Shown here: one piece after another, positions 1 through 64,000 of the stretch
Numbering within the stretch: position 1 is the first letter of the stretch
Layout: each line of letters starts with the position of its first letter
Assembly (NCBI RefSeq): GCF_000013005.1
Contig: NC_007722.1
Span: forward strand, 1,679,501-1,743,500
Source: Erythrobacter litoralis HTCC2594
GTDB taxonomy: Bacteria > Pseudomonadota > Alphaproteobacteria > Sphingomonadales > Sphingomonadaceae
Reading direction: 5' to 3'
DNA: 64,000 bases
Translations under genes and position numbers: made by a program
Notes under the pieces: model-generated
Told to the model about the DNA's origin: nothing
The model's input: only the letters and a program-made list of their open reading frames with translations
Databases searched by the model: none

Positions 1-168
1 CTGCGGGTTTTCCTGGCTCGGCTTGCGGTGACGCGCGATCATGTTGACGCCTTCGACGACGACCTTGCCTTCTTTCGGCATGACCTTCGCGACGGTGCCG
101 GTCTTGCCCTTGTCCTTACCGGACAGGACGACGACGCTGTCACCCTTCTTGATCTTTGCGGACGCCAT
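1..168 (-). CDS. rplX: 50S ribosomal protein L24, cut by the window edge
   Basis: Only the first 56 residues are inside the window; the C-terminal part lies beyond base 1. The visible N-terminus carries the KOW-type stretch [18 protein letters not shown] typical of L24, an early assembly protein that binds 23S rRNA domain I. The ATG at 168 overlaps the rplN stop in an ATGA arrangement, so it is translationally coupled in the S10/spc ribosomal operon. Identification follows from both the motif and the position directly after rplN. Confidence 0.95.
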
Positions 169-536
169 CACAGCACCTCCGGAGCAAGCGAGATGATCTT
201 CATGAAACCGCGGCCGCGCAGTTCGCGGACGACCGGGCCGAAGATACGGGTGCCGATCGGCTCTTCGTTCTTGCTGACAAGCACGGCGGCATTGCTGTCG
301 AAGCGGATCACGCTACCGTCTGGGCGGCGGACATCCTTCTTCGTGCGCACGATGACGGCGCGATGGACATCGCCCTTCTTCACCTTGGCGCGCGGCTGGG
401 CTTCCTTGACGGAAACCACGATCACGTCCCCGACACTCGCGGTGCGGCGCTTCGACCCGCCCAGTACCTTGATGCACTGGACGCGCTTTGCGCCGCTGTT
501 GTCCGCGACGTCGAGATTGGATTGCATCTGGATCAT
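168..536 (-). CDS. rplN: 50S ribosomal protein L14
   Basis: This 122-residue protein begins [20 protein letters not shown], the classic L14 signature, and has the normal family length. L14 sits at the subunit interface of the 50S particle. It lies between rpsQ (85 nt upstream) and rplX (ATGA overlap), the usual alphaproteobacterial order. Nothing unusual is seen. Confidence 0.98.
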
Positions 537-621
537 CGATCCGGTTCCTTCTCTTGGCTTGCCGAGACACCCAAATCGCCACTTCTACTGTTGGCGGGGG
601 CCCGGCAGTTCCTACGTCTGA

Positions 622-924
622 TTACTCGGCACCACCGGGGGTGGCTTCGGCCACATCGAGATCCGCCTCGATCGCCTGCGTTCCGCCCGCAACGACGCGG
701 TCTTTCACGGCCCAGGTTTTCGTCTTCGAGATCGGCTTGGTCTCTTCGATGCGGACGACGTCGCCCAGCGTGTATTCGTTCTTCTCGTCGTGAGCGTGAT
801 ACTTCTTCGAACGACGGATGATCTTCCCGTAGAGCGGGTGCTTCACCTTGCGTTCGACCAGCACGGTCACGGTCTTGTCGGTCTTGTCGGAGGTGACAGT
901 CCCGATCAGGATACGTTTCGGCAT
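622..924 (-). CDS. rpsQ: 30S ribosomal protein S17
   Basis: The 100-residue product starts [20 protein letters not shown] and contains [19 protein letters not shown], matching the S17 OB-fold that binds 16S rRNA early in assembly. It is somewhat longer than the roughly 84 residues of E. coli S17 because of an acidic, Ala/Gly-rich C-terminal tail after about residue 80, as is common in alphaproteobacteria. It follows rpmC by 11 nt and precedes rplN. Confidence 0.97.
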
Positions 925-935
925 TGTCTAACTCC

Positions 936-1142
936 TCAAGCTTTCGCCGCGGATGCGGCACGCTCGTTCTGAAGCGTCTTGATCTGGGCGATCGAGCGGC
1001 GGACTTCGCGGATGCGAGCCGGTGCTTCGAGCTGGTTCGTGGCAGCCTGGAAGCGCAGGTTGAACTGCTCTTTCTTCAGCTGGACGAGCTCTTCGGCGAG
1101 CTGGTCGTCGCTCTTCTGACGCAGGTCTTCGACTTTGGCCAT
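936..1142 (-). CDS. rpmC: 50S ribosomal protein L29
   Basis: This is a 68-residue helical-hairpin protein ([20 protein letters not shown]) of normal L29 length. L29 lies near the peptide exit tunnel and helps form the docking site for SRP and trigger factor. Its ATG overlaps the rplP stop, which indicates coupling. It sits between rplP and rpsQ as in other S10 operons. Confidence 0.97.
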
Positions 1143-1576
1143 CAGTTGCCTCCCAGGTGCGAGGTGTCACCGAAGCGGGCGACGACCTTGGTCTTGACGG
1201 GCAGCTTCATCGCAGCACGCTCGAAAGCGGATGCGGCGAGCGGACCCGGCACACCGTCGAGTTCGAACAGGATGCGGCCCGGCTTCACGCGGGCAGCCCA
1301 ATATTCGACCGAGCCCTTGCCCTTACCCTGACGGACTTCGGCAGGCTTCTTCGATACCGGCACATCGGGAAACACGCGGATCCAGAGACGACCCTGACGC
1401 TTGATGTGGCGGGTGATGGCACGACGCGCGGCTTCGATCTGGCGCGCGGTAACGCGCTCGGGTTCGAGAGCCTTGAGGCCGTAGGAGCCGAAATTCAGCG
1501 TGGTGCCACCCTTGGCATCACCCTTGATCCGGCCCTTGAAGGCCTTGCGGTACTTGGTTTTCTTCGGTTGCAGCAT
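1142..1576 (-). CDS. rplP: 50S ribosomal protein L16
   Basis: The 144-residue protein starts [20 protein letters not shown] and contains the conserved [13 protein letters not shown] region, both diagnostic of L16, which contacts the tRNA elbow in the A/P region of the 50S subunit. Length is normal. It follows rpsC by 21 nt and overlaps rpmC by one base. Confidence 0.98.
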
Positions 1577-1597
1577 TGTCTGTCTCTATCTCTGCAA

Positions 1598-2293
1598 TCA
1601 GCGAGCCGGACGCACGCCGGAAGTCTGAGCTTCCATCATGAGGCGGTCCTGTGCGGTCGGGTCATGGCCGAGGATCTCGCCCTTGAAGACCCACACCTTG
1701 ATGCCGATGATTCCGTATGCGGTCAGCGCTTCGGCTTCGGCATAGTCGATGTTGGCGCGCAGCGTGTGGAGCGGAACGCGGCCTTCGCGATACTGCTCGA
1801 CACGGGCGATTTCGGCACCGCCCAGGCGGCCGCCGCAGACGATCTTGATACCTTCGGCACCCAGACGCATGGCAGACTGCATGGCGCGCTTCATCGCACG
1901 GCGGAAAGCGACACGGCGGATCAGCTGGTCGGCAATGCCCTGGGCGACGAGCTTGGCGTCGATTTCCGGCTTGCGGATCTCGACGATGTTAAGCTTCACT
2001 TCGCTTTCGGTCATGGTCGACAGCTTCTGGCGCAGCTTTTCGATGTCCGCGCCCTTCTTGCCGATGATGACACCGGGGCGAGCCGCATAAATCGAGATGC
2101 GGCACAGCTTGGCCGGACGCTCGATCACCACCTTCGAAATCGCGGCCTGGGCAGCGGTTTCGAGGATGTACTTACGGATCTCGATGTCTTCTGCGAGCAG
2201 CTTCGCGTAGGCGTTGCCTTCGGCATACCAGCGGCTGTCCCAGGTACGGTTGATCTGCAGGCGCAGACCGATCGGATTGCTCTTCTGGCCCAT
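1598..2293 (-). CDS. rpsC: 30S ribosomal protein S3
   Basis: The 231-residue product starts [20 protein letters not shown]. It holds an N-terminal KH-type segment ([14 protein letters not shown]) and the C-terminal S3 domain ([20 protein letters not shown]). S3 lines the mRNA entry channel and has helicase activity within the ribosome. It follows rplV with a single base between them. Confidence 0.98.
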
Positions 2294-2294
2294 C

Positions 2295-2672
2295 TTACGC
2301 CTCTTCCACTTCGCGCACGACGATCCGAAGCTTGCTGAAGGGCTTCAGGATGCGGGTGCTCTTGCCGCGGCCACGGGTGTGGAACCGCTTCATGGTGATC
2401 GACTTGCCCACGCTCGCTTCGGCGACGACCAATGCGTCGACGTCGAGGTCGTGGTTGTTTTCCGCATTGGCGATGGCCGACGCGAGCACCTTGCTCGCAT
2501 CGCGTGCCATGGCCTTCTTCGAAAAAGCGAGAATGTTCAGCGCTTCCTCGGCCTTCTTGCCGCGGATCAGCTCGGCAACGAGGTTGAGCTTCTGCGCCGA
2601 ACCACGGATCGTGGTGCCGACGGCCAGCGCCTCGTTGTCAGCGACACGGCGGGGGGATTTTGCCTTACCCAT
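2295..2672 (-). CDS. rplV: 50S ribosomal protein L22
   Basis: This 125-residue protein has the L22 core ([18 protein letters not shown]) and the basic extended loop ending [15 protein letters not shown], which lines the exit tunnel and is a common site of macrolide-resistance mutations. The start codon overlaps the end of rpsS by one base. Order rpsS-rplV-rpsC is canonical. Confidence 0.97.
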
Positions 2673-2947
2673 TATCGCTTGCCCTTCTTGTCGGCAGCGT
2701 GACCGGGGAACGTCCGCGTGGGCGCGAACTCACCGAGCTTGTGGCCGACCATCTCTTCCGAAACGGAGACGGGGATGAACTTGTGACCATTGTAGACGTT
2801 GAACGTCAGGCCAACGAACTGCGGCAGGATCGTCGAGCGACGCGACCAGGTCTTGATCGGCTTGTTGCTGCTCGCTTCCTGTGCGTCCTCCGCCTTCCTC
2901 AGAAGGCTGAGTTCGACGAAAGGACCTTTCCAGACGGAACGTGCCAT
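2672..2947 (-). CDS. rpsS: 30S ribosomal protein S19
   Basis: The 91-residue protein starts [20 protein letters not shown] and ends with the basic [12 protein letters not shown] tail. It includes [19 protein letters not shown], characteristic of S19, a protein of the 30S head near the decoding site. It sits 6 nt after rplB. Confidence 0.98.
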
Positions 2948-2953
2948 CGTGTC

Positions 2954-3790
2954 TTACCTCTTCTTCTTGGCGTGGCGCGAACGGATGATGAACTTGTCCG
3001 TCTGCTTGTTCTTGCGGGTACGGGCGCCCTTGGTCGGCTTGCCCCACGGGGTGACCGGGTGACGGCCACCGCTGGTGCGACCTTCACCACCGCCGTGCGG
3101 GTGGTCGACCGGGTTCTTGGCGACACCGCGGGTGAGCGGCTTGACGCCCATCCACCGGCGACGACCGGCCTTGCCCAGGTTCTGGTTCTGGTTGTCGGGG
3201 TTCGAAACCGCGCCAACCGTGCCCATGCAATCGGCCCGCAGATACCGCTGCTCGCCAGAGTTCAGGCGCACGATCACCATCCCGCGATCACGACCGACGA
3301 GCTGCACGTAGGCGCCTGCCGAACGGGCGATCTGCCCGCCCTTGCCCGGCTTCATCTCCACATTGTGGCAGATGGTGCCGACCGGCATCTGGCCCAGCAG
3401 CATGGCGTTGCCCGGCTTGGTGTCGGCCTTCTCGGCTGCGATCACCTTGTCACCCACAGCGAGGCGCTGCGGCGCGATGATATAGGCCAGTTCGCCGTCG
3501 TCATACTTGACGAGCGCGATGAAAGCGGTGCGGTTGGGATCGTATTCGATCCGCTCCACAGTGCCTTCCACATCCCACTTGCGACGCTTGAAGTCGATGT
3601 AGCGGTACTTCTGCTTGTGACCGCCGCCGATGCCGCGCGAAGTGACATGGCCCTTGTTGTTCCGGCCACCGGTCTTGCGCTTGCCTTCCGTGAGCGACTT
3701 GACCGGCTTGCCTTTGTACAGGCCGGATTTGTCGACGAGGATCAGGCCGCGGCGCGCGGGGCTGGTCGGGTTGTAATTCTTGAGTGCCAT
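2954..3790 (-). CDS. rplB: 50S ribosomal protein L2
   Basis: The 278-residue product starts [16 protein letters not shown] and carries the strictly conserved C-terminal motif [20 protein letters not shown], with the histidine required for peptidyl transfer and subunit association. Length is normal for L2. It follows rplW by 14 nt in the S10 operon. Confidence 0.98.
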
Positions 3791-3804
3791 TGTTCCCTAG
3801 CCCC

Positions 3805-4110
3805 TCAGATACCGCTGGTGACGTCGATCGAGTCACCATCGGCGAGCGTAACGATCGCCTTCTTGAAGTCGGAGCGCTTGTAGGGCTTGCCCCGCCAGCG
3901 CTTGGTCTTGCCCTTGGTCACGATCGTGTTCACGCCGGTGACCTTGACCGAGAAGAGTGCCTCGACCGCTTCCTTGATCTGCGGCTTGGTGGCATCGTTC
4001 GCGACCTTGAAAACAACCGCGTTGTTCTCGCTGGCGAGCGTCGCCTTCTCGGTGATGTGCGGCGCGAGCACCACGTCGTAGTGACGAGCGTCGATTTCCT
4101 GCTTAGCCAT
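3805..4110 (-). CDS. rplW: 50S ribosomal protein L23
   Basis: This 101-residue protein has the L23 core ([19 protein letters not shown]) and the basic loop ([20 protein letters not shown]). L23 surrounds the exit tunnel and is the docking site for trigger factor and SRP. It overlaps the end of rplD by 8 nt, so the two are translationally coupled. Confidence 0.97.
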
Positions 4111-4726
4111 TGAAACGCGCCTCCAGCTTTTCGACCGCGTCCTTGGTCAGGACGAGCGTGTCGTGTTTGAGGATGTCGTAGACATTGGCACCCATGGCCG
4201 GCAGCACGTTAACGCCCGGCAGGTTGCCGGCGGCTTTCGAGAAGCCTTCGTTCACGCTTTCGCCGTCGATCACCAGGACCTTGCCGTTCCAGCCGGCCTT
4301 GTCGAAGTGACCCTTGAGCACCTTGGTCTTGGCATCCTTGAGGTCGAGGCTGTCGACGACGACGAGGCCGTCCTTCGCCTTGCTCGAAAGCGCCATCTTG
4401 AGGCCGAGCGCACGGATTTTCTTGTTGAGCGACGGGTTGAAATCGCGCTTGCGAGCGCCGTGAGCCTTACCGCCACCGATAAAGATCGGAGCGCCGCGAT
4501 CGCCGTGGCGAGCGTTGCCCGAACCCTTCTGGCGACCGAATTTCGCACCGGTACGCGCCACGTCCGAACGCTCACGCGTCGGGCGGGCGGTGCCGCGGCG
4601 ATTTTCGAGCTGCCACGTAACTACGCGGTGGAGGATGTCGGCGCGCGGCTCGACACCGAACACGGCATCGTCGAGCTCGACATCACCGGCAGCCTTGCCG
4701 TCGATTTTCTGGACCTTCACCTTCAC
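4103..4726 (-). CDS. rplD: 50S ribosomal protein L4
   Basis: The 207-residue protein contains the L4 tunnel-loop region ([20 protein letters not shown], then [20 protein letters not shown]) whose tip contacts the exit tunnel. The C-terminal part ([21 protein letters not shown]) is typical. In gammaproteobacteria L4 represses its own operon through the S10 leader; whether that holds here is unknown. It starts 3 nt after rplC. Confidence 0.97.
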
Positions 4727-4729
4727 GGA

Positions 4730-5599
4730 TCAGCCCTCCTTGCCTGCATCGCTGTCGTCGGCCTTGGGAGCCTCTTCAGCGGGGGTTTCTTCAGCCGGAG
4801 CCGCGGTGTCGTTGGTCTGCTTGTCAGCAGCCTTCTCTTCCACCACAGCTTCTTCGTTTGCCACGTCGTCGAGCTTCTGCTCGTCAGCGGCCGGAGCGTC
4901 GGCTTCCTTGGCCGGAGCGTTCTTCTCGACGACTGCGCCGGGGAACGGCACGCCTTCGGGAAGCGGCAGCTTCACGGCATCGCGGATCAGCATCCAGCTG
5001 TTCTTCGTGCCCGGGACCGAACCCTTGACGAAGATCAGGCCGCGTTCCGGATCGGTGCGGACGACTTCGAGATTCTGCTGGGTGCGCTGACGGTCGCCCA
5101 TGTGGCCGGCCATCTTCTTGCCCTTGAACACGCGGCCCGGATCCTGGCGGTTACCCGTCGAACCGTGCGAACGGTGCGAAATCGAGACGCCGTGCGTTGC
5201 ACGCAAACCGCCGAAGCCCCAACGCTTCATGGCACCGGCGAAACCCTTACCCTGGGTGTAGCCGGTGATGTCGACCTTCTGGCCGGCAATGAAGTGCTCG
5301 GCGCTGATGGCGGCACCGACAGGCAGGAGCCCGTCTTCGCCTTCGACGCGGAATTCGGCGACCTTCATCTTCAGGCCGACTTCGGCCTTGGCGAAAGCCT
5401 CACGCTGCGGCTTGGCAACGTTCTTCTGCTTGGCCACGCCCGAGCCGACCTGGAGAGCGAAATAGCCATCGCGCTCCTGGGTCCGCTGGGACACGACCTG
5501 GCAATCTTCCAGAGCGAGAACGGTCACAGGTACGTGACGTCCGTCCTCCTGGAACAGGCGGGTCATCCCGACTTTCTTTGCGATCACGCCGGTGCGCAT
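4730..5599 (-). CDS. rplC: 50S ribosomal protein L3 with long acidic C-terminal tail
   Basis: I chose the ATG at 5599, giving 289 residues beginning [20 protein letters not shown], the canonical L3 start; an in-frame upstream ATG at 5692 would add a non-conserved leader. The conserved core runs to about residue 227 and includes [10 protein letters not shown] around residues 147-156, with the glutamine methylated by PrmB in other bacteria. Residues 228-289 form a Glu/Ala/Asp-rich, probably disordered tail absent from the roughly 209-residue E. coli protein. L3 initiates 50S assembly and lies near the peptidyl-transferase centre. Confidence 0.96.
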
Positions 5600-5911
5600 C
5601 GTCAAAACTCCTAACAGAGGCACAAGGGGCCCATCCCCAGGTGCATGCGAGCCTGCCATCACGGTCAGACCCGTTTCAGCCCAATTTTTCATGCATCGCC
5701 CCGTCCGGGCTGAATGCTCGCACGGCAGGGGCCGATTGAGCGAGACGGGAGACGCAGCCCGGTCGATGGACCGGCGGTATCTCTATGTCCGAGTCCCTGC
5801 GAAGGCAGGGACCTCAGGCCGCTGGCGCGACCTGCAATTCTTCCCGGTCATTTTACGTCCGACCAAGAGGACTGAGACCCCCGCCTTCGCGGGGGCTCGC
5901 GGCAAATTGGC
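5600..5911. repeat. rplC-rpsJ intercistronic gap with two palindromes
   Basis: This 312-nt gap lies inside the S10 operon and carries no convincing gene. It holds two perfect stem-loops of the dispersed intergenic type: GTCCCTGC-GAAG-GCAGGGAC at 5793-5812 and CCCCCGC-CTTC-GCGGGGG at 5878-5895. On the transcript they lie between rpsJ and rplC and could act as mRNA processing or stability elements. Similar palindromes recur near 11.4, 11.9, 12.1 and 30.9 kb. Confidence 0.8.
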
Positions 5912-6223
5912 TTAGGCCAATTTGATCTCGACATTCACGCCTGCAGCAAGGTCCAGCTTCATCAAAGCGTCGACCGTCTGGGCGTTCGGCTGCACGATGT
6001 CGAGCAGCCGCTTGTAGGTGCGCACCTCGAACTGCTCGCGCGACTTCTTGTCGATGTGCGGGCCGCGGTTCACGGTGAACTTTTCGATACGCGTCGGCAT
6101 GGGAATGGGGCCGCGAATAAGCGCGCCGGTACGGCGAGCGGTGTCTGCGATTTCGCCAGTTGCCTGGTCGAGCACGCGATGATCGAACGCCTTCAGGCGA
6201 ATGCGGATATTCTGAGCTTCCAT
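5912..6223 (-). CDS. rpsJ: 30S ribosomal protein S10
   Basis: The 103-residue product starts [20 protein letters not shown] and contains [19 protein letters not shown], the S10/NusE signature. S10 is a 30S head protein and also partners NusB and NusG in antitermination. It is the first gene of the operon, preceded by a readable sigma-70-like promoter about 180 nt upstream, and is separated from rplC by an unusually long 312-nt gap. Confidence 0.98.
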
Positions 6224-6403
6224 TACCTACACCAATGCGAAAGAGCCAAAAATCGCCGCAACGCCAGGTCACCCCCGCCGCTCCGGCTCTTCTACTTCTG
6301 TGTCCGCCCCATAGCTTCCGCCTGACCGTATCTCTTATCGAGGGGCCAAACCGAACCAACGGGTTGGAGAAAACCTGGCCGCTCGGAAGCGGCTTCGGGC
6401 GCG

Positions 6404-6432
6404 CCTATACGGGTACATGCGATTCTGGGCAA
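6404..6432 (-). promoter_or_regulatory. probable sigma-70 promoter of the S10 operon
   Basis: On the minus strand TTGCCC (6427-6432) and TATAGG (6404-6409) are separated by exactly 17 nt, close to the -35/-10 consensus. Initiation here would give rpsJ an untranslated leader of about 175 nt. The position directly after the methyltransferase stop at 6457 fits an independent promoter for the operon. The assignment is by eye only. Confidence 0.6.
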
Positions 6433-6456
6433 CCCCAAAATCGGAACAATTTTGCG

Positions 6457-7185
6457 TCAGCCGCCCTCGCGCAGGAACACCGCGTCGAGATAGATGACCT
6501 TGCCGCCCTCGCCAAAGAACTGGTCGCGGGTACCGGCGAAGGCAAAACCTAGGGATGCGAGGCTGTCATGCAAGGCGGCGAACGTGGGTTGGCCCTCATA
6601 GAGCGGTGCCAGGCAAACTTCGAGCACGATACCATCCGCACGGCGCAGCGTTTCCTGCCCACCGGCGATCACGCGATCTTCGAACCCCTGCACATCCATC
6701 TTGACGACGAGAGGCCCTTCAAGCGCATCACCCTGCTCCCTCGCCCAGTCGTCGAGCCGCCGCTGGCTCACCGGTGTGGTGATGGTGTCGGCGACTTGCG
6801 GGAACAACGTGACGTTCTCGGCAGTCTGCATGCGAAGTGACGAGGAAGATGGCGAGCCCGGATTGAACTGCATGTCCACCATCATCTCGCTATCGCCGAG
6901 CGCGATGTGGTGGGCGTGGATGCGTGGGTGCCGCGCTGCGACCCGCTCGAGCCGCGCAAAGCTGGCCGGATGCGGTTCGAAGCAATGTAGTCGCGCCTGC
7001 GGGAAGGCGCCCAGCAATTCCCGCTCCGCCAGTTCGCCGCCGCATGCGCCGATATCGAGCACCGTCTTCGCCGGGATCGCCGCCAGCCCGTTCCAGCCGT
7101 CGCCATAGCGATTGCCCGCCAGCCCCTTGCCCGCGCCGATCAGGCCCAGGCTGGCATAGGATGTGAGACGGGACAGGAAGCTCAT
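6457..7185 (-). CDS. FkbM-family SAM-dependent methyltransferase
   Basis: The 242-residue protein has a class I methyltransferase motif I (TVLDIGACGGELAERELLG, residues about 41-59), an acidic end of strand 2 (LHCFEPHPASFARLER) and the FkbM-type motif VVKMDVQGFEDRVIAGG near residues 160-176. FkbM enzymes O-methylate sugars or secondary metabolites; the substrate here is unknown. It lies between tuf and rpsJ, where the alphaproteobacterial order normally has the two adjacent. A strong terminator (7215-7248) separates it from tuf and the S10 promoter starts just beyond its stop, so it is probably transcribed independently or by weak read-through. Confidence 0.85.
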   Translation of the reverse strand: MSFLSRLTSYASLGLIGAGKGLAGNRYGDGWNGLAAIPAKTVLDIGACGGELAERELLGAFPQARLHCFEPHPASFARLERVAARHPRIHAHHIALGDSEMMVDMQFNPGSPSSSSLRMQTAENVTLFPQVADTITTPVSQRRLDDWAREQGDALEGPLVVKMDVQGFEDRVIAGGQETLRRADGIVLEVCLAPLYEGQPTFAALHDSLASLGFAFAGTRDQFFGEGGKVIYLDAVFLREGG

Positions 7186-7214
7186 GCCGCTAGCTAACTC
7201 GCTCGTGCAAAAGA

Positions 7215-7248
7215 AAACACCCCCTCCCGTTGCCGGGAGAGGGTGTTT
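7215..7248 (-). terminator. Rho-independent terminator after tuf
   Basis: On the minus strand a long stem (AACACCCTCTCCCG-GCAA-CGGGAGGGGGTGTT, one A:C mismatch) is followed by TTTTCTTTT. It starts 38 nt after the tuf stop at 7286 and should end the str operon transcript. The A-rich opposite flank means it could also work on plus-strand transcripts. Confidence 0.9.
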
Positions 7249-7285
7249 CTAACGCTAGCAGCGTGCCGTCAGATCAGGCGCCGGC

Positions 7286-8476
7286 TTAGACGGTGATCTT
7301 CGAAACAACGCCCGAGCCGACGGTGCGGCCGCCTTCGCGGATTGCGAAGCGGAGGCCTTCGTCCATGGCGATCGGAGCGATCAGCTTGACGTTGATCGTC
7401 ACGTTGTCGCCCGGCATCACCATCTCGGTGCCTTCCGGCAGGATCACTTCACCGGTCACGTCGGTCGTGCGGAAGTAGAACTGCGGACGGTAGTTGGCGA
7501 AGAACGGCGTGTGACGGCCACCTTCGTCCTTCGAAAGGACGTAGACTTCCGCGCTGAACTCGGTGTGCGGCGTAACCGAACCCGGCTTCGCGAGGACCTG
7601 GCCACGCTCGACGTCTTCACGGCCGACGCCGCGGATCAGGGCACCGATGTTGTCGCCGGCTTCACCGCGATCGAGCAGCTTACGGAACATTTCGACGCCG
7701 GTAACGGTCGTCTTGGTGGTGTCCTTGATGCCGACGATTTCGACTTCATCGCCCACATTGACAACGCCGGTTTCGACACGACCGGTCACAACCGTACCAC
7801 GACCCGAGATCGAGAACACGTCCTCGATCGGCATCAGGAAGTCCTGATCGACCGGACGTTCCGGCTGCGGGATGTGCTCATCGACGGCCTTCATCAGCTC
7901 GACGATCGATTCCTTGCCGATGTTGTCGTCGCGACCTTCGAGAGCGGCCAGAGCCGAACCCTTGACGATCGGAATGTTGTCGCCGTCGAAATCATACTCG
8001 CTGAGCAGTTCGCGAACTTCGAGTTCGACCAGTTCGAGCAGCTCTTCGTCATCGACCTGGTCGACCTTGTTGAGGTACACGACCAGCGCGGGAACGCCGA
8101 CCTGACGCGAGAGCAGGATGTGCTCGCGGGTCTGCGGCATCGGGCCGTCGGCAGCGTTCACGACCAGGATGGCGCCGTCCATCTGGGCCGCACCGGTGAT
8201 CATGTTCTTCACATAGTCGGCGTGCCCCGGGCAATCGACGTGAGCGTAGTGGCGCGCGTCGGTTTCGTACTCGACGTGCGCGGTCGAGATGGTGATCCCG
8301 CGCTCGCGCTCTTCCGGAGCCTTGTCGATGTTGGCGAAGTCGACAGCCGAACCGCCGTACACATCGGCCATCACCTTCGTGATCGCCGCGGTCAGCGTGG
8401 TCTTGCCGTGGTCGACGTGACCGATGGTGCCGACGTTGCAGTGCGGCTTGTTGCGCTCGAATTTTTCCTTAGCCAT
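7286..8476 (-). CDS. tuf: translation elongation factor Tu
   Basis: The 396-residue protein has the G1 P-loop GHVDHGKT (19-26), the G3 motif DCPGH (about residues 81-85) and NKVD, followed by the beta-barrel domains and the C-terminal [18 protein letters not shown]-Tu delivers aminoacyl-tRNA to the ribosomal A site with GTP. It is the last gene of the str operon, 92 nt after fusA, and is followed by a strong terminator. Confidence 0.99.
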
Positions 8477-8522
8477 TTCTCAAATAACCTCTGCTTGAAA
8501 TTGAATTCCTGCGGGAGAGGAT

Positions 8523-8548
8523 GCGGCGCCCGCTGAATCAGGCGCCGC
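8523..8548 (-). other. stem-loop in the fusA-tuf gap
   Basis: An 8-bp perfect stem GCGGCGCC/GGCGCCGC encloses a 10-nt loop between the fusA stop and the tuf start. There is no following T-run, so it is more likely an mRNA processing, stability or attenuation hairpin than a full terminator. EF-Tu is usually made in excess over EF-G, which such an element could support; that role is inference. Confidence 0.6.
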
Positions 8549-8568
8549 CCCTAGACCTGTTGCTCGCC

Positions 8569-10704
<2,136 letters not shown>

Positions 10705-10726
10705 AATTCTTATCCTTAGCGTCTTG

Positions 10727-10758
10727 TGGGGGCCGCTCGCTCAGCGGTCAGGCCCCCA
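10727..10758 (-). other. stem-loop upstream of fusA
   Basis: TGGGGGCC (10727-10734) pairs perfectly with GGCCCCCA (10751-10758) in the rpsG-fusA gap, with a 16-nt loop that can itself fold. It lies 22 nt upstream of the fusA start on the transcript. No T-run follows, so termination is unlikely; a processing or translation-control role is possible. Confidence 0.55.
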
Positions 10759-10824
10759 TATAGTGACGATTGTGACAGCGGGAAGACGCGAGCCCCAAGG
10801 CCAGCGCCCCGCCCGCTCACAACC

Positions 10825-11295
10825 TTACCAGCGGTAGTGCGAGAAGGCGCGGTTGGCTTCGGCCATCCGGTGCGCGTCTTCACGCTTCTTGACCGCATTG
10901 CCGCGGTTGTTGGCGGCATCCATCAGCTCACCCGACAGGCGCGCTGCCATGGTGGTTTCCGGACGGCCGCGCGCGGCGGAAATCATCCAGCGGATCGCCA
11001 GCGCCTGGGCACGCTCGGGGCGCACCTCGACCGGTACCTGGTAGGTCGCACCACCGACACGGCGGCTGCGCACTTCGACCTGCGGCTTGATGTTGTTCAG
11101 CGCATCATGGAACAGCTGCACCGGATCGGTCTTCGCCTTGGCTTCGACAGTGTCGAGCGCGGTGTAGACGATGCCTTCCGCAACGGCCTTCTTGCCGTCC
11201 AGCATCAGGTTGTTCATGAACTTCGACAGGACCTGATCACCGAACTTGGGATCAGGCAGGATTTCCCGTTTCTCGGGACGACGACGACGTGACAT
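10825..11295 (-). CDS. rpsG: 30S ribosomal protein S7
   Basis: The 156-residue protein starts [20 protein letters not shown] and contains [20 protein letters not shown], the S7 signature. S7 nucleates assembly of the 30S head and contacts the E-site tRNA. It is separated from rpsL by 185 nt that contain two palindromic repeats, longer than the usual str operon spacing. Confidence 0.98.
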
Positions 11296-11343
11296 TCTTT
11301 AATCTCCAAATGTCCGGAGCGAAGCGGAGGTCTTCAAAACGTC

Positions 11344-11364
11344 ATCCCGGACTTGATCCGGGAT
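11344..11364. repeat. intergenic palindrome, CCGG type, inside the str operon
   Basis: ATCCCGGA-CTTGA-TCCGGGAT, preceded by GTC, is a perfect 8-bp inverted repeat between rpsL and rpsG. It belongs to the same family as the copies at 11927-11947 and 30908-30928. Its partner at 11428-11445 lies about 65 nt away. Confidence 0.85.
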
Positions 11365-11427
11365 CTTTCTCCGCTGGCGCTCTATCTCAGAAACTTGCCA
11401 GTTGACGTTCGACCTGGTGGCACGAGG

Positions 11428-11445
11428 TCCCAGCTTTCGCTGGGA
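11428..11445. repeat. intergenic palindrome, CAGC type, inside the str operon
   Basis: TCCCAGC-TTTC-GCTGGGA followed by TGACG is a perfect 7-bp stem. With the 11344-11364 palindrome it forms a pair whose outer ends read GTCA and TGAC, like the pair at 30850-30931. The arrangement resembles REP doublets (REPINs). Confidence 0.8.
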
Positions 11446-11480
11446 TGACGGGTGCAATCAGGCGAGCGCCGACCCACTCC

Positions 11481-11852
11481 TTACTTGGGCCGCTTGGCGC
11501 CGTACTTCGAACGGCTCTGCTTGCGGTCCTTGACCCCTTGCGTATCGAGCACGCCGCGCAGGACGTGGTAACGCACGCCCGGCAAGTCGCGCACACGGCC
11601 GCCGCGGATGAGCACGACAGAGTGCTCCTGCAGGTTGTGGCCTTCGCCCGGGATGTAGGAGATGACTTCGCGCTGGTTCGTCAGGCGCACCTTGGCGACC
11701 TTGCGCAGGGCGGAGTTCGGCTTCTTCGGCGTCGTGGTATAGACGCGCGTGCAGACACCGCGCTTCTGCGGGTTCTGCTCCATCGCAGGGACCTTCGACT
11801 TGGCCTTCTGCGGAACGCGGCCCTTGCGGACCAGCTGGTTGATCGTCGGCAT
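11481..11852 (-). CDS. rpsL: 30S ribosomal protein S12
   Basis: I chose the ATG at 11852, giving the canonical 123-residue S12 that starts [12 protein letters not shown]; a 14-residue in-frame extension to 11894 is not conserved. The streptomycin-contact segment reads [13 protein letters not shown] with Lys43 intact, and the conserved [10 protein letters not shown] region is present. S12 monitors codon-anticodon pairing. It is the first gene of the str operon rpsL-rpsG-fusA-tuf. Confidence 0.97.
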
Positions 11853-12307
11853 AGAATTCTTTCTCTTCACCGTGTGGCGGTGGCCATGGTGCAAGGTGAA
11901 GAGAAGCAGGTTCGCATTTTGCCGTCACCCCGGACTTGATCCGGGGTCCAGCTAACAAGAACGCCCGCGCAGCGGACATCTTGCACAAACGCGAAACTGA
12001 AACACTCCACCCGACATCGGACACCGGGTTACTTTGACGCTAGCCCCAAGCTTTCCGGAAGGCTCCCCTTCCGGGAAGCGCAGCCCCTGCGAAGGCAGGG
12101 GCCCATCCATGAATGCCCAATAGAAAAGAGCCTCGGTGCACGCAGCACCAGGCCCCGGGACTGAAACGCCAATGTTCAGCTCTATTGCCCGAGGAGACTC
12201 GCAAGAGGGCCTCGGTTGAGCGCGCCATTAGCGGGGAGTGGGGGGTGGGTCAAGGGAGGGTTGACGTTTCGGCCGAAGGAATCAAAAAGCAGCGAGAGGG
12301 GGTCGCT
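11853..12307. other. intergenic region between rpsL and the ParB-like gene, with palindromes
   Basis: These 455 nt separate two divergent transcription units. They hold two repeat palindromes, ACCCCGGA-CTTGA-TCCGGGGT at 11927-11947 and GCCCCTGC-GAAG-GCAGGGGC at 12083-12102, and some short GGAA/TTCC-rich hairpins near 12050-12078. Both promoters must lie here, but I cannot place a convincing -35/-10 pair for either. From about 12120 onward the sequence has no coding feature I recognise until the ATG at 12308, which is preceded by a GAGAGGGGG ribosome binding site. Confidence 0.7.
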
Positions 12308-13594
12308 ATGCCGAGTGAAGTATTTCAAATTCCTGTAAATCGTATTCACCTGTACGAGGCGAATCCTCGTCATGGCGAAATCACCGATCCGGAAGAGATC
12401 ATCGAATATCTACTCGAGGATGAACAGGTATACGAGCTAGCAAAAAGTATAGCTCAGCACAAAACGAACCCTCTCGAATTGCTCGGCGTGGTGGAAATTA
12501 CCGAAGAGGGCAGTTCGGAGCCGGCTTATGAGGTCTGGGAAGGCAATCGCCGTGTCTGCGCCGTAATGTTGCTTAACGATCCCGACCTCGCCCCGCCAAA
12601 ATGGCGCAAACGCTTTCGCAGACTTTCCGATGAAGTCGATCCAATCGATAACATCGAAGGTCGCTCGTTTGACGATCACGAAGAGCTACGATTTTGGATG
12701 CGCAACATTCACAACGGCATGCAGGATGGACGTGGGCGGAAGGATTGGGGGCCGGACGAGCAGCACAGAGACAATCCCACGCGAAAGAACGCCATTGCGT
12801 TCGAACTTTTGGAGATGGCCGAAACTCAAGGCCTAATCTCCCGTAGCGAGCGCAAAGGCAAACTGACGACGCTCCAGCGTTTCGTCGAGAAACCAACGAT
12901 GCGAGAAGTTCTTGGCGTTGATGATTCCGACCCGGAGAACGTCACCTTTCGCAGAAGCGACGCCGATATGGCAGCGCTTCTACAGGTGATCGTAGACGAT
13001 CTGTTATCTGGCGAGATAAATTCCCGCTCCAACGACTCAGACATTGCGAAATACGCGGCAACGATTGAGGAGGAGGCCGACGTTGGGCCTTTAGCTGAAG
13101 AGGACGACGCCACGAATCCCGAGCCAACTCCGAGCCCCCCGCCCAGCCCGAGCCCGCCACCTCCGCGCCCGCGCACTTCCAACAAAATAAAGCGCTCAAA
13201 CGATCTCGTTCGTGTCCTCGACAAACTCGATGCACAGAAACTGATCGGTCTTTACTCATCGCTTACGAAGGTCAGCGCTAACACGAATACTCAGATCATT
13301 GCCGTAGGCGCTTGGGCCTTCATCGAAAGCAGCGCGAAACTTTGCGGGGCGAACAAAGACACCTCCTTTCCGTCATTTTTTACGAGGGGCAAGAATGGTA
13401 GAATGGCGACCTACGGCATCGATCACAACGAGGCAGGCGTCATCCACGAAGCGCTGACCCGTTTGTCGTCAGGCGGCAATACCACCAAGCACCATGCAAA
13501 AAGTGGTTCATTCGACCATCGCCAGATTATCAGTGATATGGAGGTTATCACTCCGATGCTAGTGCTAGCCCTTCAAGCTCAGTTGGAGGATTGA
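12308..13594 (+). CDS. ParB/sulfiredoxin-like domain protein, partner of the adenine methyltransferase
   Basis: I chose the ATG at 12308, preceded by GAGAGGGGG, giving 428 residues. Residues 1-110 look like a ParB/sulfiredoxin-type N-terminal domain: a VNRIHLYEANPRH segment (10-22), a helix with LAKSIAQHKTNPLELL (45-59), and YEVWEGNRRVCAVMLL (74-89), whose EGNRR resembles the GxRR nucleotide-binding motif of the fold. A middle helical region follows, then a Pro/Ser-rich linker (272-288) and a C-terminal domain (about 295-428) with His-rich KHHAKSGSFDHRQ that I do not recognise. The stop lies 5 nt before the methyltransferase ATG, so the genes are co-transcribed. Base composition is lower in G+C than the neighbours. 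It may be a DNA-binding or nuclease partner of the methyltransferase; function is inferred. Confidence 0.7.
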   Translation: MPSEVFQIPVNRIHLYEANPRHGEITDPEEIIEYLLEDEQVYELAKSIAQHKTNPLELLGVVEITEEGSSEPAYEVWEGNRRVCAVMLLNDPDLAPPKWRKRFRRLSDEVDPIDNIEGRSFDDHEELRFWMRNIHNGMQDGRGRKDWGPDEQHRDNPTRKNAIAFELLEMAETQGLISRSERKGKLTTLQRFVEKPTMREVLGVDDSDPENVTFRRSDADMAALLQVIVDDLLSGEINSRSNDSDIAKYAATIEEEADVGPLAEEDDATNPEPTPSPPPSPSPPPPRPRTSNKIKRSNDLVRVLDKLDAQKLIGLYSSLTKVSANTNTQIIAVGAWAFIESSAKLCGANKDTSFPSFFTRGKNGRMATYGIDHNEAGVIHEALTRLSSGGNTTKHHAKSGSFDHRQIISDMEVITPMLVLALQAQLED

Positions 13595-13599
13595 GGCGT

Positions 13600-14484
13600 A
13601 TGGCTCGTTCTCAATCCCCGCTGCGCTACCCCGGCGGAAAGTCGGCGCTTGCTGAAGTTACAGCATCTTTAATTCGGGAGAACGGTATTGGCCGCGCGCA
13701 CTACGTCGAGCCATATGCTGGCGGCGCAAGCCTCGCGTTGCATTTGCTGTATACCCGGCAAGTCTCGGATATTCACCTGAATGACCTGGACCCTGGCATT
13801 TGGAGCTTCTGGCACAGCGTGATCAACCACGCTGAAGAGCTAATCCGACTTATCGATCGCTGCGAGATAACCGTCGACGAGTGGCATCATCAAAAGTCGA
13901 TCTACCGGGAGGCTGACACGTCAGCACCTCTCAAATTGGGGTTCGCGACGTTCTTCTTGAACCGCACAAATCGGTCGGGGATCATAGGGTCAGGTGGAAT
14001 CATTGGGGGCCTCCAACAACAAGGAAATTATAAGATTGATTGCAGATTTAATAAATATAACTTGGTCCAAAAAATCCGAAAGATCAACAGATATAGAAAT
14101 TCCATCCATCTAACTAATCTTGATGCAGTCGAATTTCTACAAAGCAGCGATGTAACCTTGTCAGAGCGCACGCTTTATATGATTGACCCACCATATTATG
14201 AGAAAGGATCGTCACTTTATACGAACTTTTACGGAAAGGATGATCACTCTGCCGTTAGAGATGCTATCGCCCATCTATCCAAACCATGGATCGTGACATA
14301 CGATAATTGCGATGAAATATCAGACCTTTATCGTGACTTTGACCAGATCGAATTCGGGATCAGCTATTCCGCAAATAAGAAACGGACGGGCAAGGAGCTT
14401 ATGATCGTTTCCCCGCACTTGCGCTTCGCAGAACGAACAGTCGAGCTGATCAGAAAAAGATTGCCAACACCAATTGCTGCCTAA
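13600..14484 (+). CDS. D12-class (Dam-like) DNA N6-adenine methyltransferase
   Basis: The 294-residue protein has the D12/Dam layout: RYPGGKSALA (9-18), motif I VEPYAGGASLALHLL (36-50), NRTNRSGI (121-128) and the catalytic motif IV DPPYY (196-200). It should transfer methyl from SAM to N6 of adenine in a short DNA site; the recognition sequence cannot be read from this. The ATG at 13600 is preferred over an in-frame TTG at 13591 that overlaps the previous stop. The 14.0-14.2 kb part is strikingly AT-rich for this genome, which suggests transfer. No restriction endonuclease ORF follows, so it is either an orphan methylase or works with the ParB-like partner. Confidence 0.88.
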   Translation: MARSQSPLRYPGGKSALAEVTASLIRENGIGRAHYVEPYAGGASLALHLLYTRQVSDIHLNDLDPGIWSFWHSVINHAEELIRLIDRCEITVDEWHHQKSIYREADTSAPLKLGFATFFLNRTNRSGIIGSGGIIGGLQQQGNYKIDCRFNKYNLVQKIRKINRYRNSIHLTNLDAVEFLQSSDVTLSERTLYMIDPPYYEKGSSLYTNFYGKDDHSAVRDAIAHLSKPWIVTYDNCDEISDLYRDFDQIEFGISYSANKKRTGKELMIVSPHLRFAERTVELIRKRLPTPIAA

Positions 14485-14538
14485 TCAACACAATATCGTT
14501 TTCCTACACGCCTGAAATTTGCAATCTGCCTGCGGGCT

Positions 14539-15306
14539 ATGCTCGACCCACCATCCCTTCCTACCCGCAAGATCGCCCGCCAGGCCACCTCCGCCGTCGC
14601 GCATATCGCTCCCCCACCTGCGCCGGACGACCCGCTGCTCGCGTTCGAGCCGGTGCCGCATGTCGCGCCGCGGTCCAACTCCATCACGCCCGATCTCCAG
14701 CGCGCGTTTATCGCCACGCTCGCGGCCACCGGGATCGTCACGCAGGCGGCGAAGTCGATCGGCAAGTCGATGGAGGCGCTCTACAAGTTGCGGCAGCGGC
14801 CCGGGGCGGAGGGCTTTCGCGCGGCGTGGGAGGCGGCGCTCGAGCGGGGCGTGCAGCGGCTGGAGGATTGCGCACTCGAACGCGCGCTGCAGGGCACGCC
14901 GACGCCGATCGTCTCGGGCGGCGAAATCCTCGGCTATTGGGACAAGCCGGACAATGTTATGCTGCGCTTCCTGCTGCAGCACCGGCTCTCCGGGAAATAC
15001 GGCGTCCAGCAGCTTGGCCCCGGCCACCCGGTCTATGACAGCATCCGCGCCGAGGTGCTGGAGGAGATCGCCGCCGCCGAGCGCGAGGCGGCAGCGCTCG
15101 AGAAGCGAATCGAGCGCCGCGTCGAAGCCGCCCGGGCCGAAACGCGCGAGGCGACGTTGCGCGAGTGCGAAGCGGCCGCAACAGGCGACGACGGGGACGA
15201 GACCGAAGCGGAGCGAACGAGGTGGCGCGAAACCTATCGCGGGCACTATCCCGATCTCGACGATGAGATCATCGAGGAAATGGTGGAGCGGATGGTGAGC
15301 GATTGA
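14539..15306 (+). CDS. hypothetical protein with terminase-small-subunit-like helical N-terminus
   Basis: This 255-residue protein begins MLDPPSLPTRKIARQATS. After a Pro-rich start, residues about 49-100 (ITPDLQRAFIATLAATGIVT, then AAKSIGKSMEALYKLRQRPG) look like a helix-turn-helix of the kind seen in phage terminase small subunits. A long charged coiled-coil-like region follows (EEIAAAEREAAALEKRIERR) and the C-terminus is acidic. Composition is high in G+C like the core genome, unlike the cassette just upstream. I do not recognise a defined family; DNA binding is inference. Confidence 0.6.
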   Translation: MLDPPSLPTRKIARQATSAVAHIAPPPAPDDPLLAFEPVPHVAPRSNSITPDLQRAFIATLAATGIVTQAAKSIGKSMEALYKLRQRPGAEGFRAAWEAALERGVQRLEDCALERALQGTPTPIVSGGEILGYWDKPDNVMLRFLLQHRLSGKYGVQQLGPGHPVYDSIRAEVLEEIAAAEREAAALEKRIERRVEAARAETREATLRECEAAATGDDGDETEAERTRWRETYRGHYPDLDDEIIEEMVERMVSD

Positions 15307-15436
15307 GCCCTCCCGTCACGCGCGCGAAAGCCGGAGCCTGGGGAAGTCTGGTCGAGCACCCTGCCTTGGGTTATCGCCTGCGCGGGAATGACGAAGAATA
15401 GGGGCTGGGCGCCGTCTTTCTGCTATACCCGTCGCC

Positions 15437-16078
15437 ATGGCCACGCCGCCCCCTCCTCCACCTGCGTCCCCGGCCGCCCCCGACGGGCGGGTCGTGCACA
15501 CGGTGCTGGAGGATGGCGAGGCGGTGTGCCTGCGCACGATCCGGCCGGGCGACGAGGCGCGGATGCGCGAAGGCATCGCGAAGATGAGCCCGCAATCGCG
15601 CTACCTGCGGTTCTTCTCCGGCGCGCGCACGCCGCCCGACTGGGTGATCGAGCGGCTGCTCGATGCCGACGGCGACCGGCACCTTGCCTGGGGCGCGATT
15701 GCCACGGATGCGCCGGGCGAGCCGGCGATCGGCGCGGTGCATGTCTTTCGCGAGGAGGACGATCCGCAGTGTGCCGAGTTTTCCGTCGCCATCCTCGATG
15801 CGTGGCACGGGCGCGGGCTCGGCAAGCTGCTGACGGCGACGATCCTGCTCGACGCGCAGGAGGAGGGGATCGAAGCGTTTCATGTCGATACGCTGGCGGA
15901 GAACCGGCGCGCGATCGAGTTCACCCTGTCGCTGGGCGGCAAGGCGCAGGCGCGCGACGGGGCGCCCGACGGGACCACCAGCGGCTGGATGCTCGATGTG
16001 GCCGGCGCTTTGGCGGTGTTGAAGGAGGAGTGCGACCCGCCCGGCATCGCGGCGGTGTTCGCGGCGTTCGAGGGCTAG
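15437..16078 (+). CDS. GNAT-family N-acetyltransferase
   Basis: The 213-residue protein has a Pro-rich N-terminus and then a GNAT fold: VCLRTIRPGDEARMREGIAK, a central strand EFSVAILDAWHGRGLGKLLT (about residues 114-133, with the acetyl-CoA loop WHGRGLGK) and the alpha4 segment LAENRRAIEFTLSLGG. It acetylates an amine substrate using acetyl-CoA; the substrate is not predictable. It is isolated between a hypothetical gene and a convergent LysR regulator. Confidence 0.8.
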   Translation: MATPPPPPPASPAAPDGRVVHTVLEDGEAVCLRTIRPGDEARMREGIAKMSPQSRYLRFFSGARTPPDWVIERLLDADGDRHLAWGAIATDAPGEPAIGAVHVFREEDDPQCAEFSVAILDAWHGRGLGKLLTATILLDAQEEGIEAFHVDTLAENRRAIEFTLSLGGKAQARDGAPDGTTSGWMLDVAGALAVLKEECDPPGIAAVFAAFEG

Positions 16079-16198
16079 AACCAGGACCGGGCCGGTGGAG
16101 GCCCGGCAAGGGCGTGGGCTCAAGTAGCCGTCAGGCGGTAGCCCGCCGGAGGCGCCCGCCCGCAGGTGCCCGACTGAAAGGAGGAACAGCACCGGGGA

Positions 16199-16220
16199 CG
16201 CAGCCACGGATGTGGCTGCG
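16199..16220. repeat. palindrome CGCAGCCAC-GGAT-GTGGCTGCG, copy 1
   Basis: A perfect 9-bp stem with a GGAT loop lies between convergent genes. The same core occurs in the opposite orientation at 33635-33654, and the match extends for about 24 nt in all, with weaker similarity beyond. It could act as a bidirectional terminator but has no T-run. Confidence 0.8.
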
Positions 16221-16225
16221 ACAAA

Positions 16226-17017
16226 CTAAGAAGTCAGAAAGGCGATCAGCGCCTTGACCTTCTTCTGCCGCCATTGCGGCAGCGGCGCGACCAGCCAGTA
16301 GGCGCGGCGGCCTTCGTCGGGGCCTTCGAGGATCTCGGCTTTGCCCGCTTCGATGCTCTCCTCGACCAGCAAATAGGGCAACACCGCCTTGCCGAGGCCG
16401 CTGATCGCGCTGCTGAGCGCCTGGCCGGCATTGCCGACCTGCACCGTCGCCTTGACGCCTTCGGGCAGCGGCGCGCCGGGCCAGTCGATCCAGTCGTCGC
16501 CCTCATAGCCGGGCTCGGCCACCACCACGCGGCGCGCAGGGGCAAGCTCGACTCCCTCGAGATCGCCCGGGCCGTCGACCAGCCGGATCGCGACGTCCAG
16601 GTTGGCCTCGGTGAAATCGGCGTTTTCGTTCTCGACCAGCGAATAGTGCACGCCGGGGCTCTGCTCGCGGAAGGCGGCGAGCCTGGGGGCGAGCCATTGG
16701 GCGTAGAATTCGCGCGGGGCGGCGATGGTGTAGCGGTCGCTCGCCTGACCGGCCTGCATGTTCTGAACCGATTCCTCGAACTTGAGGAAACCTTCGCGCA
16801 AGGCGTCGAGGCCGCTGGCGCCTTCCTCGGTGAGTTCGAGGCCCTTGGAGGTGCGGCGGAACAGCACGGTGCCGAGATGATCTTCCAGCGCGCGGATCTG
16901 CTGGCCGACCGCGGCGGGCGTCACCGCCAGCTCGTCTGCCGCGCGGGTGAACGAGAGGTGCCGCGCCGCAGCATCGTAAACGCGCAAGGCGTTGAGGGGG
17001 AGATGGGTCCGCTTCAT
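16226..17017 (-). CDS. LysR-family transcriptional regulator (GcvA-like)
   Basis: The 263-residue protein has an N-terminal winged HTH (LRVYDAAARHLSFTRAADEL, then TPAAVGQQIRALEDHLG, residues about 10-51), followed by a substrate-binding domain that is somewhat short. The PLNALRVYDAAARHLSFTRA start is typical of the GcvA subgroup. The effector and targets are unknown; it lies between convergent GNAT and upstream apaG, with no divergently transcribed partner next to it. Confidence 0.85.
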   Translation of the reverse strand: MKRTHLPLNALRVYDAAARHLSFTRAADELAVTPAAVGQQIRALEDHLGTVLFRRTSKGLELTEEGASGLDALREGFLKFEESVQNMQAGQASDRYTIAAPREFYAQWLAPRLAAFREQSPGVHYSLVENENADFTEANLDVAIRLVDGPGDLEGVELAPARRVVVAEPGYEGDDWIDWPGAPLPEGVKATVQVGNAGQALSSAISGLGKAVLPYLLVEESIEAGKAEILEGPDEGRRAYWLVAPLPQWRQKKVKALIAFLTS

Positions 17018-17085
17018 CGTGCGGGGGATTTAGAGGGACGATTTCAATACCGCAACTGCGAAGGACGAGGCGTCCCTTCGCGAAC

Positions 17086-17487
17086 CTACCTCTCGGCCGT
17101 CTCCGGCGCGGCGAGCGGGAAGAACGGGATGCGCACTTCCATCCTCGAGCCATCCTCGCGGTGGAAGGTGTAGAAGCCTTCCATCGAACCGTAAGGCGTG
17201 CCGAGCGGGCAACCGCTGACATAATCGTGGCTCTCTCCCGGGCGCAGGACCGGCTGTTCGCCGACCACGCCGTCGCCATCGACATGGTTCACCATCTCGC
17301 GCGCGTCGGTGATGCGCCAGTGGCGGGTCATCAGCTGCACGCGCTCGTTCGAATGGTTCTCGATCCGGATATGGTAGACCCAGAACCACTTGCCCGCGCT
17401 CGGCTGGCTCTGTTCGGGCAGGAAATTGACCGCGACGCGCACGATGACGTCGTCGGTGTTGGCGGCGTGCTGGAAGAGTTCTTTCAT
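17086..17487 (-). CDS. apaG: ApaG domain protein
   Basis: I chose the ATG at 17487 (MKELFQHAANTDDVIVRV), giving 133 residues; an upstream in-frame ATG at 17535 adds a non-conserved leader. The body has the ApaG/DUF525 beta-sandwich hallmarks WFWVYHIRIENHSNERVQLM, TRHWRITDA and LGTPYGSMEGFYTF. ApaG proteins are linked to divalent cation homeostasis in Salmonella, though the biochemical role is unclear. Confidence 0.92.
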   Translation of the reverse strand: MKELFQHAANTDDVIVRVAVNFLPEQSQPSAGKWFWVYHIRIENHSNERVQLMTRHWRITDAREMVNHVDGDGVVGEQPVLRPGESHDYVSGCPLGTPYGSMEGFYTFHREDGSRMEVRIPFFPLAAPETAER

Positions 17488-17788
17488 AGCGATTCGAGAC
17501 CGTAACTGTGCCCGCGCGCCCCGCAAGGGGGCCAAAAGGCTATTTATCCACTTCGCGCGCCGCTGCGGTTCGAGCGTGGCGAAGCTGCATCAGTAGGTGT
17601 CGATATAGCCCGCATCCCATCAACCCGGGCTGAACACGCGTTCCCGCGCCCTGCGAGGGCTTTCTCGTGCAGCCGTCGAACCATCCGGCGCCTGCGTTGG
17701 TAACCATCGAGTAAAAGAAGTCTTCGTACAACCTTAAGTCCTTGCTTGTAGATACCGTCGACCGGAGACGTATTGGAGGCACGGGCAA
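17488..17788. other. intergenic region between apaG and the Tad genes
   Basis: This 301-nt stretch separates divergent genes and should contain both promoters. I see no conserved RNA, repeat or credible ORF in it. A GGAGG at about 17775-17779 serves the GTG start at 17789. Confidence 0.6.
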
Positions 17789-19720
17789 GTGAGCAGGTGG
17801 GGTTTGTTATCGCGACTGCTTCGCGATCGGAAAGCCAATATGATGGCCATCGGGGCGGCTTCGATCATTCCGCTTGTCGGTGTGGTCGGCGGCGGGGTCG
17901 ATGCGAGCCGGATGTACCTGGCCAAGTCGCGGCTGCAGCAGGCTTGCGATGCCGCAACGCTCGCTGCGCGCAAGGAATTGGCAGGGTCTTCGATCAGCAA
18001 CGGCACCATCCCGGCCAATATCCAGGACAAGGCCGACAATTTCTTCGACACCAATTTCCCGAGCGGAATGTACGGTACGACCAATGTCGGCTACACGCTG
18101 AGCGCCGGCACCGCGACGCAGATGGACGGCGCCGCCACCGCATCTGTGCCGACGACGCTGATGAAGGTCTTCAACGTGCCGCAGATCGATATCGCGGTGA
18201 ACTGCAGCGCAGAGCTCGATCTTCCCAATATCGACGTCGTCCTCGTGCTCGACATGTCGGGATCGATGAATTCCAACGGCACGACCGGTTCCAAGCGCAT
18301 TACAGCGCTGAAGAACGCGGTGTTCTCTTTCTACGATGTCGTCATGGCGGCAAAGCCAGCCGGCACGCGGGTGCGGATCGGGATCGTGCCCTACAACGGC
18401 GCGGTCAGTGTCGGCGACGAGCTTTTGACGCTCAGCACCACGACAGGCATCGACTATCTCGCCGATAGCTGGGACTACCAGACCCGCGAACCGAAATGGA
18501 AACAGGTAAGCAATAACGATGGCGTCGAAGAAGGCGACATCCTGAGCGAAACCAATGTGACAGAACTGCTGCCGCGCCAGCCGAGCCAGCTCGGTTCGGG
18601 CAACAGCGCGCATTATCACTGGAACGCGAACAAGAACGCCAAGAAAGACAAGGATTGCTATGACTATGCCGGTCAGAGCTACACGGTCGGCAGCGAAATC
18701 TGGGAAATCAACAGCGTAACCTGGGACGATGAGTACTGGGGCGACAAATGGAAAAAGGCCGAAAAGGCTGCTTGTGTCGCCAACATCACCAAGAAAACCA
18801 TCGCCGGCCCTGATGACGTCAAGCCGGAAACCTTCCGGACCGAGTTCGACAAATATGTCTATCTCGAAAAGGCGATGGATATTTCTGGTTTCAAGACCGG
18901 CACCAGCGTGTCGACGCGGACCGGTTCGAATGGCGGCTGGGTTTCCAGCTCCTGGACCAATGGGTGCATCGAGGAACGGCAGACCATCGCCGCTTCGTCC
19001 TTCGATCCGCTCCCGACCGGCGCCCACGACCTCGACATCGACCTGGTGCCGGATTCATCGAAGCCCGAGACACAATGGTACCCGATGTGGCCGCAGATCA
19101 CCTACGATCGCGGCGGCCCCGCGACGCTCGAGACGACGGACGACAAGCCCACGCGCGGCTACAATTGCCCCAATCGTACGCACAAATTGCAGGAATACCT
19201 GCTCAACGGCAGCGCACGTAACGCAGACTTCGTGTCGCGCATCAACGCCCTGTCGCCCAAGGGCGGCACGATGCACGATATCGGAATGATCTGGGCCGGT
19301 CGCCTGATTTCTCCTGACGGGATCTTCGCCGCCGACAATGCCAGCGCGCCCAACGGCGATCCGATCTCGCGCCACGTGATCTTCATGACCGATGGCGAAA
19401 TGGGAGCCAGCCCGAGCAACACGACCGCCTACGGCAATTACGACATGGACGGCCGCATGGCAGGGTTCGCAGCCAGCGGCAGCTGGACCGAGAACCAGCT
19501 CGCGGCGATCCACAATTTACGTCTCGAAGCCATCTGCAAGGCGATCCGCAACAAGAACGTGACCATCTGGTCGATCGCCTTCGGTTTGCCGCACAGCGCC
19601 TATACCCAAGGGTGCGCGACGGGGACCTCGCGGGCGCTGACGGCGGCGAATTCTTCCGAACTCGATTCCCGCTTCCGTGACATCGCCGGTTCGATTGCCG
19701 AACTGCGGCTGGTGAACTGA
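17789..19720 (+). CDS. TadG-like pilus assembly protein with von Willebrand A domain
   Basis: The 643-residue protein starts at a GTG with a GGAGG nine bases upstream. It has a TadE/G-type N-terminal membrane helix (MMAIGAASIIPLVGVVGGGV, residues 18-37) and a pseudopilin-like helix (YLAKSRLQQACDAATLAARK, 43-62). A VWA domain follows with the MIDAS start VLVLDMSGSMNSNGT (151-165) and a later MTDGE. A long insertion (about residues 230-450) with several cysteines separates the VWA halves. Tad proteins build type IVc Flp pili for surface adhesion. The ATPase, secretin and Flp pilin genes are not in this window. Confidence 0.85.
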   Translation: MSRWGLLSRLLRDRKANMMAIGAASIIPLVGVVGGGVDASRMYLAKSRLQQACDAATLAARKELAGSSISNGTIPANIQDKADNFFDTNFPSGMYGTTNVGYTLSAGTATQMDGAATASVPTTLMKVFNVPQIDIAVNCSAELDLPNIDVVLVLDMSGSMNSNGTTGSKRITALKNAVFSFYDVVMAAKPAGTRVRIGIVPYNGAVSVGDELLTLSTTTGIDYLADSWDYQTREPKWKQVSNNDGVEEGDILSETNVTELLPRQPSQLGSGNSAHYHWNANKNAKKDKDCYDYAGQSYTVGSEIWEINSVTWDDEYWGDKWKKAEKAACVANITKKTIAGPDDVKPETFRTEFDKYVYLEKAMDISGFKTGTSVSTRTGSNGGWVSSSWTNGCIEERQTIAASSFDPLPTGAHDLDIDLVPDSSKPETQWYPMWPQITYDRGGPATLETTDDKPTRGYNCPNRTHKLQEYLLNGSARNADFVSRINALSPKGGTMHDIGMIWAGRLISPDGIFAADNASAPNGDPISRHVIFMTDGEMGASPSNTTAYGNYDMDGRMAGFAASGSWTENQLAAIHNLRLEAICKAIRNKNVTIWSIAFGLPHSAYTQGCATGTSRALTAANSSELDSRFRDIAGSIAELRLVN

Positions 19721-19730
19721 CGGGGTCGCC

Positions 19731-20339
19731 ATGCGCAGGACATCGCTTCTCAAGAGAATCGCGCGCCGCGAAGACGGCGTGACGATCATCGAATTCGCCT
19801 TCGCGATGCCGGTGTTCGCCGTCATCCTCATGGCGCTGTTCGACCTCGGCTTCCAGATATACGCGCAGTCGATCGTCCAGGGCGCCGTGCAGGAAGCGGC
19901 GCGCGCTTCGACGCTGGAGAGCGGGGGCTCAAACAGTGCCGCACTGGACGACACCGTGCGCAAGAACGTGCAGACTGTCATCCCCGGGGCAACGCTTACC
20001 TTCACGCGCAAGAACTACGCCAATTTCGAGGATGTCGGCATTCCCGAAGACTTTACCGATACGTCCGGATCGGAAGACGGCATTTGCAATAACGGCGAAC
20101 CGTTCGACGATGTGAACGGCAACGGCGTATGGGATGCGGACCGCGGGGCCGACGGCCTGGGCGGGGCGCGCGATGCCGTTCTCTACGGTGCCAGCGCCAG
20201 TTTCGAACGGGTGTTCCCGTTCCACAGCTTCGTGCCGGGTATGAGCAAGGATGTCGTCATCGAAGGGGCCACAGTGCTGCGCAACCAGCCTTATAACGAG
20301 CAGGGCGATCGCGATCCGGTCGTCCTGAATTGCCCGTGA
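19731..20339 (+). CDS. TadE-like pilus assembly protein with Ca-binding-like loop
   Basis: The 202-residue protein has a basic N-terminus, then the TadE signature EDGVTIIEFAFAMPVFAVIL (residues 14-33), a processing/helix region like that of pseudopilins. The extracellular part contains DVNGNGVWD (127-135), which resembles an EF-hand or thrombospondin-type Ca-binding loop. It starts 10 nt after the TadG-like gene and its TGA overlaps the ATG of the next TadE-like gene, so the three are one operon. Confidence 0.85.
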   Translation: MRRTSLLKRIARREDGVTIIEFAFAMPVFAVILMALFDLGFQIYAQSIVQGAVQEAARASTLESGGSNSAALDDTVRKNVQTVIPGATLTFTRKNYANFEDVGIPEDFTDTSGSEDGICNNGEPFDDVNGNGVWDADRGADGLGGARDAVLYGASASFERVFPFHSFVPGMSKDVVIEGATVLRNQPYNEQGDRDPVVLNCP

Positions 20340-21040
20340 TGAGGCCGGGGTCGCACAGCTTTTTGCGCCGGATACATGCGCTCTGCCGCATCGTCCGCGA
20401 CACGCGCGGCGTGGCGTTGGTCGAATTCGCATTCATTTCGCCGATCATCCTGCTGATGGGCGTCGTCGGTATCGAGATGGCGAACCAGGCGGTGGTCAAC
20501 ATGCGGATCAGCCAGGCGGCAATGCATATCGCCGACAACGCCTCGCGCATCGGCGACCGCGATTCGCTGGTCGCGCAGAAAATCTACGAAGGCGACATCA
20601 ACGATCTCTTCATCGGCGTGGGGATCCAGGCCGGCAACGGCATCGACCTGTTCGAGAACGGCCGTATCGTCCTGAGCAGCCTCGAACGGAACGGCGACGG
20701 CGGCCAGACAATCAAGTGGCAACGCTGCATGGGCAAAAAGGTCGTCGGCTCTTCCTATGGCGGCGAAGGGACCGGCGCGACGGGAACGGGTTTTCCCGGG
20801 ATGGGCGAGAGCGGCAAGGAACTGCAGGCCGGATCGGGCGAAGCGATCATGTTCGTGGAAATCGAATACGATTACCAGCCGCTAGTCAACAACACGCTGA
20901 CCAGCAAATTCCTGCCCGCCGCAGCGATCCGCAGCGAGGCCGCGTTCAACGTCCGCAACGCCCGCGATCTTTCGGGCATCCACCAGCGCTCAGGCTCGTC
21001 CTCGCCGGTGTCCGCATGCTCGAAATATGAATCGATTTGA
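20339..21040 (+). CDS. second TadE-like pilus assembly protein
   Basis: I chose the ATG at 20339, which overlaps the preceding TGA, giving 233 residues (an in-frame TTG at 20330 is less likely). The N-terminal TadE motif reads DTRGVALVEFAFISPIILLM (about residues 23-42), followed by a membrane helix and a periplasmic domain with Gly-rich stretches. It probably acts with the neighbouring TadE- and TadG-like proteins as minor pseudopilins of a Tad machine. Confidence 0.82.
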   Translation: MRPGSHSFLRRIHALCRIVRDTRGVALVEFAFISPIILLMGVVGIEMANQAVVNMRISQAAMHIADNASRIGDRDSLVAQKIYEGDINDLFIGVGIQAGNGIDLFENGRIVLSSLERNGDGGQTIKWQRCMGKKVVGSSYGGEGTGATGTGFPGMGESGKELQAGSGEAIMFVEIEYDYQPLVNNTLTSKFLPAAAIRSEAAFNVRNARDLSGIHQRSGSSSPVSACSKYESI

Positions 21041-21050
21041 GGAGGGGTCC

Positions 21051-21479
21051 GTGAATCCGAAAACTTCACTCATGCTTGTGGCCGCCGTCCTGCTCGTTGT
21101 CGCCAGCATGATGCAGCAAGAAGGCCAAGTTTCGCAGATTGCGAGTATGGATAGCGGAGAGCTCCGCCAACGCGCGGCCGTGGCCGACGACATGAGCGGG
21201 TTCACCCCGGACAACGAGCTCGGTCCGAAAGACGATGACGCTCTCGAAGACGAACCGGAGCTGTATGAGGATGAAGCAGGCAGCACCGGTACCACCATCG
21301 CCCCCGGCAACGCACGATTGGCGAGCGCGGACCCGTCGACGCCCCCTGCCATTTCGGACTTTTCCTGGGCGGCGACACAAGCCAGAACCACCGCCAGGCC
21401 GGTGACCCGTCCCGCTCATCACGACCTTGCGCCGGGCGAGATGACTTCGGGCTTCAGCCCCACGCTCGCCAGCCGGTGA
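21051..21479 (+). CDS. small membrane-anchored acidic protein of the Tad operon
   Basis: I chose the GTG at 21051 because GAGGAGGGG lies 4-5 nt upstream; an ATG at 21027 would overlap the preceding gene by 14 nt. The 142-residue product has one N-terminal hydrophobic segment (TSLMLVAAVLLVVASMM) and then a low-complexity, acidic (DDDALEDEPELYEDE), Ala/Pro-rich tail. I do not recognise a family. Its position as last gene suggests an accessory role in pilus assembly. Confidence 0.65.
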   Translation: MNPKTSLMLVAAVLLVVASMMQQEGQVSQIASMDSGELRQRAAVADDMSGFTPDNELGPKDDDALEDEPELYEDEAGSTGTTIAPGNARLASADPSTPPAISDFSWAATQARTTARPVTRPAHHDLAPGEMTSGFSPTLASR

Positions 21480-21494
21480 GCGCGGCCGGAGGGC

Positions 21495-22106
21495 TCAGCC
21501 CGCCAGCATTTCCTCGATCTGCACCAGCCGTTCCTTGCCGAAGAACATTTCGTCTTCGCCGCCGGTGTCGACGTAGAACGTCGGGATGCCGAAGGCGCCG
21601 CGATCGACGGCGGACTGTGTATTGTCGACCAGCTGCTGCTTGATCGCCGGATCCTGCGTCTTGGCGAGGAGCTCTTCGGCGTCGAAGCCGGCATCACTGA
21701 GGCCCCTGCCGATGGCGGCGGGATCGTCAACCGGTACGCCCTCTTCCCACAGCATCGGCAGCAGCGTCTCGACCAGCCTGACCCGTTCCTCGCCCTCGAC
21801 CGCCAGCAGCATGCGCTGGAGAGTGACCGAGTTGAACGGGAATTGCGGGTGCAGGCGGTATTTGTCGAAGCCGTGCCTGTCGATCCAGCGACGCATTTCG
21901 AGCAGGGAATACTCGACCTTGCCCTTCACATCCTTGTCGCGGATCATCGGCGGCGCGTTGCCCGTCAGCTTATGCATCCCGCCTAGGAATACCGGTGTGA
22001 CCACCAGTTCCGCCCCGGTCCGCGCGACGAGATCGCGCAGCGGATACCATGCAAGATAGCCGTTGGGGCTGACGAAATCGAAGATGAACTCGACGGTTTT
22101 GGTCAT
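21495..22106 (-). CDS. 2-hydroxychromene-2-carboxylate isomerase / DsbA-family protein
   Basis: The 203-residue protein starts MTKTVEFIFDFVSPNGYLAW, the start of the HCCA isomerase/DsbA (kappa-GST-like) fold, with the catalytic Ser in FVSPNGY. The C-terminal part has the thioredoxin-fold cis-Pro segment FGIPTFYVD. Such enzymes are glutathione-dependent isomerases in naphthalene-type degradation, but many genomic homologues have no pathway context, as here. It converges with the Tad operon. Confidence 0.85.
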   Translation of the reverse strand: MTKTVEFIFDFVSPNGYLAWYPLRDLVARTGAELVVTPVFLGGMHKLTGNAPPMIRDKDVKGKVEYSLLEMRRWIDRHGFDKYRLHPQFPFNSVTLQRMLLAVEGEERVRLVETLLPMLWEEGVPVDDPAAIGRGLSDAGFDAEELLAKTQDPAIKQQLVDNTQSAVDRGAFGIPTFYVDTGGEDEMFFGKERLVQIEEMLAG

Positions 22107-22187
22107 GCAGGTCGCCTTTCGAAAAGGGAGCTATAAAGTCCCTTTCGGCTTGCCGGAAACTTGTCGCCCCCGCAACGTTGCAGATAT

Positions 22188-22685
22188 ATGACAGAACTGT
22201 TCGCATCGCTTCGACCCGACACGATGACCTGGCTCGACGTGGCGTTGCGCGTCGGCATGGCAGCGCTGCTCCCATTCCTGATCGGGCTGGAACGCTTTCT
22301 GCGCCGCAAGCCGATCGATTTCAGGCCGTTCGTCATCATCTCGCTGGCGGCATGCGGCCTGCTGATCGGTTCGATCGAGTTGTTGCAATCGCAAAGCGAC
22401 AAGCAAGCACAGATCGATCCGACCCGGGTGATCGAGGGCGTGATCACCGGCATAGGGTTCATCGGCGCCGGCGCGATGTTTCGGCGTGGCGACTTCGTCC
22501 AGGGCGCCGGATCGGCAGCCGCCATCTGGTGCGCCGGGGCTATTGGCGTCATTTGCGGCATGGGCGAAGTCTGGTTGGCCGCCATCGTTGCAGGCGGCGT
22601 GCTGCTCCTGCTGATTGCGAGCGCTCCCTTCACCGAGCGATGGGATCCGGATGGTGGAGAAGCAACCGGCGAACAATCGGATTAG
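22188..22685 (+). CDS. MgtC/SapB-family membrane protein
   Basis: I chose the ATG at 22188 (MTELFASLRPDTMTWLDVAL), giving 165 residues; the ORF remains open to 22161. It has about four to five membrane segments and the MgtC-type features LLPFLIGLERFLRRKPIDFR and TGIGFIGAGAMFRRGD. MgtC proteins modulate membrane ATP synthase or magnesium adaptation in pathogens; most environmental homologues are uncharacterised. It is divergent from the isomerase gene. Confidence 0.82.
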   Translation: MTELFASLRPDTMTWLDVALRVGMAALLPFLIGLERFLRRKPIDFRPFVIISLAACGLLIGSIELLQSQSDKQAQIDPTRVIEGVITGIGFIGAGAMFRRGDFVQGAGSAAAIWCAGAIGVICGMGEVWLAAIVAGGVLLLLIASAPFTERWDPDGGEATGEQSD

Positions 22686-22718
22686 CGACGACCTCAGCGT
22701 ACTCGCATCATCTCTTGT

Positions 22719-22739
22719 TGCAACTCATTCTCATTCGCA
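22719..22739 (+). promoter_or_regulatory. probable Fur box upstream of the Cys-rich protein
   Basis: The 21-nt site runs TGCAAC at its left end through CATTCTCATT to GCA at its right end. It resembles known Fur boxes of the ATCATTCTCATT type and scores 12 of 19 positions against the classical Fur consensus on the reverse strand. It lies 27 nt upstream of the GTG at 22766, a sensible place for iron repression of that gene. Confidence 0.6.
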
Positions 22740-22765
22740 TTAGATCGCAGGCGAAGGAGAGATTC

Positions 22766-23194
22766 GTGCCCGGGAACAATCGCAACCCCCGCCCCGCATC
22801 GTGTTGTCTCCCGCTGCCGCTGCCCCGCGATCCGTCGCGCAAGGTGCTGGTGCTGCTGGCCCGCAAGATGGCGATTTACGGGCTGCGCGATGCATCAGCG
22901 ACGATGCTCGCAATGCAGGTTTTCGGCAGCGGGTTTCGCCGGCCGCTCGCGCTGTTGCGATGCTTCATGCACGAGGTCGCGACATGTTCGAACCGCAATA
23001 TCAGCGTCGCCCCGTGCTGCGCGCCGCGCATGACGCGGGACGAAGCGCTGCTAATCGACGCGCTGGCGACCGCCGACTTGGCGAGCCTTGCAGCCCTGAC
23101 CGACAATGACGATTGCGGGCGCGCACTGACCGTCGCGCTTGCCCTGCGGGAGGAGATCGACGTGCTGGAGAGGCGGATGCTGTCCGCGCGCTAA
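22766..23194 (+). CDS. small cysteine-rich protein, DUF6628-like
   Basis: I chose the GTG at 22766, preceded by GAAGGAGA, giving 142 residues. The N-terminus is SCCLPLPLPRDPSRKVLVLL, then LLARKMAIYGLRDASATMLA, and a conserved-looking cluster CFMHEVATCSNRNISVAPCC (about residues 73-92). The C-terminal third is helical. I believe this is the DUF6628 family of sphingomonads, whose function is unknown. The Cys/His cluster and the upstream Fur-like box suggest metal binding or iron response. Its end overlaps convergent metZ by 4 nt. Confidence 0.65.
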   Translation: MPGNNRNPRPASCCLPLPLPRDPSRKVLVLLARKMAIYGLRDASATMLAMQVFGSGFRRPLALLRCFMHEVATCSNRNISVAPCCAPRMTRDEALLIDALATADLASLAALTDNDDCGRALTVALALREEIDVLERRMLSAR

Positions 23195-24408
23195 AGACCG
23201 GCCGCCGCGAACGCTTGGTCGAGATCTTCCCTCAGATCCTCGATATCCTCCAGCCCCACATTGATGCGGAGGAGACCCTCGGTCACGCCCATGTCCGCAC
23301 GCGCTTCTGCGCCCATATTGGCGTGGGTCGTGCTGGCCGGGTGGCACATGAGGCTGCGCGCATCGCCGATATTGTTGGAGATATCGACCAGCGCGAGCGC
23401 ATCGAGCACGGCGAAGGCGGTGGAGCGGCTGCCGACATCGAAAGCGAAGATCGGGCCGGTCGCGCGCATCTGCTTCATCGCGAGATCGTGGCGCGGATGG
23501 CTAGGCAGGCCCGGGTGGAGCATCGTGCCACCGGCTTTGCGCACCCGATCCTCCATGAACTCGCCGAGTGCGACAGCATTCTCGCTCTGCTTCATGGCGC
23601 GCAGCTCGAGCGTTTCGAGCCCCTTGTGCACCACCCAGGCATTGAAGGGCGAAAGGTTCGGCCCGGTGTTGCGCTGGAACGGCAACAGGACTTCGTTGAT
23701 CCACTCCTCGCTGCCGCACACCGCACCGGCGAGCACGCGGCCCTGCCCGTCCATCAGCTTGGTCGCGCTGTAGGCGATCACGTCGGCCCCGAAGTCGAGC
23801 GGCTTTTGCAGCACGCTGGTAGCGAAAGCGTTGTCGACCACGGTGGTGATGCCGTGCGCCCGGGCGAGGTCGCAGACATGCTGCATGTCGACCACGTCGA
23901 GCGTGGGATTGGCGGGAGTCTCGAAGAAGAAGACATTGGTGTTGGGCCGGATCGCGGCCTCCCAGGCATCATTGTCGGCGCTGTCGATAACCGTCGTCTC
24001 GATCCCGAAGCGCGGGCACAAGTGATCGACCAGCCAGCGGCACGAGCCGAAGGCGGCCTTGGCCGAAACGATGTGATCGCCGGTCGATAGCTGGCACAGC
24101 AGGGCGGCGGTCATCGCCGCCATGCCGCTCGCCTGCGCGCGGCAGGCCTCGGCCCCTTCCATCAGCGCGATGCGCTCTTCCAGCATGGCGACGGTGGGGT
24201 TCTGCAGACGCGAATAGGTCATGCCCTCGGCATCGCCGGCGAAGCGGTCCGCCACGGTCCGCGCATCGTCGTAGGTGTAGCCGGAGGTGAGGAACAGCGC
24301 TTCGCTGGTCTCGCCGTGTTCGCTGCGCCAGGTGCCGCCGCGCACCGCCTGGGTGGCAGGGCGCCAGTTGCGGGTGACGGAACGGTCGGTGCCGGTAGTC
24401 TTCTTCAT
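23191..24408 (-). CDS. metZ: O-succinylhomoserine sulfhydrylase
   Basis: I chose the ATG at 24408 (MKKTTGTDRSVTRNWRPATQ), giving 405 residues. It is a Cys/Met-metabolism PLP enzyme: the PLP lysine is in AYSATKLMDGQGRV, with TPANPTLDVVDM and the HPRHDLA segment near the C-terminus. It makes homocysteine from O-succinylhomoserine and sulfide in the direct sulfhydrylation route to methionine. It lies alone, downstream of a terminator on the same strand. The leader was examined for a SAM-II riboswitch without convincing support. Confidence 0.88.
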   Translation of the reverse strand: MKKTTGTDRSVTRNWRPATQAVRGGTWRSEHGETSEALFLTSGYTYDDARTVADRFAGDAEGMTYSRLQNPTVAMLEERIALMEGAEACRAQASGMAAMTAALLCQLSTGDHIVSAKAAFGSCRWLVDHLCPRFGIETTVIDSADNDAWEAAIRPNTNVFFFETPANPTLDVVDMQHVCDLARAHGITTVVDNAFATSVLQKPLDFGADVIAYSATKLMDGQGRVLAGAVCGSEEWINEVLLPFQRNTGPNLSPFNAWVVHKGLETLELRAMKQSENAVALGEFMEDRVRKAGGTMLHPGLPSHPRHDLAMKQMRATGPIFAFDVGSRSTAFAVLDALALVDISNNIGDARSLMCHPASTTHANMGAEARADMGVTEGLLRINVGLEDIEDLREDLDQAFAAAGL

Positions 24409-24511
24409 GCCATGCCGCTTACGCAGCGAGCGGGCGGGCGGCAAGCGGCGCGCGCTTTAGGTGCGGCAACGGCAGGTTGCAGCGAAGCGCGGGCTAGTCA
24501 CGACGCGCATA

Positions 24512-24541
24512 GAAAAAGGGCGGGACCTCGCGGCCCCGCCC
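24512..24541 (-). terminator. Rho-independent terminator of the small DDDDPDSP protein gene
   Basis: On the minus strand GGGCGGG pairs with CCCGCCC (24535-24541 and 24518-24524) and is followed by TTTTT. It sits 22 nt after the stop of the small gene and separates it from metZ. Confidence 0.88.
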
Positions 24542-24562
24542 TCTCGATAGTGTAGCCGGTGC

Positions 24563-24781
24563 TTACGGGCTGTCGGGATCGTCATCATCGGCGATGATGA
24601 TGATGCCCGCGATGACTGCAGCAGCCGCAAGGATTGCGATCAGGATGCCGTTCTCACCTTCAAGCTCGCTCGTTGCTTCGACCGGGGCCGAAACGCGATC
24701 GGCCGAAACGGCCGATGCAGCAACAGGAGCCATGGCAGCTGAGAGTGCGGCGATGCCGAGAGCCATGCTCTTGAGTTTCAT
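24563..24781 (-). CDS. small exported membrane protein ending DDDDPDSP
   Basis: I chose the ATG at 24781, with GGAG seven bases upstream, giving 72 residues. Residues 1-31 form a signal peptide (MKLKSMALGIAALSAAMAPV, then AASA). A second hydrophobic segment ILIAILAAAAVIAGIIIIA precedes the C-terminal DDDDPDSP. The same layout occurs in the 26098-26313 protein, so these are paralogues. I know no function; the anchored acidic tail would face one side of the membrane. A perfect palindrome TTAGGTACCTAA lies at 24804-24815, just upstream. Confidence 0.75.
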   Translation of the reverse strand: MKLKSMALGIAALSAAMAPVAASAVSADRVSAPVEATSELEGENGILIAILAAAAVIAGIIIIADDDDPDSP

Positions 24782-25009
24782 ATTATTACTCCAATTCAAG
24801 TATTTAGGTACCTAAGTGCGACCCGTCGACCTATTGTCACGAGAGGCTCTCACGGCCTCTTCAAATCGCATCAAGCATACGCATCCGCCTACGTCTAGGA
24901 TAATTGCGACGAAAAGATGGCGAAAGCGATGAATTGGGCAAGTTATTAGCTGGGCCGCGACACGCTCTCCCCGGTGATCGGTCCACGGCAGAAAGCGCAG
25001 CTTTCCCGC

Positions 25010-25546
25010 TCAGTCGAATATCTCCGCTGCAGAACGCCCTATTTTTCCGCGTCCGACGGCATCGAGCATCTGTGCGCCCTCGATCAGCGTCAACACCTGG
25101 CGCGCGCCGTCCGCCGGGTCGGGATCGTCCGGTGGCAAATGCTCCTCGACCCATTGCAGGAGGCGGTCCATGATCCGACCGGCGGCATCGAGATAGGCGC
25201 CCTCGCCGCGCGCGCAGCCAGCGACAACATGCCACCAAAACCCGAAGAACGGCCGGAATTCCGGCTGTGCGGTACTATCCATGACGCTTTCGAAACAGGC
25301 CTTGCGGCTTTCCGCCCTCCCCATGGGGAAGGCCTCGTCGAGCATCAGTGTGAAGAGGCCCGCCAGATGGTCGAGCAAGGCGGCCACCAATGCATCCTTG
25401 CTACCGAAATGATAGATCAGCATGCGATCACTCGTACCGGCAGCCTTGGCCAGCGGTCGCAGGCTCAGCCCCACCAGACCGTGTTCGAGGACATGGGCAG
25501 CCATCGCCGGAAGCAAGGTTTCGCGGGACATTGCGGATCTGGCCAT
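25010..25546 (-). CDS. TetR-family transcriptional regulator
   Basis: The 178-residue protein has an N-terminal HTH (ETLLPAMAAHVLEHGLVGLS, then LRPLAKAAGTSDRMLIYHFG, residues about 9-48), with the Y-H-F-G turn of TetR proteins, followed by a helical ligand domain. It is divergent from the membrane protein at 25618; the 71-nt region between holds two copies of TGTAGC-N4-GCTACA, very likely its operators. The start could also be the ATG at 25531. The inducer is unknown. Confidence 0.9.
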   Translation of the reverse strand: MARSAMSRETLLPAMAAHVLEHGLVGLSLRPLAKAAGTSDRMLIYHFGSKDALVAALLDHLAGLFTLMLDEAFPMGRAESRKACFESVMDSTAQPEFRPFFGFWWHVVAGCARGEGAYLDAAGRIMDRLLQWVEEHLPPDDPDPADGARQVLTLIEGAQMLDAVGRGKIGRSAAEIFD

Positions 25547-25554
25547 GCGGGTCT

Positions 25555-25570
25555 TGTAGCGACTGCTACA
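25555..25570. promoter_or_regulatory. TetR-type operator, copy 1
   Basis: TGTAGC-GACT-GCTACA is a perfect 6-bp inverted repeat, 9 nt upstream of the tetR-type start. An identical half-site arrangement recurs at 25583, 28 bp centre to centre. An extra GCTACA half-site lies at 25575-25580. Confidence 0.75.
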
Positions 25571-25582
25571 TAACGCTACAAG

Positions 25583-25598
25583 TGTAGCACCTGCTACA
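25583..25598. promoter_or_regulatory. TetR-type operator, copy 2
   Basis: TGTAGC-ACCT-GCTACA repeats the inverted half-sites of copy 1 and ends 19 nt before the ATG of the membrane protein at 25618. Two sites in one divergent promoter region suggest that the regulator controls both genes. Confidence 0.75.
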
Positions 25599-25617
25599 TC
25601 CGACTCGGAGCTGAGCC

Positions 25618-26010
25618 ATGGACACCTTCACCCTTCTCTTCCTGATCGGCGCGGCGCTGGTCGGCCCGATCCTGATCTATATCGTCGTCAATCGCGAGCC
25701 GACCGGCTCGCCCCTGGCTGCCGCCGGCCTCTCGATCGCCTTCGCTCTGTTCACCGCATTCACCATCGCACGCGAAGGCGTGGGGCAGGTCATTGCCAAC
25801 CATAACCTCAACTACTGGGGAACGCAGGTCTGGTACGACCTGCTGATCGCGGTCAGCATCGCGCTGTTCTTTATCCTGCCCCGGGCGCGTGCGGCGGGGA
25901 TGCATGTGGTGCCGTGGACAATCTTCGTTGCGCTCACCGCCAGCATCGGACTGCTGGCCATGGTGGCGCGGCTGTTCTGGCTCGAACGCCATGCCGCCCG
26001 CACTGCCTGA
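25618..26010 (+). CDS. four-helix membrane protein, probable TetR target
   Basis: The 130-residue protein has four predicted membrane segments: LLFLIGAALVGPILIYIVV, LAAAGLSIAFALFTAFTIA, LLIAVSIALFFILPRA and WTIFVALTASIGLLAMVARL. No catalytic motif is visible. A GGAG lies nine bases before the ATG. Its expression is probably repressed by the divergent TetR-type protein. Many such small proteins respond to lipophilic compounds, but that is inference. Confidence 0.7.
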   Translation: MDTFTLLFLIGAALVGPILIYIVVNREPTGSPLAAAGLSIAFALFTAFTIAREGVGQVIANHNLNYWGTQVWYDLLIAVSIALFFILPRARAAGMHVVPWTIFVALTASIGLLAMVARLFWLERHAARTA

Positions 26011-26024
26011 TTCGTTCCGCGCAT

Positions 26025-26055
26025 AAAAAACGGAGCCCCACTGGGAGGCTCCGTT
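26025..26055 (-). terminator. Rho-independent terminator after the DDDDPQSP protein gene
   Basis: On the minus strand AACGGAGCC pairs with GGCTCCGTT around a 9-nt loop and is followed by six T. It lies 43 nt after the stop at 26098 and also faces the end of the convergent gene at 26010. Confidence 0.88.
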
Positions 26056-26097
26056 CAGGCTTCTTAGGTCCTTTATGGTATCTGGTATAGGCCGCGA

Positions 26098-26313
26098 TCA
26101 GGGGCTTTGGGGATCGTCGTCGTCCGTCAGCAGCAGGATCGCCATGCCGGCGCCGGCCAGCGCGAGAATGATGAAGGCGGGTCCGATGCCGCCGTCGAGC
26201 TCTTCCGCGTCTCCGACCGGTGCGGCCGTGCGGAGAGTCGATTGCGCCGCGATCGGGGCGGCGACCAAACCGGCGGCGGCGCCGGCGAATACAAGCGATT
26301 TCATTAGTTTCAT
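26098..26313 (-). CDS. small exported membrane protein ending DDDDPQSP
   Basis: I chose the ATG at 26313, with GGAG nine bases upstream, giving 71 residues. A signal peptide (MKLMKSLVFAGAAAGLVAAP, then IAAQ) is followed by a short acidic linker (GDAEELDGG), a membrane helix (IILALAGAGMAILLL) and the tail TDDDDPQSP. It is a paralogue of the protein at 24563-24781 with the same order of parts. Function is unknown. Confidence 0.75.
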   Translation of the reverse strand: MKLMKSLVFAGAAAGLVAAPIAAQSTLRTAAPVGDAEELDGGIGPAFIILALAGAGMAILLLTDDDDPQSP

Positions 26314-26401
26314 TGATGTTTTCTCCATGTCCACGCCCCGAACGGCTGTCGGGCGATTAAGTTCCTAGAACGATAAACCTTTTTGCAGCGCCTGGGTAGC
26401 C

Positions 26402-26611
26402 CTATTCCGCACCCGGCTCGGGCGACGTGAAAACGATGGCCAGCGCAACGAGCACGACTGCGCCCAGCGCGGCCAGGCCCGAAGCGTCGGCCTCCTGCTG
26501 CTCTGCCTGCGCCGCATTCATCGAACCGCGCGCAACGCTCTGCGTGGCGAGCGGCATCAGCAGCACACAGGCTATGGCGACGAGGATGGTGAGGCGTTTG
26601 GTAAGTTCCAT
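26402..26611 (-). CDS. small exported membrane protein, third of the local set
   Basis: The 69-residue product starts MELTKRLTILVAIACVLLMP, a signal peptide, then a Gln/Glu-rich linker (AAQAEQQEADASG), a membrane helix (LAALGAVVLVALAIVF) and TSPEPGAE. It shares the layout of the two DDDDPxSP proteins but not the acidic tail. It lies upstream of the 26098-26313 gene on the same strand. No function is known to me. Confidence 0.6.
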   Translation of the reverse strand: MELTKRLTILVAIACVLLMPLATQSVARGSMNAAQAEQQEADASGLAALGAVVLVALAIVFTSPEPGAE

Positions 26612-26779
26612 AGTCTTTCCAGCGATCTAGCGCGACCGGGTCAGGGGAAAGACGCCGCCGCGCCGGTTTTGTTCCCTGCGCTGGCGATCGGCACGGATGC
26701 GACACGACCAAGTGTGTCGCCAACGCGCCCGATCCGCACTTGCGCGAGCGATTCGGCCACAGTAACGCCTGCGACCATC

Positions 26780-28054
26780 ATGCTGTCGGCGCCCGAACGA
26801 TCACCCGATCCCCTGATGCCGACGCTGGCACTGGTGTGGCTCTTCCTCGCGCTGGCGCTATGGCAGATCCAGGTCCCCTCGATCGCCTATTTCGACGAAG
26901 TGCATTACCTGCCGGCGGCCCGATCGATGCTGGAGGGCGGTGTCTGGCTAAATTCCGAACACCCGCCGCTGGGCAAGATCATCCTCGCCATCGGGATCGC
27001 GCTGTTCGGCGACACGCCGCTTGGATGGCGCATCTTTCCGGCGCTGTTTTCAGGACTGGCCCTTTTCGCTTTTTCGCGTGCGTTGTGGGAGGCGAGCCGC
27101 AGCCGCTTCGCCACCCTCGCCTATACGTGGTTGCTGGGCACCGGCTTCTTCCTGCTGGTGCATGCGCGCATCGCCATGCTCGACGGGATCATGGTCGGCT
27201 TCTTCGCCGTCGCGCTGTGGCAATGCGCCCGCGCGGTGCGCGCGCCGGAAGAAGGCCGCAAGCGCCTCATTATCGCAGGCCTCGCATTGGGCGCGGCCAT
27301 GGCGACCAAGTGGAATGCCGCCCCGCTTGCCGTCGTGCCTGGGCTGACGTTCTTCGTCGTCCGGCTGATGGCGGGCAGGCGGCGCTTGCTTCTGAGCCGA
27401 CGCGGCGGGCCCGTGCCCGGCGTCAGCCTGCTAGAGGCCGCGCTCTGGCTCGGCCTGCTCCCGCTCGCCGTCTATGCCGCCAGCTTCGCGCCTCTGCTGT
27501 GGGCATCCGAAAACCCTTTCGGGGACCGGGGTCTCGTCGCGATCCAGGCGATGATGCTGGAGATGCAGCAGAGCGTGAAGGAGCCGCACAATTACCAGAG
27601 TACCTGGCACCAGTGGCTGCTCAACCTGCGCGGCATCTGGTACCTTTACGAGGAGGTCGACGGGGCACAGCGCGGCGTCTTGCTGATCGGCAATCCGCTG
27701 ACCATGCTGGTGGGCCTGGCGGCGGTACTGTGGACCGGCTGGGCCGCCGTTCGCCACAAGCGGATGGATGCGCTCGCGGTCTATCTGCTCTTTATACTGA
27801 GCCTCGGTTTCTGGATCTTCGCCGCCAAGCCGATCCAGTTCTACTATCACTATTTCCTGCCGAGCTGCTTCCTGCTCGCCGCCCTCGCCCTGGCGCTGGA
27901 CGAGCTGCGCGACAGGGGTTGGCCGAAAGTCAGTTATGGCGTGCTGGTCGCGAGCGCGGCGCTGTTCGCTTTCTTCTTTCCGATCCTGACCGCCATGCGG
28001 TTGAAGGCATCGGGCAGCTTTCTGACCTGGGCCTGGATCGACGGCTGGCGCTAG
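26780..28054 (+). CDS. PMT-family (GT39-like) phospholipid-dependent glycosyltransferase
   Basis: I chose the ATG at 26780 (MLSAPERSPDPLMPTLALVW), giving 424 residues; the ORF is open to 26669. It is a polytopic membrane protein with the PMT hallmark SIAYFDEVHYLPAA in the first loop (the acidic DE pair is catalytic in PMTs), and NSEHPPLGKIIL. It probably moves a sugar from a polyprenyl-phosphate donor to a protein or glycan in the periplasm. The convergent DPM1-like gene (4-nt overlap at the stops) could make that donor. Confidence 0.85.
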   Translation: MLSAPERSPDPLMPTLALVWLFLALALWQIQVPSIAYFDEVHYLPAARSMLEGGVWLNSEHPPLGKIILAIGIALFGDTPLGWRIFPALFSGLALFAFSRALWEASRSRFATLAYTWLLGTGFFLLVHARIAMLDGIMVGFFAVALWQCARAVRAPEEGRKRLIIAGLALGAAMATKWNAAPLAVVPGLTFFVVRLMAGRRRLLLSRRGGPVPGVSLLEAALWLGLLPLAVYAASFAPLLWASENPFGDRGLVAIQAMMLEMQQSVKEPHNYQSTWHQWLLNLRGIWYLYEEVDGAQRGVLLIGNPLTMLVGLAAVLWTGWAAVRHKRMDALAVYLLFILSLGFWIFAAKPIQFYYHYFLPSCFLLAALALALDELRDRGWPKVSYGVLVASAALFAFFFPILTAMRLKASGSFLTWAWIDGWR

Positions 28055-29139
28055 AAACGCCCCCAGACGAACCGGCTGGACAGCGCATAATTCCAGACTG
28101 CACCGATCACGATCCCCGCCAGCGCGGCGAGCGCCCAGAAGAGTCCATTAGCCTCGAGCCAGGAGGCCAGCGCGATATTGGCCAGCGCACCGACGGAGCA
28201 GGTCAGGCAGAAGCCGATCCAGCCCCTTAGCAGTTGCGCCGTGCCCTTCAGCCGCTGGTCGCGGTAGGTCAGCCAGTTGTTGAGCCAGAAATTGAAGGTC
28301 ATGGCGGTGAAGGTCGCCACCGCCTGCCCGAGCGCGAAGCCACTGCCGAGGAGCAGGAGCAGGAGCGCCAGTACGCCCATGTGGACGCCGACGCCGAGCG
28401 CGCCGACAGTACTGAAAAGCATGAAGCGCGTCGGGACGATCTGGCCGAGATAGCGCTCGTACAAACCGACTAGGAATTCGAAAGCGACCGCGCGGTCGAG
28501 CTTGCTTTTGCCAGCGCGCCGCTCGCCGAATTGCAGCGGCACTTCGGCGACGCGCAATGGCTCGGGCGCAACCGAGAGGATGTCGAGCAGGATCTTGAAG
28601 CCGATCCCGGCCAGTCTGGGCGCAAGGTCGCGCACGCGCTGGGTTTCCAGCAGGAAATAGCCGCTCATCGGATCGCTGAGCTCGGTCCGCGTGAGACGAC
28701 GGGCCAGCGCATTGGCTAGCCGCGAGCCTTTCTCGCGGCGCTCGCTGGAAAGTCCGGCCGCCGTGCCGCCCGCCAGAAATCGGCTCGCCACCACGACATC
28801 GGCGCTGCCGCTGCGCACGGTTTTAAACATATTGGGCAACAGCGCGGGATCGTGCTGGTGGTCGGCGTCCATCACAGCGATGTAAGGCGCGGCGGTGGCG
28901 CAGGCGCCTTCGATCACGGCGCTGGCGAGCCCTCGCCGCCCGATCCTCTGGATCACCCGCACGCGGCTGTCGGTGCGCGCCAGTTCGCGTGCCGCCTCGG
29001 CGGTGCCGTCCGCGCTGTTGTCGTCGACAAAGATCGCTTCCCACGCGATGTCGCCCAAGACGGCGTCGAGCCGATCGACCAGCGGCGCGATATTCTCGCG
29101 TTCGTCGAGCGTGGGCAGGATGATGGCGAGGTCGAGCAT
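28051..29139 (-). CDS. dolichol-phosphate mannose synthase-like glycosyltransferase fused to GtrA
   Basis: The 362-residue protein has an N-terminal GT2 domain (IILPTLDERENIAPLVDRLD, VDDNSADGTA, MDADHQHDP; residues about 1-225) of the polyprenyl-phosphate mannose synthase type. A C-terminal GtrA-like domain with four membrane helices follows from about residue 235 (FMLFSTVGALGVGVHMGVLA). It should charge a polyprenyl phosphate with a hexose and perhaps flip it, feeding the neighbouring PMT-type enzyme. It starts 12 nt after leuB. Confidence 0.88.
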   Translation of the reverse strand: MLDLAIILPTLDERENIAPLVDRLDAVLGDIAWEAIFVDDNSADGTAEAARELARTDSRVRVIQRIGRRGLASAVIEGACATAAPYIAVMDADHQHDPALLPNMFKTVRSGSADVVVASRFLAGGTAAGLSSERREKGSRLANALARRLTRTELSDPMSGYFLLETQRVRDLAPRLAGIGFKILLDILSVAPEPLRVAEVPLQFGERRAGKSKLDRAVAFEFLVGLYERYLGQIVPTRFMLFSTVGALGVGVHMGVLALLLLLLGSGFALGQAVATFTAMTFNFWLNNWLTYRDQRLKGTAQLLRGWIGFCLTCSVGALANIALASWLEANGLFWALAALAGIVIGAVWNYALSSRFVWGRF

Positions 29140-29151
29140 CGGCCCGGCGCC

Positions 29152-30210
29152 TTAAAGCTGTTCCAGCACCGCGTCAGCTATTTCCTCGGTCGAAGCGCTG
29201 CCACCGAGATCCGCGCCGAAAATGCCGTCGCGCACTGTCGCGCCGACTGCCGCTTCGATCCGCTCGGCCTCGGCTTCCCTGCCGAAGCTGTGCCGCAGCA
29301 TCATCGCCGCCGAGAGGATCGCGGCGAGTGGGTTGGCCTTGCCCTGCCCGGCAATATCGGGCGCGCTACCGTGGATCGGCTCGTAGAGGCCAAAAGTGCC
29401 GTGCGCGGTTTGCCGCTCACCCAGCGAAGCGCTGGGCAGCAGGCCGATCGAGCCGACGCACATGCTGGCCTGGTCCGACAGGATGTCGCCGAACAAATTG
29501 CCGGTGACGATGACGTCGAATTGGCCCGGCGCGCGCACCAATTGCATGGCGGCATTGTCGACATAAAGATGATCGAGCGCGACGTCGGGATAGTCGGTCG
29601 CCACTTCGATCATCACGTCGCGCCACAGCTGGCTCGTCTCGAGCACATTGGCCTTGTCGACGCTGGTCAGTTTCTTGCCGCGCCCTTGCGCCGCGCGGAA
29701 TGCGGTGTGGGCGATCCGGCGGACCTCGTCTTCGGCATAGGACATTATATCCCAGCCTTCGCGCCGCCCGTCTTCGGTCCGGCGCTGGCCCTTGTCGCCG
29801 AAATAGACATCGCCATTGAGCTCGCGCACGATCAGCAGGTCGATCTGGCGGGCGACTTCAGGGCGGAGCGCGGAATGCTCTTCCAGCCCCGGAAAGAGCG
29901 TCGCCGGGCGAAGGTTTGCAAAGAGGCCGAGTTCGGCCCGCAAGCCCAGCACCGCCTGTTCGGGGCGGAGCGCACGCTCCAGCCCATCGCACGAAGAATC
30001 GCCGACTGCGCCGAACAGCACCGCATCCGCCTCGCGCGCCATGTTGAGCGTCTCGTCGGGCAGCGGTTGGCCGTGCTTGCGGTAGGCGGCGGCACCGACA
30101 TCGCCTTCGAACAGCACCAGCCCAGGCAGGCCCAGCGCCTCCAGCACGCGCACCGCCTCGCGGGTCACTTCGGGGCCGATGCCATCGCCGGGAAAAACCG
30201 CTATTTTCAT
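29152..30210 (-). CDS. leuB: 3-isopropylmalate dehydrogenase
   Basis: The 352-residue protein starts [20 protein letters not shown] and contains [13 protein letters not shown] and [19 protein letters not shown], diagnostic of LeuB. It oxidatively decarboxylates 3-isopropylmalate to 2-oxoisocaproate with NAD in leucine biosynthesis. leuC and leuD are not adjacent. It lies 18 nt after recO. Confidence 0.95.
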
Positions 30211-30228
30211 GGAACTGCCGCCCTTCCT

Positions 30229-30831
30229 TCAGACCATCTTGCGCAGCCGTGCCAGCAATTGCTCGCGCGCCGCCAGCGTGTCGCCGCGCCGGTCGGCTAG
30301 CAAATAGCGCTGCAAGGGATCAGCCAGTTTTTCCATCGCCGACAATACTTCGGCTAGCTCGCTCGCCTCGGGCTTAACCCCGCCATAGCCGAGTTCGCGC
30401 AACAGCAGCGCTTCATAGGAGAGCAGCGCCGGCGCCCAGCCGCGCGCCGAGGGCGCCTGGCACACCGCATCAAGAAGCGCGACCAATGCGCTGTAAAGAT
30501 TGGGATATGCGTTGCGCTCGGGCAGCGCGGTGGCGGTCAGCGCGGTGGCCCACTGGATGGCGGCGGCGGGCAGAGGCTCGCTCAGCCAGGGCCCGCGGCT
30601 CTCGACCAGTTCCAGCTTGGCGAAGGGCAACTGGCTGTCGGACTTGGCGCGCAGTTCCAGCTCGACGAGATTGCCCGGGATCACCACCGGCCTGAGCTGC
30701 CTCCCGCGCCCACCGGCGACATAGCCCGCAACCATGCCGAATTCCTCGGTCAGCAGCCGGGCGATCACAGCCGTCTCCCCATGCGGGCGAGCGGCAAGCA
30801 AAATGGCGGGGGCGCGCAGGTTCAGGGCCAC
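30229..30831 (-). CDS. recO: DNA repair protein RecO
   Basis: The 200-residue protein starts with the RecO OB-fold (LRAPAILLAARPHGETAVIA, RLLTEEFGMVAGYVAGG), then the helical domain. It is shorter than the roughly 240-residue E. coli protein but of normal alphaproteobacterial type. RecO loads RecA onto SSB-coated DNA with RecR in the RecFOR pathway. The ORF precedes leuB on the same strand. Confidence 0.88.
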   Translation of the reverse strand: MALNLRAPAILLAARPHGETAVIARLLTEEFGMVAGYVAGGRGRQLRPVVIPGNLVELELRAKSDSQLPFAKLELVESRGPWLSEPLPAAAIQWATALTATALPERNAYPNLYSALVALLDAVCQAPSARGWAPALLSYEALLLRELGYGGVKPEASELAEVLSAMEKLADPLQRYLLADRRGDTLAAREQLLARLRKMV

Positions 30832-30849
30832 GCGAACAAACCCACTTGC

Positions 30850-30931
30850 GTCATCCCCGCGAAGGCGGGGATCCAGCTCGCTTTGTCCTCTGTCAGAAAG
30901 AAGCTGGACCCCGGATCAAGTCCGGGGTGAC
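30850..30931. repeat. paired intergenic palindromes (REPIN-like element)
   Basis: Between recO and ubiK, ATCCCCGC-GAAG-GCGGGGAT (30853-30872) and ACCCCGGA-TCAAG-TCCGGGGT (30908-30928) form a pair. The outer ends read GTC and GAC, and CCAGC/GCTGG lie on the inner sides. The whole unit can fold as two hairpins or one long one, as in REP doublets. The same two palindrome types recur inside and upstream of the str operon. Confidence 0.85.
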
Positions 30932-30934
30932 GAA

Positions 30935-31180
30935 TCATTTTTGCTTCGCCTCGAGCGCTTCGATGCGCTTCTTGAGCGCTTCGTTCTCGTCGCGGGCTTT
31001 GGCCGCCATCGCCTTGACCGTGTCGAATTCCTCGCGGCTGACGAAGTCGATCCCGCCCATCGCTTCGCGCACCCGCTCACGCGCGCTCTCGCGCGCTTCG
31101 CGGCCCATGCCGGCGAAGGTACCCGCGGCTCCGTTGATGAGCTTGACGAAATCGGCGATGGCTGGGTTCTTGCTTTGCAT
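30935..31180 (-). CDS. ubiK: UbiK/BMFP-domain accessory factor
   Basis: The 81-residue protein has an amphipathic N-terminal part and a C-terminal coiled coil with SREEFDTVKAMAAKARDENE, then ALKKRIEALEAKQK, the BMFP/YqiC signature. In E. coli UbiK supports aerobic ubiquinone synthesis with UbiJ. Identification is by this motif and length. Confidence 0.85.
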   Translation of the reverse strand: MQSKNPAIADFVKLINGAAGTFAGMGREARESARERVREAMGGIDFVSREEFDTVKAMAAKARDENEALKKRIEALEAKQK

Positions 31181-31222
31181 GGGTGGTTATTTGGTCGCTC
31201 GGCCCTGCAAACGCAAGCGCGC

Positions 31223-31786
31223 CTATTCCCCGAACTCGATCACCTGCGCCGCGCCATCGTCCCTGCTGATGCCGCTGGCTTCGGGATTGAGCTGCAGGAA
31301 TTGGTAATTGAGCACGGTCGCGAACAGCACCCACGCCAGATAGGGCAGCAGCAGCACCGCCGCGAGCTTGCGGACCTTCCAGAACAGCACGATCGTTACC
31401 AGCAAGGCCACATCGAGCGCGATGATCGTTGCAAGGCCATAGTCGATCCGCTGCAACCCGAAATACACCGGGGTCCAGGCGAGATTGAGTACGAACTGCA
31501 CCGCGAAGGCAACGATCGCCGCCGTCCGGCCCCGCGCGCCCCAGGCCGACAAGACCAGCGCGAGCGCGAGCCCCATGAGCAAATACAGGATCGGCCACAC
31601 AATCCCGAACAGGTAGGCTGGCGGATTGATCGCGGGCTTTTCGAGCGCGGCATACCACGGATTGCCGGGGCCGCCGGGGGTGAACTGCTGGGTCAGGAAG
31701 GCGAGCAGGAACACGGCGGGCACGGCGAACAGCGCCCAGCGAATGAAGCTCGCGCGCAATTGCGCCTTTGAAGCCAGCGTGCTCAT
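31223..31786 (-). CDS. tspO: TspO/MBR-family tryptophan-rich sensory protein
   Basis: I chose the ATG at 31786 (MSTLASKAQLRASFIRWALF), giving 187 residues. It has five membrane segments and the TspO features NPWYAALEKPAINPPAYLFG, IVWPILYLLMG and LNLAWTPVYFG. TspO proteins bind tetrapyrroles and, in Rhodobacter, repress pigment genes in oxygen. Whether this organism makes bacteriochlorophyll cannot be judged here. Confidence 0.92.
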   Translation of the reverse strand: MSTLASKAQLRASFIRWALFAVPAVFLLAFLTQQFTPGGPGNPWYAALEKPAINPPAYLFGIVWPILYLLMGLALALVLSAWGARGRTAAIVAFAVQFVLNLAWTPVYFGLQRIDYGLATIIALDVALLVTIVLFWKVRKLAAVLLLPYLAWVLFATVLNYQFLQLNPEASGISRDDGAAQVIEFGE

Positions 31787-31920
31787 CAGCCCTCTCGATT
31801 GCCGAATCTCGTGCGACCGTCGCGCCGCTGTTTGCCTAGGTGCGCGGGGCATAGCAAGCAGCGCTGCGCCATATCCCGCGCCAAACGCACAGCCTGTCCC
31901 TTATCGAGCCGCCCGCCGCG

Positions 31921-32664
31921 CTATTCGCCCATGCGCCGGGCGGCGATCAGGAACTCGACATTGCCTTCCGGCCCGGTGATCGGACTTTCGACGATGCCTT
32001 TCACGTGCCAGCTCTCTCCTTCGAGCCAGCCGCGCACGTCGTCGCAAACCCGGGCATGCAGCGACGGGTCGCGCACCACGCCGCCCTTGCCCACTTCATC
32101 GCGCCCGACCTCGAACTGCGGCTTTATCAGCGCGACCAGCTGGCATTGGGTCTCGGCCAGCGCGAGCGGTACTTCGAGCACTTTGGCAAGGCCGATGAAG
32201 CTCGCATCGCACACGACCCAGCTATAGGGCTGCGGGATCATCTCGCGCGTGAGGATGCGTGCGCTGGTTTGCTCCATGACGCTCACGCGCTCGTCCTGCC
32301 GCAGCTTCCACGCCAGCTGGTTGGTCCCGCTGTCGACCGCGATCACATGCGCGGCGCCGTTCTTGAGCAACACATCGGTGAAACCGCCGGTCGAGCTGCC
32401 GACATCCATCGCCGTGACGCCCGCAGGATCGAGCTCGAAGTGCTCCAGCGCGTGCGCCAGCTTGAGCCCGCCGCGACTGACCCATGGATGGTCGCGCCCG
32501 CGCACTTCGACCGGCGCGTCCTCTGGCAGTTGCTGGCCCGGCTTCGCGATCTTCGTCTCGCCGGAGAACACGATCCCCGCCATCACCAGCGCCTGCGCGC
32601 GGGTGCGGCTTTCGGCGAGCCCGCGGGCCACCAGCAATTGGTCGATACGCTGTTTGTTCGGCAT
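31921..32664 (-). CDS. tlyA: TlyA-family rRNA cytidine-2'-O-methyltransferase
   Basis: I chose the ATG at 32664 (MPNKQRIDQLLVARGLAESR), giving 247 residues. An S4 RNA-binding domain spans about residues 1-60 and an FtsJ-like methyltransferase follows, with VTAMDVGSSTGGFTDVLLKN and DASFIGLAKVLEVPLALAE. TlyA 2'-O-methylates rRNA in mycobacteria; alphaproteobacterial homologues are often labelled hemolysin. It is divergent from a lipoprotein-like gene. Confidence 0.9.
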   Translation of the reverse strand: MPNKQRIDQLLVARGLAESRTRAQALVMAGIVFSGETKIAKPGQQLPEDAPVEVRGRDHPWVSRGGLKLAHALEHFELDPAGVTAMDVGSSTGGFTDVLLKNGAAHVIAVDSGTNQLAWKLRQDERVSVMEQTSARILTREMIPQPYSWVVCDASFIGLAKVLEVPLALAETQCQLVALIKPQFEVGRDEVGKGGVVRDPSLHARVCDDVRGWLEGESWHVKGIVESPITGPEGNVEFLIAARRMGE

Positions 32665-32728
32665 GGGGCGAGACGGGCTCGTGCGATTTTCCTTGGACCC
32701 ATCGGCGGTTAGCGCGCATTGGTGAAGC

Positions 32729-33283
32729 ATGCAAAGCCGACTGACTCATATGATCCGCTATCCCGTTCTTGCCGGCGCGCTGGCCCTCGCCTGCTGCGCC
32801 CCGCCGCCTCCGCCGCCCGCGCCCGTGCCGCCGGCGGTGCAACGGCCTGCGCCGACGCCCACGCCGCCAGTCGTGCAGGCGCCCGTTTACGACAATTGGC
32901 TCGACGCCCCGCAGACCGAGGGGACGTGGACCTATCGCGAGCGGCCCGACGGCGGCTTTGCGACCTTCGGCCCGGTCGGCGACCCGGCTCTGTTCGGTAT
33001 CGAATGCAGCCGCTCCGCGCGCAGCATCCGGCTGGTGCGCACCGCGCGCGCGACCGGGGACGCGCCGATGCGCATCCGCACGGAGACGACCGAACGTATG
33101 CTGAGCGCGCGCCCCAACCCGTCGGGCACGCCGACCATCGTCGCCAGCGTGCCTGCGAACGATCCGCTGCTCGATGCCATCGCCCTGACGCGCGGCCGCT
33201 TCGCCGTCGAAGCAGCCGGCACGACGACGCTCTACCTCCCCGCCTGGGCCGAGGTCACGCGTGCGATCGAGGATTGTAGGTGA
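32729..33283 (+). CDS. putative lipoprotein, hypothetical
   Basis: The 184-residue protein has a hydrophobic N-terminus ending in ALALACCAPP, a lipobox-like site that departs from consensus, then a Pro-rich linker (PPPPPPAPVPPAVQRPAPTP) and a globular domain with FATFGPVGDPALFGIECSR. An alternative ATG lies at 32750. I recognise no family. It probably sits in the cell envelope. Confidence 0.6.
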   Translation: MQSRLTHMIRYPVLAGALALACCAPPPPPPAPVPPAVQRPAPTPTPPVVQAPVYDNWLDAPQTEGTWTYRERPDGGFATFGPVGDPALFGIECSRSARSIRLVRTARATGDAPMRIRTETTERMLSARPNPSGTPTIVASVPANDPLLDAIALTRGRFAVEAAGTTTLYLPAWAEVTRAIEDCR

Positions 33284-33450
33284 GATTTCCGAGTGCGGAC
33301 ACGCTTTCGGAAAGCAAACATACTGACGTGGGAAAACTTTATTTCAAGTCTTGTTTTCGTGTCCGCAACGACTCAGATTGGTCCATGAGTTCCACGGCGC
33401 ACGCGGTACTCGGCCCCCGGTGAAACGGTGTGGGTCTTGCTTCATAGCTT

Positions 33451-33466
33451 GAAAGGAGGTGATCCG
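33451..33466 (+). promoter_or_regulatory. extended Shine-Dalgarno, complement of the 16S 3' end
   Basis: GAAAGGAGGTGATCCG directly precedes the ATG at 33467. It copies, over about 14 nt, the complement of the 16S rRNA 3' tail (GGATCACCTCCTTTC in these bacteria), much longer than a normal ribosome binding site. It could hold the 30S subunit unusually tightly. Confidence 0.75.
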
Positions 33467-33523
33467 ATGTCTCATGGTTCAGTTGCGAGGTCGGTGAAAT
33501 TCCGCACGGAGCATATTCGGTAA
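33467..33523 (+). CDS. 18-residue micro-ORF
   Basis: ATG to TAA encodes MSHGSVARSVKFRTEHIR, a basic 18-residue peptide. The support is the near-perfect extended Shine-Dalgarno directly before the ATG and the terminator 59 nt after the stop. It has no Ile/Leu/Val run, so it does not look like an attenuation leader for the downstream ilvE. It may be a leader or regulatory peptide, or the ORF may be incidental to a small RNA that binds the ribosome. Confidence 0.5.
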   Translation: MSHGSVARSVKFRTEHIR

Positions 33524-33581
33524 CATTTCCTTGGCCGAGTAAGGCTTTGTGAGCGGCATTTCCGGCCGCTGACCATGTTAG

Positions 33582-33614
33582 GGGCGATCCACCGACGGGC
33601 TGGATCGCCCTTTT
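33582..33614 (+). terminator. Rho-independent terminator of the short transcript
   Basis: GGGCGATCCA (33582-33591) pairs perfectly with TGGATCGCCC (33601-33610) around a 9-nt loop and is followed by TTTT. A second hairpin, AGCGGC/GCCGCT, lies just upstream at 33552-33570. It ends the micro-ORF transcript well before ilvE. Confidence 0.88.
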
Positions 33615-33634
33615 CATTTGAACCTTTGTTTCAT

Positions 33635-33654
33635 GCAGCCACATCCGTGGCTGC
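33635..33654. repeat. palindrome GCAGCCAC-ATCC-GTGGCTGC, copy 2
   Basis: This perfect 8-bp stem is the reverse-complement copy of the palindrome at 16199-16220. The identity extends to about 24 nt, and the flanks keep weaker similarity for a further 50 nt or so, so the repeat unit is probably longer and diverged. Confidence 0.8.
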
Positions 33655-33994
33655 GTCCTCGAGGCTATTCCTTCGCTGCGCTGCGGGCCCCTACGGACGG
33701 GCGGTCGCCCTTGCGGCCCCTCCGCCGGGGCCGTGCTCCGCGACCAAGCCAAAAGCGCAATTAGAACCTAGGTCACTACCGTGTGGCGGAGCACGGGCCG
33801 CGACCAGCGGCCCGCAAGCGCGACTGCGCGCCCGGAGGGGTGGCCCCGCAGGGGTCGGGCCCCCGGAGGATAGCCAAGTGCGCGGATGCGCACGCCGGCG
33901 CTTGAGGCCCAACAAAAGACTCCTCGCCCAAATCCTCCCGCTCCCCAACCAACACCCTTGTCCAATCACCCGCCGGACATTATCCGCGCACACC

Positions 33995-35074
33995 ATGCAA
34001 TTCACAAGCGTTCCCCACCCTGCCCCGACGCACGAAAACGTCCGCAAGGCGGCGATTGCCGATCCCGGTTTCGGCACGGTGTTCACCGATCACATGGTCA
34101 CTGTCGACTATGACGAAGCGAAGGGCGGCTGGCACTCTGCACAGATCGGCCCGCGCGAAGCCATCGCGCTCGATCCGGCGGCAAGCGTGCTGCACTATGC
34201 GCAGGAAATCTTCGAAGGGATGAAGGCGTACCAGCACCCGGACGGCGGCCTGGCGCTTTTCCGGCCGGAGGAAAACGCGCGCCGCTTCAACGCCAGCGCG
34301 CGCCGCATGGCGATGCCGGAGATTCCGGAAAAGCTGTTCCTCGATGCGGTGAAGCTGGCGGTCGAGACCGATGCCGATTGGATGCCGCCGGTCGAAGGCG
34401 GCACGCTTTATATCCGGCCTTTCATGTTTGCTTCGGAAGCATTCCTCGGCGTGCGGCCGGCCAAGCAGTACAAGTTCGTCGTGATCCTCGTCTCCTCGGG
34501 CAATTACTTCAAGAACGGTGTGAACCCGGTGCATATCTGGGTCGCCCAGGATTATGTCCGCGCCGCCCCCGGCGGCACCGGCGCGGCCAAGACGGGCGGC
34601 AATTACGCCGCATCGCTCGTCCCCCAGGCCGAGGCGATCGCACAGGGCTGCGACCAGGTCGTCTTCCTCGACGCGATCGAGCACAAATGGGTCGAGGAAC
34701 TGGGCGGCATGAACCTGTTCTTCGTGCGGCAGGACGGCAGCGTCATTACCCCGCCGCTGACCGGTACGATCCTGCCCGGCATCACCCGCGACAGCCTGAT
34801 CGCTATGCTGCGCGAAGAGGGGCTGGAGGTGCGCGAGGAGCCCTATTCGATCCAGCAATGGCGCGAAGAGGCCGAGAACGGCATGCTGCTGGAAACGCTC
34901 GCCTGTGGCACGGCAGCCGTGGTCACGCCGGTGGGCAAGGTGTCCTCCCCTGATGGTTCGTTCGAAATCGGCACCGGCGGCATCGGCCAAATGGCGCAGA
35001 AGATGCGCGAGCGGCTGGTCGGCATCCAGACCGGCGAAGTAGCCGACACGCACGGCTGGGTAGTGAAGGTCTGA
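33995..35074 (+). CDS. ilvE: branched-chain amino acid aminotransferase
   Basis: I chose the ATG at 33995 ([20 protein letters not shown]), giving 359 residues; the open frame upstream is non-coding repeat sequence. It is a class IV PLP aminotransferase of the long BCAT type, with the PLP lysine in [14 protein letters not shown] and [11 protein letters not shown]. It transfers amino groups between glutamate and the 2-oxo acids of Ile, Leu and Val. trhO follows 5 nt later. Confidence 0.93.
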
Positions 35075-35079
35075 TCTTC

Positions 35080-36015
35080 ATGTCGGGCCACCCGCCCATT
35101 ACCGTTGCCGCGCTCTACCAGTTTACGCGCTTCGACGATCCCGCTTCGGTCCGCGCACCGTTGCTCGCCGCATGCGAAGAAGCGGGGATTAAAGGCACGC
35201 TGTTGCTCGCGCGCGAGGGGATAAATGGGACGATTGCGGGGTCGCATAATGGTATCGGAGCAGTGCTCGGCCACATCCGCCAGCTGCCTGGATGCGCCGG
35301 TCTTGAGGTCAAGTTCTCCGGCGCCGACGAGCTGCCCTTCCACCGCATGAAGGTCCGCCTCAAGCGCGAGATCGTGACCATGGGGGAGCCCGATATCGAT
35401 CCCACGCTCAGCGTCGGGCACTATGTCGATCCGCATGACTGGAACGCGCTGATCAGCGATCCGGACACCGTGGTGATCGACACCCGCAACGATTACGAAG
35501 TCGCCGCCGGGACATTTCGCGGCGCGGTGGATCCCGAGACCAAGAGCTTTCGCGACTTCCCCGAATGGTTCCGCGCCCATCGCGCCGAGTTGGAAGGCAA
35601 GAAGGTCGCCATGTTCTGCACCGGCGGCATCCGCTGCGAGAAATCGACCAGCTTTCTGCGCCAAGAGGGGATCGAGGATGTCTATCACCTCAAGGGCGGC
35701 ATCCTCAAATACCTCGAAGCCGTGCCCGAGGAAGAAACGCTGTGGGACGGCGAATGCTTCGTTTTCGACGAGCGCGTCACGGTAAAACACGGGCTGGAAC
35801 AAGGCACCCACGCCCTGTGCCGCGCCTGTCGCCGACCGGTCAGCTTGGAAGACCAGCAGTCACAAGCCTATGAAGAAGGCATCAGCTGCCCCGCCTGCAT
35901 CGACGAACGCGACGAGGCCCAGCGCGCCCGCTATCGCGAACGCCAGCGGCAGGAGGAACTGGCGAGGAAGCGTGGCGCCGCGCATGTCGGGGCGGAATTT
36001 CCGCCGGGAGAATGA
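35080..36015 (+). CDS. trhO: tRNA U34 hydroxylase / rhodanese-related protein TrhO
   Basis: The 311-residue protein has the UPF0176 layout: an N-terminal acylphosphatase-like part ([20 protein letters not shown]), a rhodanese domain with catalytic-loop Cys in [16 protein letters not shown] (about residues 180-196) and a Cys-rich C-terminal segment ([11 protein letters not shown] and SCPACIDE). TrhO hydroxylates tRNA U34 in an oxygen-dependent route. It follows ilvE by 5 nt and overlaps the GST by 4. Confidence 0.9.
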
Positions 36016-36641
36016 GCAAATTGCCGATCCTCTACAGCTTCCGCCGCTGTCCCTATGCCATGCGGGCGCGGATGGCGCTGTGGATCGGCGGCACAACCTG
36101 CGAACTGCGCGAGGTCAAGCTGGCAGACAAGCCTGCGGCGATGCTGGAGGCCTCGCCCAAGGGCACAGTCCCGATACTCGCCTTGCACGATGGCAGAGTG
36201 CTGGACGAGAGCCTCGATATCATGCGCTGGGCGCTCGATCAGCGCGACCCGGAAGGCTGGTTGGCCGGTGACGACACGGCGCTGGTCGCCCGCAACGATG
36301 GCCCGTTCAAACACCATCTCGACCGCTACAAATACTCCACGCGGCACGATACCGATCCGCTCGAGCACCGCGCAGCGGGCCTCGTGTCCTTGCAAGATCT
36401 CGACGCGCGGCTGGAATACCAACCCCAACTTTGCGGGCCAAAGCGCACGCTTGCCGATATCGCGCTATTTCCTTTCGTCCGGCAGTTCGCCAATCACGAT
36501 CGCGCTTGGTTCGATGCGCTGGACCTGCCGCACCTGCAAAGCTGGCTCGACGGTCATCTCGCTTCCGACCTGTTCGCCGCCATCATGCCGAAGTTTGCGC
36601 CGTGGCGAGACGGTGACGAACCTGTCGTCTTCGCCGCCTAG
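36012..36641 (+). CDS. glutathione S-transferase
   Basis: The 209-residue protein has an N-terminal thioredoxin-like GST domain with [15 protein letters not shown] in the active-site region ([10 protein letters not shown], residues about 12-21) and the cis-Pro [14 protein letters not shown], then a helical C-terminal domain. The CxxA motif suggests an omega- or beta-like enzyme. The start overlaps the trhO stop (ATGA). The substrate is unknown. Confidence 0.85.
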
Positions 36642-37540
36642 GCCGGGCAATCCGCCAGCCGCTCTCTGAACGTATCGATCAGCCAGCTGGTCGCCGGGCC
36701 GGGCGTGGTATCCCGCCGCCAGATCGCGCTGAGTTGGTACCCGGTGCCGGGCTTTTCCGGAAGGTCCAGCGCGACCAGCGCTCCACCGGCCAAATCGCCC
36801 GCCACCATCGGGCGGGGCATGTTGCCCCAGCCGATACCCTGCTTGAGCAGCGCGTGTTTCGCGCCGAGATCGCCCAGCCGCCAGCTGAGAGGACTCAGCA
36901 CGGAAAATTCGCGGCCGTCGGTCAGTTTCGATCGGTCGGTGAGAATGAGTTGCAAGTGCTCGCGGCTCTCGCCCGGCGCGACATCGGAACGCGCCAGCGG
37001 GTGATCCGGCGCGGCGACGGGGACGAGTTCGACCTCGCCGATAACTTGCCTTTCCAGCTCGGGGTGGTCGCCGATCACCGGACCGCCGATGGCGAGTTCG
37101 GACGAGCGTTCGAGGAGGCATGCGGCAACCGCGCCCAGCCCCTCGACCTGCAATCGCAGCGCCACGGTCGGGAACATGGCCCGAAATTCGCGCAATACCC
37201 GCGCAGTCGCTTCGCCGGGGACCATGACGTCCACCACCAGCCCGACATCGCTTTCCAGCCCGGCCTGCAGGCTGCGCGTCTTGGCCAGCAGAGCATCCGC
37301 GCGGTCGGCGATGGCGCGCGCTTCAGGTAGCAGGCCGCGCCCGGCTTCGGTCAGCACGGGCTTGCGCGAGCCCTCGCGCTCGAACAGCGTCACGCCGAGC
37401 TGGGCTTCCATCTGCGCGATGCCGTAGCTGATCGCCGAGACCGCGCGGCCCATGGCGCGCGCAGCGCCGCCGAAACTGCCCGCCTCTTCCACCGCGAGGA
37501 AGATGCGTAGCTGATCGAGGCTCGGCTCGCCGATCTTCAT
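36638..37540 (-). CDS. LysR-family transcriptional regulator of the pirin/azoreductase module
   Basis: The 300-residue protein has a full LysR layout: N-terminal HTH (LDQLRIFLAVEEAGSFGGAA, then RAMGRAVSAISYGIAQMEAQ) and a substrate-binding domain. It is divergent from the pirin and azoreductase genes with a 105-nt intergenic region, so it probably controls them. Homologues next to pirin/azoR sense electrophiles or quinones; that is inferred from context. Its stop overlaps the convergent GST by 4 nt. Confidence 0.88.
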   Translation of the reverse strand: MKIGEPSLDQLRIFLAVEEAGSFGGAARAMGRAVSAISYGIAQMEAQLGVTLFEREGSRKPVLTEAGRGLLPEARAIADRADALLAKTRSLQAGLESDVGLVVDVMVPGEATARVLREFRAMFPTVALRLQVEGLGAVAACLLERSSELAIGGPVIGDHPELERQVIGEVELVPVAAPDHPLARSDVAPGESREHLQLILTDRSKLTDGREFSVLSPLSWRLGDLGAKHALLKQGIGWGNMPRPMVAGDLAGGALVALDLPEKPGTGYQLSAIWRRDTTPGPATSWLIDTFRERLADCPA

Positions 37541-37645
37541 CGTTCGGATTCTCTGAACATTTCGGCGCGTTTTATCTCACTTATCGGATTACCGGACAAG
37601 TCCTATTTCGGCGTCACACAAGCACACTCCCGCAGGAGACATGCC

Positions 37646-38347
37646 ATGATCGAATTGCGTCCCTTCAATAGCCTCGGTGCCGCCAACCACGGCTGGCTCG
37701 ACGCGCATCACCACTTTTCCTTCGCCAACTACCACGACCCGGCGCGGGTCAACTGGGGCAGCCTGCGGGTCTGGAACGACGACACCATCGCTCCCGGCAC
37801 CGGCTTCCCGACCCACCCGCACAACGACATGGAAATCATCACATATGTCCGCAAAGGCGCCATCACCCATCGCGACAGCATGGGCAATGAAGGCCGCACG
37901 GAAGCGGGCGATGTCCAGGTCATGAGCGCAGGCAGCGGCGTGCAGCATTCCGAATGGAACGCCGAGGAGGTGGACACCACGCTGTTCCAGCTATGGATCA
38001 TCCCCAGCGAACGCGGCGGTCAGCCAAGCTGGGGCGCACGCAAGTTCCCGAAGGATGACCGTGCAGGTTCGTTCGTCCCGCTCGCCAGTGGAGTGGCCAA
38101 CGACGACGATGCGCTGCCGATCCGCACCGATGCCCGCGTGCTCGGCGCGACGGTGAAGGCGGGCGAGAGCGTCACCTACACCCCGCGCGATGCCTCGCGC
38201 CACCTCTACCTCGTGCCTGCCACCGGCAAGGTGAAGGTCGAGGACGTGGAGGCGAAGGCGCGTGACGGTGTCGCCATCACTCGGCAGGACAGCGTCACCA
38301 TCACTGCGCTCGAGGACAGCGAACTCGTCCTCGTCGACGCGGCCTGA
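37646..38347 (+). CDS. pirin-family protein (YhaK/quercetinase type)
   Basis: The 233-residue bicupin has the pirin signature FNSLGAANHGWLDAHHHFSF and metal ligands in GTGFPTHPHNDMEIITYV and GVQHSEWNA. Pirins are Fe or other metal-binding cupins, some with quercetinase activity. It starts 105 nt from the divergent LysR gene and is followed by azoreductase after an intercistronic hairpin. Confidence 0.9.
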   Translation: MIELRPFNSLGAANHGWLDAHHHFSFANYHDPARVNWGSLRVWNDDTIAPGTGFPTHPHNDMEIITYVRKGAITHRDSMGNEGRTEAGDVQVMSAGSGVQHSEWNAEEVDTTLFQLWIIPSERGGQPSWGARKFPKDDRAGSFVPLASGVANDDDALPIRTDARVLGATVKAGESVTYTPRDASRHLYLVPATGKVKVEDVEAKARDGVAITRQDSVTITALEDSELVLVDAA

Positions 38348-38353
38348 CCCCCG

Positions 38354-38381
38354 GCCTCGCCCTCACCCCCGAGGGCGGGGC
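38354..38381 (+). other. GC-rich hairpin between pirin and azoreductase genes
   Basis: GCCTCGCCCTC (38354-38364) pairs with GAGGGCGGGGC (38371-38381) with one T:G pair, loop ACCCCC, followed by ATTTCATTT. It may partially terminate or stabilise the upstream mRNA, with azoreductase read through. The T-run is weak. Confidence 0.6.
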
Positions 38382-38408
38382 ATTTCATTTCCAAGCAGGA
38401 GAATTTCC

Positions 38409-39002
38409 ATGTCCACCATCCTTCACATCACCGCCAGCATCCGCGGCGACGAATCGATTTCGCGCGCGCTCAGCTCCAAGCTGGTCGAGCGCCTCTCTGG
38501 GACCGACACCAAGGTCATCACGCGTGACCTGTCGCAAAACGACATTCCCTATGTCGATGCCGACCGCTTCGCCGCCAACCTGTCGCCCTATACCGAGCGC
38601 TCGCCCGAGCAGCAGGAACTGGCCGCCATCGCCGATACGCTGATCGAAGAATTGCAGGCGGCCGATACCATCGTCCTTGGCGTACCGATCTACAACTTCT
38701 CCGTCCCCGCCACCGTCAAGGCCTGGGCCGACACGGTCGCCCGCGCGGGCACGACGTTCGAATACACCCCGACCGGGCCGAAGGGTAAGCTGGACGGGAA
38801 GAAAGCCTACATCACCGTCGCATCGGGCGGCACGCCGGTCGGCAGCGAAGTCGACTTCATGAGCCCGTGGTTGAAATTCTTCCTCGGCTTCCTCGGTATC
38901 TCCGAGGTCGAAGTGGTCGCGACCGCCGACGGCATCATGGGCGAAGGCGGCGAAGAGAAGATCGCCTCCGCGCACAAACAGGTCGAGCAGGTCGCGGCCT
39001 GA
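38409..39002 (+). CDS. azoR: FMN-dependent NADH-azoreductase
   Basis: I chose the ATG at 38409, preceded by CAGGAGAA, giving 197 residues. It starts MSTILHITASIRGDESISRA, the flavodoxin-like AzoR N-terminus, with VLGVPIYNFSVPATVKAWAD and the later ASGGTPV loop. It reduces quinones and azo dyes with NADH. Together with pirin and LysR it forms a likely electrophile-response module. Confidence 0.92.
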   Translation: MSTILHITASIRGDESISRALSSKLVERLSGTDTKVITRDLSQNDIPYVDADRFAANLSPYTERSPEQQELAAIADTLIEELQAADTIVLGVPIYNFSVPATVKAWADTVARAGTTFEYTPTGPKGKLDGKKAYITVASGGTPVGSEVDFMSPWLKFFLGFLGISEVEVVATADGIMGEGGEEKIASAHKQVEQVAA

Positions 39003-39024
39003 TCGACCCAGCGCAGGCGCCAAG

Positions 39025-39058
39025 GCCGCGACGTTCCCGCCACCGGGGGCGTCGCGGC
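39025..39058. other. stem-loop between convergent azoR and EamA genes
   Basis: GCCGCGACG pairs with CGTCGCGGC, with an inner CCCG/CGGG. It sits at the convergence of azoR and the EamA-type transporter gene and probably limits read-through in both directions. There is no T-run. Confidence 0.6.
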
Positions 39059-39945
39059 TACAGCCTCGGCCGGACCAGCAGCGGCTTGAAGATCGTGCCG
39101 CTCGGGCGGACGAGGATGATCGCCACGCCGGCCATGGCGATGGCGGCGCCGATCAGCAGCGGCCAGCCGATCGGGTCGCCCGTCAGCCAGGCGCCGAGCG
39201 CAATGGTCAGCAGTGGATTGATCAGCGTCAGCGGCACCAGCAGGTTGGCGTCATGCTCCTGCAGCAACTTGAAATAGGCCGAATGCGCCACGACTGAAAC
39301 AACCAGTCCGGCAAATAGCACGCATAGTCCGACCAGCAGGGGCTCCGCCCGCACCGCGGCGACCTGTCCCGTTTCCGATCCGAAGGACAGCGGCGCCACC
39401 ACCACGATCGAGATGACCGCGGCCCAGGCTTGCATTTCGACCGATCCGATGGTGATCTTCTTGAAGAAGACCGAGCCGACCGCGCCGACCAGCACCGACA
39501 GGATAATGAAGAGCAATCCGATGCCGCTCTCGCTGCCCGACGGCGAGCCGATCGCGATCGCGACTCCGGCAAAGGCCAGCGCGATGCCGATCCCGCGCCG
39601 CCAGCGCACTTTCTCGCCGAGAATGAACATCGCGAAAATCACCGTCAGCGGAGCGCCGGCTAGCGAGACGATCCCCGCTGCGGACGGGCTTGCCGTCTGC
39701 AATCCGATATAGAGCAGTGCGAAGGAGCCGCCGCTGATCGACAGGCCAACCAGCAGGACGCGCACCGGATCGGGCGGGATGCGGCGCAGGAAAGGGATCA
39801 GCACCACCGCCACCAGCAGCGAGCGCAGCACGGTGTAGAACAGCGGCGGCACGGCGAGATCGTCGACCGCCCATTTGCTGACGATGGTGTTGAAGGCCCA
39901 GGCGCAATTGCAGAACAGCATGATTGCGAGGCTCTTGGCATTCAT
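39058..39945 (-). CDS. EamA/DMT-superfamily transporter
   Basis: The 295-residue protein has ten predicted membrane helices in two EamA repeats; the first ends near residue 135 and the second starts LLFIILSVLVGAVGSVFFKK. DMT transporters of this type export metabolites or amino acids; the substrate is not predictable. It is 6 nt after nadE on the same strand, which suggests one transcript. Confidence 0.88.
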   Translation of the reverse strand: MNAKSLAIMLFCNCAWAFNTIVSKWAVDDLAVPPLFYTVLRSLLVAVVLIPFLRRIPPDPVRVLLVGLSISGGSFALLYIGLQTASPSAAGIVSLAGAPLTVIFAMFILGEKVRWRRGIGIALAFAGVAIAIGSPSGSESGIGLLFIILSVLVGAVGSVFFKKITIGSVEMQAWAAVISIVVVAPLSFGSETGQVAAVRAEPLLVGLCVLFAGLVVSVVAHSAYFKLLQEHDANLLVPLTLINPLLTIALGAWLTGDPIGWPLLIGAAIAMAGVAIILVRPSGTIFKPLLVRPRL

Positions 39946-39951
39946 CGCGGG

Positions 39952-42270
39952 TCAGCTCTCCGGTACGTTGTCTTTTAGCTCGGCCAGCCACACCTCCGCC
40001 ACCGCATCGCTCGGCGCGCGCCAGTCGCCGCGCGGGCTGAGCGCACCGCCGCTGGAGACTTTGGGGCCATTGGGGAGCGCGCTGCGCTTGAACTGGCTGA
40101 ACTGGAAGAAGCGCCAGAGGAACTTTTCGAGCCAGTGGCGGATGGTCGCGAGGTCGTAAGCGTTCTTGCGATCCTCGGGGAATCCTTCGGGCCATTCGCC
40201 CGCTTCGATATCCTTCCAGGCATGCCATGCGAGGAACGCCACCTTGCTCGGGCTCTGGCCGTAGCGGACGATGTGGTGAAGGAAGAAGTCGTTGAGCTCG
40301 TAGGGCCCGATGGTGCTTTCGGTGCTTTGTATCTCGCCGTCCTCACCCGCCGGGACCAGTTCGGGCGAAATCTCGGTATCGAGGATCGCGCCCAGTACCG
40401 CGCTGCATTCAGGCACAAATTGCTCGGTCTCGATGGTCCAGCGGATGAGGTACTGGATCAGCGTCTTGGGCACGCCCGCATTGACGCCATAGTGGCTCAT
40501 GTGGTCGCCTACGCCATAGGTGCACCAGCCGAGCGCGAGTTCGCTGAGGTCTCCGGTCCCGACAACGAAACCCTTATGCTGGCCGGCGAGCCGGAACAGG
40601 TAGTCCGTCCGCAGCCCCGCCTGCACGTTTTCGAAGGTCGTGTCGTAAACCGGTTCGCCATCGGCGAAGGCGTGGCCGATATTCTCCAGCATGGTCCGCG
40701 CGGTCGGCTTGATGTCGATCTCCTCGGCGGTGATCTCCATCGCTTGCATCAGCTTCCATGCATTCGACTTGGTGTAGTCGGACGTCGCGAAGCCCGGCAT
40801 GGTGTAGCCGCGAATGGTCGTGCGGGGCAGGCCAAGCCGGTCGCAGGCCTTGGCGGCGACGATCAGCGCGTGGGTGCTGTCGAGACCGCCCGAAATGCCG
40901 ATGACGAGGCTCTTGGGACCGGTCGCCTTGATCCGCCGCATCAGCGCATCGACCTGGATGTTGAACGCCTCGTAGCAATCTTCGTCCAGCGTCGCGCGGT
41001 TGTTGGGCACGAAGGGGAAACGGCGGATCGGGCGCATCAGGCCGGTATCGCCGCCGGTGCCGGCATGCTGGAATTCTATGCGGCGATACCAGTCCTCGGG
41101 TCGGCCCTCGTGCTCGGCGGCGTCGCTGAAGGTCTGGTTGCGCATGCGTTCGGCGAGGATACGCTGGATATCGATATCGACCGCGCAGAGCTCGGTATCG
41201 AGATCGAAGCGCGTGCTTTGCTTCATCAGCTCGCCCATTTCATAGACGACGCCCTGCCCGTCCCACGACAGGTCGGTCGTGCTTTCGCCGAAACCGCTGG
41301 CGGAATAGGCGTAGGCGCAGATCGATCGGGCCGAGCTGGATCGGCAATGCAGGTGGCGATCGTCGGCGCGGCCGATGGTGATCGGACTGGCGGAAAGATT
41401 GGCGAGGATCGTCGCGCTTGCCAGTGCCGCCAGCGTGCCCGGCGGATTGGGCGACCAGAAATCCTCGCAGATCTCGATGCCGAAGGTGAATCCCGGCAGG
41501 TCGTGCGCGGCGAAGATCAGGTCGGTGCCGAACGGCATTCTCTCACCGTTCAGCGCAATCTCCAGCCCCTGGCAATTGCGGCCATGGGCGAAATGCCGCT
41601 TCTCGTAGAATTCGCGGTAATTGGGCAGGAAGCTCTTGGGCACCACGCCCAGCACGCGTCCTCGTGATAGGGCAAGCGCGCAATTGTAGATTTTCCCGTT
41701 CCGTCTCAGCGGCGCGCCGATGATGAGCACGGGCGAGAGATCGCGCGTGGCCTGCGCGATTGCGCCGACTGCGGCTTCGCTCGCGTCGAGCATCGCGGTC
41801 TGCAGGTGCAGATCGTCGATGGCGTAGGAAGAGACGCACAGTTCGGGATAGACGACGAGATCGACCTCCAGATCATGCGCTTTGCGCGCCTCGGCGATGA
41901 TGCCGTCGCGGTTGAAGGGCACGTCAGCTGTTCGAACAGCCGGCGTAGCCGTGGCGACGCGGATCATGCCTTGGCGGTGGCGATCGTAGAAGGGATGTGC
42001 GGCGTCGCTCATACGGGCTGTGCCTTTCCTGGTGGGGATGTTGTCTTCGGGTCGGGCCTCTTCGAGCCAATCGCCGGGATCGCAGACGCCGAGCGCGGCG
42101 AGCCGTTTCTGAACGGGCGGGCGGGCGACCTTGCCCTTGACTTCCCAGCCATAAACCGTGCGGCTAGCCCATGGCTGTGGCGCACCATAGCGCGCACCGA
42201 ACTCCTCCGCCGAAAGCGGCGGATCGTGGGTTTCGCGAAAGCGGCGGATTTTGGCGCCTGCCTGATGCAT
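39952..42270 (-). CDS. nadE: glutamine-dependent NAD synthetase with N-terminal HTH extension
   Basis: The NadE body, from the ATG at 42012 (MSDAAHPFYD), is 686 residues, the normal length of the mycobacterial type. Its N-terminal nitrilase-like amidase has Glu57 (VVYPELCVSS), Lys126 (PKSFLPNYREFYEKR) and Cys182 (GIEICEDFW), and the synthetase domain has SGGLDST (374-380). The frame is open upstream with no stop: from the ATG at 42270, 86 extra residues resemble an XRE-like HTH (GAKIRRFRETHDPPLSAEEF, then SRTVYGWEVKGK). So the protein is either a 772-residue fusion or two proteins from one frame. AGGAAAGG about 10 nt before 42012 supports internal starting. It follows topoisomerase IB by 25 nt. 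Confidence 0.85.
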   Translation of the reverse strand: MHQAGAKIRRFRETHDPPLSAEEFGARYGAPQPWASRTVYGWEVKGKVARPPVQKRLAALGVCDPGDWLEEARPEDNIPTRKGTARMSDAAHPFYDRHRQGMIRVATATPAVRTADVPFNRDGIIAEARKAHDLEVDLVVYPELCVSSYAIDDLHLQTAMLDASEAAVGAIAQATRDLSPVLIIGAPLRRNGKIYNCALALSRGRVLGVVPKSFLPNYREFYEKRHFAHGRNCQGLEIALNGERMPFGTDLIFAAHDLPGFTFGIEICEDFWSPNPPGTLAALASATILANLSASPITIGRADDRHLHCRSSSARSICAYAYSASGFGESTTDLSWDGQGVVYEMGELMKQSTRFDLDTELCAVDIDIQRILAERMRNQTFSDAAEHEGRPEDWYRRIEFQHAGTGGDTGLMRPIRRFPFVPNNRATLDEDCYEAFNIQVDALMRRIKATGPKSLVIGISGGLDSTHALIVAAKACDRLGLPRTTIRGYTMPGFATSDYTKSNAWKLMQAMEITAEEIDIKPTARTMLENIGHAFADGEPVYDTTFENVQAGLRTDYLFRLAGQHKGFVVGTGDLSELALGWCTYGVGDHMSHYGVNAGVPKTLIQYLIRWTIETEQFVPECSAVLGAILDTEISPELVPAGEDGEIQSTESTIGPYELNDFFLHHIVRYGQSPSKVAFLAWHAWKDIEAGEWPEGFPEDRKNAYDLATIRHWLEKFLWRFFQFSQFKRSALPNGPKVSSGGALSPRGDWRAPSDAVAEVWLAELKDNVPES

Positions 42271-42295
42271 GGCGGATCGGTATCCCAAGAGGATA

Positions 42296-43318
42296 CTACG
42301 CGGCAAGCAATTCCTGTGCCTTGGGCCCGCGCCGCAGCATTTCGATCAGGCCGCGTTCGTGGCGGGTGAGATATTTGGTGGAGCGCGGCAGTGTTACGCT
42401 CTCGCGGAATTCGCCCCAGCCCTCGTCGCGCGAGAGCACGTCGATGATCGCCGGATGGATATAGCTGTTGCGCGCTACCGTCGGCGTATTGCCGAGCTTC
42501 TCCGACACTTCGTCCAATAGCGCGCCCATGGCCGGGCGCTTCCTGGCTTGCTCGAGTAGCGAGAAGCCCAGCACGCTCGCATGCCAGGTGCGGAAATTCT
42601 TGGCCGAGAATTCCTCACCCATCGTTTCGCGCAGGTAATCGTTCACATCGCCGCTGCCGATCTCGTGACGCTGGCCATCGGCGTCGTAATACTGGAACAG
42701 GTGCTGGCCCGGGACATCGCGCGCATCCTCGACCGCGCGCGCGAGCTTTTCGTCCTCGAGCGTCAGTTCGCGCTCCTTGCCACCCTTGCCGACGAAGCGG
42801 ATATGCACCGTGCTGCCTTCGATCCGCGCATGGCGATCGCGCAGGGTCGAGGCGCCGAAGCTCTTGTTGGTTTTCTTGTAGATCTCGTTCCCGATCCGCA
42901 CGAAGCCCATGTCGAGCAGCCGCACCACGGCGGCGAGCACGCGTTCGCGGGTCGGGCTAGCGCCTTCGATATCCTCTTCGACACGCCTGCGGATCAGCGG
43001 CAGCAATTCGCCGAAGGCCAGGCATTGGTCGAATTTCTCGCCCTCGCGCATGGCACGGAAATCGGGGTGGTAGCGATATTGCTTGCGCCCGCGATCGTCA
43101 TAGCCGGTGGCCAGGATATGGCCGTTGGGCGCGGGGCAGAACCAGGCATCGCGATAGGCCGGCGGCAGCGCGATGGCGTTGAGCCGCGCCTTTTCCTTCA
43201 GGCATTTGATAAGCCGACCCTTGGGATCGTAATAGGCAAAGCCGCGACCCGCACCCTTGCGGCTGATGCCGGGCAGGCTGTCGTCGACATAGATCAGGTC
43301 GTCGGGGTGCGTGGCCAT
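42296..43318 (-). CDS. DNA topoisomerase IB
   Basis: The 340-residue protein matches the bacterial/poxviral type IB enzymes: IYVDDSLPGISRKGAGRGFA at the N-terminus, IALPPAYRDAWFCPAPNGHI, YDDRGRKQYRYHPDFRAMRE, and the catalytic tyrosine in NSYIHPAIIDVLSRDE. It relaxes supercoils through a 3'-phosphotyrosyl intermediate. Such enzymes are patchily spread in bacteria. It lies upstream of nadE on the same strand. Confidence 0.93.
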   Translation of the reverse strand: MATHPDDLIYVDDSLPGISRKGAGRGFAYYDPKGRLIKCLKEKARLNAIALPPAYRDAWFCPAPNGHILATGYDDRGRKQYRYHPDFRAMREGEKFDQCLAFGELLPLIRRRVEEDIEGASPTRERVLAAVVRLLDMGFVRIGNEIYKKTNKSFGASTLRDRHARIEGSTVHIRFVGKGGKERELTLEDEKLARAVEDARDVPGQHLFQYYDADGQRHEIGSGDVNDYLRETMGEEFSAKNFRTWHASVLGFSLLEQARKRPAMGALLDEVSEKLGNTPTVARNSYIHPAIIDVLSRDEGWGEFRESVTLPRSTKYLTRHERGLIEMLRRGPKAQELLAA

Positions 43319-43500
43319 GGCGAGTCAACCGACCACCCGCCTCCGCGGTTCCTTCGGTCGGGCACATTCTTGCGCGGCCCTTCGGCCTGGGGTGACGGCT
43401 GGCATCGATAGCATACGCACCTGCCCTTGCGCTTGCGGTAACAAACCTCCAATCCCATTCGAAAGGCACCGCAAGAGCGCCGCAACAGGAGCGATACCGA

Positions 43501-44349
43501 ATGGCAGACCCAACCTATACCCCGCCCGAAGTCTGGACCCACGATGCCGAGAACGGGGGCAAATTCGCCAACATCAACCGTCCGACTGCGGGCGCGCGCG
43601 AGGAGAAAGACCTGCCGGTTGGCGAGCATCCCTACCAGCTCTATTCGCTCGCCACACCCAATGGGGTGAAGGCCAACATTATCTTCGAAGAACTGATCGA
43701 GGCCGGGCACGATCTCGATTACGACGCGTGGATCGTCAACATCGGCGAAGGCGAGCAATTCACCAGCGGCTTCGTCGACCTCAATCCCAATTCCAAGATC
43801 CCTACCCTGCTCGATCGCAGCGGCGACACGCCCATCCGCGTGTTCGAAAGCGGCGCGATCCTTATGCATATGGCGGAGAAGTTCGGCGCCTTCCTCGGCA
43901 AGGCCGAAAACCACGCCGAGATGCTGAGCTGGCTGTTCTGGCAGGTCGGCAGCGCGCCCTTTATCGGCGGGGGCTTCGGGCATTTCTATGCCTATGCGCC
44001 GGAGAACTACGAATATCCGATCAATCGCTATGCGATGGAAACGAAGCGCCTGTTCGACGTCGCCGACAAACGGCTGGCGGAAACGCAATTCCTTGCTGGC
44101 GAGGACTATACCATTGCCGACATGGCGACCTATCCGTGGCTCGCGCCCTTCATCTACGGCGGCATCTACGAGAACTCGCGGACCTTCCTCTCGATCCATG
44201 AGTACACCAACGTGGAACGCTGGGTGCACGAGATCTCCGCCCGCCCGGCGGTCAAGCGCGCACGCATGGTCAACAAGACCTGGGGCGATGAGAACACGCA
44301 GGTCCCCAATCGCCACTCGGCTGCCGATTTCGAAGGCAAGGATATTTAG
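43501..44349 (+). CDS. yghU: YghU-type glutathione S-transferase
   Basis: The 282-residue protein has the long N-terminal region (TYTPPEVWTHDAENGGKFAN, then INRPTAGAREEKDLPVGEHP) typical of YghU/nu-class GSTs, LATPNGVKANIIFEELIEAG and ESGAILMHMAEKFG. Nu-class GSTs bind two glutathione molecules and act as disulfide-bond reductases. It is followed by a terminator-like hairpin. Confidence 0.9.
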   Translation: MADPTYTPPEVWTHDAENGGKFANINRPTAGAREEKDLPVGEHPYQLYSLATPNGVKANIIFEELIEAGHDLDYDAWIVNIGEGEQFTSGFVDLNPNSKIPTLLDRSGDTPIRVFESGAILMHMAEKFGAFLGKAENHAEMLSWLFWQVGSAPFIGGGFGHFYAYAPENYEYPINRYAMETKRLFDVADKRLAETQFLAGEDYTIADMATYPWLAPFIYGGIYENSRTFLSIHEYTNVERWVHEISARPAVKRARMVNKTWGDENTQVPNRHSAADFEGKDI

Positions 44350-44376
44350 CCGCACTCGCGCGTTGTGACGACATTG

Positions 44377-44405
44377 GGCCTGCCGGTGAGAATCGGCGGG
44401 CCTTT
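44377..44405 (+). terminator. Rho-independent terminator after yghU
   Basis: GGCCTGCCG (44377-44385) pairs with CGGCGGGCC (44394-44402) with one T:G pair, followed by TTTCATT. It ends 15 nt before the start of the MFS gene at 44420. Confidence 0.75.
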
Positions 44406-44419
44406 CATTGGAGCGCCAG

Positions 44420-45814
44420 GTGGCAATCGAGAAGCATGAGAAAATCGGACTGGGCGAAAAGCTCGGCTACGGCGTGGGCGACCTCGCTTCCGGTCTCTAT
44501 CTCAACTTCTTCGGCGTCTTCCTGTTCTACTATTTCGTTGAGATCGGCAGTGTCGCCCCTGCGGCCATCGCGCTGATGCTGCTGCTCTCCAAGCTGCTCG
44601 ATGCCGTAACCGACCCGATGATGGGCGCCATCGCGGACCGCACCCGCACGCGCTGGGGGCGATACCGGCCATATCTATTGTTCGGCGCAGTTCCCTTCGG
44701 CGCGTTCGGCGCGGCGGTGTTCCTGTTTCCGGACATGGAGCCGGGACCGATGCTGGTCTGGGCCTATGTGACTTACGGCCTCGCCATGCTCGCCTATACG
44801 GCGGTCAACGTGCCCTATGGCGGGCTGCTCGGCACGATCTCGCCCTCCGCGAGCGAGCGGTCGAGCGTGACCGCCTACCGCATGTTCTTCTCGGCGCTGA
44901 GCGGCATAGTCCTCGGCCTGCTCGGCACGACACTGATACGCGAACTGGGCGACGGAGACGAAGCGCGCGGCATCCTGCTGACCATGACCTGCATCGCCGT
45001 TTTCGGCACAGGGTGCGTGTGGATCAGCTTCGCCACGACGAAGGAGCGCATCCCACCGGTCGAGAGCAACGGCAGCATCTGGGGCGATGTTCGCGTGCTG
45101 GTGCGCACCGGGCCGTGGCTGGCCGTCGCGGCGGCGGCGATCCTGGGCGTGCTCGCCATCGCCGCGCGCTTCGCCAGTGCCAAGTTCTTCTTCAAATATG
45201 TCGCGGGCGACGATGGCGCGCCGGCCTTCCTGTTCCTCGACCGGCTGGGCCTGTTCCTGACTGCGCTTGCCGTCGGCCAAATCACCGGCGTGATCCTCGG
45301 CAATTTCATGCGCAACGGCTTCGAAAAGCGCAGCATCATCATGCTCGGCGGCGCGCTCAAATGCGGCGGGATCGTCCTGTTCTACCTGCTCCCGCTCGAC
45401 GCGGTCTGGCCGCAGACGCTGATCCAGTTCGTGATCGGCATCGGGTTCGGCATGCTGATGGTGATGAGCTTTTCCATGTTCACCGACATCGCCGAATATG
45501 TCGACTGGAAGAGCGGGCTGCAGATGACCGGACTGGTCATTGCCGCTTCGGTGTTTGCCGTAAAGGTCGGCGTCGGTCTTGGCTCGGCCGTCCCGGGCTT
45601 CGTCATGGGCTCTACCGGTTTCGATGCCGATGCCGCGGTGCAGAGCGATTTGGCGCTGACCGGCATCCAGCTGGCCTTCGCGCTTATTCCCGCCGCCGCA
45701 CTGGTACCCGCAATTTTTGCCGTCAGCTTCTACAGCCTCGACCGCAAGACGATCGGCCAAGTCGAAGAGGAACTGTCGGCTCGGCGCGGGGCGAAACCTG
45801 TCGCAACCGCCTGA
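44420..45814 (+). CDS. GPH-type MFS cation/sugar symporter
   Basis: I chose the GTG at 44420, giving 464 residues; a TTG at 44408 is the alternative. It starts with GLGEKLGYGVGDLASGLYLN and has the conserved cytoplasmic loop LLDAVTDPMMGAIADRTRTR, then WGRYRPYLLFG, diagnostic of glycoside-pentoside-hexuronide:cation symporters. Twelve membrane segments are visible. The substrate is unknown; no sugar-catabolism gene is adjacent. Confidence 0.88.
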   Translation: MAIEKHEKIGLGEKLGYGVGDLASGLYLNFFGVFLFYYFVEIGSVAPAAIALMLLLSKLLDAVTDPMMGAIADRTRTRWGRYRPYLLFGAVPFGAFGAAVFLFPDMEPGPMLVWAYVTYGLAMLAYTAVNVPYGGLLGTISPSASERSSVTAYRMFFSALSGIVLGLLGTTLIRELGDGDEARGILLTMTCIAVFGTGCVWISFATTKERIPPVESNGSIWGDVRVLVRTGPWLAVAAAAILGVLAIAARFASAKFFFKYVAGDDGAPAFLFLDRLGLFLTALAVGQITGVILGNFMRNGFEKRSIIMLGGALKCGGIVLFYLLPLDAVWPQTLIQFVIGIGFGMLMVMSFSMFTDIAEYVDWKSGLQMTGLVIAASVFAVKVGVGLGSAVPGFVMGSTGFDADAAVQSDLALTGIQLAFALIPAAALVPAIFAVSFYSLDRKTIGQVEEELSARRGAKPVATA

Positions 45815-45862
45815 AGCCCTCTTCACAAGCGCGCTGGGGCCGCTATAGAGCGCGCCCACTGC

Positions 45863-45937
45863 TGGGGTGTAGCCAAGTGGTAAGGCATCGGTTTTTGGTA
45901 CCGACATTCGCAGGTTCGATCCCTGCCACCCCAGCCA
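45863..45937 (+). tRNA. tRNA-Gln (anticodon UUG), CCA encoded
   Basis: The 75-nt sequence folds as a tRNA: acceptor TGGGGTG/CACCCCA, D-arm with AAGTGGTAAGG, anticodon stem CGGTT/ACCG around TTTTGGT with anticodon TTG, T-arm GGTTCGATCC, and a genomic CCA end. It lies 48 nt after the MFS gene. The discriminator base is G, as expected for tRNA-Gln. Confidence 0.95.
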
Positions 45938-46100
45938 CTTTTCCCGCCTACGAACAGCGCTGACGGCCTGCAGAGCGCGCGTCTCCACGCTTCCGGTGCT
46001 CACGTGCCGGATGCACGCTGCGCGTCGGGTCGTGCAGCCACGCACTCTTCGGCACGCCATCATCTGCTCGCAGGCAGAAAAAGCCGAGCCAGACTGCTCT

Positions 46101-46826
46101 CTACTCCCCTTCCCACTCGACGGCGGGTTGGGGATTATTGGGGGTGAGGATCAGGACGCTGTCCTGCACGCGCCATTCGGCGAGGCGGCTGAGCAGGTTC
46201 ATGCCGATGACATTGGTCTCGCCGATATTGGGCGCGATGACGGCATCGAGGCCGCGCGCGGCGACATTGCCGAAGCGCAGTTCGTCGATCGTCGCCAGCG
46301 GGACCTGGATCGTGCCGTTGGCGGTGTTGAGCTGGATCGGCAGGCGATCGGTGCGCGCAGAAATGCCCGCCGCTTGCGCCGTATTGCTCGAGATCGCCGT
46401 CAGCGTCGCGCCGGTATCGACGAGAAACGCCGCGTCCTGCCCGTTGACCTGCGCGCGCAGCCAGTAATGTCCGTCCGGCGACAGCGGCACCCGCGTCTCG
46501 CCGCCTTCCACGATCTGCGCGGGCATGCCCATCGTGCTGGCGGCGACATCGAAGCGCGGATCGATCCGCGCGATCTGCAGCACCACCGTGACCAGCACGC
46601 CGACCAGCACCAGCGAGCTGGCGCCGCGCACCATCCCGCCCAGCGGGACGCGGCGGCGGATCATCGTGCCGCCGATCCAGCTGGCGATCATCGCCGCGAG
46701 CGCCAGCATCAGTAGGCTGCTCTTCGGGATTTCCGCGATCACCAGCGCGGTGGTCTCGAAAAGATCTTTGATGAAAGCGTCGCCATCCATCGCCGCCATA
46801 TAGGAAGACCGCGATGGCAAATCCAT
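46101..46826 (-). CDS. retropepsin-like aspartyl protease, membrane anchored
   Basis: I chose the ATG at 46826, 15 nt after the renalase-like stop, giving 241 residues; the ATGs at 46799 and 46790 are alternatives and no clear ribosome site decides. One or two N-terminal membrane helices (LLMLALAAMIASWIGGTMI, LVLVGVLVTVVLQIARI) precede a retroviral-type aspartyl domain with FLVDTGATLTAISS and NVIGMNLLSR, the clan AA pattern. Related proteins are periplasmic proteases of unknown target. Confidence 0.82.
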   Translation of the reverse strand: MDLPSRSSYMAAMDGDAFIKDLFETTALVIAEIPKSSLLMLALAAMIASWIGGTMIRRRVPLGGMVRGASSLVLVGVLVTVVLQIARIDPRFDVAASTMGMPAQIVEGGETRVPLSPDGHYWLRAQVNGQDAAFLVDTGATLTAISSNTAQAAGISARTDRLPIQLNTANGTIQVPLATIDELRFGNVAARGLDAVIAPNIGETNVIGMNLLSRLAEWRVQDSVLILTPNNPQPAVEWEGE

Positions 46827-46840
46827 GAACGGAGCGCTGA

Positions 46841-47773
46841 TTACTCCCCGATCAGGTCGGCCAGCTCGCAGCCCGAGACAAAAGCGTTCTCGACCCGCGG
46901 ACCGACCAGCCAGTCTCCGCATACGCCGACGCGCTTGTCCGCGTCCCACAGCGCAGGCGGACCGTCGCGTTTCTCGACCATCGCATAGCGCCAGCGATGC
47001 GCCGCGCGGTGGACGGGTGCGGAGACCGTGGCGCCGGTTTCGGCGAAGAACGCCGCCAGCAGCTTGCTCTCGATTTCCTCGCGCTCAAGCTCGAGATGTT
47101 CCTGCGACCAGGCGGGTGAGGCATGGATGACCCAGTTCTCGCCTTCCCCGCGCCCGGGCTTGGACGAGTTGCGCGCCGCCCATGCGACGTCGTTGCCCGT
47201 GAACGTGTTCGGCATGGCAAGCGGCGTGTCGAAACCCATCATCAGCGCCCAGCATGGTCGCGATTGCACTGCCGCCGCCTGCGCCGCGAAATCGGACGCC
47301 TGCTTCTCCAGCAGTTCCGCGGCCTGCTCGGCAGGGATCGCGCAGACGAGATTCTGCGCCCGGAAGATCGTATTCTCGGCCCGCAAATGCCAACCGAGTT
47401 CGTCGCGCAGAATCCCGTCGATGCGGGTGTTCCATTGCACGTTGAAGAACTGCGCCATCTGCTTGATCGGCGCGTTCATGCCCGGCGTGCCGACATAGGC
47501 ATCCTCACCGGCATCGGGCCACGGTGCGGCAAACCCGGCCGATGTCCAGCCTTCGACGGCTTCGACGAAACGCGGATCGCGCGCGGTGAAATATTGCGCG
47601 CCGTGATCGAACGTCACGGTCTCGCCGCAGATCTCCGCCCGCCGCGTCGCCATGCGCCCGCCCGGCCCGCGGCCCTTGTCGAACAGCACGGGCCGGTAGC
47701 CCTTCTTCGCGAGTGCGACGGCGCAGGAAAGGCCGGCCATGCCGGCTCCGATGATGGCAATGCTTTTGGACAC
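46841..47773 (-). CDS. renalase-like FAD-dependent oxidoreductase
   Basis: The 310-residue protein starts MSKSIAIIGAGMAGLSCAVA, a Rossmann dinucleotide-binding motif, with RGPGGRMATRRAE directly after, the signature of NAD(P)/FAD-dependent amine oxidase/renalase-type proteins. The substrate is not known; such enzymes may oxidise wrongly reduced nicotinamides. It follows the DUF5996 gene by 6 nt. Confidence 0.85.
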   Translation of the reverse strand: MSKSIAIIGAGMAGLSCAVALAKKGYRPVLFDKGRGPGGRMATRRAEICGETVTFDHGAQYFTARDPRFVEAVEGWTSAGFAAPWPDAGEDAYVGTPGMNAPIKQMAQFFNVQWNTRIDGILRDELGWHLRAENTIFRAQNLVCAIPAEQAAELLEKQASDFAAQAAAVQSRPCWALMMGFDTPLAMPNTFTGNDVAWAARNSSKPGRGEGENWVIHASPAWSQEHLELEREEIESKLLAAFFAETGATVSAPVHRAAHRWRYAMVEKRDGPPALWDADKRVGVCGDWLVGPRVENAFVSGCELADLIGE

Positions 47774-47779
47774 GTGGGG

Positions 47780-48709
47780 TTAGACCTCTTGCGTGGGGCG
47801 ACCGTAGCTGGCGCGGCTGGTGGCCACATCGTCGGGCCAGTCCATCAAATGCGCGGCGGCCTCATAGGTCGATTCGAGGAAAGTGAGCAACCGGTCTTCC
47901 GGATCGCTTGCCGCAGCGACATCGGCGTAGGGCAGGACGAATTCGCCAAGTTCGTCGTGCCAATAGGCAGCATCGGGCGCGACCTTAGCGTCGCCCAGCC
48001 CATCCGGCGAAGGATAGGCATAGGTATAGAAGGCCGCTTCATCCACGTCGCCCCCGCCGAGCCAGAATCCTGCGCTGATGACCTCGTGGCTGTAGGCTTC
48101 GCGCGTCACGCGGTCGGGCAGGTTGGGAAAGCCGCCCGGATGAGGCGGTGCGCGGCGACCGGAAAAGCGGGTCACGGCGAGGTCGAAACTGCCCCAGAAC
48201 AGGTGGCTAGGAGAAGACTTGCCGAGATAGGCGGCGCGGAAGCGGCTGAAGGCGGCATCGGCGCGGCTGAAGGCGCCGTGTGCGCGAGCGATGACGTCCG
48301 GGTCCCAAGCGCGCTTGCGATCGTCGTCCTTGAAAGGAATGACCTCGGGCAATTCGTTCGGCGCGCCATGAAGCGGTACTGGCAGGCCGAGAGCGGTCAG
48401 CGCGTCTGCGAGCTCGCCGTGCAGCGCAGCGACGCTTTGGCCGGTGACGGGGATGATGCGGACTGCCTTGCCGTCGCAATCGACGACGATGTTTGATCCC
48501 TGGCAGTCGAACTCGACCGAGAAGATCCTGTTATTCGCGGCGATGGTGCGCGTGACGAACCCGCTTGGCGTAATCTTAAGCGCGACATGCCAGCCGTGGT
48601 TTTCCCACGGATGCAGCCGCGTCGGCAGCTTGCCGATCAACTGCAAGTAGAGATGGGCCGAGTGGTAGACATCCTGCTCCGCGGCGAAATCCAGTCTCGG
48701 CCAGTCCAT
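47780..48709 (-). CDS. DUF5996-family protein
   Basis: The 309-residue protein has the DUF5996 features: a WENHGWHVALKITPSGFVTR region, HGAPNELPEVIPF, HLFWGSFDLAVTRFSGRRAP and AYSHEVISAGFWLGG with AAFYTYAYPSP. Function is unknown. It lies 12 nt after egtD and before the renalase-like gene, so it shares the ergothioneine transcript. Confidence 0.8.
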   Translation of the reverse strand: MDWPRLDFAAEQDVYHSAHLYLQLIGKLPTRLHPWENHGWHVALKITPSGFVTRTIAANNRIFSVEFDCQGSNIVVDCDGKAVRIIPVTGQSVAALHGELADALTALGLPVPLHGAPNELPEVIPFKDDDRKRAWDPDVIARAHGAFSRADAAFSRFRAAYLGKSSPSHLFWGSFDLAVTRFSGRRAPPHPGGFPNLPDRVTREAYSHEVISAGFWLGGGDVDEAAFYTYAYPSPDGLGDAKVAPDAAYWHDELGEFVLPYADVAAASDPEDRLLTFLESTYEAAAHLMDWPDDVATSRASYGRPTQEV

Positions 48710-48721
48710 CGCATTATTCCT

Positions 48722-49708
48722 CTAGGGCGCGCTTCGCGGGATCGACGCCTCGGCGAGGATCAGGCTGAACTGCTCCGCGCTGTCGAGCCAGCGCGCGACC
48801 GGGGTCCAGCCGCCCGCCAGCAGCAGGGTATGCGAACTGCGGCGGGTGAACTTGTGGCTGTTCTCGGTGTGGATGGTTTCGCCTGCGGACATGGTAAAAC
48901 GCTTGCCCGCGACCTCGAAATCGAGGTCGGCTTGCGCGACGAGATGCATCTCGACCCGGGCGAAATCGTCGTTCCAGCGCGCTTCGTGGCGCAAATGCTC
49001 GACGGGGATCGTCCCGCCCAGTTCGCGATTGATGCGGCGGGCGAGGTTGAGGTTGAATTCACCGGTCACGCCCTTGCCATCGTCATAGGCAGCTTCGAGG
49101 ACTTTCGGATCTTTCACGAGGTCCATGCCGATCAGCAGCATCGAGCCTTCACCCAGGGTTTCGCGCATGGTGCGCAGCAGGTCGACTGCTGTGCGCGGGA
49201 CCATATTGCCGATGGTGGAGCCGGGGAAGAAACCGAGATGCGGCATATCGGCAACCGCTTCGGGCAGTTCGACCCGGCGCATGAAATCCGCCTCGACCGG
49301 ATAGACCGGAAGATCGGGAAACTTCCTGCCCAGCGCATCGGCGGCTGCGCGTAAAAAATCGCCTGAAATGTCGAGCGGCACATAGGCGGCCGGTTCGATC
49401 TGGTTCAAGAGCAGCGGAGTCTTGACCGACGAACCGCTGCCGAACTCGACCACCGCCCGGCCCGGCCCGATCGCTTCGGCGAATTCGCTGCCGCGTTCGC
49501 GCAGGATTTCGGTCTCTGCACGCGTCGGATAGTATTCGGCGAGATCGGTGATATCCTCGAACAGCTGCGATCCGGCATCGTCATACAGCCAGCGCGCGGG
49601 GATCGCCTTCTGCTCTTCCGACAGGCCCTGCAGCACGTCTTCGCGGAAGGCGCGGTTTACGCCATCGTCATCGATGTCGACCAGGCGCAGGTCGTTGTTG
49701 GCAGGCAT
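48722..49708 (-). CDS. egtD: L-histidine N-alpha-methyltransferase EgtD
   Basis: The 328-residue protein contains EFGSGSSVKTPLLLNQI (motif I), YVPLDISGDFLRAAADALGR and GFFPGSTIGNMV, characteristic of EgtD. It trimethylates histidine to hercynine with three SAM, the first step of ergothioneine synthesis. Its ATG overlaps the egtB stop (ATGA), so the pair is coupled. Confidence 0.93.
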   Translation of the reverse strand: MPANNDLRLVDIDDDGVNRAFREDVLQGLSEEQKAIPARWLYDDAGSQLFEDITDLAEYYPTRAETEILRERGSEFAEAIGPGRAVVEFGSGSSVKTPLLLNQIEPAAYVPLDISGDFLRAAADALGRKFPDLPVYPVEADFMRRVELPEAVADMPHLGFFPGSTIGNMVPRTAVDLLRTMRETLGEGSMLLIGMDLVKDPKVLEAAYDDGKGVTGEFNLNLARRINRELGGTIPVEHLRHEARWNDDFARVEMHLVAQADLDFEVAGKRFTMSAGETIHTENSHKFTRRSSHTLLLAGGWTPVARWLDSAEQFSLILAEASIPRSAP

Positions 49709-50964
49709 CAGAGATCCTTGGCAAGGCGCAGGCCAGTGAACTGCCAGCGCTGGTGGGGATAGAAGAAATTGCGATAGGACGCGCGCGAATGGCCGCGCAC
49801 GGTGGCACAGCTCGCGCCGCGCAGCACGACCTGCCCGCTCATGAACTTGCCGTTATATTCGCCGACTGCGCCAGAGGGCGCCTCGTAACGCGGATAGGGA
49901 AGATAGGCGCTGCGGGTGAACTGCCAGCAATCGCCAAACAGCCCTTCGGAGCCGGTCGGGTGCGGCGGGGCCGCTTCGTCAAGCTGGTTGCCACCTGCCG
50001 GATCGTGCGCGGGCGCTTCCTCGGCATGCTGGCCGCGCGCCACGGCTTCCCACTCGAACTCGGTCGGCAGGCGCGCACCGGCCCAGGTAGCGAAGGCGTC
50101 GGCCTCGTAGAAGGAGATATGCGTGACCGGCGCGCTCGGATCGCGATCGACCCAGCCCTGCAAGGTGAAGTGCTCTTCCCCGCGCCAGTAGTCGGGCGAT
50201 GCGATGCGGTGCTCCTGCACCCAGGCCCAGCCGTCCGACAGCCAGAGCGAGGCGGTTCCGTAGCCGCCATCTGCGATAAACTCCGCCCATTCGCCATTGG
50301 TGACGAGGCTGCTGGCGAGCGCGAAGGGTTCGAGCAGCACGCGGTGGCGCGGGCCTTCATTGTCGAAAGCGAAACCCTCGCCATCATGGCCGATCAAAGC
50401 GATTCCACCGGGATGCTCTTGCCATTCGCGCACTCGCTCGGCCGCCGCTTGTTGTGAGCCCTCCCACATCGGCGGGCCGAGCGGGTTCTGGAACAGGCCG
50501 TGCTTGATATCGGTCAGCAGCAGTTCCTGGTGCTGCTGCTCATGCGCAATGCCGAGCGTGATCAGCGGCTGCAGATCTTCGCGGCCCAGCAGGCGCTCCA
50601 TCGCCTCGGTCACCGCGCTGCGATAGTCGAGCACTTCGGCAAGGCTAGGGCGCGAGATCATCCCCCGGTCGCAGCGGGTGTGCCGCGCACCTTCGGCCTC
50701 GTAATAGGAATTGAACAGGAACGGCCATTCAGCATCGTACAGCCGATACCCCTCGGCATGGTCGCGCAGCAGGAAGGTTTCCCAGAACCAGGTCGTATGC
50801 GCCAGATGCCACTTGGCAGGGGAGGCATCCTCCATCGACTGGATCATCGCGTCCGCTTCGCTCAATGGCGCCGCCAGCGCTTCGGTCAGCGCGCGGGTTT
50901 TGCGAAAGCTGTCAGCAAGTTGGGGCTCGTCCTGCGCCGAGCTGCGCAGCCTCTCCTGAGCCAT
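49708..50964 (-). CDS. egtB: ergothioneine biosynthesis protein EgtB
   Basis: I chose the ATG at 50964, preceded by GGGAGA, giving 418 residues. An N-terminal DinB-like domain has the iron ligand motif HEQQHQELLLTDIKH and HLAHTTWFWETFLL. The C-terminal FGE-sulfatase domain follows, with PTEFEWEAVARG and VLRGASCATVRGHSRASYRN. EgtB is the Fe(II) sulfoxide synthase that joins hercynine and a thiol. egtA, egtC and egtE are not nearby, as is common in proteobacteria. Confidence 0.92.
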   Translation of the reverse strand: MAQERLRSSAQDEPQLADSFRKTRALTEALAAPLSEADAMIQSMEDASPAKWHLAHTTWFWETFLLRDHAEGYRLYDAEWPFLFNSYYEAEGARHTRCDRGMISRPSLAEVLDYRSAVTEAMERLLGREDLQPLITLGIAHEQQHQELLLTDIKHGLFQNPLGPPMWEGSQQAAAERVREWQEHPGGIALIGHDGEGFAFDNEGPRHRVLLEPFALASSLVTNGEWAEFIADGGYGTASLWLSDGWAWVQEHRIASPDYWRGEEHFTLQGWVDRDPSAPVTHISFYEADAFATWAGARLPTEFEWEAVARGQHAEEAPAHDPAGGNQLDEAAPPHPTGSEGLFGDCWQFTRSAYLPYPRYEAPSGAVGEYNGKFMSGQVVLRGASCATVRGHSRASYRNFFYPHQRWQFTGLRLAKDL

Positions 50965-51079
50965 GGTAGGGTCTCCCTTGGCGACCGGTCCAACCGCACC
51001 ATGGCGGAGTTCCATGACTATTGAAAGGCTTAGACTCCGCAGTCGTTCCCGTTTCCTTGAAGCGAAGTCGCGCTGCGCC

Positions 51080-52456
51080 CTACGCCGCGTCGGCCTGCTG
51101 CTGTTCCTTGGCGGCAAGCTGCAGCATGTCGGCAATCGCAAAGGCGAGTTCGATCGATTGCGCGGCGTTGAGGCGCGGATCGCAATGCGTGTGATAGCGG
51201 TCGCCCAGCGCTTCGTCGGTGATGGCGACCGCGCCGCCGACGCATTCGGTCACGTCCTGCCCGGTCATTTCCAGGTGGATGCCGCCGGCATGGGTGCCTT
51301 CGGCGCGGTGGACATCGAAGAACCCGCGCACCTCGGTCTTGATCCGGTCGAACGGGCGCGTCTTGTAGCCGCTGTCGGACTTGATGACATTGCCGTGCAT
51401 CGGATCGCAGCTCCACACCACCGGATGGCCTTCGCGGGTGACGGCACGGACCAGCCTCGGCAGCCCGGCCTCGACCTTGTCGTGCCCGAAACGGCTGATC
51501 AGCGTGATGCGCCCCGCCTCGCGGGCCGGGTTCAAGTCGTCGAGCAGCTTGAGCAACACGTCCGGCTCCAGGCTCGGCCCGCATTTGACGCCGAGCGGGT
51601 TGCCGATGCCGCGCATGAATTCGACATGCGCACTGCCTTCGAAGCGGGTGCGGTCGCCGATCCAGAGCATGTGCGCGCTGGTGTCGTACCAGTCGCCGGT
51701 CAGCGAATCCTGCCGCGCCATCGCCTGTTCGTATGGCAGCAACAGGCCTTCGTGGCTGGTATAGAAGCTGGTGCCCTGCAATTGCGGCACTGTCGCGGGA
51801 TCGACACCGCAGGCTTCCATGAAATCGAGCGCTTCGGTGATCCTGTCGGCCATTTCGCCGAAGCGATCGGCCCATGGGCTGCGACCCATGAAATCGAGCG
51901 TCCATTGGTGGACCTGGCGCAAATTTGCATAGCCGCCGCCGGCAAAGGCGCGCAGCAGGTTGAGCGTGGCGGCAGCCTGCGAATAGGCCTTCACCATGCG
52001 TTCGGGATCGTTGCGGCGCTGGGCCGGGTCGAAATCGATCCCGTTGACGTTGTCGCCGAAATAGCTCGGCAAGGTCATATCGCCCTGCGTTTCGGTGTCG
52101 GAACTGCGTGGTTTGGCGAACTGGCCCGCCATGCGCCCGACTTTCACCACCGGGAGTTTGCCGGCAAAGGTCAGTACCACCGCCATCTGCAGGATCACGC
52201 GGAAAGTGTCGCGGATGTTGTTGGGATGGAATTCGGCGAAGCTTTCCGCGCAATCGCCGCCCTGCAGCAGGAAAGCCTCGCCATTGGCGACCTCGGCGAG
52301 ATCGGCCTTGAGCGCGCGCGCCTCGCCCGCGAAAACCAGCGGCGGATAGGCAGCCAGCGTGGCTTCCGCATCGCGCAATGCAGCGGCATCTTCGTAGGTC
52401 GGCAAGTGCCGCGCTTCGAAGTTCTTCCAGCTATCCGGGGTCCAGTTGCGAGCCAT
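51080..52456 (-). CDS. class II 3-deoxy-7-phosphoheptulonate synthase
   Basis: I chose the ATG at 52456 ([20 protein letters not shown]), giving 458 residues. It is the plant/mycobacterial class II DAHP synthase, with [28 protein letters not shown] and [20 protein letters not shown]. It condenses PEP and erythrose-4-phosphate at the entry of the shikimate pathway. It is transcribed alone between egtB and the M16 peptidase gene. Confidence 0.95.
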
Positions 52457-52567
52457 TATGTTCCGTCTTTCAGCAATTCGGCTGGCAAGAATACGGGCAG
52501 GCGACTGCCTTTCGCAAGCGCAATAAAGCTTGGGTCCGGCCAAATGTGGGTGCTTCGCCGTCCTGAC

Positions 52568-55510
52568 TTACCGCCCTGAAGGCGTGACAGAGGGCTGCGC
52601 CGCGCCGCCGCGCGCCAGCTCCTGGCCTTGCGGAATGACCGCGACGCGATAGCCCGGGCGCGAGGTCAGGTAGCGCCGTGCGAGAGCCTGCATCGCCTCC
52701 GGCGTTGTCTGCGAATAGTCCGCCAGCAGGCTGCGGATCGCCAGGACCCGACGCGGATCGTAGGTCGCCCCGGCGAGCTGGAACATCCAGAACTGGTTGC
52801 CGGTCGAAGCACGGCGGATCAGCTGGCGCAGCGGTTCGGTCACGCGATTGAGCTCGTCCGCGCTCGGCGGGTTGGCGGCAAGATCCGCCGCAATCGATTC
52901 CGCCGCGGCGAAAAAGGTCGGGACGTCCTCCGGCTTGAGCTGGGCGAAGGCAGTGATGGTCCCCCCGGTCTGGATATCGACCGGCCATTCCGCCACGACT
53001 TGTGGTGCGTAGCTTGCCCCTGCGCGTTCGCGCATCTCTTCAAGCAATCGGTTGCTGAAGAGCTGGGTCAGGATTTCCAGCTGACGGGATTCGGTAATGT
53101 CGTCGACCCCGCCCCCGCTCGGCCAGGCGATGACAGCCGCCGCCTGGTTGTCATCACCGCGATGCTCCAGCACGGTGGTGTCGCCGCCCTGCGGGAAGCC
53201 GGGCAGACGCGCTTCGGCGGCAGCCGGGATCGGCTCGCGCGGAGGCAAGGCGCCGAAGGTTTTCTGAAGCGCTGCGACGGCTTCGTCGCGATCGAACTCG
53301 CCGTAAATGATGACTTCGACCGGCCCTTGCCTGAGCAGCGGCTCCCACACCGCCCGGAAACCTTCGGGCGTGGTCGTTTCGAGCGCCGAGGGATCGGGCG
53401 TGGCAAAGCGCGGATCGCGGTCGCGCAGCAGGAAATCGAGATCGCGATTGAGCAGGCCCCCCGGGCTGGTCGAATAGGATTCATAGGCCAGGCTCGCTGC
53501 GGCCTTGGCCCGGATAAAGGGGTTCACGTCCCAGCGCGGCATGCCGAGCTTGGCAGCGAAAAGATAAAGCTGGTCCTCGAGATCCTGCCCGCGCGTCTGC
53601 GCGGCGAATTCGAACACAGCGTCTTCGATCGCGAAGTCGAAACCGAGCTTGCGCCCGGTGGCGATGCGATCAAGCTCTTCCTGCCCCAATTCGCCGACAC
53701 CAGAGCTCACCAGCGCGATCTCGCCGAGCTGGGCATAGGCCGCATCTTCGGGCGCGAAACCGCGATAGCCGCTGCCGAAGCGGACCTTGACCGAAACCCG
53801 GCCTGGTTCGGCATCGTTGGGCCACAATTGGGCGCGTATGCCGTTGGCCAGTTCGATCTGCTCGATCTCGAACAGGCCGAGCGGACCGCTGGCAGCGACG
53901 AGGCCGGGCTCGCCGATCGGCGGCAGGTCGTCGAAAGAAATGTCGCTCGCGGCCAGCCGCGCACTGTTATCGGCCGTGACCGGCTTCATCAGTGCGACAC
54001 GTATTGCGGCATTGTCCGCCTCTCCGATGGTCGGCGTGACATAGACGGAGCGCAAGACATCGCCTTCGAACAGGGCCTGCGTGCGGGCCAGCAAGGCCTC
54101 GGGCGTGATGCGCTCGCGCATCCCGCGGAACACATCGAGCACAGTCTGCGGAGATGCCGTCGTTTCGCGGATATCGACCGCTTCGACCAGATTGTCCGCC
54201 AGCCGCGCGCCAGGGGCGACTTCCGATTCATCGACCAGCGCCTTGAAGGCGACATCGAATTCAGCGACTTCGCGCTCGATCTCTTCCTCGGTCGGCGGAC
54301 TGGCCAGCGCATCGGCGATCACGCCGCGCACATCGGCCAGCGCGGTTGCCCAATCGCCGGACAAGGGCGCAAAACTCACGAAAGTTGCATCGCTGCTGCG
54401 GCTGACGTCGTCCTGCTGGACCTGGGCGTAGAGGTAACTGCCCCCGCCGCGCGCCCGCGCTTCCAGCCGCCGGTTGATCAGCGCCTGTGCCAGCGCGTCC
54501 ATCAACAGGCCTTCGTTGTAGACGATCGTATCTTCGACCGGCCGCCAGGGTCGCATGATCGCGTAAGTGTAGTTACGCGGCAGGTCCGGCTCGACGATCA
54601 CGCGGGTTTCGCCCACCGGCGGATCGCCCATGGCTTCGTCGGGCGCGACCGGATCGCCGAAATCCGGATCCTCACCGCCGGCGCCTTCGCCCTGCCAGTC
54701 GCCGAAATATTGTTCGATCAGCCGCGCGAACCGCTCGGCCTCGGCATCGCCAGCGATCACGATCACCGTTTCTTCGGGCCGGTACCAGCGGCGGTGGAAA
54801 GCGGACAGGGCTTGAGCCGTCGCCCCGGTCAGCGTCTCTTCGGTCCCGATCGGCGAGCGCACCGCGAGCCGCTGTCCGGCAAACAGCGTTTCGCGCCGCG
54901 CATCGGCGACACGGCGGGCGGCCCCGCCGGATTCGCGCTTTTCGGCCAGCACGATCGGTACTTCCGCCGCGACATTGGCGGCATTGATCACCGGCTCGCG
55001 GATCATGCCCGAGAGCAGGCGGAAGCTTTCTTCCAGCTTGGCATCGTCGGCGGCGGGCAGGTCGAGCTTGTAGACCGTGCTGGTCGGGCTGGTCACCGCA
55101 TTGGTGTCGCTGCCGAAAGTGGCACCGAGCCGCTGCCAGGTCGGGATCGCCTGTCCGGCGGCGAGATACTTGCTCTCGCGGAACAGCAAATGCTCGAGCA
55201 GGTGGGCGAAGCCACGCTCCTCGTCGCGCTCGTGCAGGGACCCGGCATCCACCCGGATGCGGATCGAGACCTGTTGCGGCGGCACACCATTCTCACGCAC
55301 GGCATAGCGCAGGCCATTCGGCAGCTCGCCGAATTTCCATTCGCGGTCGACCGGGACATTGCTGCCCTCGTAAAGCCACGGTGTCTCGTCCTCGCCCTGT
55401 AGCGAAGCGGGGCGTTCCTGCGCGATATCCTGCGCCGGCAGGGGCGCGGCGAGGAAGGCTAGCGGAGCGAGGAGCGCGAGCGGCCTGACGGCGCGCGAAA
55501 ATCTGATCAT
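52568..55510 (-). CDS. secreted M16-family zinc metallopeptidase, double-domain
   Basis: The 980-residue protein has a signal peptide (residues about 1-26, ending LAAPLPAQ). The first M16 half carries the inverted zinc motif HLLEH (103-107) in ERGFAHLLEHLLFRESKYL. A second, non-catalytic M16 half follows (PTIGEADNAAIRVALM, then the GDDNQAAAVIAWPSGGG segment). It resembles the single-chain PqqL-type insulinase family and is probably periplasmic. Its substrate is unknown. Confidence 0.88.
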   Translation of the reverse strand: MIRFSRAVRPLALLAPLAFLAAPLPAQDIAQERPASLQGEDETPWLYEGSNVPVDREWKFGELPNGLRYAVRENGVPPQQVSIRIRVDAGSLHERDEERGFAHLLEHLLFRESKYLAAGQAIPTWQRLGATFGSDTNAVTSPTSTVYKLDLPAADDAKLEESFRLLSGMIREPVINAANVAAEVPIVLAEKRESGGAARRVADARRETLFAGQRLAVRSPIGTEETLTGATAQALSAFHRRWYRPEETVIVIAGDAEAERFARLIEQYFGDWQGEGAGGEDPDFGDPVAPDEAMGDPPVGETRVIVEPDLPRNYTYAIMRPWRPVEDTIVYNEGLLMDALAQALINRRLEARARGGGSYLYAQVQQDDVSRSSDATFVSFAPLSGDWATALADVRGVIADALASPPTEEEIEREVAEFDVAFKALVDESEVAPGARLADNLVEAVDIRETTASPQTVLDVFRGMRERITPEALLARTQALFEGDVLRSVYVTPTIGEADNAAIRVALMKPVTADNSARLAASDISFDDLPPIGEPGLVAASGPLGLFEIEQIELANGIRAQLWPNDAEPGRVSVKVRFGSGYRGFAPEDAAYAQLGEIALVSSGVGELGQEELDRIATGRKLGFDFAIEDAVFEFAAQTRGQDLEDQLYLFAAKLGMPRWDVNPFIRAKAAASLAYESYSTSPGGLLNRDLDFLLRDRDPRFATPDPSALETTTPEGFRAVWEPLLRQGPVEVIIYGEFDRDEAVAALQKTFGALPPREPIPAAAEARLPGFPQGGDTTVLEHRGDDNQAAAVIAWPSGGGVDDITESRQLEILTQLFSNRLLEEMRERAGASYAPQVVAEWPVDIQTGGTITAFAQLKPEDVPTFFAAAESIAADLAANPPSADELNRVTEPLRQLIRRASTGNQFWMFQLAGATYDPRRVLAIRSLLADYSQTTPEAMQALARRYLTSRPGYRVAVIPQGQELARGGAAQPSVTPSGR

Positions 55511-55590
55511 GGCGCGGACTATAGAAACACTATCGGTGAAGGGATAGTGAATAGCTTGTTCGCGCGTCGCCCCGTCCCTACATCGTGAGC

Positions 55591-56169
55591 ATGTTCATAG
55601 AGACCGAAACGACGCCCAATCCCTCGACGCTCAAGTTCCTGCCGGGGCAGCAAGTCATGCCTGGCGGAACGCGCGAGTTCACGTCGCCCGAGGAAGCCGA
55701 AGCGAGCCCGCTGGCGCAGGCGATCTTCGATACAGGCGAAGTGACCAATGTATTCTTCGGCAGCGACTTCGTGTCGGTTTCCGCCGCGCCGGGTGCCGAC
55801 TGGAGCAGCCTCAAAGGCATGGTCGTCTCGATCCTGCTCGATCATTTCGTTTCGCAGGCCCCGCTGTTCGTCGGCGGCGATGCCAGCGGCATCTCCGTTC
55901 CCGCCGAGGATGACCTGCTGGTCGAAGAAAATGCCGACGACGCGGACATCGTCGCACAGATCAACGAATTGCTGGAAACGCGCGTTCGCCCTGCGGTGGC
56001 AGGCGATGGCGGCGATATCGCCTATCGCGGGTTCAAGGACGGCGTGGTCTATCTGACATTGCAGGGAGCTTGTTCGGGCTGTCCTTCTTCCACCGCGACG
56101 CTCAAGCAGGGTATCGAAGGCCTGCTGAAACATTATGTCCCCGAGGTCGTTGAAGTTCGCGCAGCCTGA
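55591..56169 (+). CDS. nfuA: NfuA-family Fe-S scaffold protein
   Basis: I chose the ATG at 55591 (MFIETETTPNPSTLKFLPGQ, the canonical start) over the GTG at 55585, giving 192 residues. The N-terminal Nfu domain and the C-terminal NifU domain with CSGCPSS (the CxxC cluster ligand) are clear. It carries Fe-S clusters to client enzymes. It is divergent from the M16 gene and 22 nt before the nitroreductase. Confidence 0.92.
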   Translation: MFIETETTPNPSTLKFLPGQQVMPGGTREFTSPEEAEASPLAQAIFDTGEVTNVFFGSDFVSVSAAPGADWSSLKGMVVSILLDHFVSQAPLFVGGDASGISVPAEDDLLVEENADDADIVAQINELLETRVRPAVAGDGGDIAYRGFKDGVVYLTLQGACSGCPSSTATLKQGIEGLLKHYVPEVVEVRAA

Positions 56170-56191
56170 ATTTCAATCCCGAGGGGACTTC

Positions 56192-56800
56192 ATGACCAAA
56201 CAATTCCACGGCCACACGCTGTCCGACGACGCGCTCGACCAGATTTTCAACGAAGCGCGCACTTATAATGGTTGGCTCAACAAGCCGGTCAGCGAAGACC
56301 AGCTGCGCCATATCTACGACCTGATGAAGATGGGGCCGACTTCGGCCAACATGCAGCCCGCGCGGCTCGTTTTCGTCACGTCCGAAGAAGGCAAGACCAA
56401 GCTGTCCGAGCTTGCTTCGGAAGGCAATCAGGACAAGATCACGGCCGCGCCCGTCACCGCGATCATCGGTTACGACATCGACTTCCACGAGGAACTTCCG
56501 TGGCTCTTCCCGCACGCCGACGCCAAGAGCTGGTTCGAAGGCGACGAGGAAGCGCGCAAAGCCAATGCGAAGCGTAATTCGGCGCTACAGGGCGCCTATA
56601 TGATTATCGCCGCTCGCGCACTGGGCCTCGATTGCGGGCCGATGTCGGGCGTCGATCTCGACGGGATCACCGAGCACTTCTTCGCCGACCAGCCGCGCGT
56701 GAAGGCCGACTGGGTCTGTTCGATCGGCTACGGCGATCCGGACACGATCTTCGATCGCAGCCCGCGGCCCGAATTCGGCAAGTTTACCAGCTTCGCCTGA
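56192..56800 (+). CDS. malonic semialdehyde reductase-like nitroreductase (RutE type)
   Basis: I chose the ATG at 56192 (MTKQFHGHTLSDDALDQIFN), giving 202 residues. It is an FMN-binding nitroreductase of the RutE/HadB branch: ARTYNGWLNKPVSEDQLRHI, MGPTSANMQPARLVFV and RALGLDCGPMSGVD. RutE reduces malonic semialdehyde in uracil breakdown, but no rut genes are present here, so the substrate may differ. Confidence 0.85.
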   Translation: MTKQFHGHTLSDDALDQIFNEARTYNGWLNKPVSEDQLRHIYDLMKMGPTSANMQPARLVFVTSEEGKTKLSELASEGNQDKITAAPVTAIIGYDIDFHEELPWLFPHADAKSWFEGDEEARKANAKRNSALQGAYMIIAARALGLDCGPMSGVDLDGITEHFFADQPRVKADWVCSIGYGDPDTIFDRSPRPEFGKFTSFA

Positions 56801-56819
56801 CGCAGTAAGGGCGGGCGCG

Positions 56820-57446
56820 ATGAAAACGCTCGCCATAGATTGCTCGACCGAGGCCTGTTCGATCGCGCTGTTCGATGCGGGCGGACTCGTCGCGCACGAT
56901 CATCGCATTCTGGGCCGCGGCCATGCCGAGCAACTGGTGCCGATGATCGAGGCACTTCCCGGCCATGGCAGGGCCTGGCGTATCCTCGTTGCGCTCGGTC
57001 CCGGCAGCTTCACCGGCATCCGCATCGGTATCGCGACCGCCCGCGCACTCGGCCTGGTGTGGCGCAGCGAGGTGCTGGGCTACCCGACGCTGGCGCTGGT
57101 CGCCGCCATGGCCATCGAGCAGCAAGGCAGCCAGCCGGTCGATGTCGCCATGCAGGGCGGCCATGGCGAGTGGTTCGTCCAGCCCTTCGGCGCAGGCGGC
57201 GCGCCCGAGAAAGACGTGCGCTCGCTCGACCCCGAGGTCGCTGCCCGGGATTCGCAAGCGGAGCTGATTGCCGGAACGCAGGCGGAAGCGCTGGTTTCAC
57301 TGCGCGGCAGCGGCACGGCGCTGCCCCTGCATCCGGACGCGCGGTTTACGCCGCACATTCCGCAGGCGCTCCTCGTTTCCCACTTGCGCCCGGTGTATGG
57401 CAGGGCGCCCGATGCTAAAACCGTCGCGGAGCGCAGGCAGGCGTGA
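56820..57446 (+). CDS. tsaB: tRNA threonylcarbamoyladenosine synthesis protein TsaB
   Basis: The 208-residue protein starts MKTLAIDCSTEACSIALFDA and contains LGPGSFTGIRIGIATARAL, diagnostic of TsaB. With TsaC, TsaD and TsaE it makes the t6A37 modification of tRNAs that decode ANN codons. It overlaps rimI by 4 nt, the common arrangement. Confidence 0.93.
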   Translation: MKTLAIDCSTEACSIALFDAGGLVAHDHRILGRGHAEQLVPMIEALPGHGRAWRILVALGPGSFTGIRIGIATARALGLVWRSEVLGYPTLALVAAMAIEQQGSQPVDVAMQGGHGEWFVQPFGAGGAPEKDVRSLDPEVAARDSQAELIAGTQAEALVSLRGSGTALPLHPDARFTPHIPQALLVSHLRPVYGRAPDAKTVAERRQA

Positions 57447-57898
57447 TCGACGATCTCGACCGGATCATGGCCGTGATGGAGGTCGCCTTCGACCCGCAAT
57501 GGGGCGAAGCCTGGAACCGGCGGCAGATCGAGGGTTCTCTGGTGCTGCCGACGACCCATTACCGCCTGCTCGGATCGGACGGCCAATCGCCTGCCGATGG
57601 TGAACCTGCCGCCGCTTTTGCTTTGGTACGGGCCGCGCCGGGCGAAGAGGAGCTGCTCCTGATCGGCGTCGTTCCGGAAGAAAGGCGACGTGGGCTTGGC
57701 GCGCAGCTTCTTGAAATCCTTTGCGAAGACGCTCGCGCACGCGCAGCCGACCGGTTGTTCCTGGAAATGCGCGAGAACAATCCGGCGCAGCGCCTTTACA
57801 GGGCTTGCGGATTCCACCCGATCGGTCGGCGTAAAGAATACTACAAGACGTCGGATGGGATGCGGATAGACGCAATTACATTTGCCAAATCTCTTTAA
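57443..57898 (+). CDS. rimI: ribosomal protein alanine N-acetyltransferase RimI-like
   Basis: The 151-residue GNAT has the acetyl-CoA loop VVPEERRRGLGAQLLEILCE and the NPAQRLYRACGF signature of RimI. It acetylates the N-terminus of ribosomal protein S18 in E. coli. Its GTG overlaps the tsaB stop. Confidence 0.9.
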   Translation: MIDDLDRIMAVMEVAFDPQWGEAWNRRQIEGSLVLPTTHYRLLGSDGQSPADGEPAAAFALVRAAPGEEELLLIGVVPEERRRGLGAQLLEILCEDARARAADRLFLEMRENNPAQRLYRACGFHPIGRRKEYYKTSDGMRIDAITFAKSL

Positions 57899-58046
57899 CT
57901 GATCCGATCCAGAACGATTTTTTTCTTGGTTTATTCACAATCGAGCGTGCTGCACTTGCAAGTTGTGACGAAAGGTTCCATGGAATTGGACGGGTGATTG
58001 GAAAACAGCCCACCCGAATTTCGATCGCAACGAAGTTGAGGACAAT

Positions 58047-58487
58047 ATGGAAACCCTGGAATCCGACATGTCGGAGGCGTTGATTACGCTTACGTCAGAT
58101 ATCGTCGCTGCCCATGTCAGCAATAACAATGTTACCGTTGAGGACGTGCCTGCTCTCATTACCAGCGTTTACGGAGCGCTGTCGGGTCTCGGTAAAGACG
58201 AAGCCGCCGAAGAAGTACGGCCTGACCCGGCCGTTTCTATCCGCGCGTCGGTCAAGAAAGACCACATCGTCTGCCTCGACTGCGGCAAGAAGATGAAGAT
58301 GCTCAAACGTCACCTCATGACCGAACACGGAATGACCATCGACGAGTACAAGGCGCGCTGGAACCTCGGGGCCGATTACCCGATGGTCGCGCCCGATTAC
58401 GCGGAAACGCGCCGCACCCTGGCCAAGAAGATCGGCCTCGGTCGCAAGCCCGGCCAGAAGCGTGGCCGCAAGAAAAAGACAGCCTGA
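58047..58487 (+). CDS. MucR/Ros-family zinc-finger transcriptional regulator
   Basis: The 146-residue protein has the Ros/MucR zinc finger CLDCGKKMKMLKRHLMTEH (Cys76, Cys79, His89, His94, spacing C-X2-C-X9-H-X4-H), then EYKARWNLGADYPMVAPDYA. MucR proteins are H-NS-like, bind AT-rich DNA and regulate exopolysaccharide, motility and the cell cycle in alphaproteobacteria. The upstream 148 nt are AT-rich, suiting autoregulation. A terminator follows. Confidence 0.93.
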   Translation: METLESDMSEALITLTSDIVAAHVSNNNVTVEDVPALITSVYGALSGLGKDEAAEEVRPDPAVSIRASVKKDHIVCLDCGKKMKMLKRHLMTEHGMTIDEYKARWNLGADYPMVAPDYAETRRTLAKKIGLGRKPGQKRGRKKKTA

Positions 58488-58532
58488 CCTGTTGATCCGA
58501 TGAGAGTGGGTGAAAGCGCCCGCTTGAGTGCA

Positions 58533-58565
58533 ACGCCCCGGCCCTCTAAGGGTTCGGGGCGTTTC
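58533..58565 (+). terminator. Rho-independent terminator after mucR
   Basis: AACGCCCCG (58533-58541) pairs with CGGGGCGTT (58556-58564), with an inner CCCT/AGGG, followed by TTCATT. It lies between mucR and the Fur-family gene, which starts at 58583. Confidence 0.8.
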
Positions 58566-58582
58566 ATTACCGGAGAGACGGG

Positions 58583-59005
58583 TTGCCCGAACGGATCGAT
58601 CTCGAACAATTGTGTGCCGACAAGGGCCTGCGCATCACCGAGCAGCGCCGCGTCATCGCAAAGGTGCTGTCGGAAAGCGACGATCATCCCGATGTCGAGC
58701 TGCTGCACGAACGCGCCAGTGCGGTCGATCCGAAGATCTCCATTGCGACCGTCTATCGCACCGTGCGCCTGTTCGAAGAGGCCGGCATTCTCGACCGGCA
58801 CGATTTCGGCGATGGCCGCGCCCGCTACGAGCCCGCTCCCGAAGCGCATCACGATCACCTGATCGATGTGGAAAGCGGAAAGGTCGTCGAATTCGTCGAC
58901 CCCGAACTCGAAGCGTTGCAGAAACAGATCGCCGAAAAGCTCGGCTATCGCCTGGTCGACCACCGCATGGAATTGTACGGCGTGCGGATAGGCCGTGACG
59001 ACTGA
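58583..59005 (+). CDS. fur: Fur-family transcriptional regulator
   Basis: The 140-residue protein starts at a TTG with GGAGAGACGG upstream. It has the Fur HTH (ITEQRRVIAKVLSESDDHPD, IATVYRTVRLFEEAGI) and the metal site EAHHDHLIDVESGKVVEF. The two C-terminal CxxC pairs that bind structural zinc in E. coli Fur are absent, as in many alphaproteobacterial Fur proteins. It probably responds to iron. It overlaps the plsC-like gene. Confidence 0.85.
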   Translation: MPERIDLEQLCADKGLRITEQRRVIAKVLSESDDHPDVELLHERASAVDPKISIATVYRTVRLFEEAGILDRHDFGDGRARYEPAPEAHHDHLIDVESGKVVEFVDPELEALQKQIAEKLGYRLVDHRMELYGVRIGRDD

Positions 59006-59921
59006 GACAAAGACCGTGGCAGGAACCGGCCAAGGCAAAGTGAAGCGCCGTCACGACCCCTTGCGCAACGAATGGCGACACCGCGCCGCGGCAGCCAAAG
59101 GTGTGCCGACGCCGCTCAATTTCATGGAGTGGGTGCGTTTTGTCGTTCGCACCGCGCTCATCGCCCTGGCGATGCTTGTCTGCGTACCGCTGCACTACCT
59201 CTATCGCATCGTCGCATACGGTTCCCCCTTCCCGATGTGGTTTCTCGGGATAACGGCCCGCATCTCCGGGGCGAAGGTCAAGGTGCACGGGACACCGCTG
59301 CGCCGCGACGTGTTCTTCATCGCAAACCATGTCTCTTGGCTCGATATCCTGTCGCTGGCCGGCGCGAGCGGGACGGCATTCGTGGCCAAAGCGGAACTGG
59401 CCGAGGCACCACTGGTCGGCTGGCTGTGCAGGATGAACCGCACTGTTTTCGTGAAGCGCGAAAACCGGCTCGGCGTCGCCGACCAGATCAATCAACTGCG
59501 CGAGGCGCTGATGGACAATTGGTCGGTCACTGTCTTTCCTGAAGGCACGACCACCGACGGACATTCGCTGCTGCCGTTCAAATCCTCAATGCTGAGCGTC
59601 CTCGAACCGCCGCCGCCGGGTGTCCTGGTCCAACCGGTGGTGCTGGATTACGGCGCAGTTGCCGAGTGGATCGGGTGGATCGATAACGAGAGCGGCGTCA
59701 ACAATTTCAAACGCGTACTGTCGCGGCGGGGAACGTTCGACCTGCATGTCCATTTCCTCGATCCCTTCAGCCCCGAGGATCACCGCGGGCGCAAGGCCAT
59801 CGCCGCCAAGGCCCGCGAAATGATCGAAGCAAAGCTCCAGGAATGCCTTGGTCATCCGGTTCGGCCCTTCAAATTCAATGTCGAGCCGATCCGCTACAGC
59901 GCGCCCGAATTTATCGAGTAG
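58995..59921 (+). CDS. lysophospholipid acyltransferase (PlsC-like)
   Basis: The 308-residue protein starts at a GTG overlapping the Fur gene end by 11 nt. A membrane helix (FVVRTALIALAMLVCVPLHY) precedes an acyltransferase domain with the NHVSWLDI motif (NHX4D) and FPEGTTTDG. It likely transfers an acyl chain to lysophosphatidic acid. It sits in the conserved fur-plsC-miaB order. Confidence 0.88.
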   Translation: MTTETKTVAGTGQGKVKRRHDPLRNEWRHRAAAAKGVPTPLNFMEWVRFVVRTALIALAMLVCVPLHYLYRIVAYGSPFPMWFLGITARISGAKVKVHGTPLRRDVFFIANHVSWLDILSLAGASGTAFVAKAELAEAPLVGWLCRMNRTVFVKRENRLGVADQINQLREALMDNWSVTVFPEGTTTDGHSLLPFKSSMLSVLEPPPPGVLVQPVVLDYGAVAEWIGWIDNESGVNNFKRVLSRRGTFDLHVHFLDPFSPEDHRGRKAIAAKAREMIEAKLQECLGHPVRPFKFNVEPIRYSAPEFIE

Positions 59922-59971
59922 CCGCTCTGCTCTTGGAATGGCCGCGCGGTTGGCCTAAAGGCGCGAGCCTC

Positions 59972-61312
59972 ATGAAACCGACCCATTCTCCCAAGACCTA
60001 CCGGGTCAAGAGCTTCGGCTGCCAGATGAACGTCTATGATGGCGAGCGCATGGCTGAGATGCTCGATGAAAAAGGCATCGAGCCTGCGCCCGAGGGCGAG
60101 GATGCGGACCTGGTCGTCCTCAACACCTGCCACATTCGCGAGAAAGCGGTCGACAAGGTCTATTCCGATATCGGCCGACTGACCAAAGGCAAGACGCAGA
60201 CCAAGGCCCCCATGATCGCCGTCGCAGGCTGCGTCGCGCAGGCCGAGGGCGAAGAAATCATGGCGCGCGCCCCGGCGGTGTCGATGGTGGTCGGGCCGCA
60301 GGCGTATCACCGCCTGCCCGGCATGATCGACGCAGCGGTCGCGGGCAAGCGCTCGACCGACACGGACATGCCGGCAGACGCCAAGTTCGCCGCGCTACCC
60401 AAGCGTCGCAAGTCGGCCCCCAGCGCCTTCCTGACGATCCAGGAAGGCTGCGACAAATTCTGCACCTATTGCGTGGTGCCCTACACCCGCGGCGCGGAAA
60501 TCTCGCGGCCGTTCAGCGCCCTGATCGACGAAGCGAAGAAACTGGTCGAAGCGGGCGCGAAGGAAATCACCCTGCTGGGGCAGAATGTCAGCGCGTGGAC
60601 CGGTGAGGATGCCAAGGGCCGGGCTCTCGGCATGGCAGGCCTGATCCGCGAGCTGGCCAAGGACCCCGACCTCAAGCGCGTCCGCTACACTACCAGCCAC
60701 CCGGCCGACATGGATGACGAGCTGATCGCCACCCATGGAGAGGTCGAAAAGCTGATGCCCTATCTCCACCTGCCGGTGCAGAGCGGCAACGATCGCGTGC
60801 TCAAGGCCATGAACCGCAGCCACACGGCGGAAAGCTATCTGCGGCTGCTGGAGCGTTTCCGCGCCGCGCGGCCAGACCTCGCGCTATCCGGCGACTTCAT
60901 CGTCGGCTTCCCCGGCGAGACCGAGGCCGAGTTCGAGGACACGCTGAAGATCGTCGACGAAGTCCGCTACGCGCAGGCCTACAGTTTCAAATACTCCCCC
61001 CGCCCCGGCACCCCCGCTGCGACGATGGAACGTCAGGTCCCCAAAGAGGTGATGGACGAGCGGCTGCAGCGCCTGCAAGCCGCGCTCAACCGCGACCAGG
61101 CGGCATTCAACGCTGGCAGCGTAGGGAGAACCTGCGAAGTCCTCGTCGAGCGCACGGGCAAGCATCCCGGCCAGTGGCTCGGCAAATCGCCATGGCTGCA
61201 AAGCGTCTGGTTCGACGGAGACGTCGCGATCGGCGATCTCGTGCAGGTCGAACTGGTCGAAGCGGGACCGAACTCGCTGGCGGGGCAGCTGCTCGAAACC
61301 GTGGCCGCGTGA
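59972..61312 (+). CDS. miaB: tRNA-2-methylthio-N6-dimethylallyladenosine synthase MiaB
   Basis: I chose the ATG at 59972 (MKPTHSPKTYRVKSFGCQMN), giving 446 residues. The N-terminal MTTase domain has SFGCQMN and LNTCHIREKA cluster cysteines, the radical-SAM motif is GCDKFCTYCVVPYTRG, and a TRAM domain ends the protein. It methylthiolates i6A37 in tRNA. It is 50 nt after plsC. Confidence 0.96.
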   Translation: MKPTHSPKTYRVKSFGCQMNVYDGERMAEMLDEKGIEPAPEGEDADLVVLNTCHIREKAVDKVYSDIGRLTKGKTQTKAPMIAVAGCVAQAEGEEIMARAPAVSMVVGPQAYHRLPGMIDAAVAGKRSTDTDMPADAKFAALPKRRKSAPSAFLTIQEGCDKFCTYCVVPYTRGAEISRPFSALIDEAKKLVEAGAKEITLLGQNVSAWTGEDAKGRALGMAGLIRELAKDPDLKRVRYTTSHPADMDDELIATHGEVEKLMPYLHLPVQSGNDRVLKAMNRSHTAESYLRLLERFRAARPDLALSGDFIVGFPGETEAEFEDTLKIVDEVRYAQAYSFKYSPRPGTPAATMERQVPKEVMDERLQRLQAALNRDQAAFNAGSVGRTCEVLVERTGKHPGQWLGKSPWLQSVWFDGDVAIGDLVQVELVEAGPNSLAGQLLETVAA

Positions 61313-61419
61313 CAGCCGGATTACTTTCCCCAGCCCCGTTCGCCTCGCAAACTTGCACCCCGCCGCCATCGGCGTAAGCTTCCGACTCGAAGCCAGCGAA
61401 AGGAACGCTCCGAGCACCT

Positions 61420-62451
61420 ATGGGCCGTAAACCCACCCGTAAATCCGATCCGGTGCTGTCGCCCGATCCGGTCGCCATCAGAGAAGTCCGCCGCGCCAAG
61501 GTGGACATGGATTTCGAGAACCAGTCGCTTCTCGTGCCGCTGTTCGGACAGTTCGACGCCAACCTCGTCCAGGTCGAGAACCGCTTGGGCGTGTTCATCG
61601 CCGCGCGCGGGGATCAGATCCAGATCGAAGGGCCGGAAGACTCGGTTGCGCGCGCACGCGATGTCCTGAGGGCTATGTATGATCGGCTGGCCATCGGGCA
61701 GGATCTGGATGCAGGCGCGATCGAATCGATGATCGCCATGTCCGACGAGCCGACGCTCGACGGGATCGTGAGGGGCGAACCGGAAGGCCCGCCGATCATG
61801 ATCCGCACCCGCCGCAAGACCATCGTGCCGAGGAGCGCGATGCAGGCGACCTATATGCGCAGCCTCGTGCGCGACGATATTATTTTCGCATTGGGGCCGG
61901 CTGGTACCGGCAAGACCTATCTCGCCGTGGCACAGGCCGTCAGCCAGTTGATCAACGGCAGCGTCCAGCGCCTGATCCTGTCGCGTCCGGCAGTCGAGGC
62001 GGGCGAAAAGCTCGGCTTCCTGCCCGGCGACATGAAGGACAAGGTCGATCCCTATCTGCGCCCGCTCTACGATGCGCTCTACGATTGCATGCCGCCCGAA
62101 CAGGTCGAGCGGCGCCTGGCCTCGGGCGAGATCGAGATCGCGCCCATCGCCTTCATGCGCGGGCGCACTTTGGCCGATGCTTTCGTCATCCTGGACGAGG
62201 CGCAGAACACCACGCGCGAGCAGATGAAGATGTTCCTCACCCGCTTCGGCCAGAACAGTCGCATGGTGGTCTGCGGCGACCCCAAGCAGGTCGACATCCC
62301 CGGCGGCGACCGCATGAGCGGCCTCGCCGATGCGGTCGGCAAGCTCGAGGGTGTCGACGGTTTCGGCACGATCCGGTTCACGGCCGCCGACGTGGTGCGT
62401 CACCCGATCGTAGGGCGCATCGTCGAGGCCTACGAAGGGCCTGTGGAGTAG
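61420..62451 (+). CDS. PhoH-family ATPase/RNA helicase-like protein
   Basis: The 343-residue protein has the PhoH core: Walker [13 protein letters not shown] (about residues 164-175), [17 protein letters not shown], Walker [13 protein letters not shown] and [10 protein letters not shown]. It is placed between miaB and ybeY, where it is usually found, and is linked with rRNA processing through YbeY. Confidence 0.94.
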
Positions 62452-62464
62452 TGGCTCGAAGGCT

Positions 62465-62950
62465 GTGAAGCTGGAAATCGAAATCGAACATTGGCCCGAT
62501 GGCGAATGGGAATCCATCACGGGTGGCGCTGCCAAGGCCACAAGGGATGTCGAACCCGCCCTCGCCCACGCACGCCTTGAAACTTCGGTTCTGTTCACCT
62601 CCGACGAGCAAGTCCACGTGCTCAACCGCGAATGGCGCGAGCGCGACAAGCCGACCAATGTCCTTTCTTTTCCGATGCTCGATCGCGACAGATTGCGCGC
62701 GCTCGAGCCTGAGGGACCGCCAGAGATGCTGGGCGACATCGCGCTGGCCTACGAGACTTGTGCTCGCGAGGCAGAGGAGAAGGGCATCTCGCTTGAGGCC
62801 CACGCCACGCATCTGATCGTCCACGGCCTGCTGCACCTTGCCGGGCACGATCATGTCGATTCCGACGCACAAGCCGAGGAAATGGAAGCGCTGGAGATTG
62901 CAGCGCTTGCAAAACTGGGCATTGCGGACCCATATGGAGACCGCACATGA
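62465..62950 (+). CDS. ybeY: endoribonuclease YbeY
   Basis: The 161-residue protein starts at a GTG, 13 nt after phoH. The zinc motif [11 protein letters not shown] and the upstream [20 protein letters not shown] are diagnostic. It is a metal-dependent endoribonuclease in 16S rRNA 3' maturation and ribosome quality control. Confidence 0.95.
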
Positions 62951-62985
62951 TACTGCATTCGATTCAGGGAGCACGTTGAAGGGCC

Positions 62986-63906
62986 ATGCCCGACAGTGAC
63001 CAATCCGCCGGAGATGCGGAGAGTAGAAGCGGTCTGATGACCGCCTTTCGCAAATTATTCGACCCCCAGGCCGGCGACCGTTCGCTGCGCGCCCAGCTCG
63101 AAGAGAAGATCGACGAACACGAGGAAGACGAATCGTCGGGGCTCGAAGCGTCGGCCGATGGCGACCTTTCCCCCGTCGAGCGGCAGATGCTGCGCAACCT
63201 GCTCCATTTCAGCGAGCACGATGCGGACGACGTGGCCGTGCCGCGCGGCGAGATCGTCGCGGTCAGTGCCGCTGCAACCTGGCAAGACCTTCTCGACGTT
63301 TTCTCCGAGCACGGCCATTCACGCTTGCCGGTCTATCGCGACCAGCTCGACGACGTGATCGGGATGATCCACATCAAGGACGTCTTTCCCTACCTGACCA
63401 ATGGCAAGGCGCCACCGGACGACTGGACGGTGCTGATGCGCCAGCCGCTCTATGTGCCTCAGTCGCGCAATGCGCTCGATGTGCTGGCCGACATGCGCCA
63501 GAACCGGATGCACCTCGCCATAGTGCTCGATGAATTTTCAGGTACCGACGGGATCATCACGATCGAAGACCTGGTCGAGGAAATCGTCGGCGATATCGAG
63601 GACGAACACGACGACGCGCCGGAGATCTGGATCGCCGATATCGGTGAAGGCATGTGGGATTGCGATGCCCGCGCAGAACTGGATGATGTTGCCGAGCAGA
63701 TCGACCCGCGCCTCGCCGAAGTGGACGAGGCGGTCGACACGCTGGGCGGCCTCACGTTCGTGCTCGCCGAGCGGGTGCCACCGGTCGGAGAGGTCATCGA
63801 ACACCCGAGCGGGTGGCGGATCGAAGTGACCGACGGCGACGAGACGCATGTCAAACGCCTGAGGTTGCACGCCCCGCAACGGGAAGAGGTCGTCGCCGAG
63901 AGTTAG
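62986..63906 (+). CDS. corC: CorC/HlyC-family CBS-domain protein
   Basis: The 306-residue protein has an acidic N-terminus, two CBS domains (VPRGEIVAVSAAATWQDLLD, then MRQPLYVPQSRNALDVLADM) and a C-terminal CorC_HlyC transporter-associated domain (GLTFVLAERVPPVGEVIEHP). It lacks membrane segments, like CorC. It is linked with divalent cation homeostasis and follows ybeY as in other alphaproteobacteria. Confidence 0.9.
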   Translation: MPDSDQSAGDAESRSGLMTAFRKLFDPQAGDRSLRAQLEEKIDEHEEDESSGLEASADGDLSPVERQMLRNLLHFSEHDADDVAVPRGEIVAVSAAATWQDLLDVFSEHGHSRLPVYRDQLDDVIGMIHIKDVFPYLTNGKAPPDDWTVLMRQPLYVPQSRNALDVLADMRQNRMHLAIVLDEFSGTDGIITIEDLVEEIVGDIEDEHDDAPEIWIADIGEGMWDCDARAELDDVAEQIDPRLAEVDEAVDTLGGLTFVLAERVPPVGEVIEHPSGWRIEVTDGDETHVKRLRLHAPQREEVVAES

Positions 63907-63970
63907 GGCATTCGGACTACGGCCTTTCTACCTTCTCGACATTGCAATTTTTGCACCCCACATAGGGACC

Positions 63971-64000
63971 ATGCCCCTGCGACGCCTCCCCCCGCTGCGC
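63971..64000 (+). CDS. possible start of a further gene, cut by the window edge
   Basis: The ATG at 63971 opens a frame reading MPLRRLPPLR to the end of the window. Only 10 codons are visible and there is no clear ribosome binding site, so this is a weak call. The preceding AT-rich 63930-63960 could hold a promoter. Confidence 0.25.
   Translation, partial: MPLRRLPPLR

Follow-up and report, generated by a model that had tools for sequence, protein, structure and literature searches.

A PD-lambda-5 gene pair at the str operon of Erythrobacter litoralis and a candidate target site for its methyltransferase

The closest described relative of the locus considered here is PD-lambda-5, a system of two adjacent genes that stops phages in E. 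coli and protects broadly against them (Vassallo et al. 2022, PMC9519451). The available parts of that report term it a compacted RM+Abi system and describe assays in a host from which the mrr-containing region had been deleted, a deletion that fits an active modification enzyme; no mechanism was found in them (PMC9519451). In classical type II restriction-modification, a cognate endonuclease is expected, whereas none lies beside the methyltransferase gene (gene B) of this locus.

The ParB/Noc/KorB CTP-dependent DNA clamps have in common with the partner protein (A) the ParB fold modelled for its N-terminal part, but A differs from them in its HEPN-like C-terminus, its methyltransferase partner, and its neighbors, since no ParA partner is found among the direct ones (rpsL, B, a small-terminase-like ORF, and a GNAT gene). 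HEPN toxins and abortive-infection proteins such as MNT-HEPN, AbiA, and AbiV may have a fold in common with A residues 305 to 428 as modelled, although in A this HEPN-like domain is fused to the ParB-like part and no clear R-x4-6-H motif is present in its clade. The portions of the literature available to us yielded no pertinent report on ParB-like, CTPase, or HEPN defence.

We analyzed a 64,000-nucleotide stretch of E. litoralis HTCC2594 DNA (the window). A matches the PADLOC model PDLC04000 (PD-Lambda-5_A) with an E value of 1.6e-135, residues 1 to 423 aligning to profile positions 1 to 422 of 428, and B matches PDLC04018 (PD-Lambda-5_B) at 9.9e-122, residues 1 to 280 aligning to positions 1 to 279 of 291. 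Because both matches are nearly full length, and far above chance level, we assign the cassette to the published system; judged by these profiles, it is a PD-Lambda-5 pair, already known and not new. The initial annotation, which proposed a small defence module with a ParB-like protein in the nuclease's place, therefore had the right idea, but for a system already described. Two differences from the E. coli system are evident: that system is of prophage origin, whereas the window cassette is chromosomal at the str operon, and the window's B has no room for its own promoter. Defence by the window copy is putative. Although the cassette is ordinary as a system, comparison at the level of the family makes the PD-lambda-5 mechanism directly testable.

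The cassette and its borders

The features of the locus are as follows.

11481..11894, minus strand: rpsL (S12), left flank at the str operon edge, placed by its ORF and by homology to cassette-free relatives and to the Erythrobacter vulgaris locus (L029)
12255..12307, plus strand: 53-bp cassette leader, containing TTGACG, plus CGGCCG at 12270
12308..13594, plus strand: gene A, PD-Lambda-5_A homologue, 428 aa, ATG at 12308
12317..12730, plus strand: A residues 4 to 141, modelled ParB CTPase-type N domain
12743..13087, plus strand: A residues 146 to 260, helical, aligning loosely to the second half of KorB/ParB N-terminal constructs
13220..13591, plus strand: A residues 305 to 428, modelled HEPN-like helical domain, likely effector
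13600..14484, plus strand: gene B, PD-Lambda-5_B homologue, D12-class DNA methyltransferase, 294 aa, ATG at 13600
14185..14199, plus strand: B catalytic motif DPPYY, residues 196 to 200, intact
14492..15306, plus strand: right flank, including the small-terminase-like ORF at 14539 to 15306

The initial annotation had reported a 428-residue protein with an EGNRR motif and a D12-class methyltransferase with a DPPYY motif 5 nt apart, lower in G+C than their flanks, with an especially AT-rich part at 14.0 to 14.2 kb and no restriction endonuclease ORF alongside. All of this was borne out. Both ORFs are present on the plus strand with a 5-nt gap from A to B, and EGNRR occupies residues 78 to 82 of A (12539 to 12553). 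The cassette has a G+C fraction of 0.41 to 0.57 versus 0.60 to 0.64 upstream and 0.68 to 0.70 just downstream, with its minimum (0.412) in the 500-nt step 14000 to 14499. The gene order is rpsL, A, B, small-terminase-like ORF, and then a GNAT acetyltransferase gene, with no restriction-enzyme ORF among these neighbors.

Homology to cassette-free genomes of the same genus places the left border at 12254, 53 bp 5′ of A, where the match to two of them (G002 and G003) stops; that to a third (G001) stops at 12234. Homology to G002 restarts at 14492, 8 bp past B. Because the DNA up to 12254 is also found in cassette-free relatives, the start of A is likely at 12308, and the mechanical ORF start at 12113 (493 aa) was rejected. 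When the two 90-bp cassette ends were examined for terminal repeats or a target-site duplication, no common word of at least 7 bases was found.

No prophage genes were seen beside the cassette except the small-terminase-like ORF. This ORF matches phrog_4044 (E = 1.8e-12) and is kept at the site in G002 and L029; its order relative to the GNAT gene differs in G002.

Domains and partners of the two proteins

The structural model of A, a reading that is new here, combines a domain of ParB CTPase type with one that is HEPN-like. The ParB CTPase-type domain is placed at residues 4 to 141, and the nearest structures to A are ParB CTPases and HEPN proteins. Foldseek alone returned two chains only (ParB and Noc) below an E value of 0.001, and searches of the A sequence against solved structures, with the single sequence or with profiles, gave nothing convincing. 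The window's A has no Pfam family match; among 47 A members, weak Pfam matches were obtained to ParB_N in six, DUF4145 in two, and GmrSD_N in one. Invariant residues fall at positions 19 to 147, within or beside the ParB-like part. The R-x4-6-H HEPN ribonuclease motif is not present in the window's A: R385 and H395 are separated by nine residues, and residue 388 is S here and R in 48 of 94 relatives. The earlier suggestion that the ParB-like protein substitutes for or guides a nuclease is recast by this model, in which the ParB-like part is probably a CTP-type sensor and the C-terminal HEPN-like domain, previously missed, is the likely effector.

B is, by sequence, a D12-class DNA methyltransferase, matching PF02086 at an E value of 3.9e-15 (56.7 bits, cut-off 22), and its DPPY (residues 196 to 199) is unchanged across 43 homologues. 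The word "adenine" in the name of this enzyme is annotation, and the candidate product is possibly m4C or m6A. Two database searches for this family gave 7,852 and 7,908 hits out of 8,000 scored; proteins of the family that are named "DNA adenine methylase" may not all mark adenine.

The initial annotation asked whether the methyltransferase always accompanies homologues of A. In a sample of 85 A loci, some of them redundant, B lies downstream in 75 (74 measured, plus L048); of the 74 gaps, 69 are shorter than 90 nt, 51 are 40 to 90 nt, and five span 350 to 2601 nt. Ten loci have no B downstream. Five of these contigs end in A or at most 2 nt past it, and L003 to L005 are weak A relatives whose loci are short, with 765 and 1086 nt beyond A in two cases, but L062 and L103 extend for more than 4 kb and have no B. 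A scan of 47 diverse A proteins gave a match to PD-Lambda-5_A models for every one.

Viral loci centered on B were taken from the best 80 of 600 matches, so that their shares are not frequencies. Within this set, 39 loci exceed 270 bits, and A is present in 24 of them (upstream on the same strand in 18, convergent in five, downstream in one) and missing from 15. An ATPase-like ORF of 469 to 609 aa precedes B in 14 of these 15 A-less loci from the best 80, and the fifteenth contig starts at B. ATPase-like genes directly 5′ of B were noted at the following loci.

Viral: L108 (2307 to 4810), L110, L114, L115, L118, L119, L121
Viral, further loci: L124, L125, L131, L138, L141, L143
E. coli: L197 (1853 to 4565)

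A P-loop word was recognized by pattern in 12 of the 14 genes of the viral set; L110 has a variant, and in L114 the word falls in a neighboring short ORF. All six of the 14 ATPases that were scanned belong to AAA_15/AAA_21, and PADLOC 2.0.0 gave these six only partial, generic matches to many ATPase models (best E value 3.5e-23). The B proteins of L110 (ATPase partner) and L094 (PD-Lambda-5 partner) are 82% identical, indicating that close relatives of one enzyme are paired with two unrelated partners. This partner swap separates features linked to the methyltransferase from those linked to the effector. We consider the ATPase and B pair to be a candidate sister defence system; no report of defence by an ATPase with an adenine methylase was found in the literature available to us.

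Three E. coli loci present three arrangements, namely A and B beside portal and terminase genes, a convergent locus with B and a "ParB/Srx family N-terminal domain-containing protein", and the ATPase with B. The A proteins of two of these loci were confirmed by profile. Tail-to-tail B and A genes, which form no operon, were seen in L117, L122, L127, L134, L137, and L195.

The TGGCC(A/G) site before the methyltransferase gene

Comparison across the family offers a candidate target site for B, since the gap between A and B frequently holds TGGCC(A/G), here abbreviated TGGCCR. It is found within 100 nt 5′ of B in 71 of 103 non-redundant loci (those with enough upstream DNA, one of 104 being left out), compared with 8 to 14% of random windows from the same loci. 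An unbiased ranking of 6-mers placed TGGCCA first (39 versus 3.6 expected), CTGGCC, which overlaps TGGCCA, second, and TGGCCG third (32 versus 5.1 expected), with TAGAAT and TATAAT close after. A −10 hexamer matching in at least four of six positions accompanies the site in 54 of the 71 TGGCCR loci, lying 17 nt downstream of it in 46 of the 54; hexamers matching in at least five positions at 16 to 18 nt occur in 29 of the 71, versus 3.2% at random anchors.

Within the A subfamily to which the window belongs, TGGCCR is present in 40 of 41 loci with a gap of at least 40 nt and in three of ten with a shorter gap; other A subfamilies have it in just 8/18 and 6/14 loci. TGGCCA also stands 5′ of B in 11 of 13 viral ATPase loci and in L197. 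The site is absent from 13 of 16 B loci added later (some of them repeats of earlier loci) and from both the window copy and L029. By gene arrangement, it precedes B in 57 of 84 loci where A lies upstream, 11 of 13 that lack A, three of five that are convergent, and the single remaining locus not at all (0/1). Upstream of A, there is no enrichment (3/47 versus 14% at random). Because most of the A-less B genes carry the site and the region upstream of A does not, TGGCCR goes with B rather than with A, and on the same grounds TGGCCR as A's operator was rejected as the main reading.

We read TGGCC(A/G) as the probable target of B, sited in the −35 box of B's own promoter, where it would serve self-control. 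An analogy may be drawn to CfrBI, a classical restriction-modification system in which, in work attributed to Beletskaya and dated 2000, methylation of the system's own site reportedly takes part in expression control. A similar role is proposed for B, although CfrBI includes a restriction enzyme and none lies beside B in the window. TGGCCR could instead be an operator, bound by B acting as a repressor or by a widespread host factor, and not a methylation target. The site is exactly at the −35 position, and some methyltransferases, reportedly including that of EcoRII, repress their own promoter by binding. We judge this explanation unlikely, in that the site stays with B whichever of the two unrelated partners is present and, going by record titles, in several phyla, and the published text available assigns TGGCCA to orphan or phage type II-alpha enzymes.

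TGGCC(A/G) as B's methylation target invites comparison with these enzymes, which can be likened to B by site only (PMC10287943, PMC8340859, PMC5005818). According to the available parts of these sources, MT2 of A. baumannii A118, annotated as an adenine methylase with no restriction partner, adds m4C at TGGCCA when expressed; E1N14_009720 of S. algae is linked to TGGCCA by assignment, with m4C at position 4 of 4,218 of 8,820 sites; and M.CmuRB25ORF22915P of Chania is linked to it by prediction (PMC10287943, PMC8340859, PMC5005818). The site given for all three is the promoter motif found before B genes. In similarly partial sources, an Acetobacterium enzyme was predicted to act at TGGCCA and the measured motif was different, C. 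difficile CD0935 gave partial BalI protection with no mark detected, and TGGCCA signals in Listeria and Thermacetogenium were weak or partial. P. luminescens TT01, in the text available, carries m6A at TGGCCA, a mark that was unassignable in silico and was tentatively given by its authors to a hybrid enzyme, an observation that weighs against m4C being the general rule. Of the published TGGCCA marks accessible to us, those of two species are m4C and that of a third is m6A, and their possible link to B is through the site. Among the best 120 matches of each protein search, B relatives are named from Acinetobacter baumannii and Photorhabdus, and none was identified as MT2, E1N14_009720, or the Chania enzyme. 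B occurs in 5/79 Acinetobacter-group genomes, and none of six B loci from this group has TGGCCR before B. No joint mention of PD-lambda-5 and TGGCCA was found among the 5.39 million papers searched.

Two further loci without TGGCCR 5′ of B, L196 and L120, have a palindrome-like CTGGACATGGATGTCCAG there instead, which may be where a B subgroup with a different target is controlled. Plasmid-borne B genes in L199 and L200 (Psychrobacter and Staphylococcus hominis) also have no TGGCCR upstream.

Proposed mechanism and distribution among relatives

The PADLOC matches, the linkage of A and B, the modelled domains, the intact B motif, and the TGGCCR promoter site lead us to favor, with a probability of roughly 0.6, an anti-phage module of the PD-Lambda-5 type in which B marks TGGCC(A/G), A senses unmarked DNA, and the HEPN-like domain stops infection. 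On the DNA of its host, B would place the mark at a short site, of which TGGCC(A/G) is the likeliest candidate. A would be a DNA-binding ParB-type sensor, regulated by a nucleotide (CTP), for DNA that does not carry the mark, such as incoming phage DNA. On sensing such DNA, A would switch on its C-terminal HEPN-like domain, which would halt the infection, RNA cleavage being the probable means. B would, in many relatives, have its own promoter with TGGCC(A/G) as the −35 box, through which free B in excess could turn its own gene down. The window copy leaves no room between A and B for a separate promoter, implying that both genes are expressed from one message, and B probably relies there on the transcript of A.

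A more detailed version can be advanced only tentatively. In it, A would be a ParB-type CTP clamp that loads on unmarked TGGCC(A/G) and fires a HEPN RNase, B would be a TGGCC(A/G) enzyme, possibly forming m4C rather than m6A, that throttles itself via the −35 box, and the B core would be reused with an AAA_15/AAA_21 ATPase substituting for A as a sister defence system.

The cassette could also be an ordinary restriction-modification system, with A as the enzyme that cleaves DNA left unmodified at B's site and with no RNA-directed or abortive step. ParB/Srx-fold proteins can be nucleases, and a D12 methyltransferase is close to A in 75 of the 85 loci. PD-lambda-5 was, moreover, called RM+Abi in the available text of its report (PMC9519451). 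We nevertheless find this account improbable, as searches of Pfam, NCBIfam, and PADLOC with A, which may have missed a match, gave nothing from a nuclease family and yielded just PD-Lambda-5_A and a single weak NCBIfam row that looks like chance, and the structures nearest to A are those of ParB CTPases and HEPN proteins.

The favored anti-phage module is patchily distributed, as a comparison of sister genomes of the kind that the initial annotation called for revealed. Homologues of A were found in five of 59 relatives searched when the genome itself is counted (4/58 others) and in none of four other genomes of the same genus, one of which is 73% complete. In Erythrobacter vulgaris (L029), A and B lie at the same place with the same flanking gene order; DNA identity to the window is 74 to 90% in the flanks and 68% in the cassette. 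The A frame of L029 (from 5001) is interrupted 44 codons after its ATG, and thus either the gene may be damaged there or the record may contain an error. A recent insertion in the window genome alone was rejected given the E. vulgaris cassette, which indicates that the cassette is old at a site of changing contents. By the initial annotation's own refuting check, the pair is patchy rather than conserved in all sister genomes, but it is not a recent arrival confined to this genome.

If the pair were primarily a modification-addiction module that selfishly stabilizes itself, A would be released once B's mark was lost and would then kill the host, with phage defence in a secondary role. Tightly linked genes that are found on viral contigs, a plasmid, and the prophages of E. 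coli, with a control site in B's promoter, would suit such a module, but for the E. coli relative the available text of its report describes broad protection against phages, and addiction would bring little gain to the window and E. vulgaris copies, which are chromosomal at one site; we regard this reading as quite unlikely. That the genes are an epigenetic pair, domesticated and without a defence function in this host, is very unlikely: two species keep the same site, and neither copy has the TGGCCR promoter of B, but no match to A turned up in the four genomes of the genus that were searched, which fits a core role poorly.

The slot between rpsL and a LysR gene contains no cassette in three same-genus genomes (G001, G002, and G003; L026 to L028), and its contents differ among them. 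It is about 1 kb in G001; G003 has three longer minus-strand ORFs (409, 211, and 179 aa); and in G002 the slot holds a GNAT gene together with ORFs of 447 aa and 190 aa and a small one that is HTH-like, the 190-aa product being taken, on inspection of its sequence by eye, for a RES-type toxin. The HTH/RES toxin-antitoxin-like module of G002 ends at the right border of the cassette.
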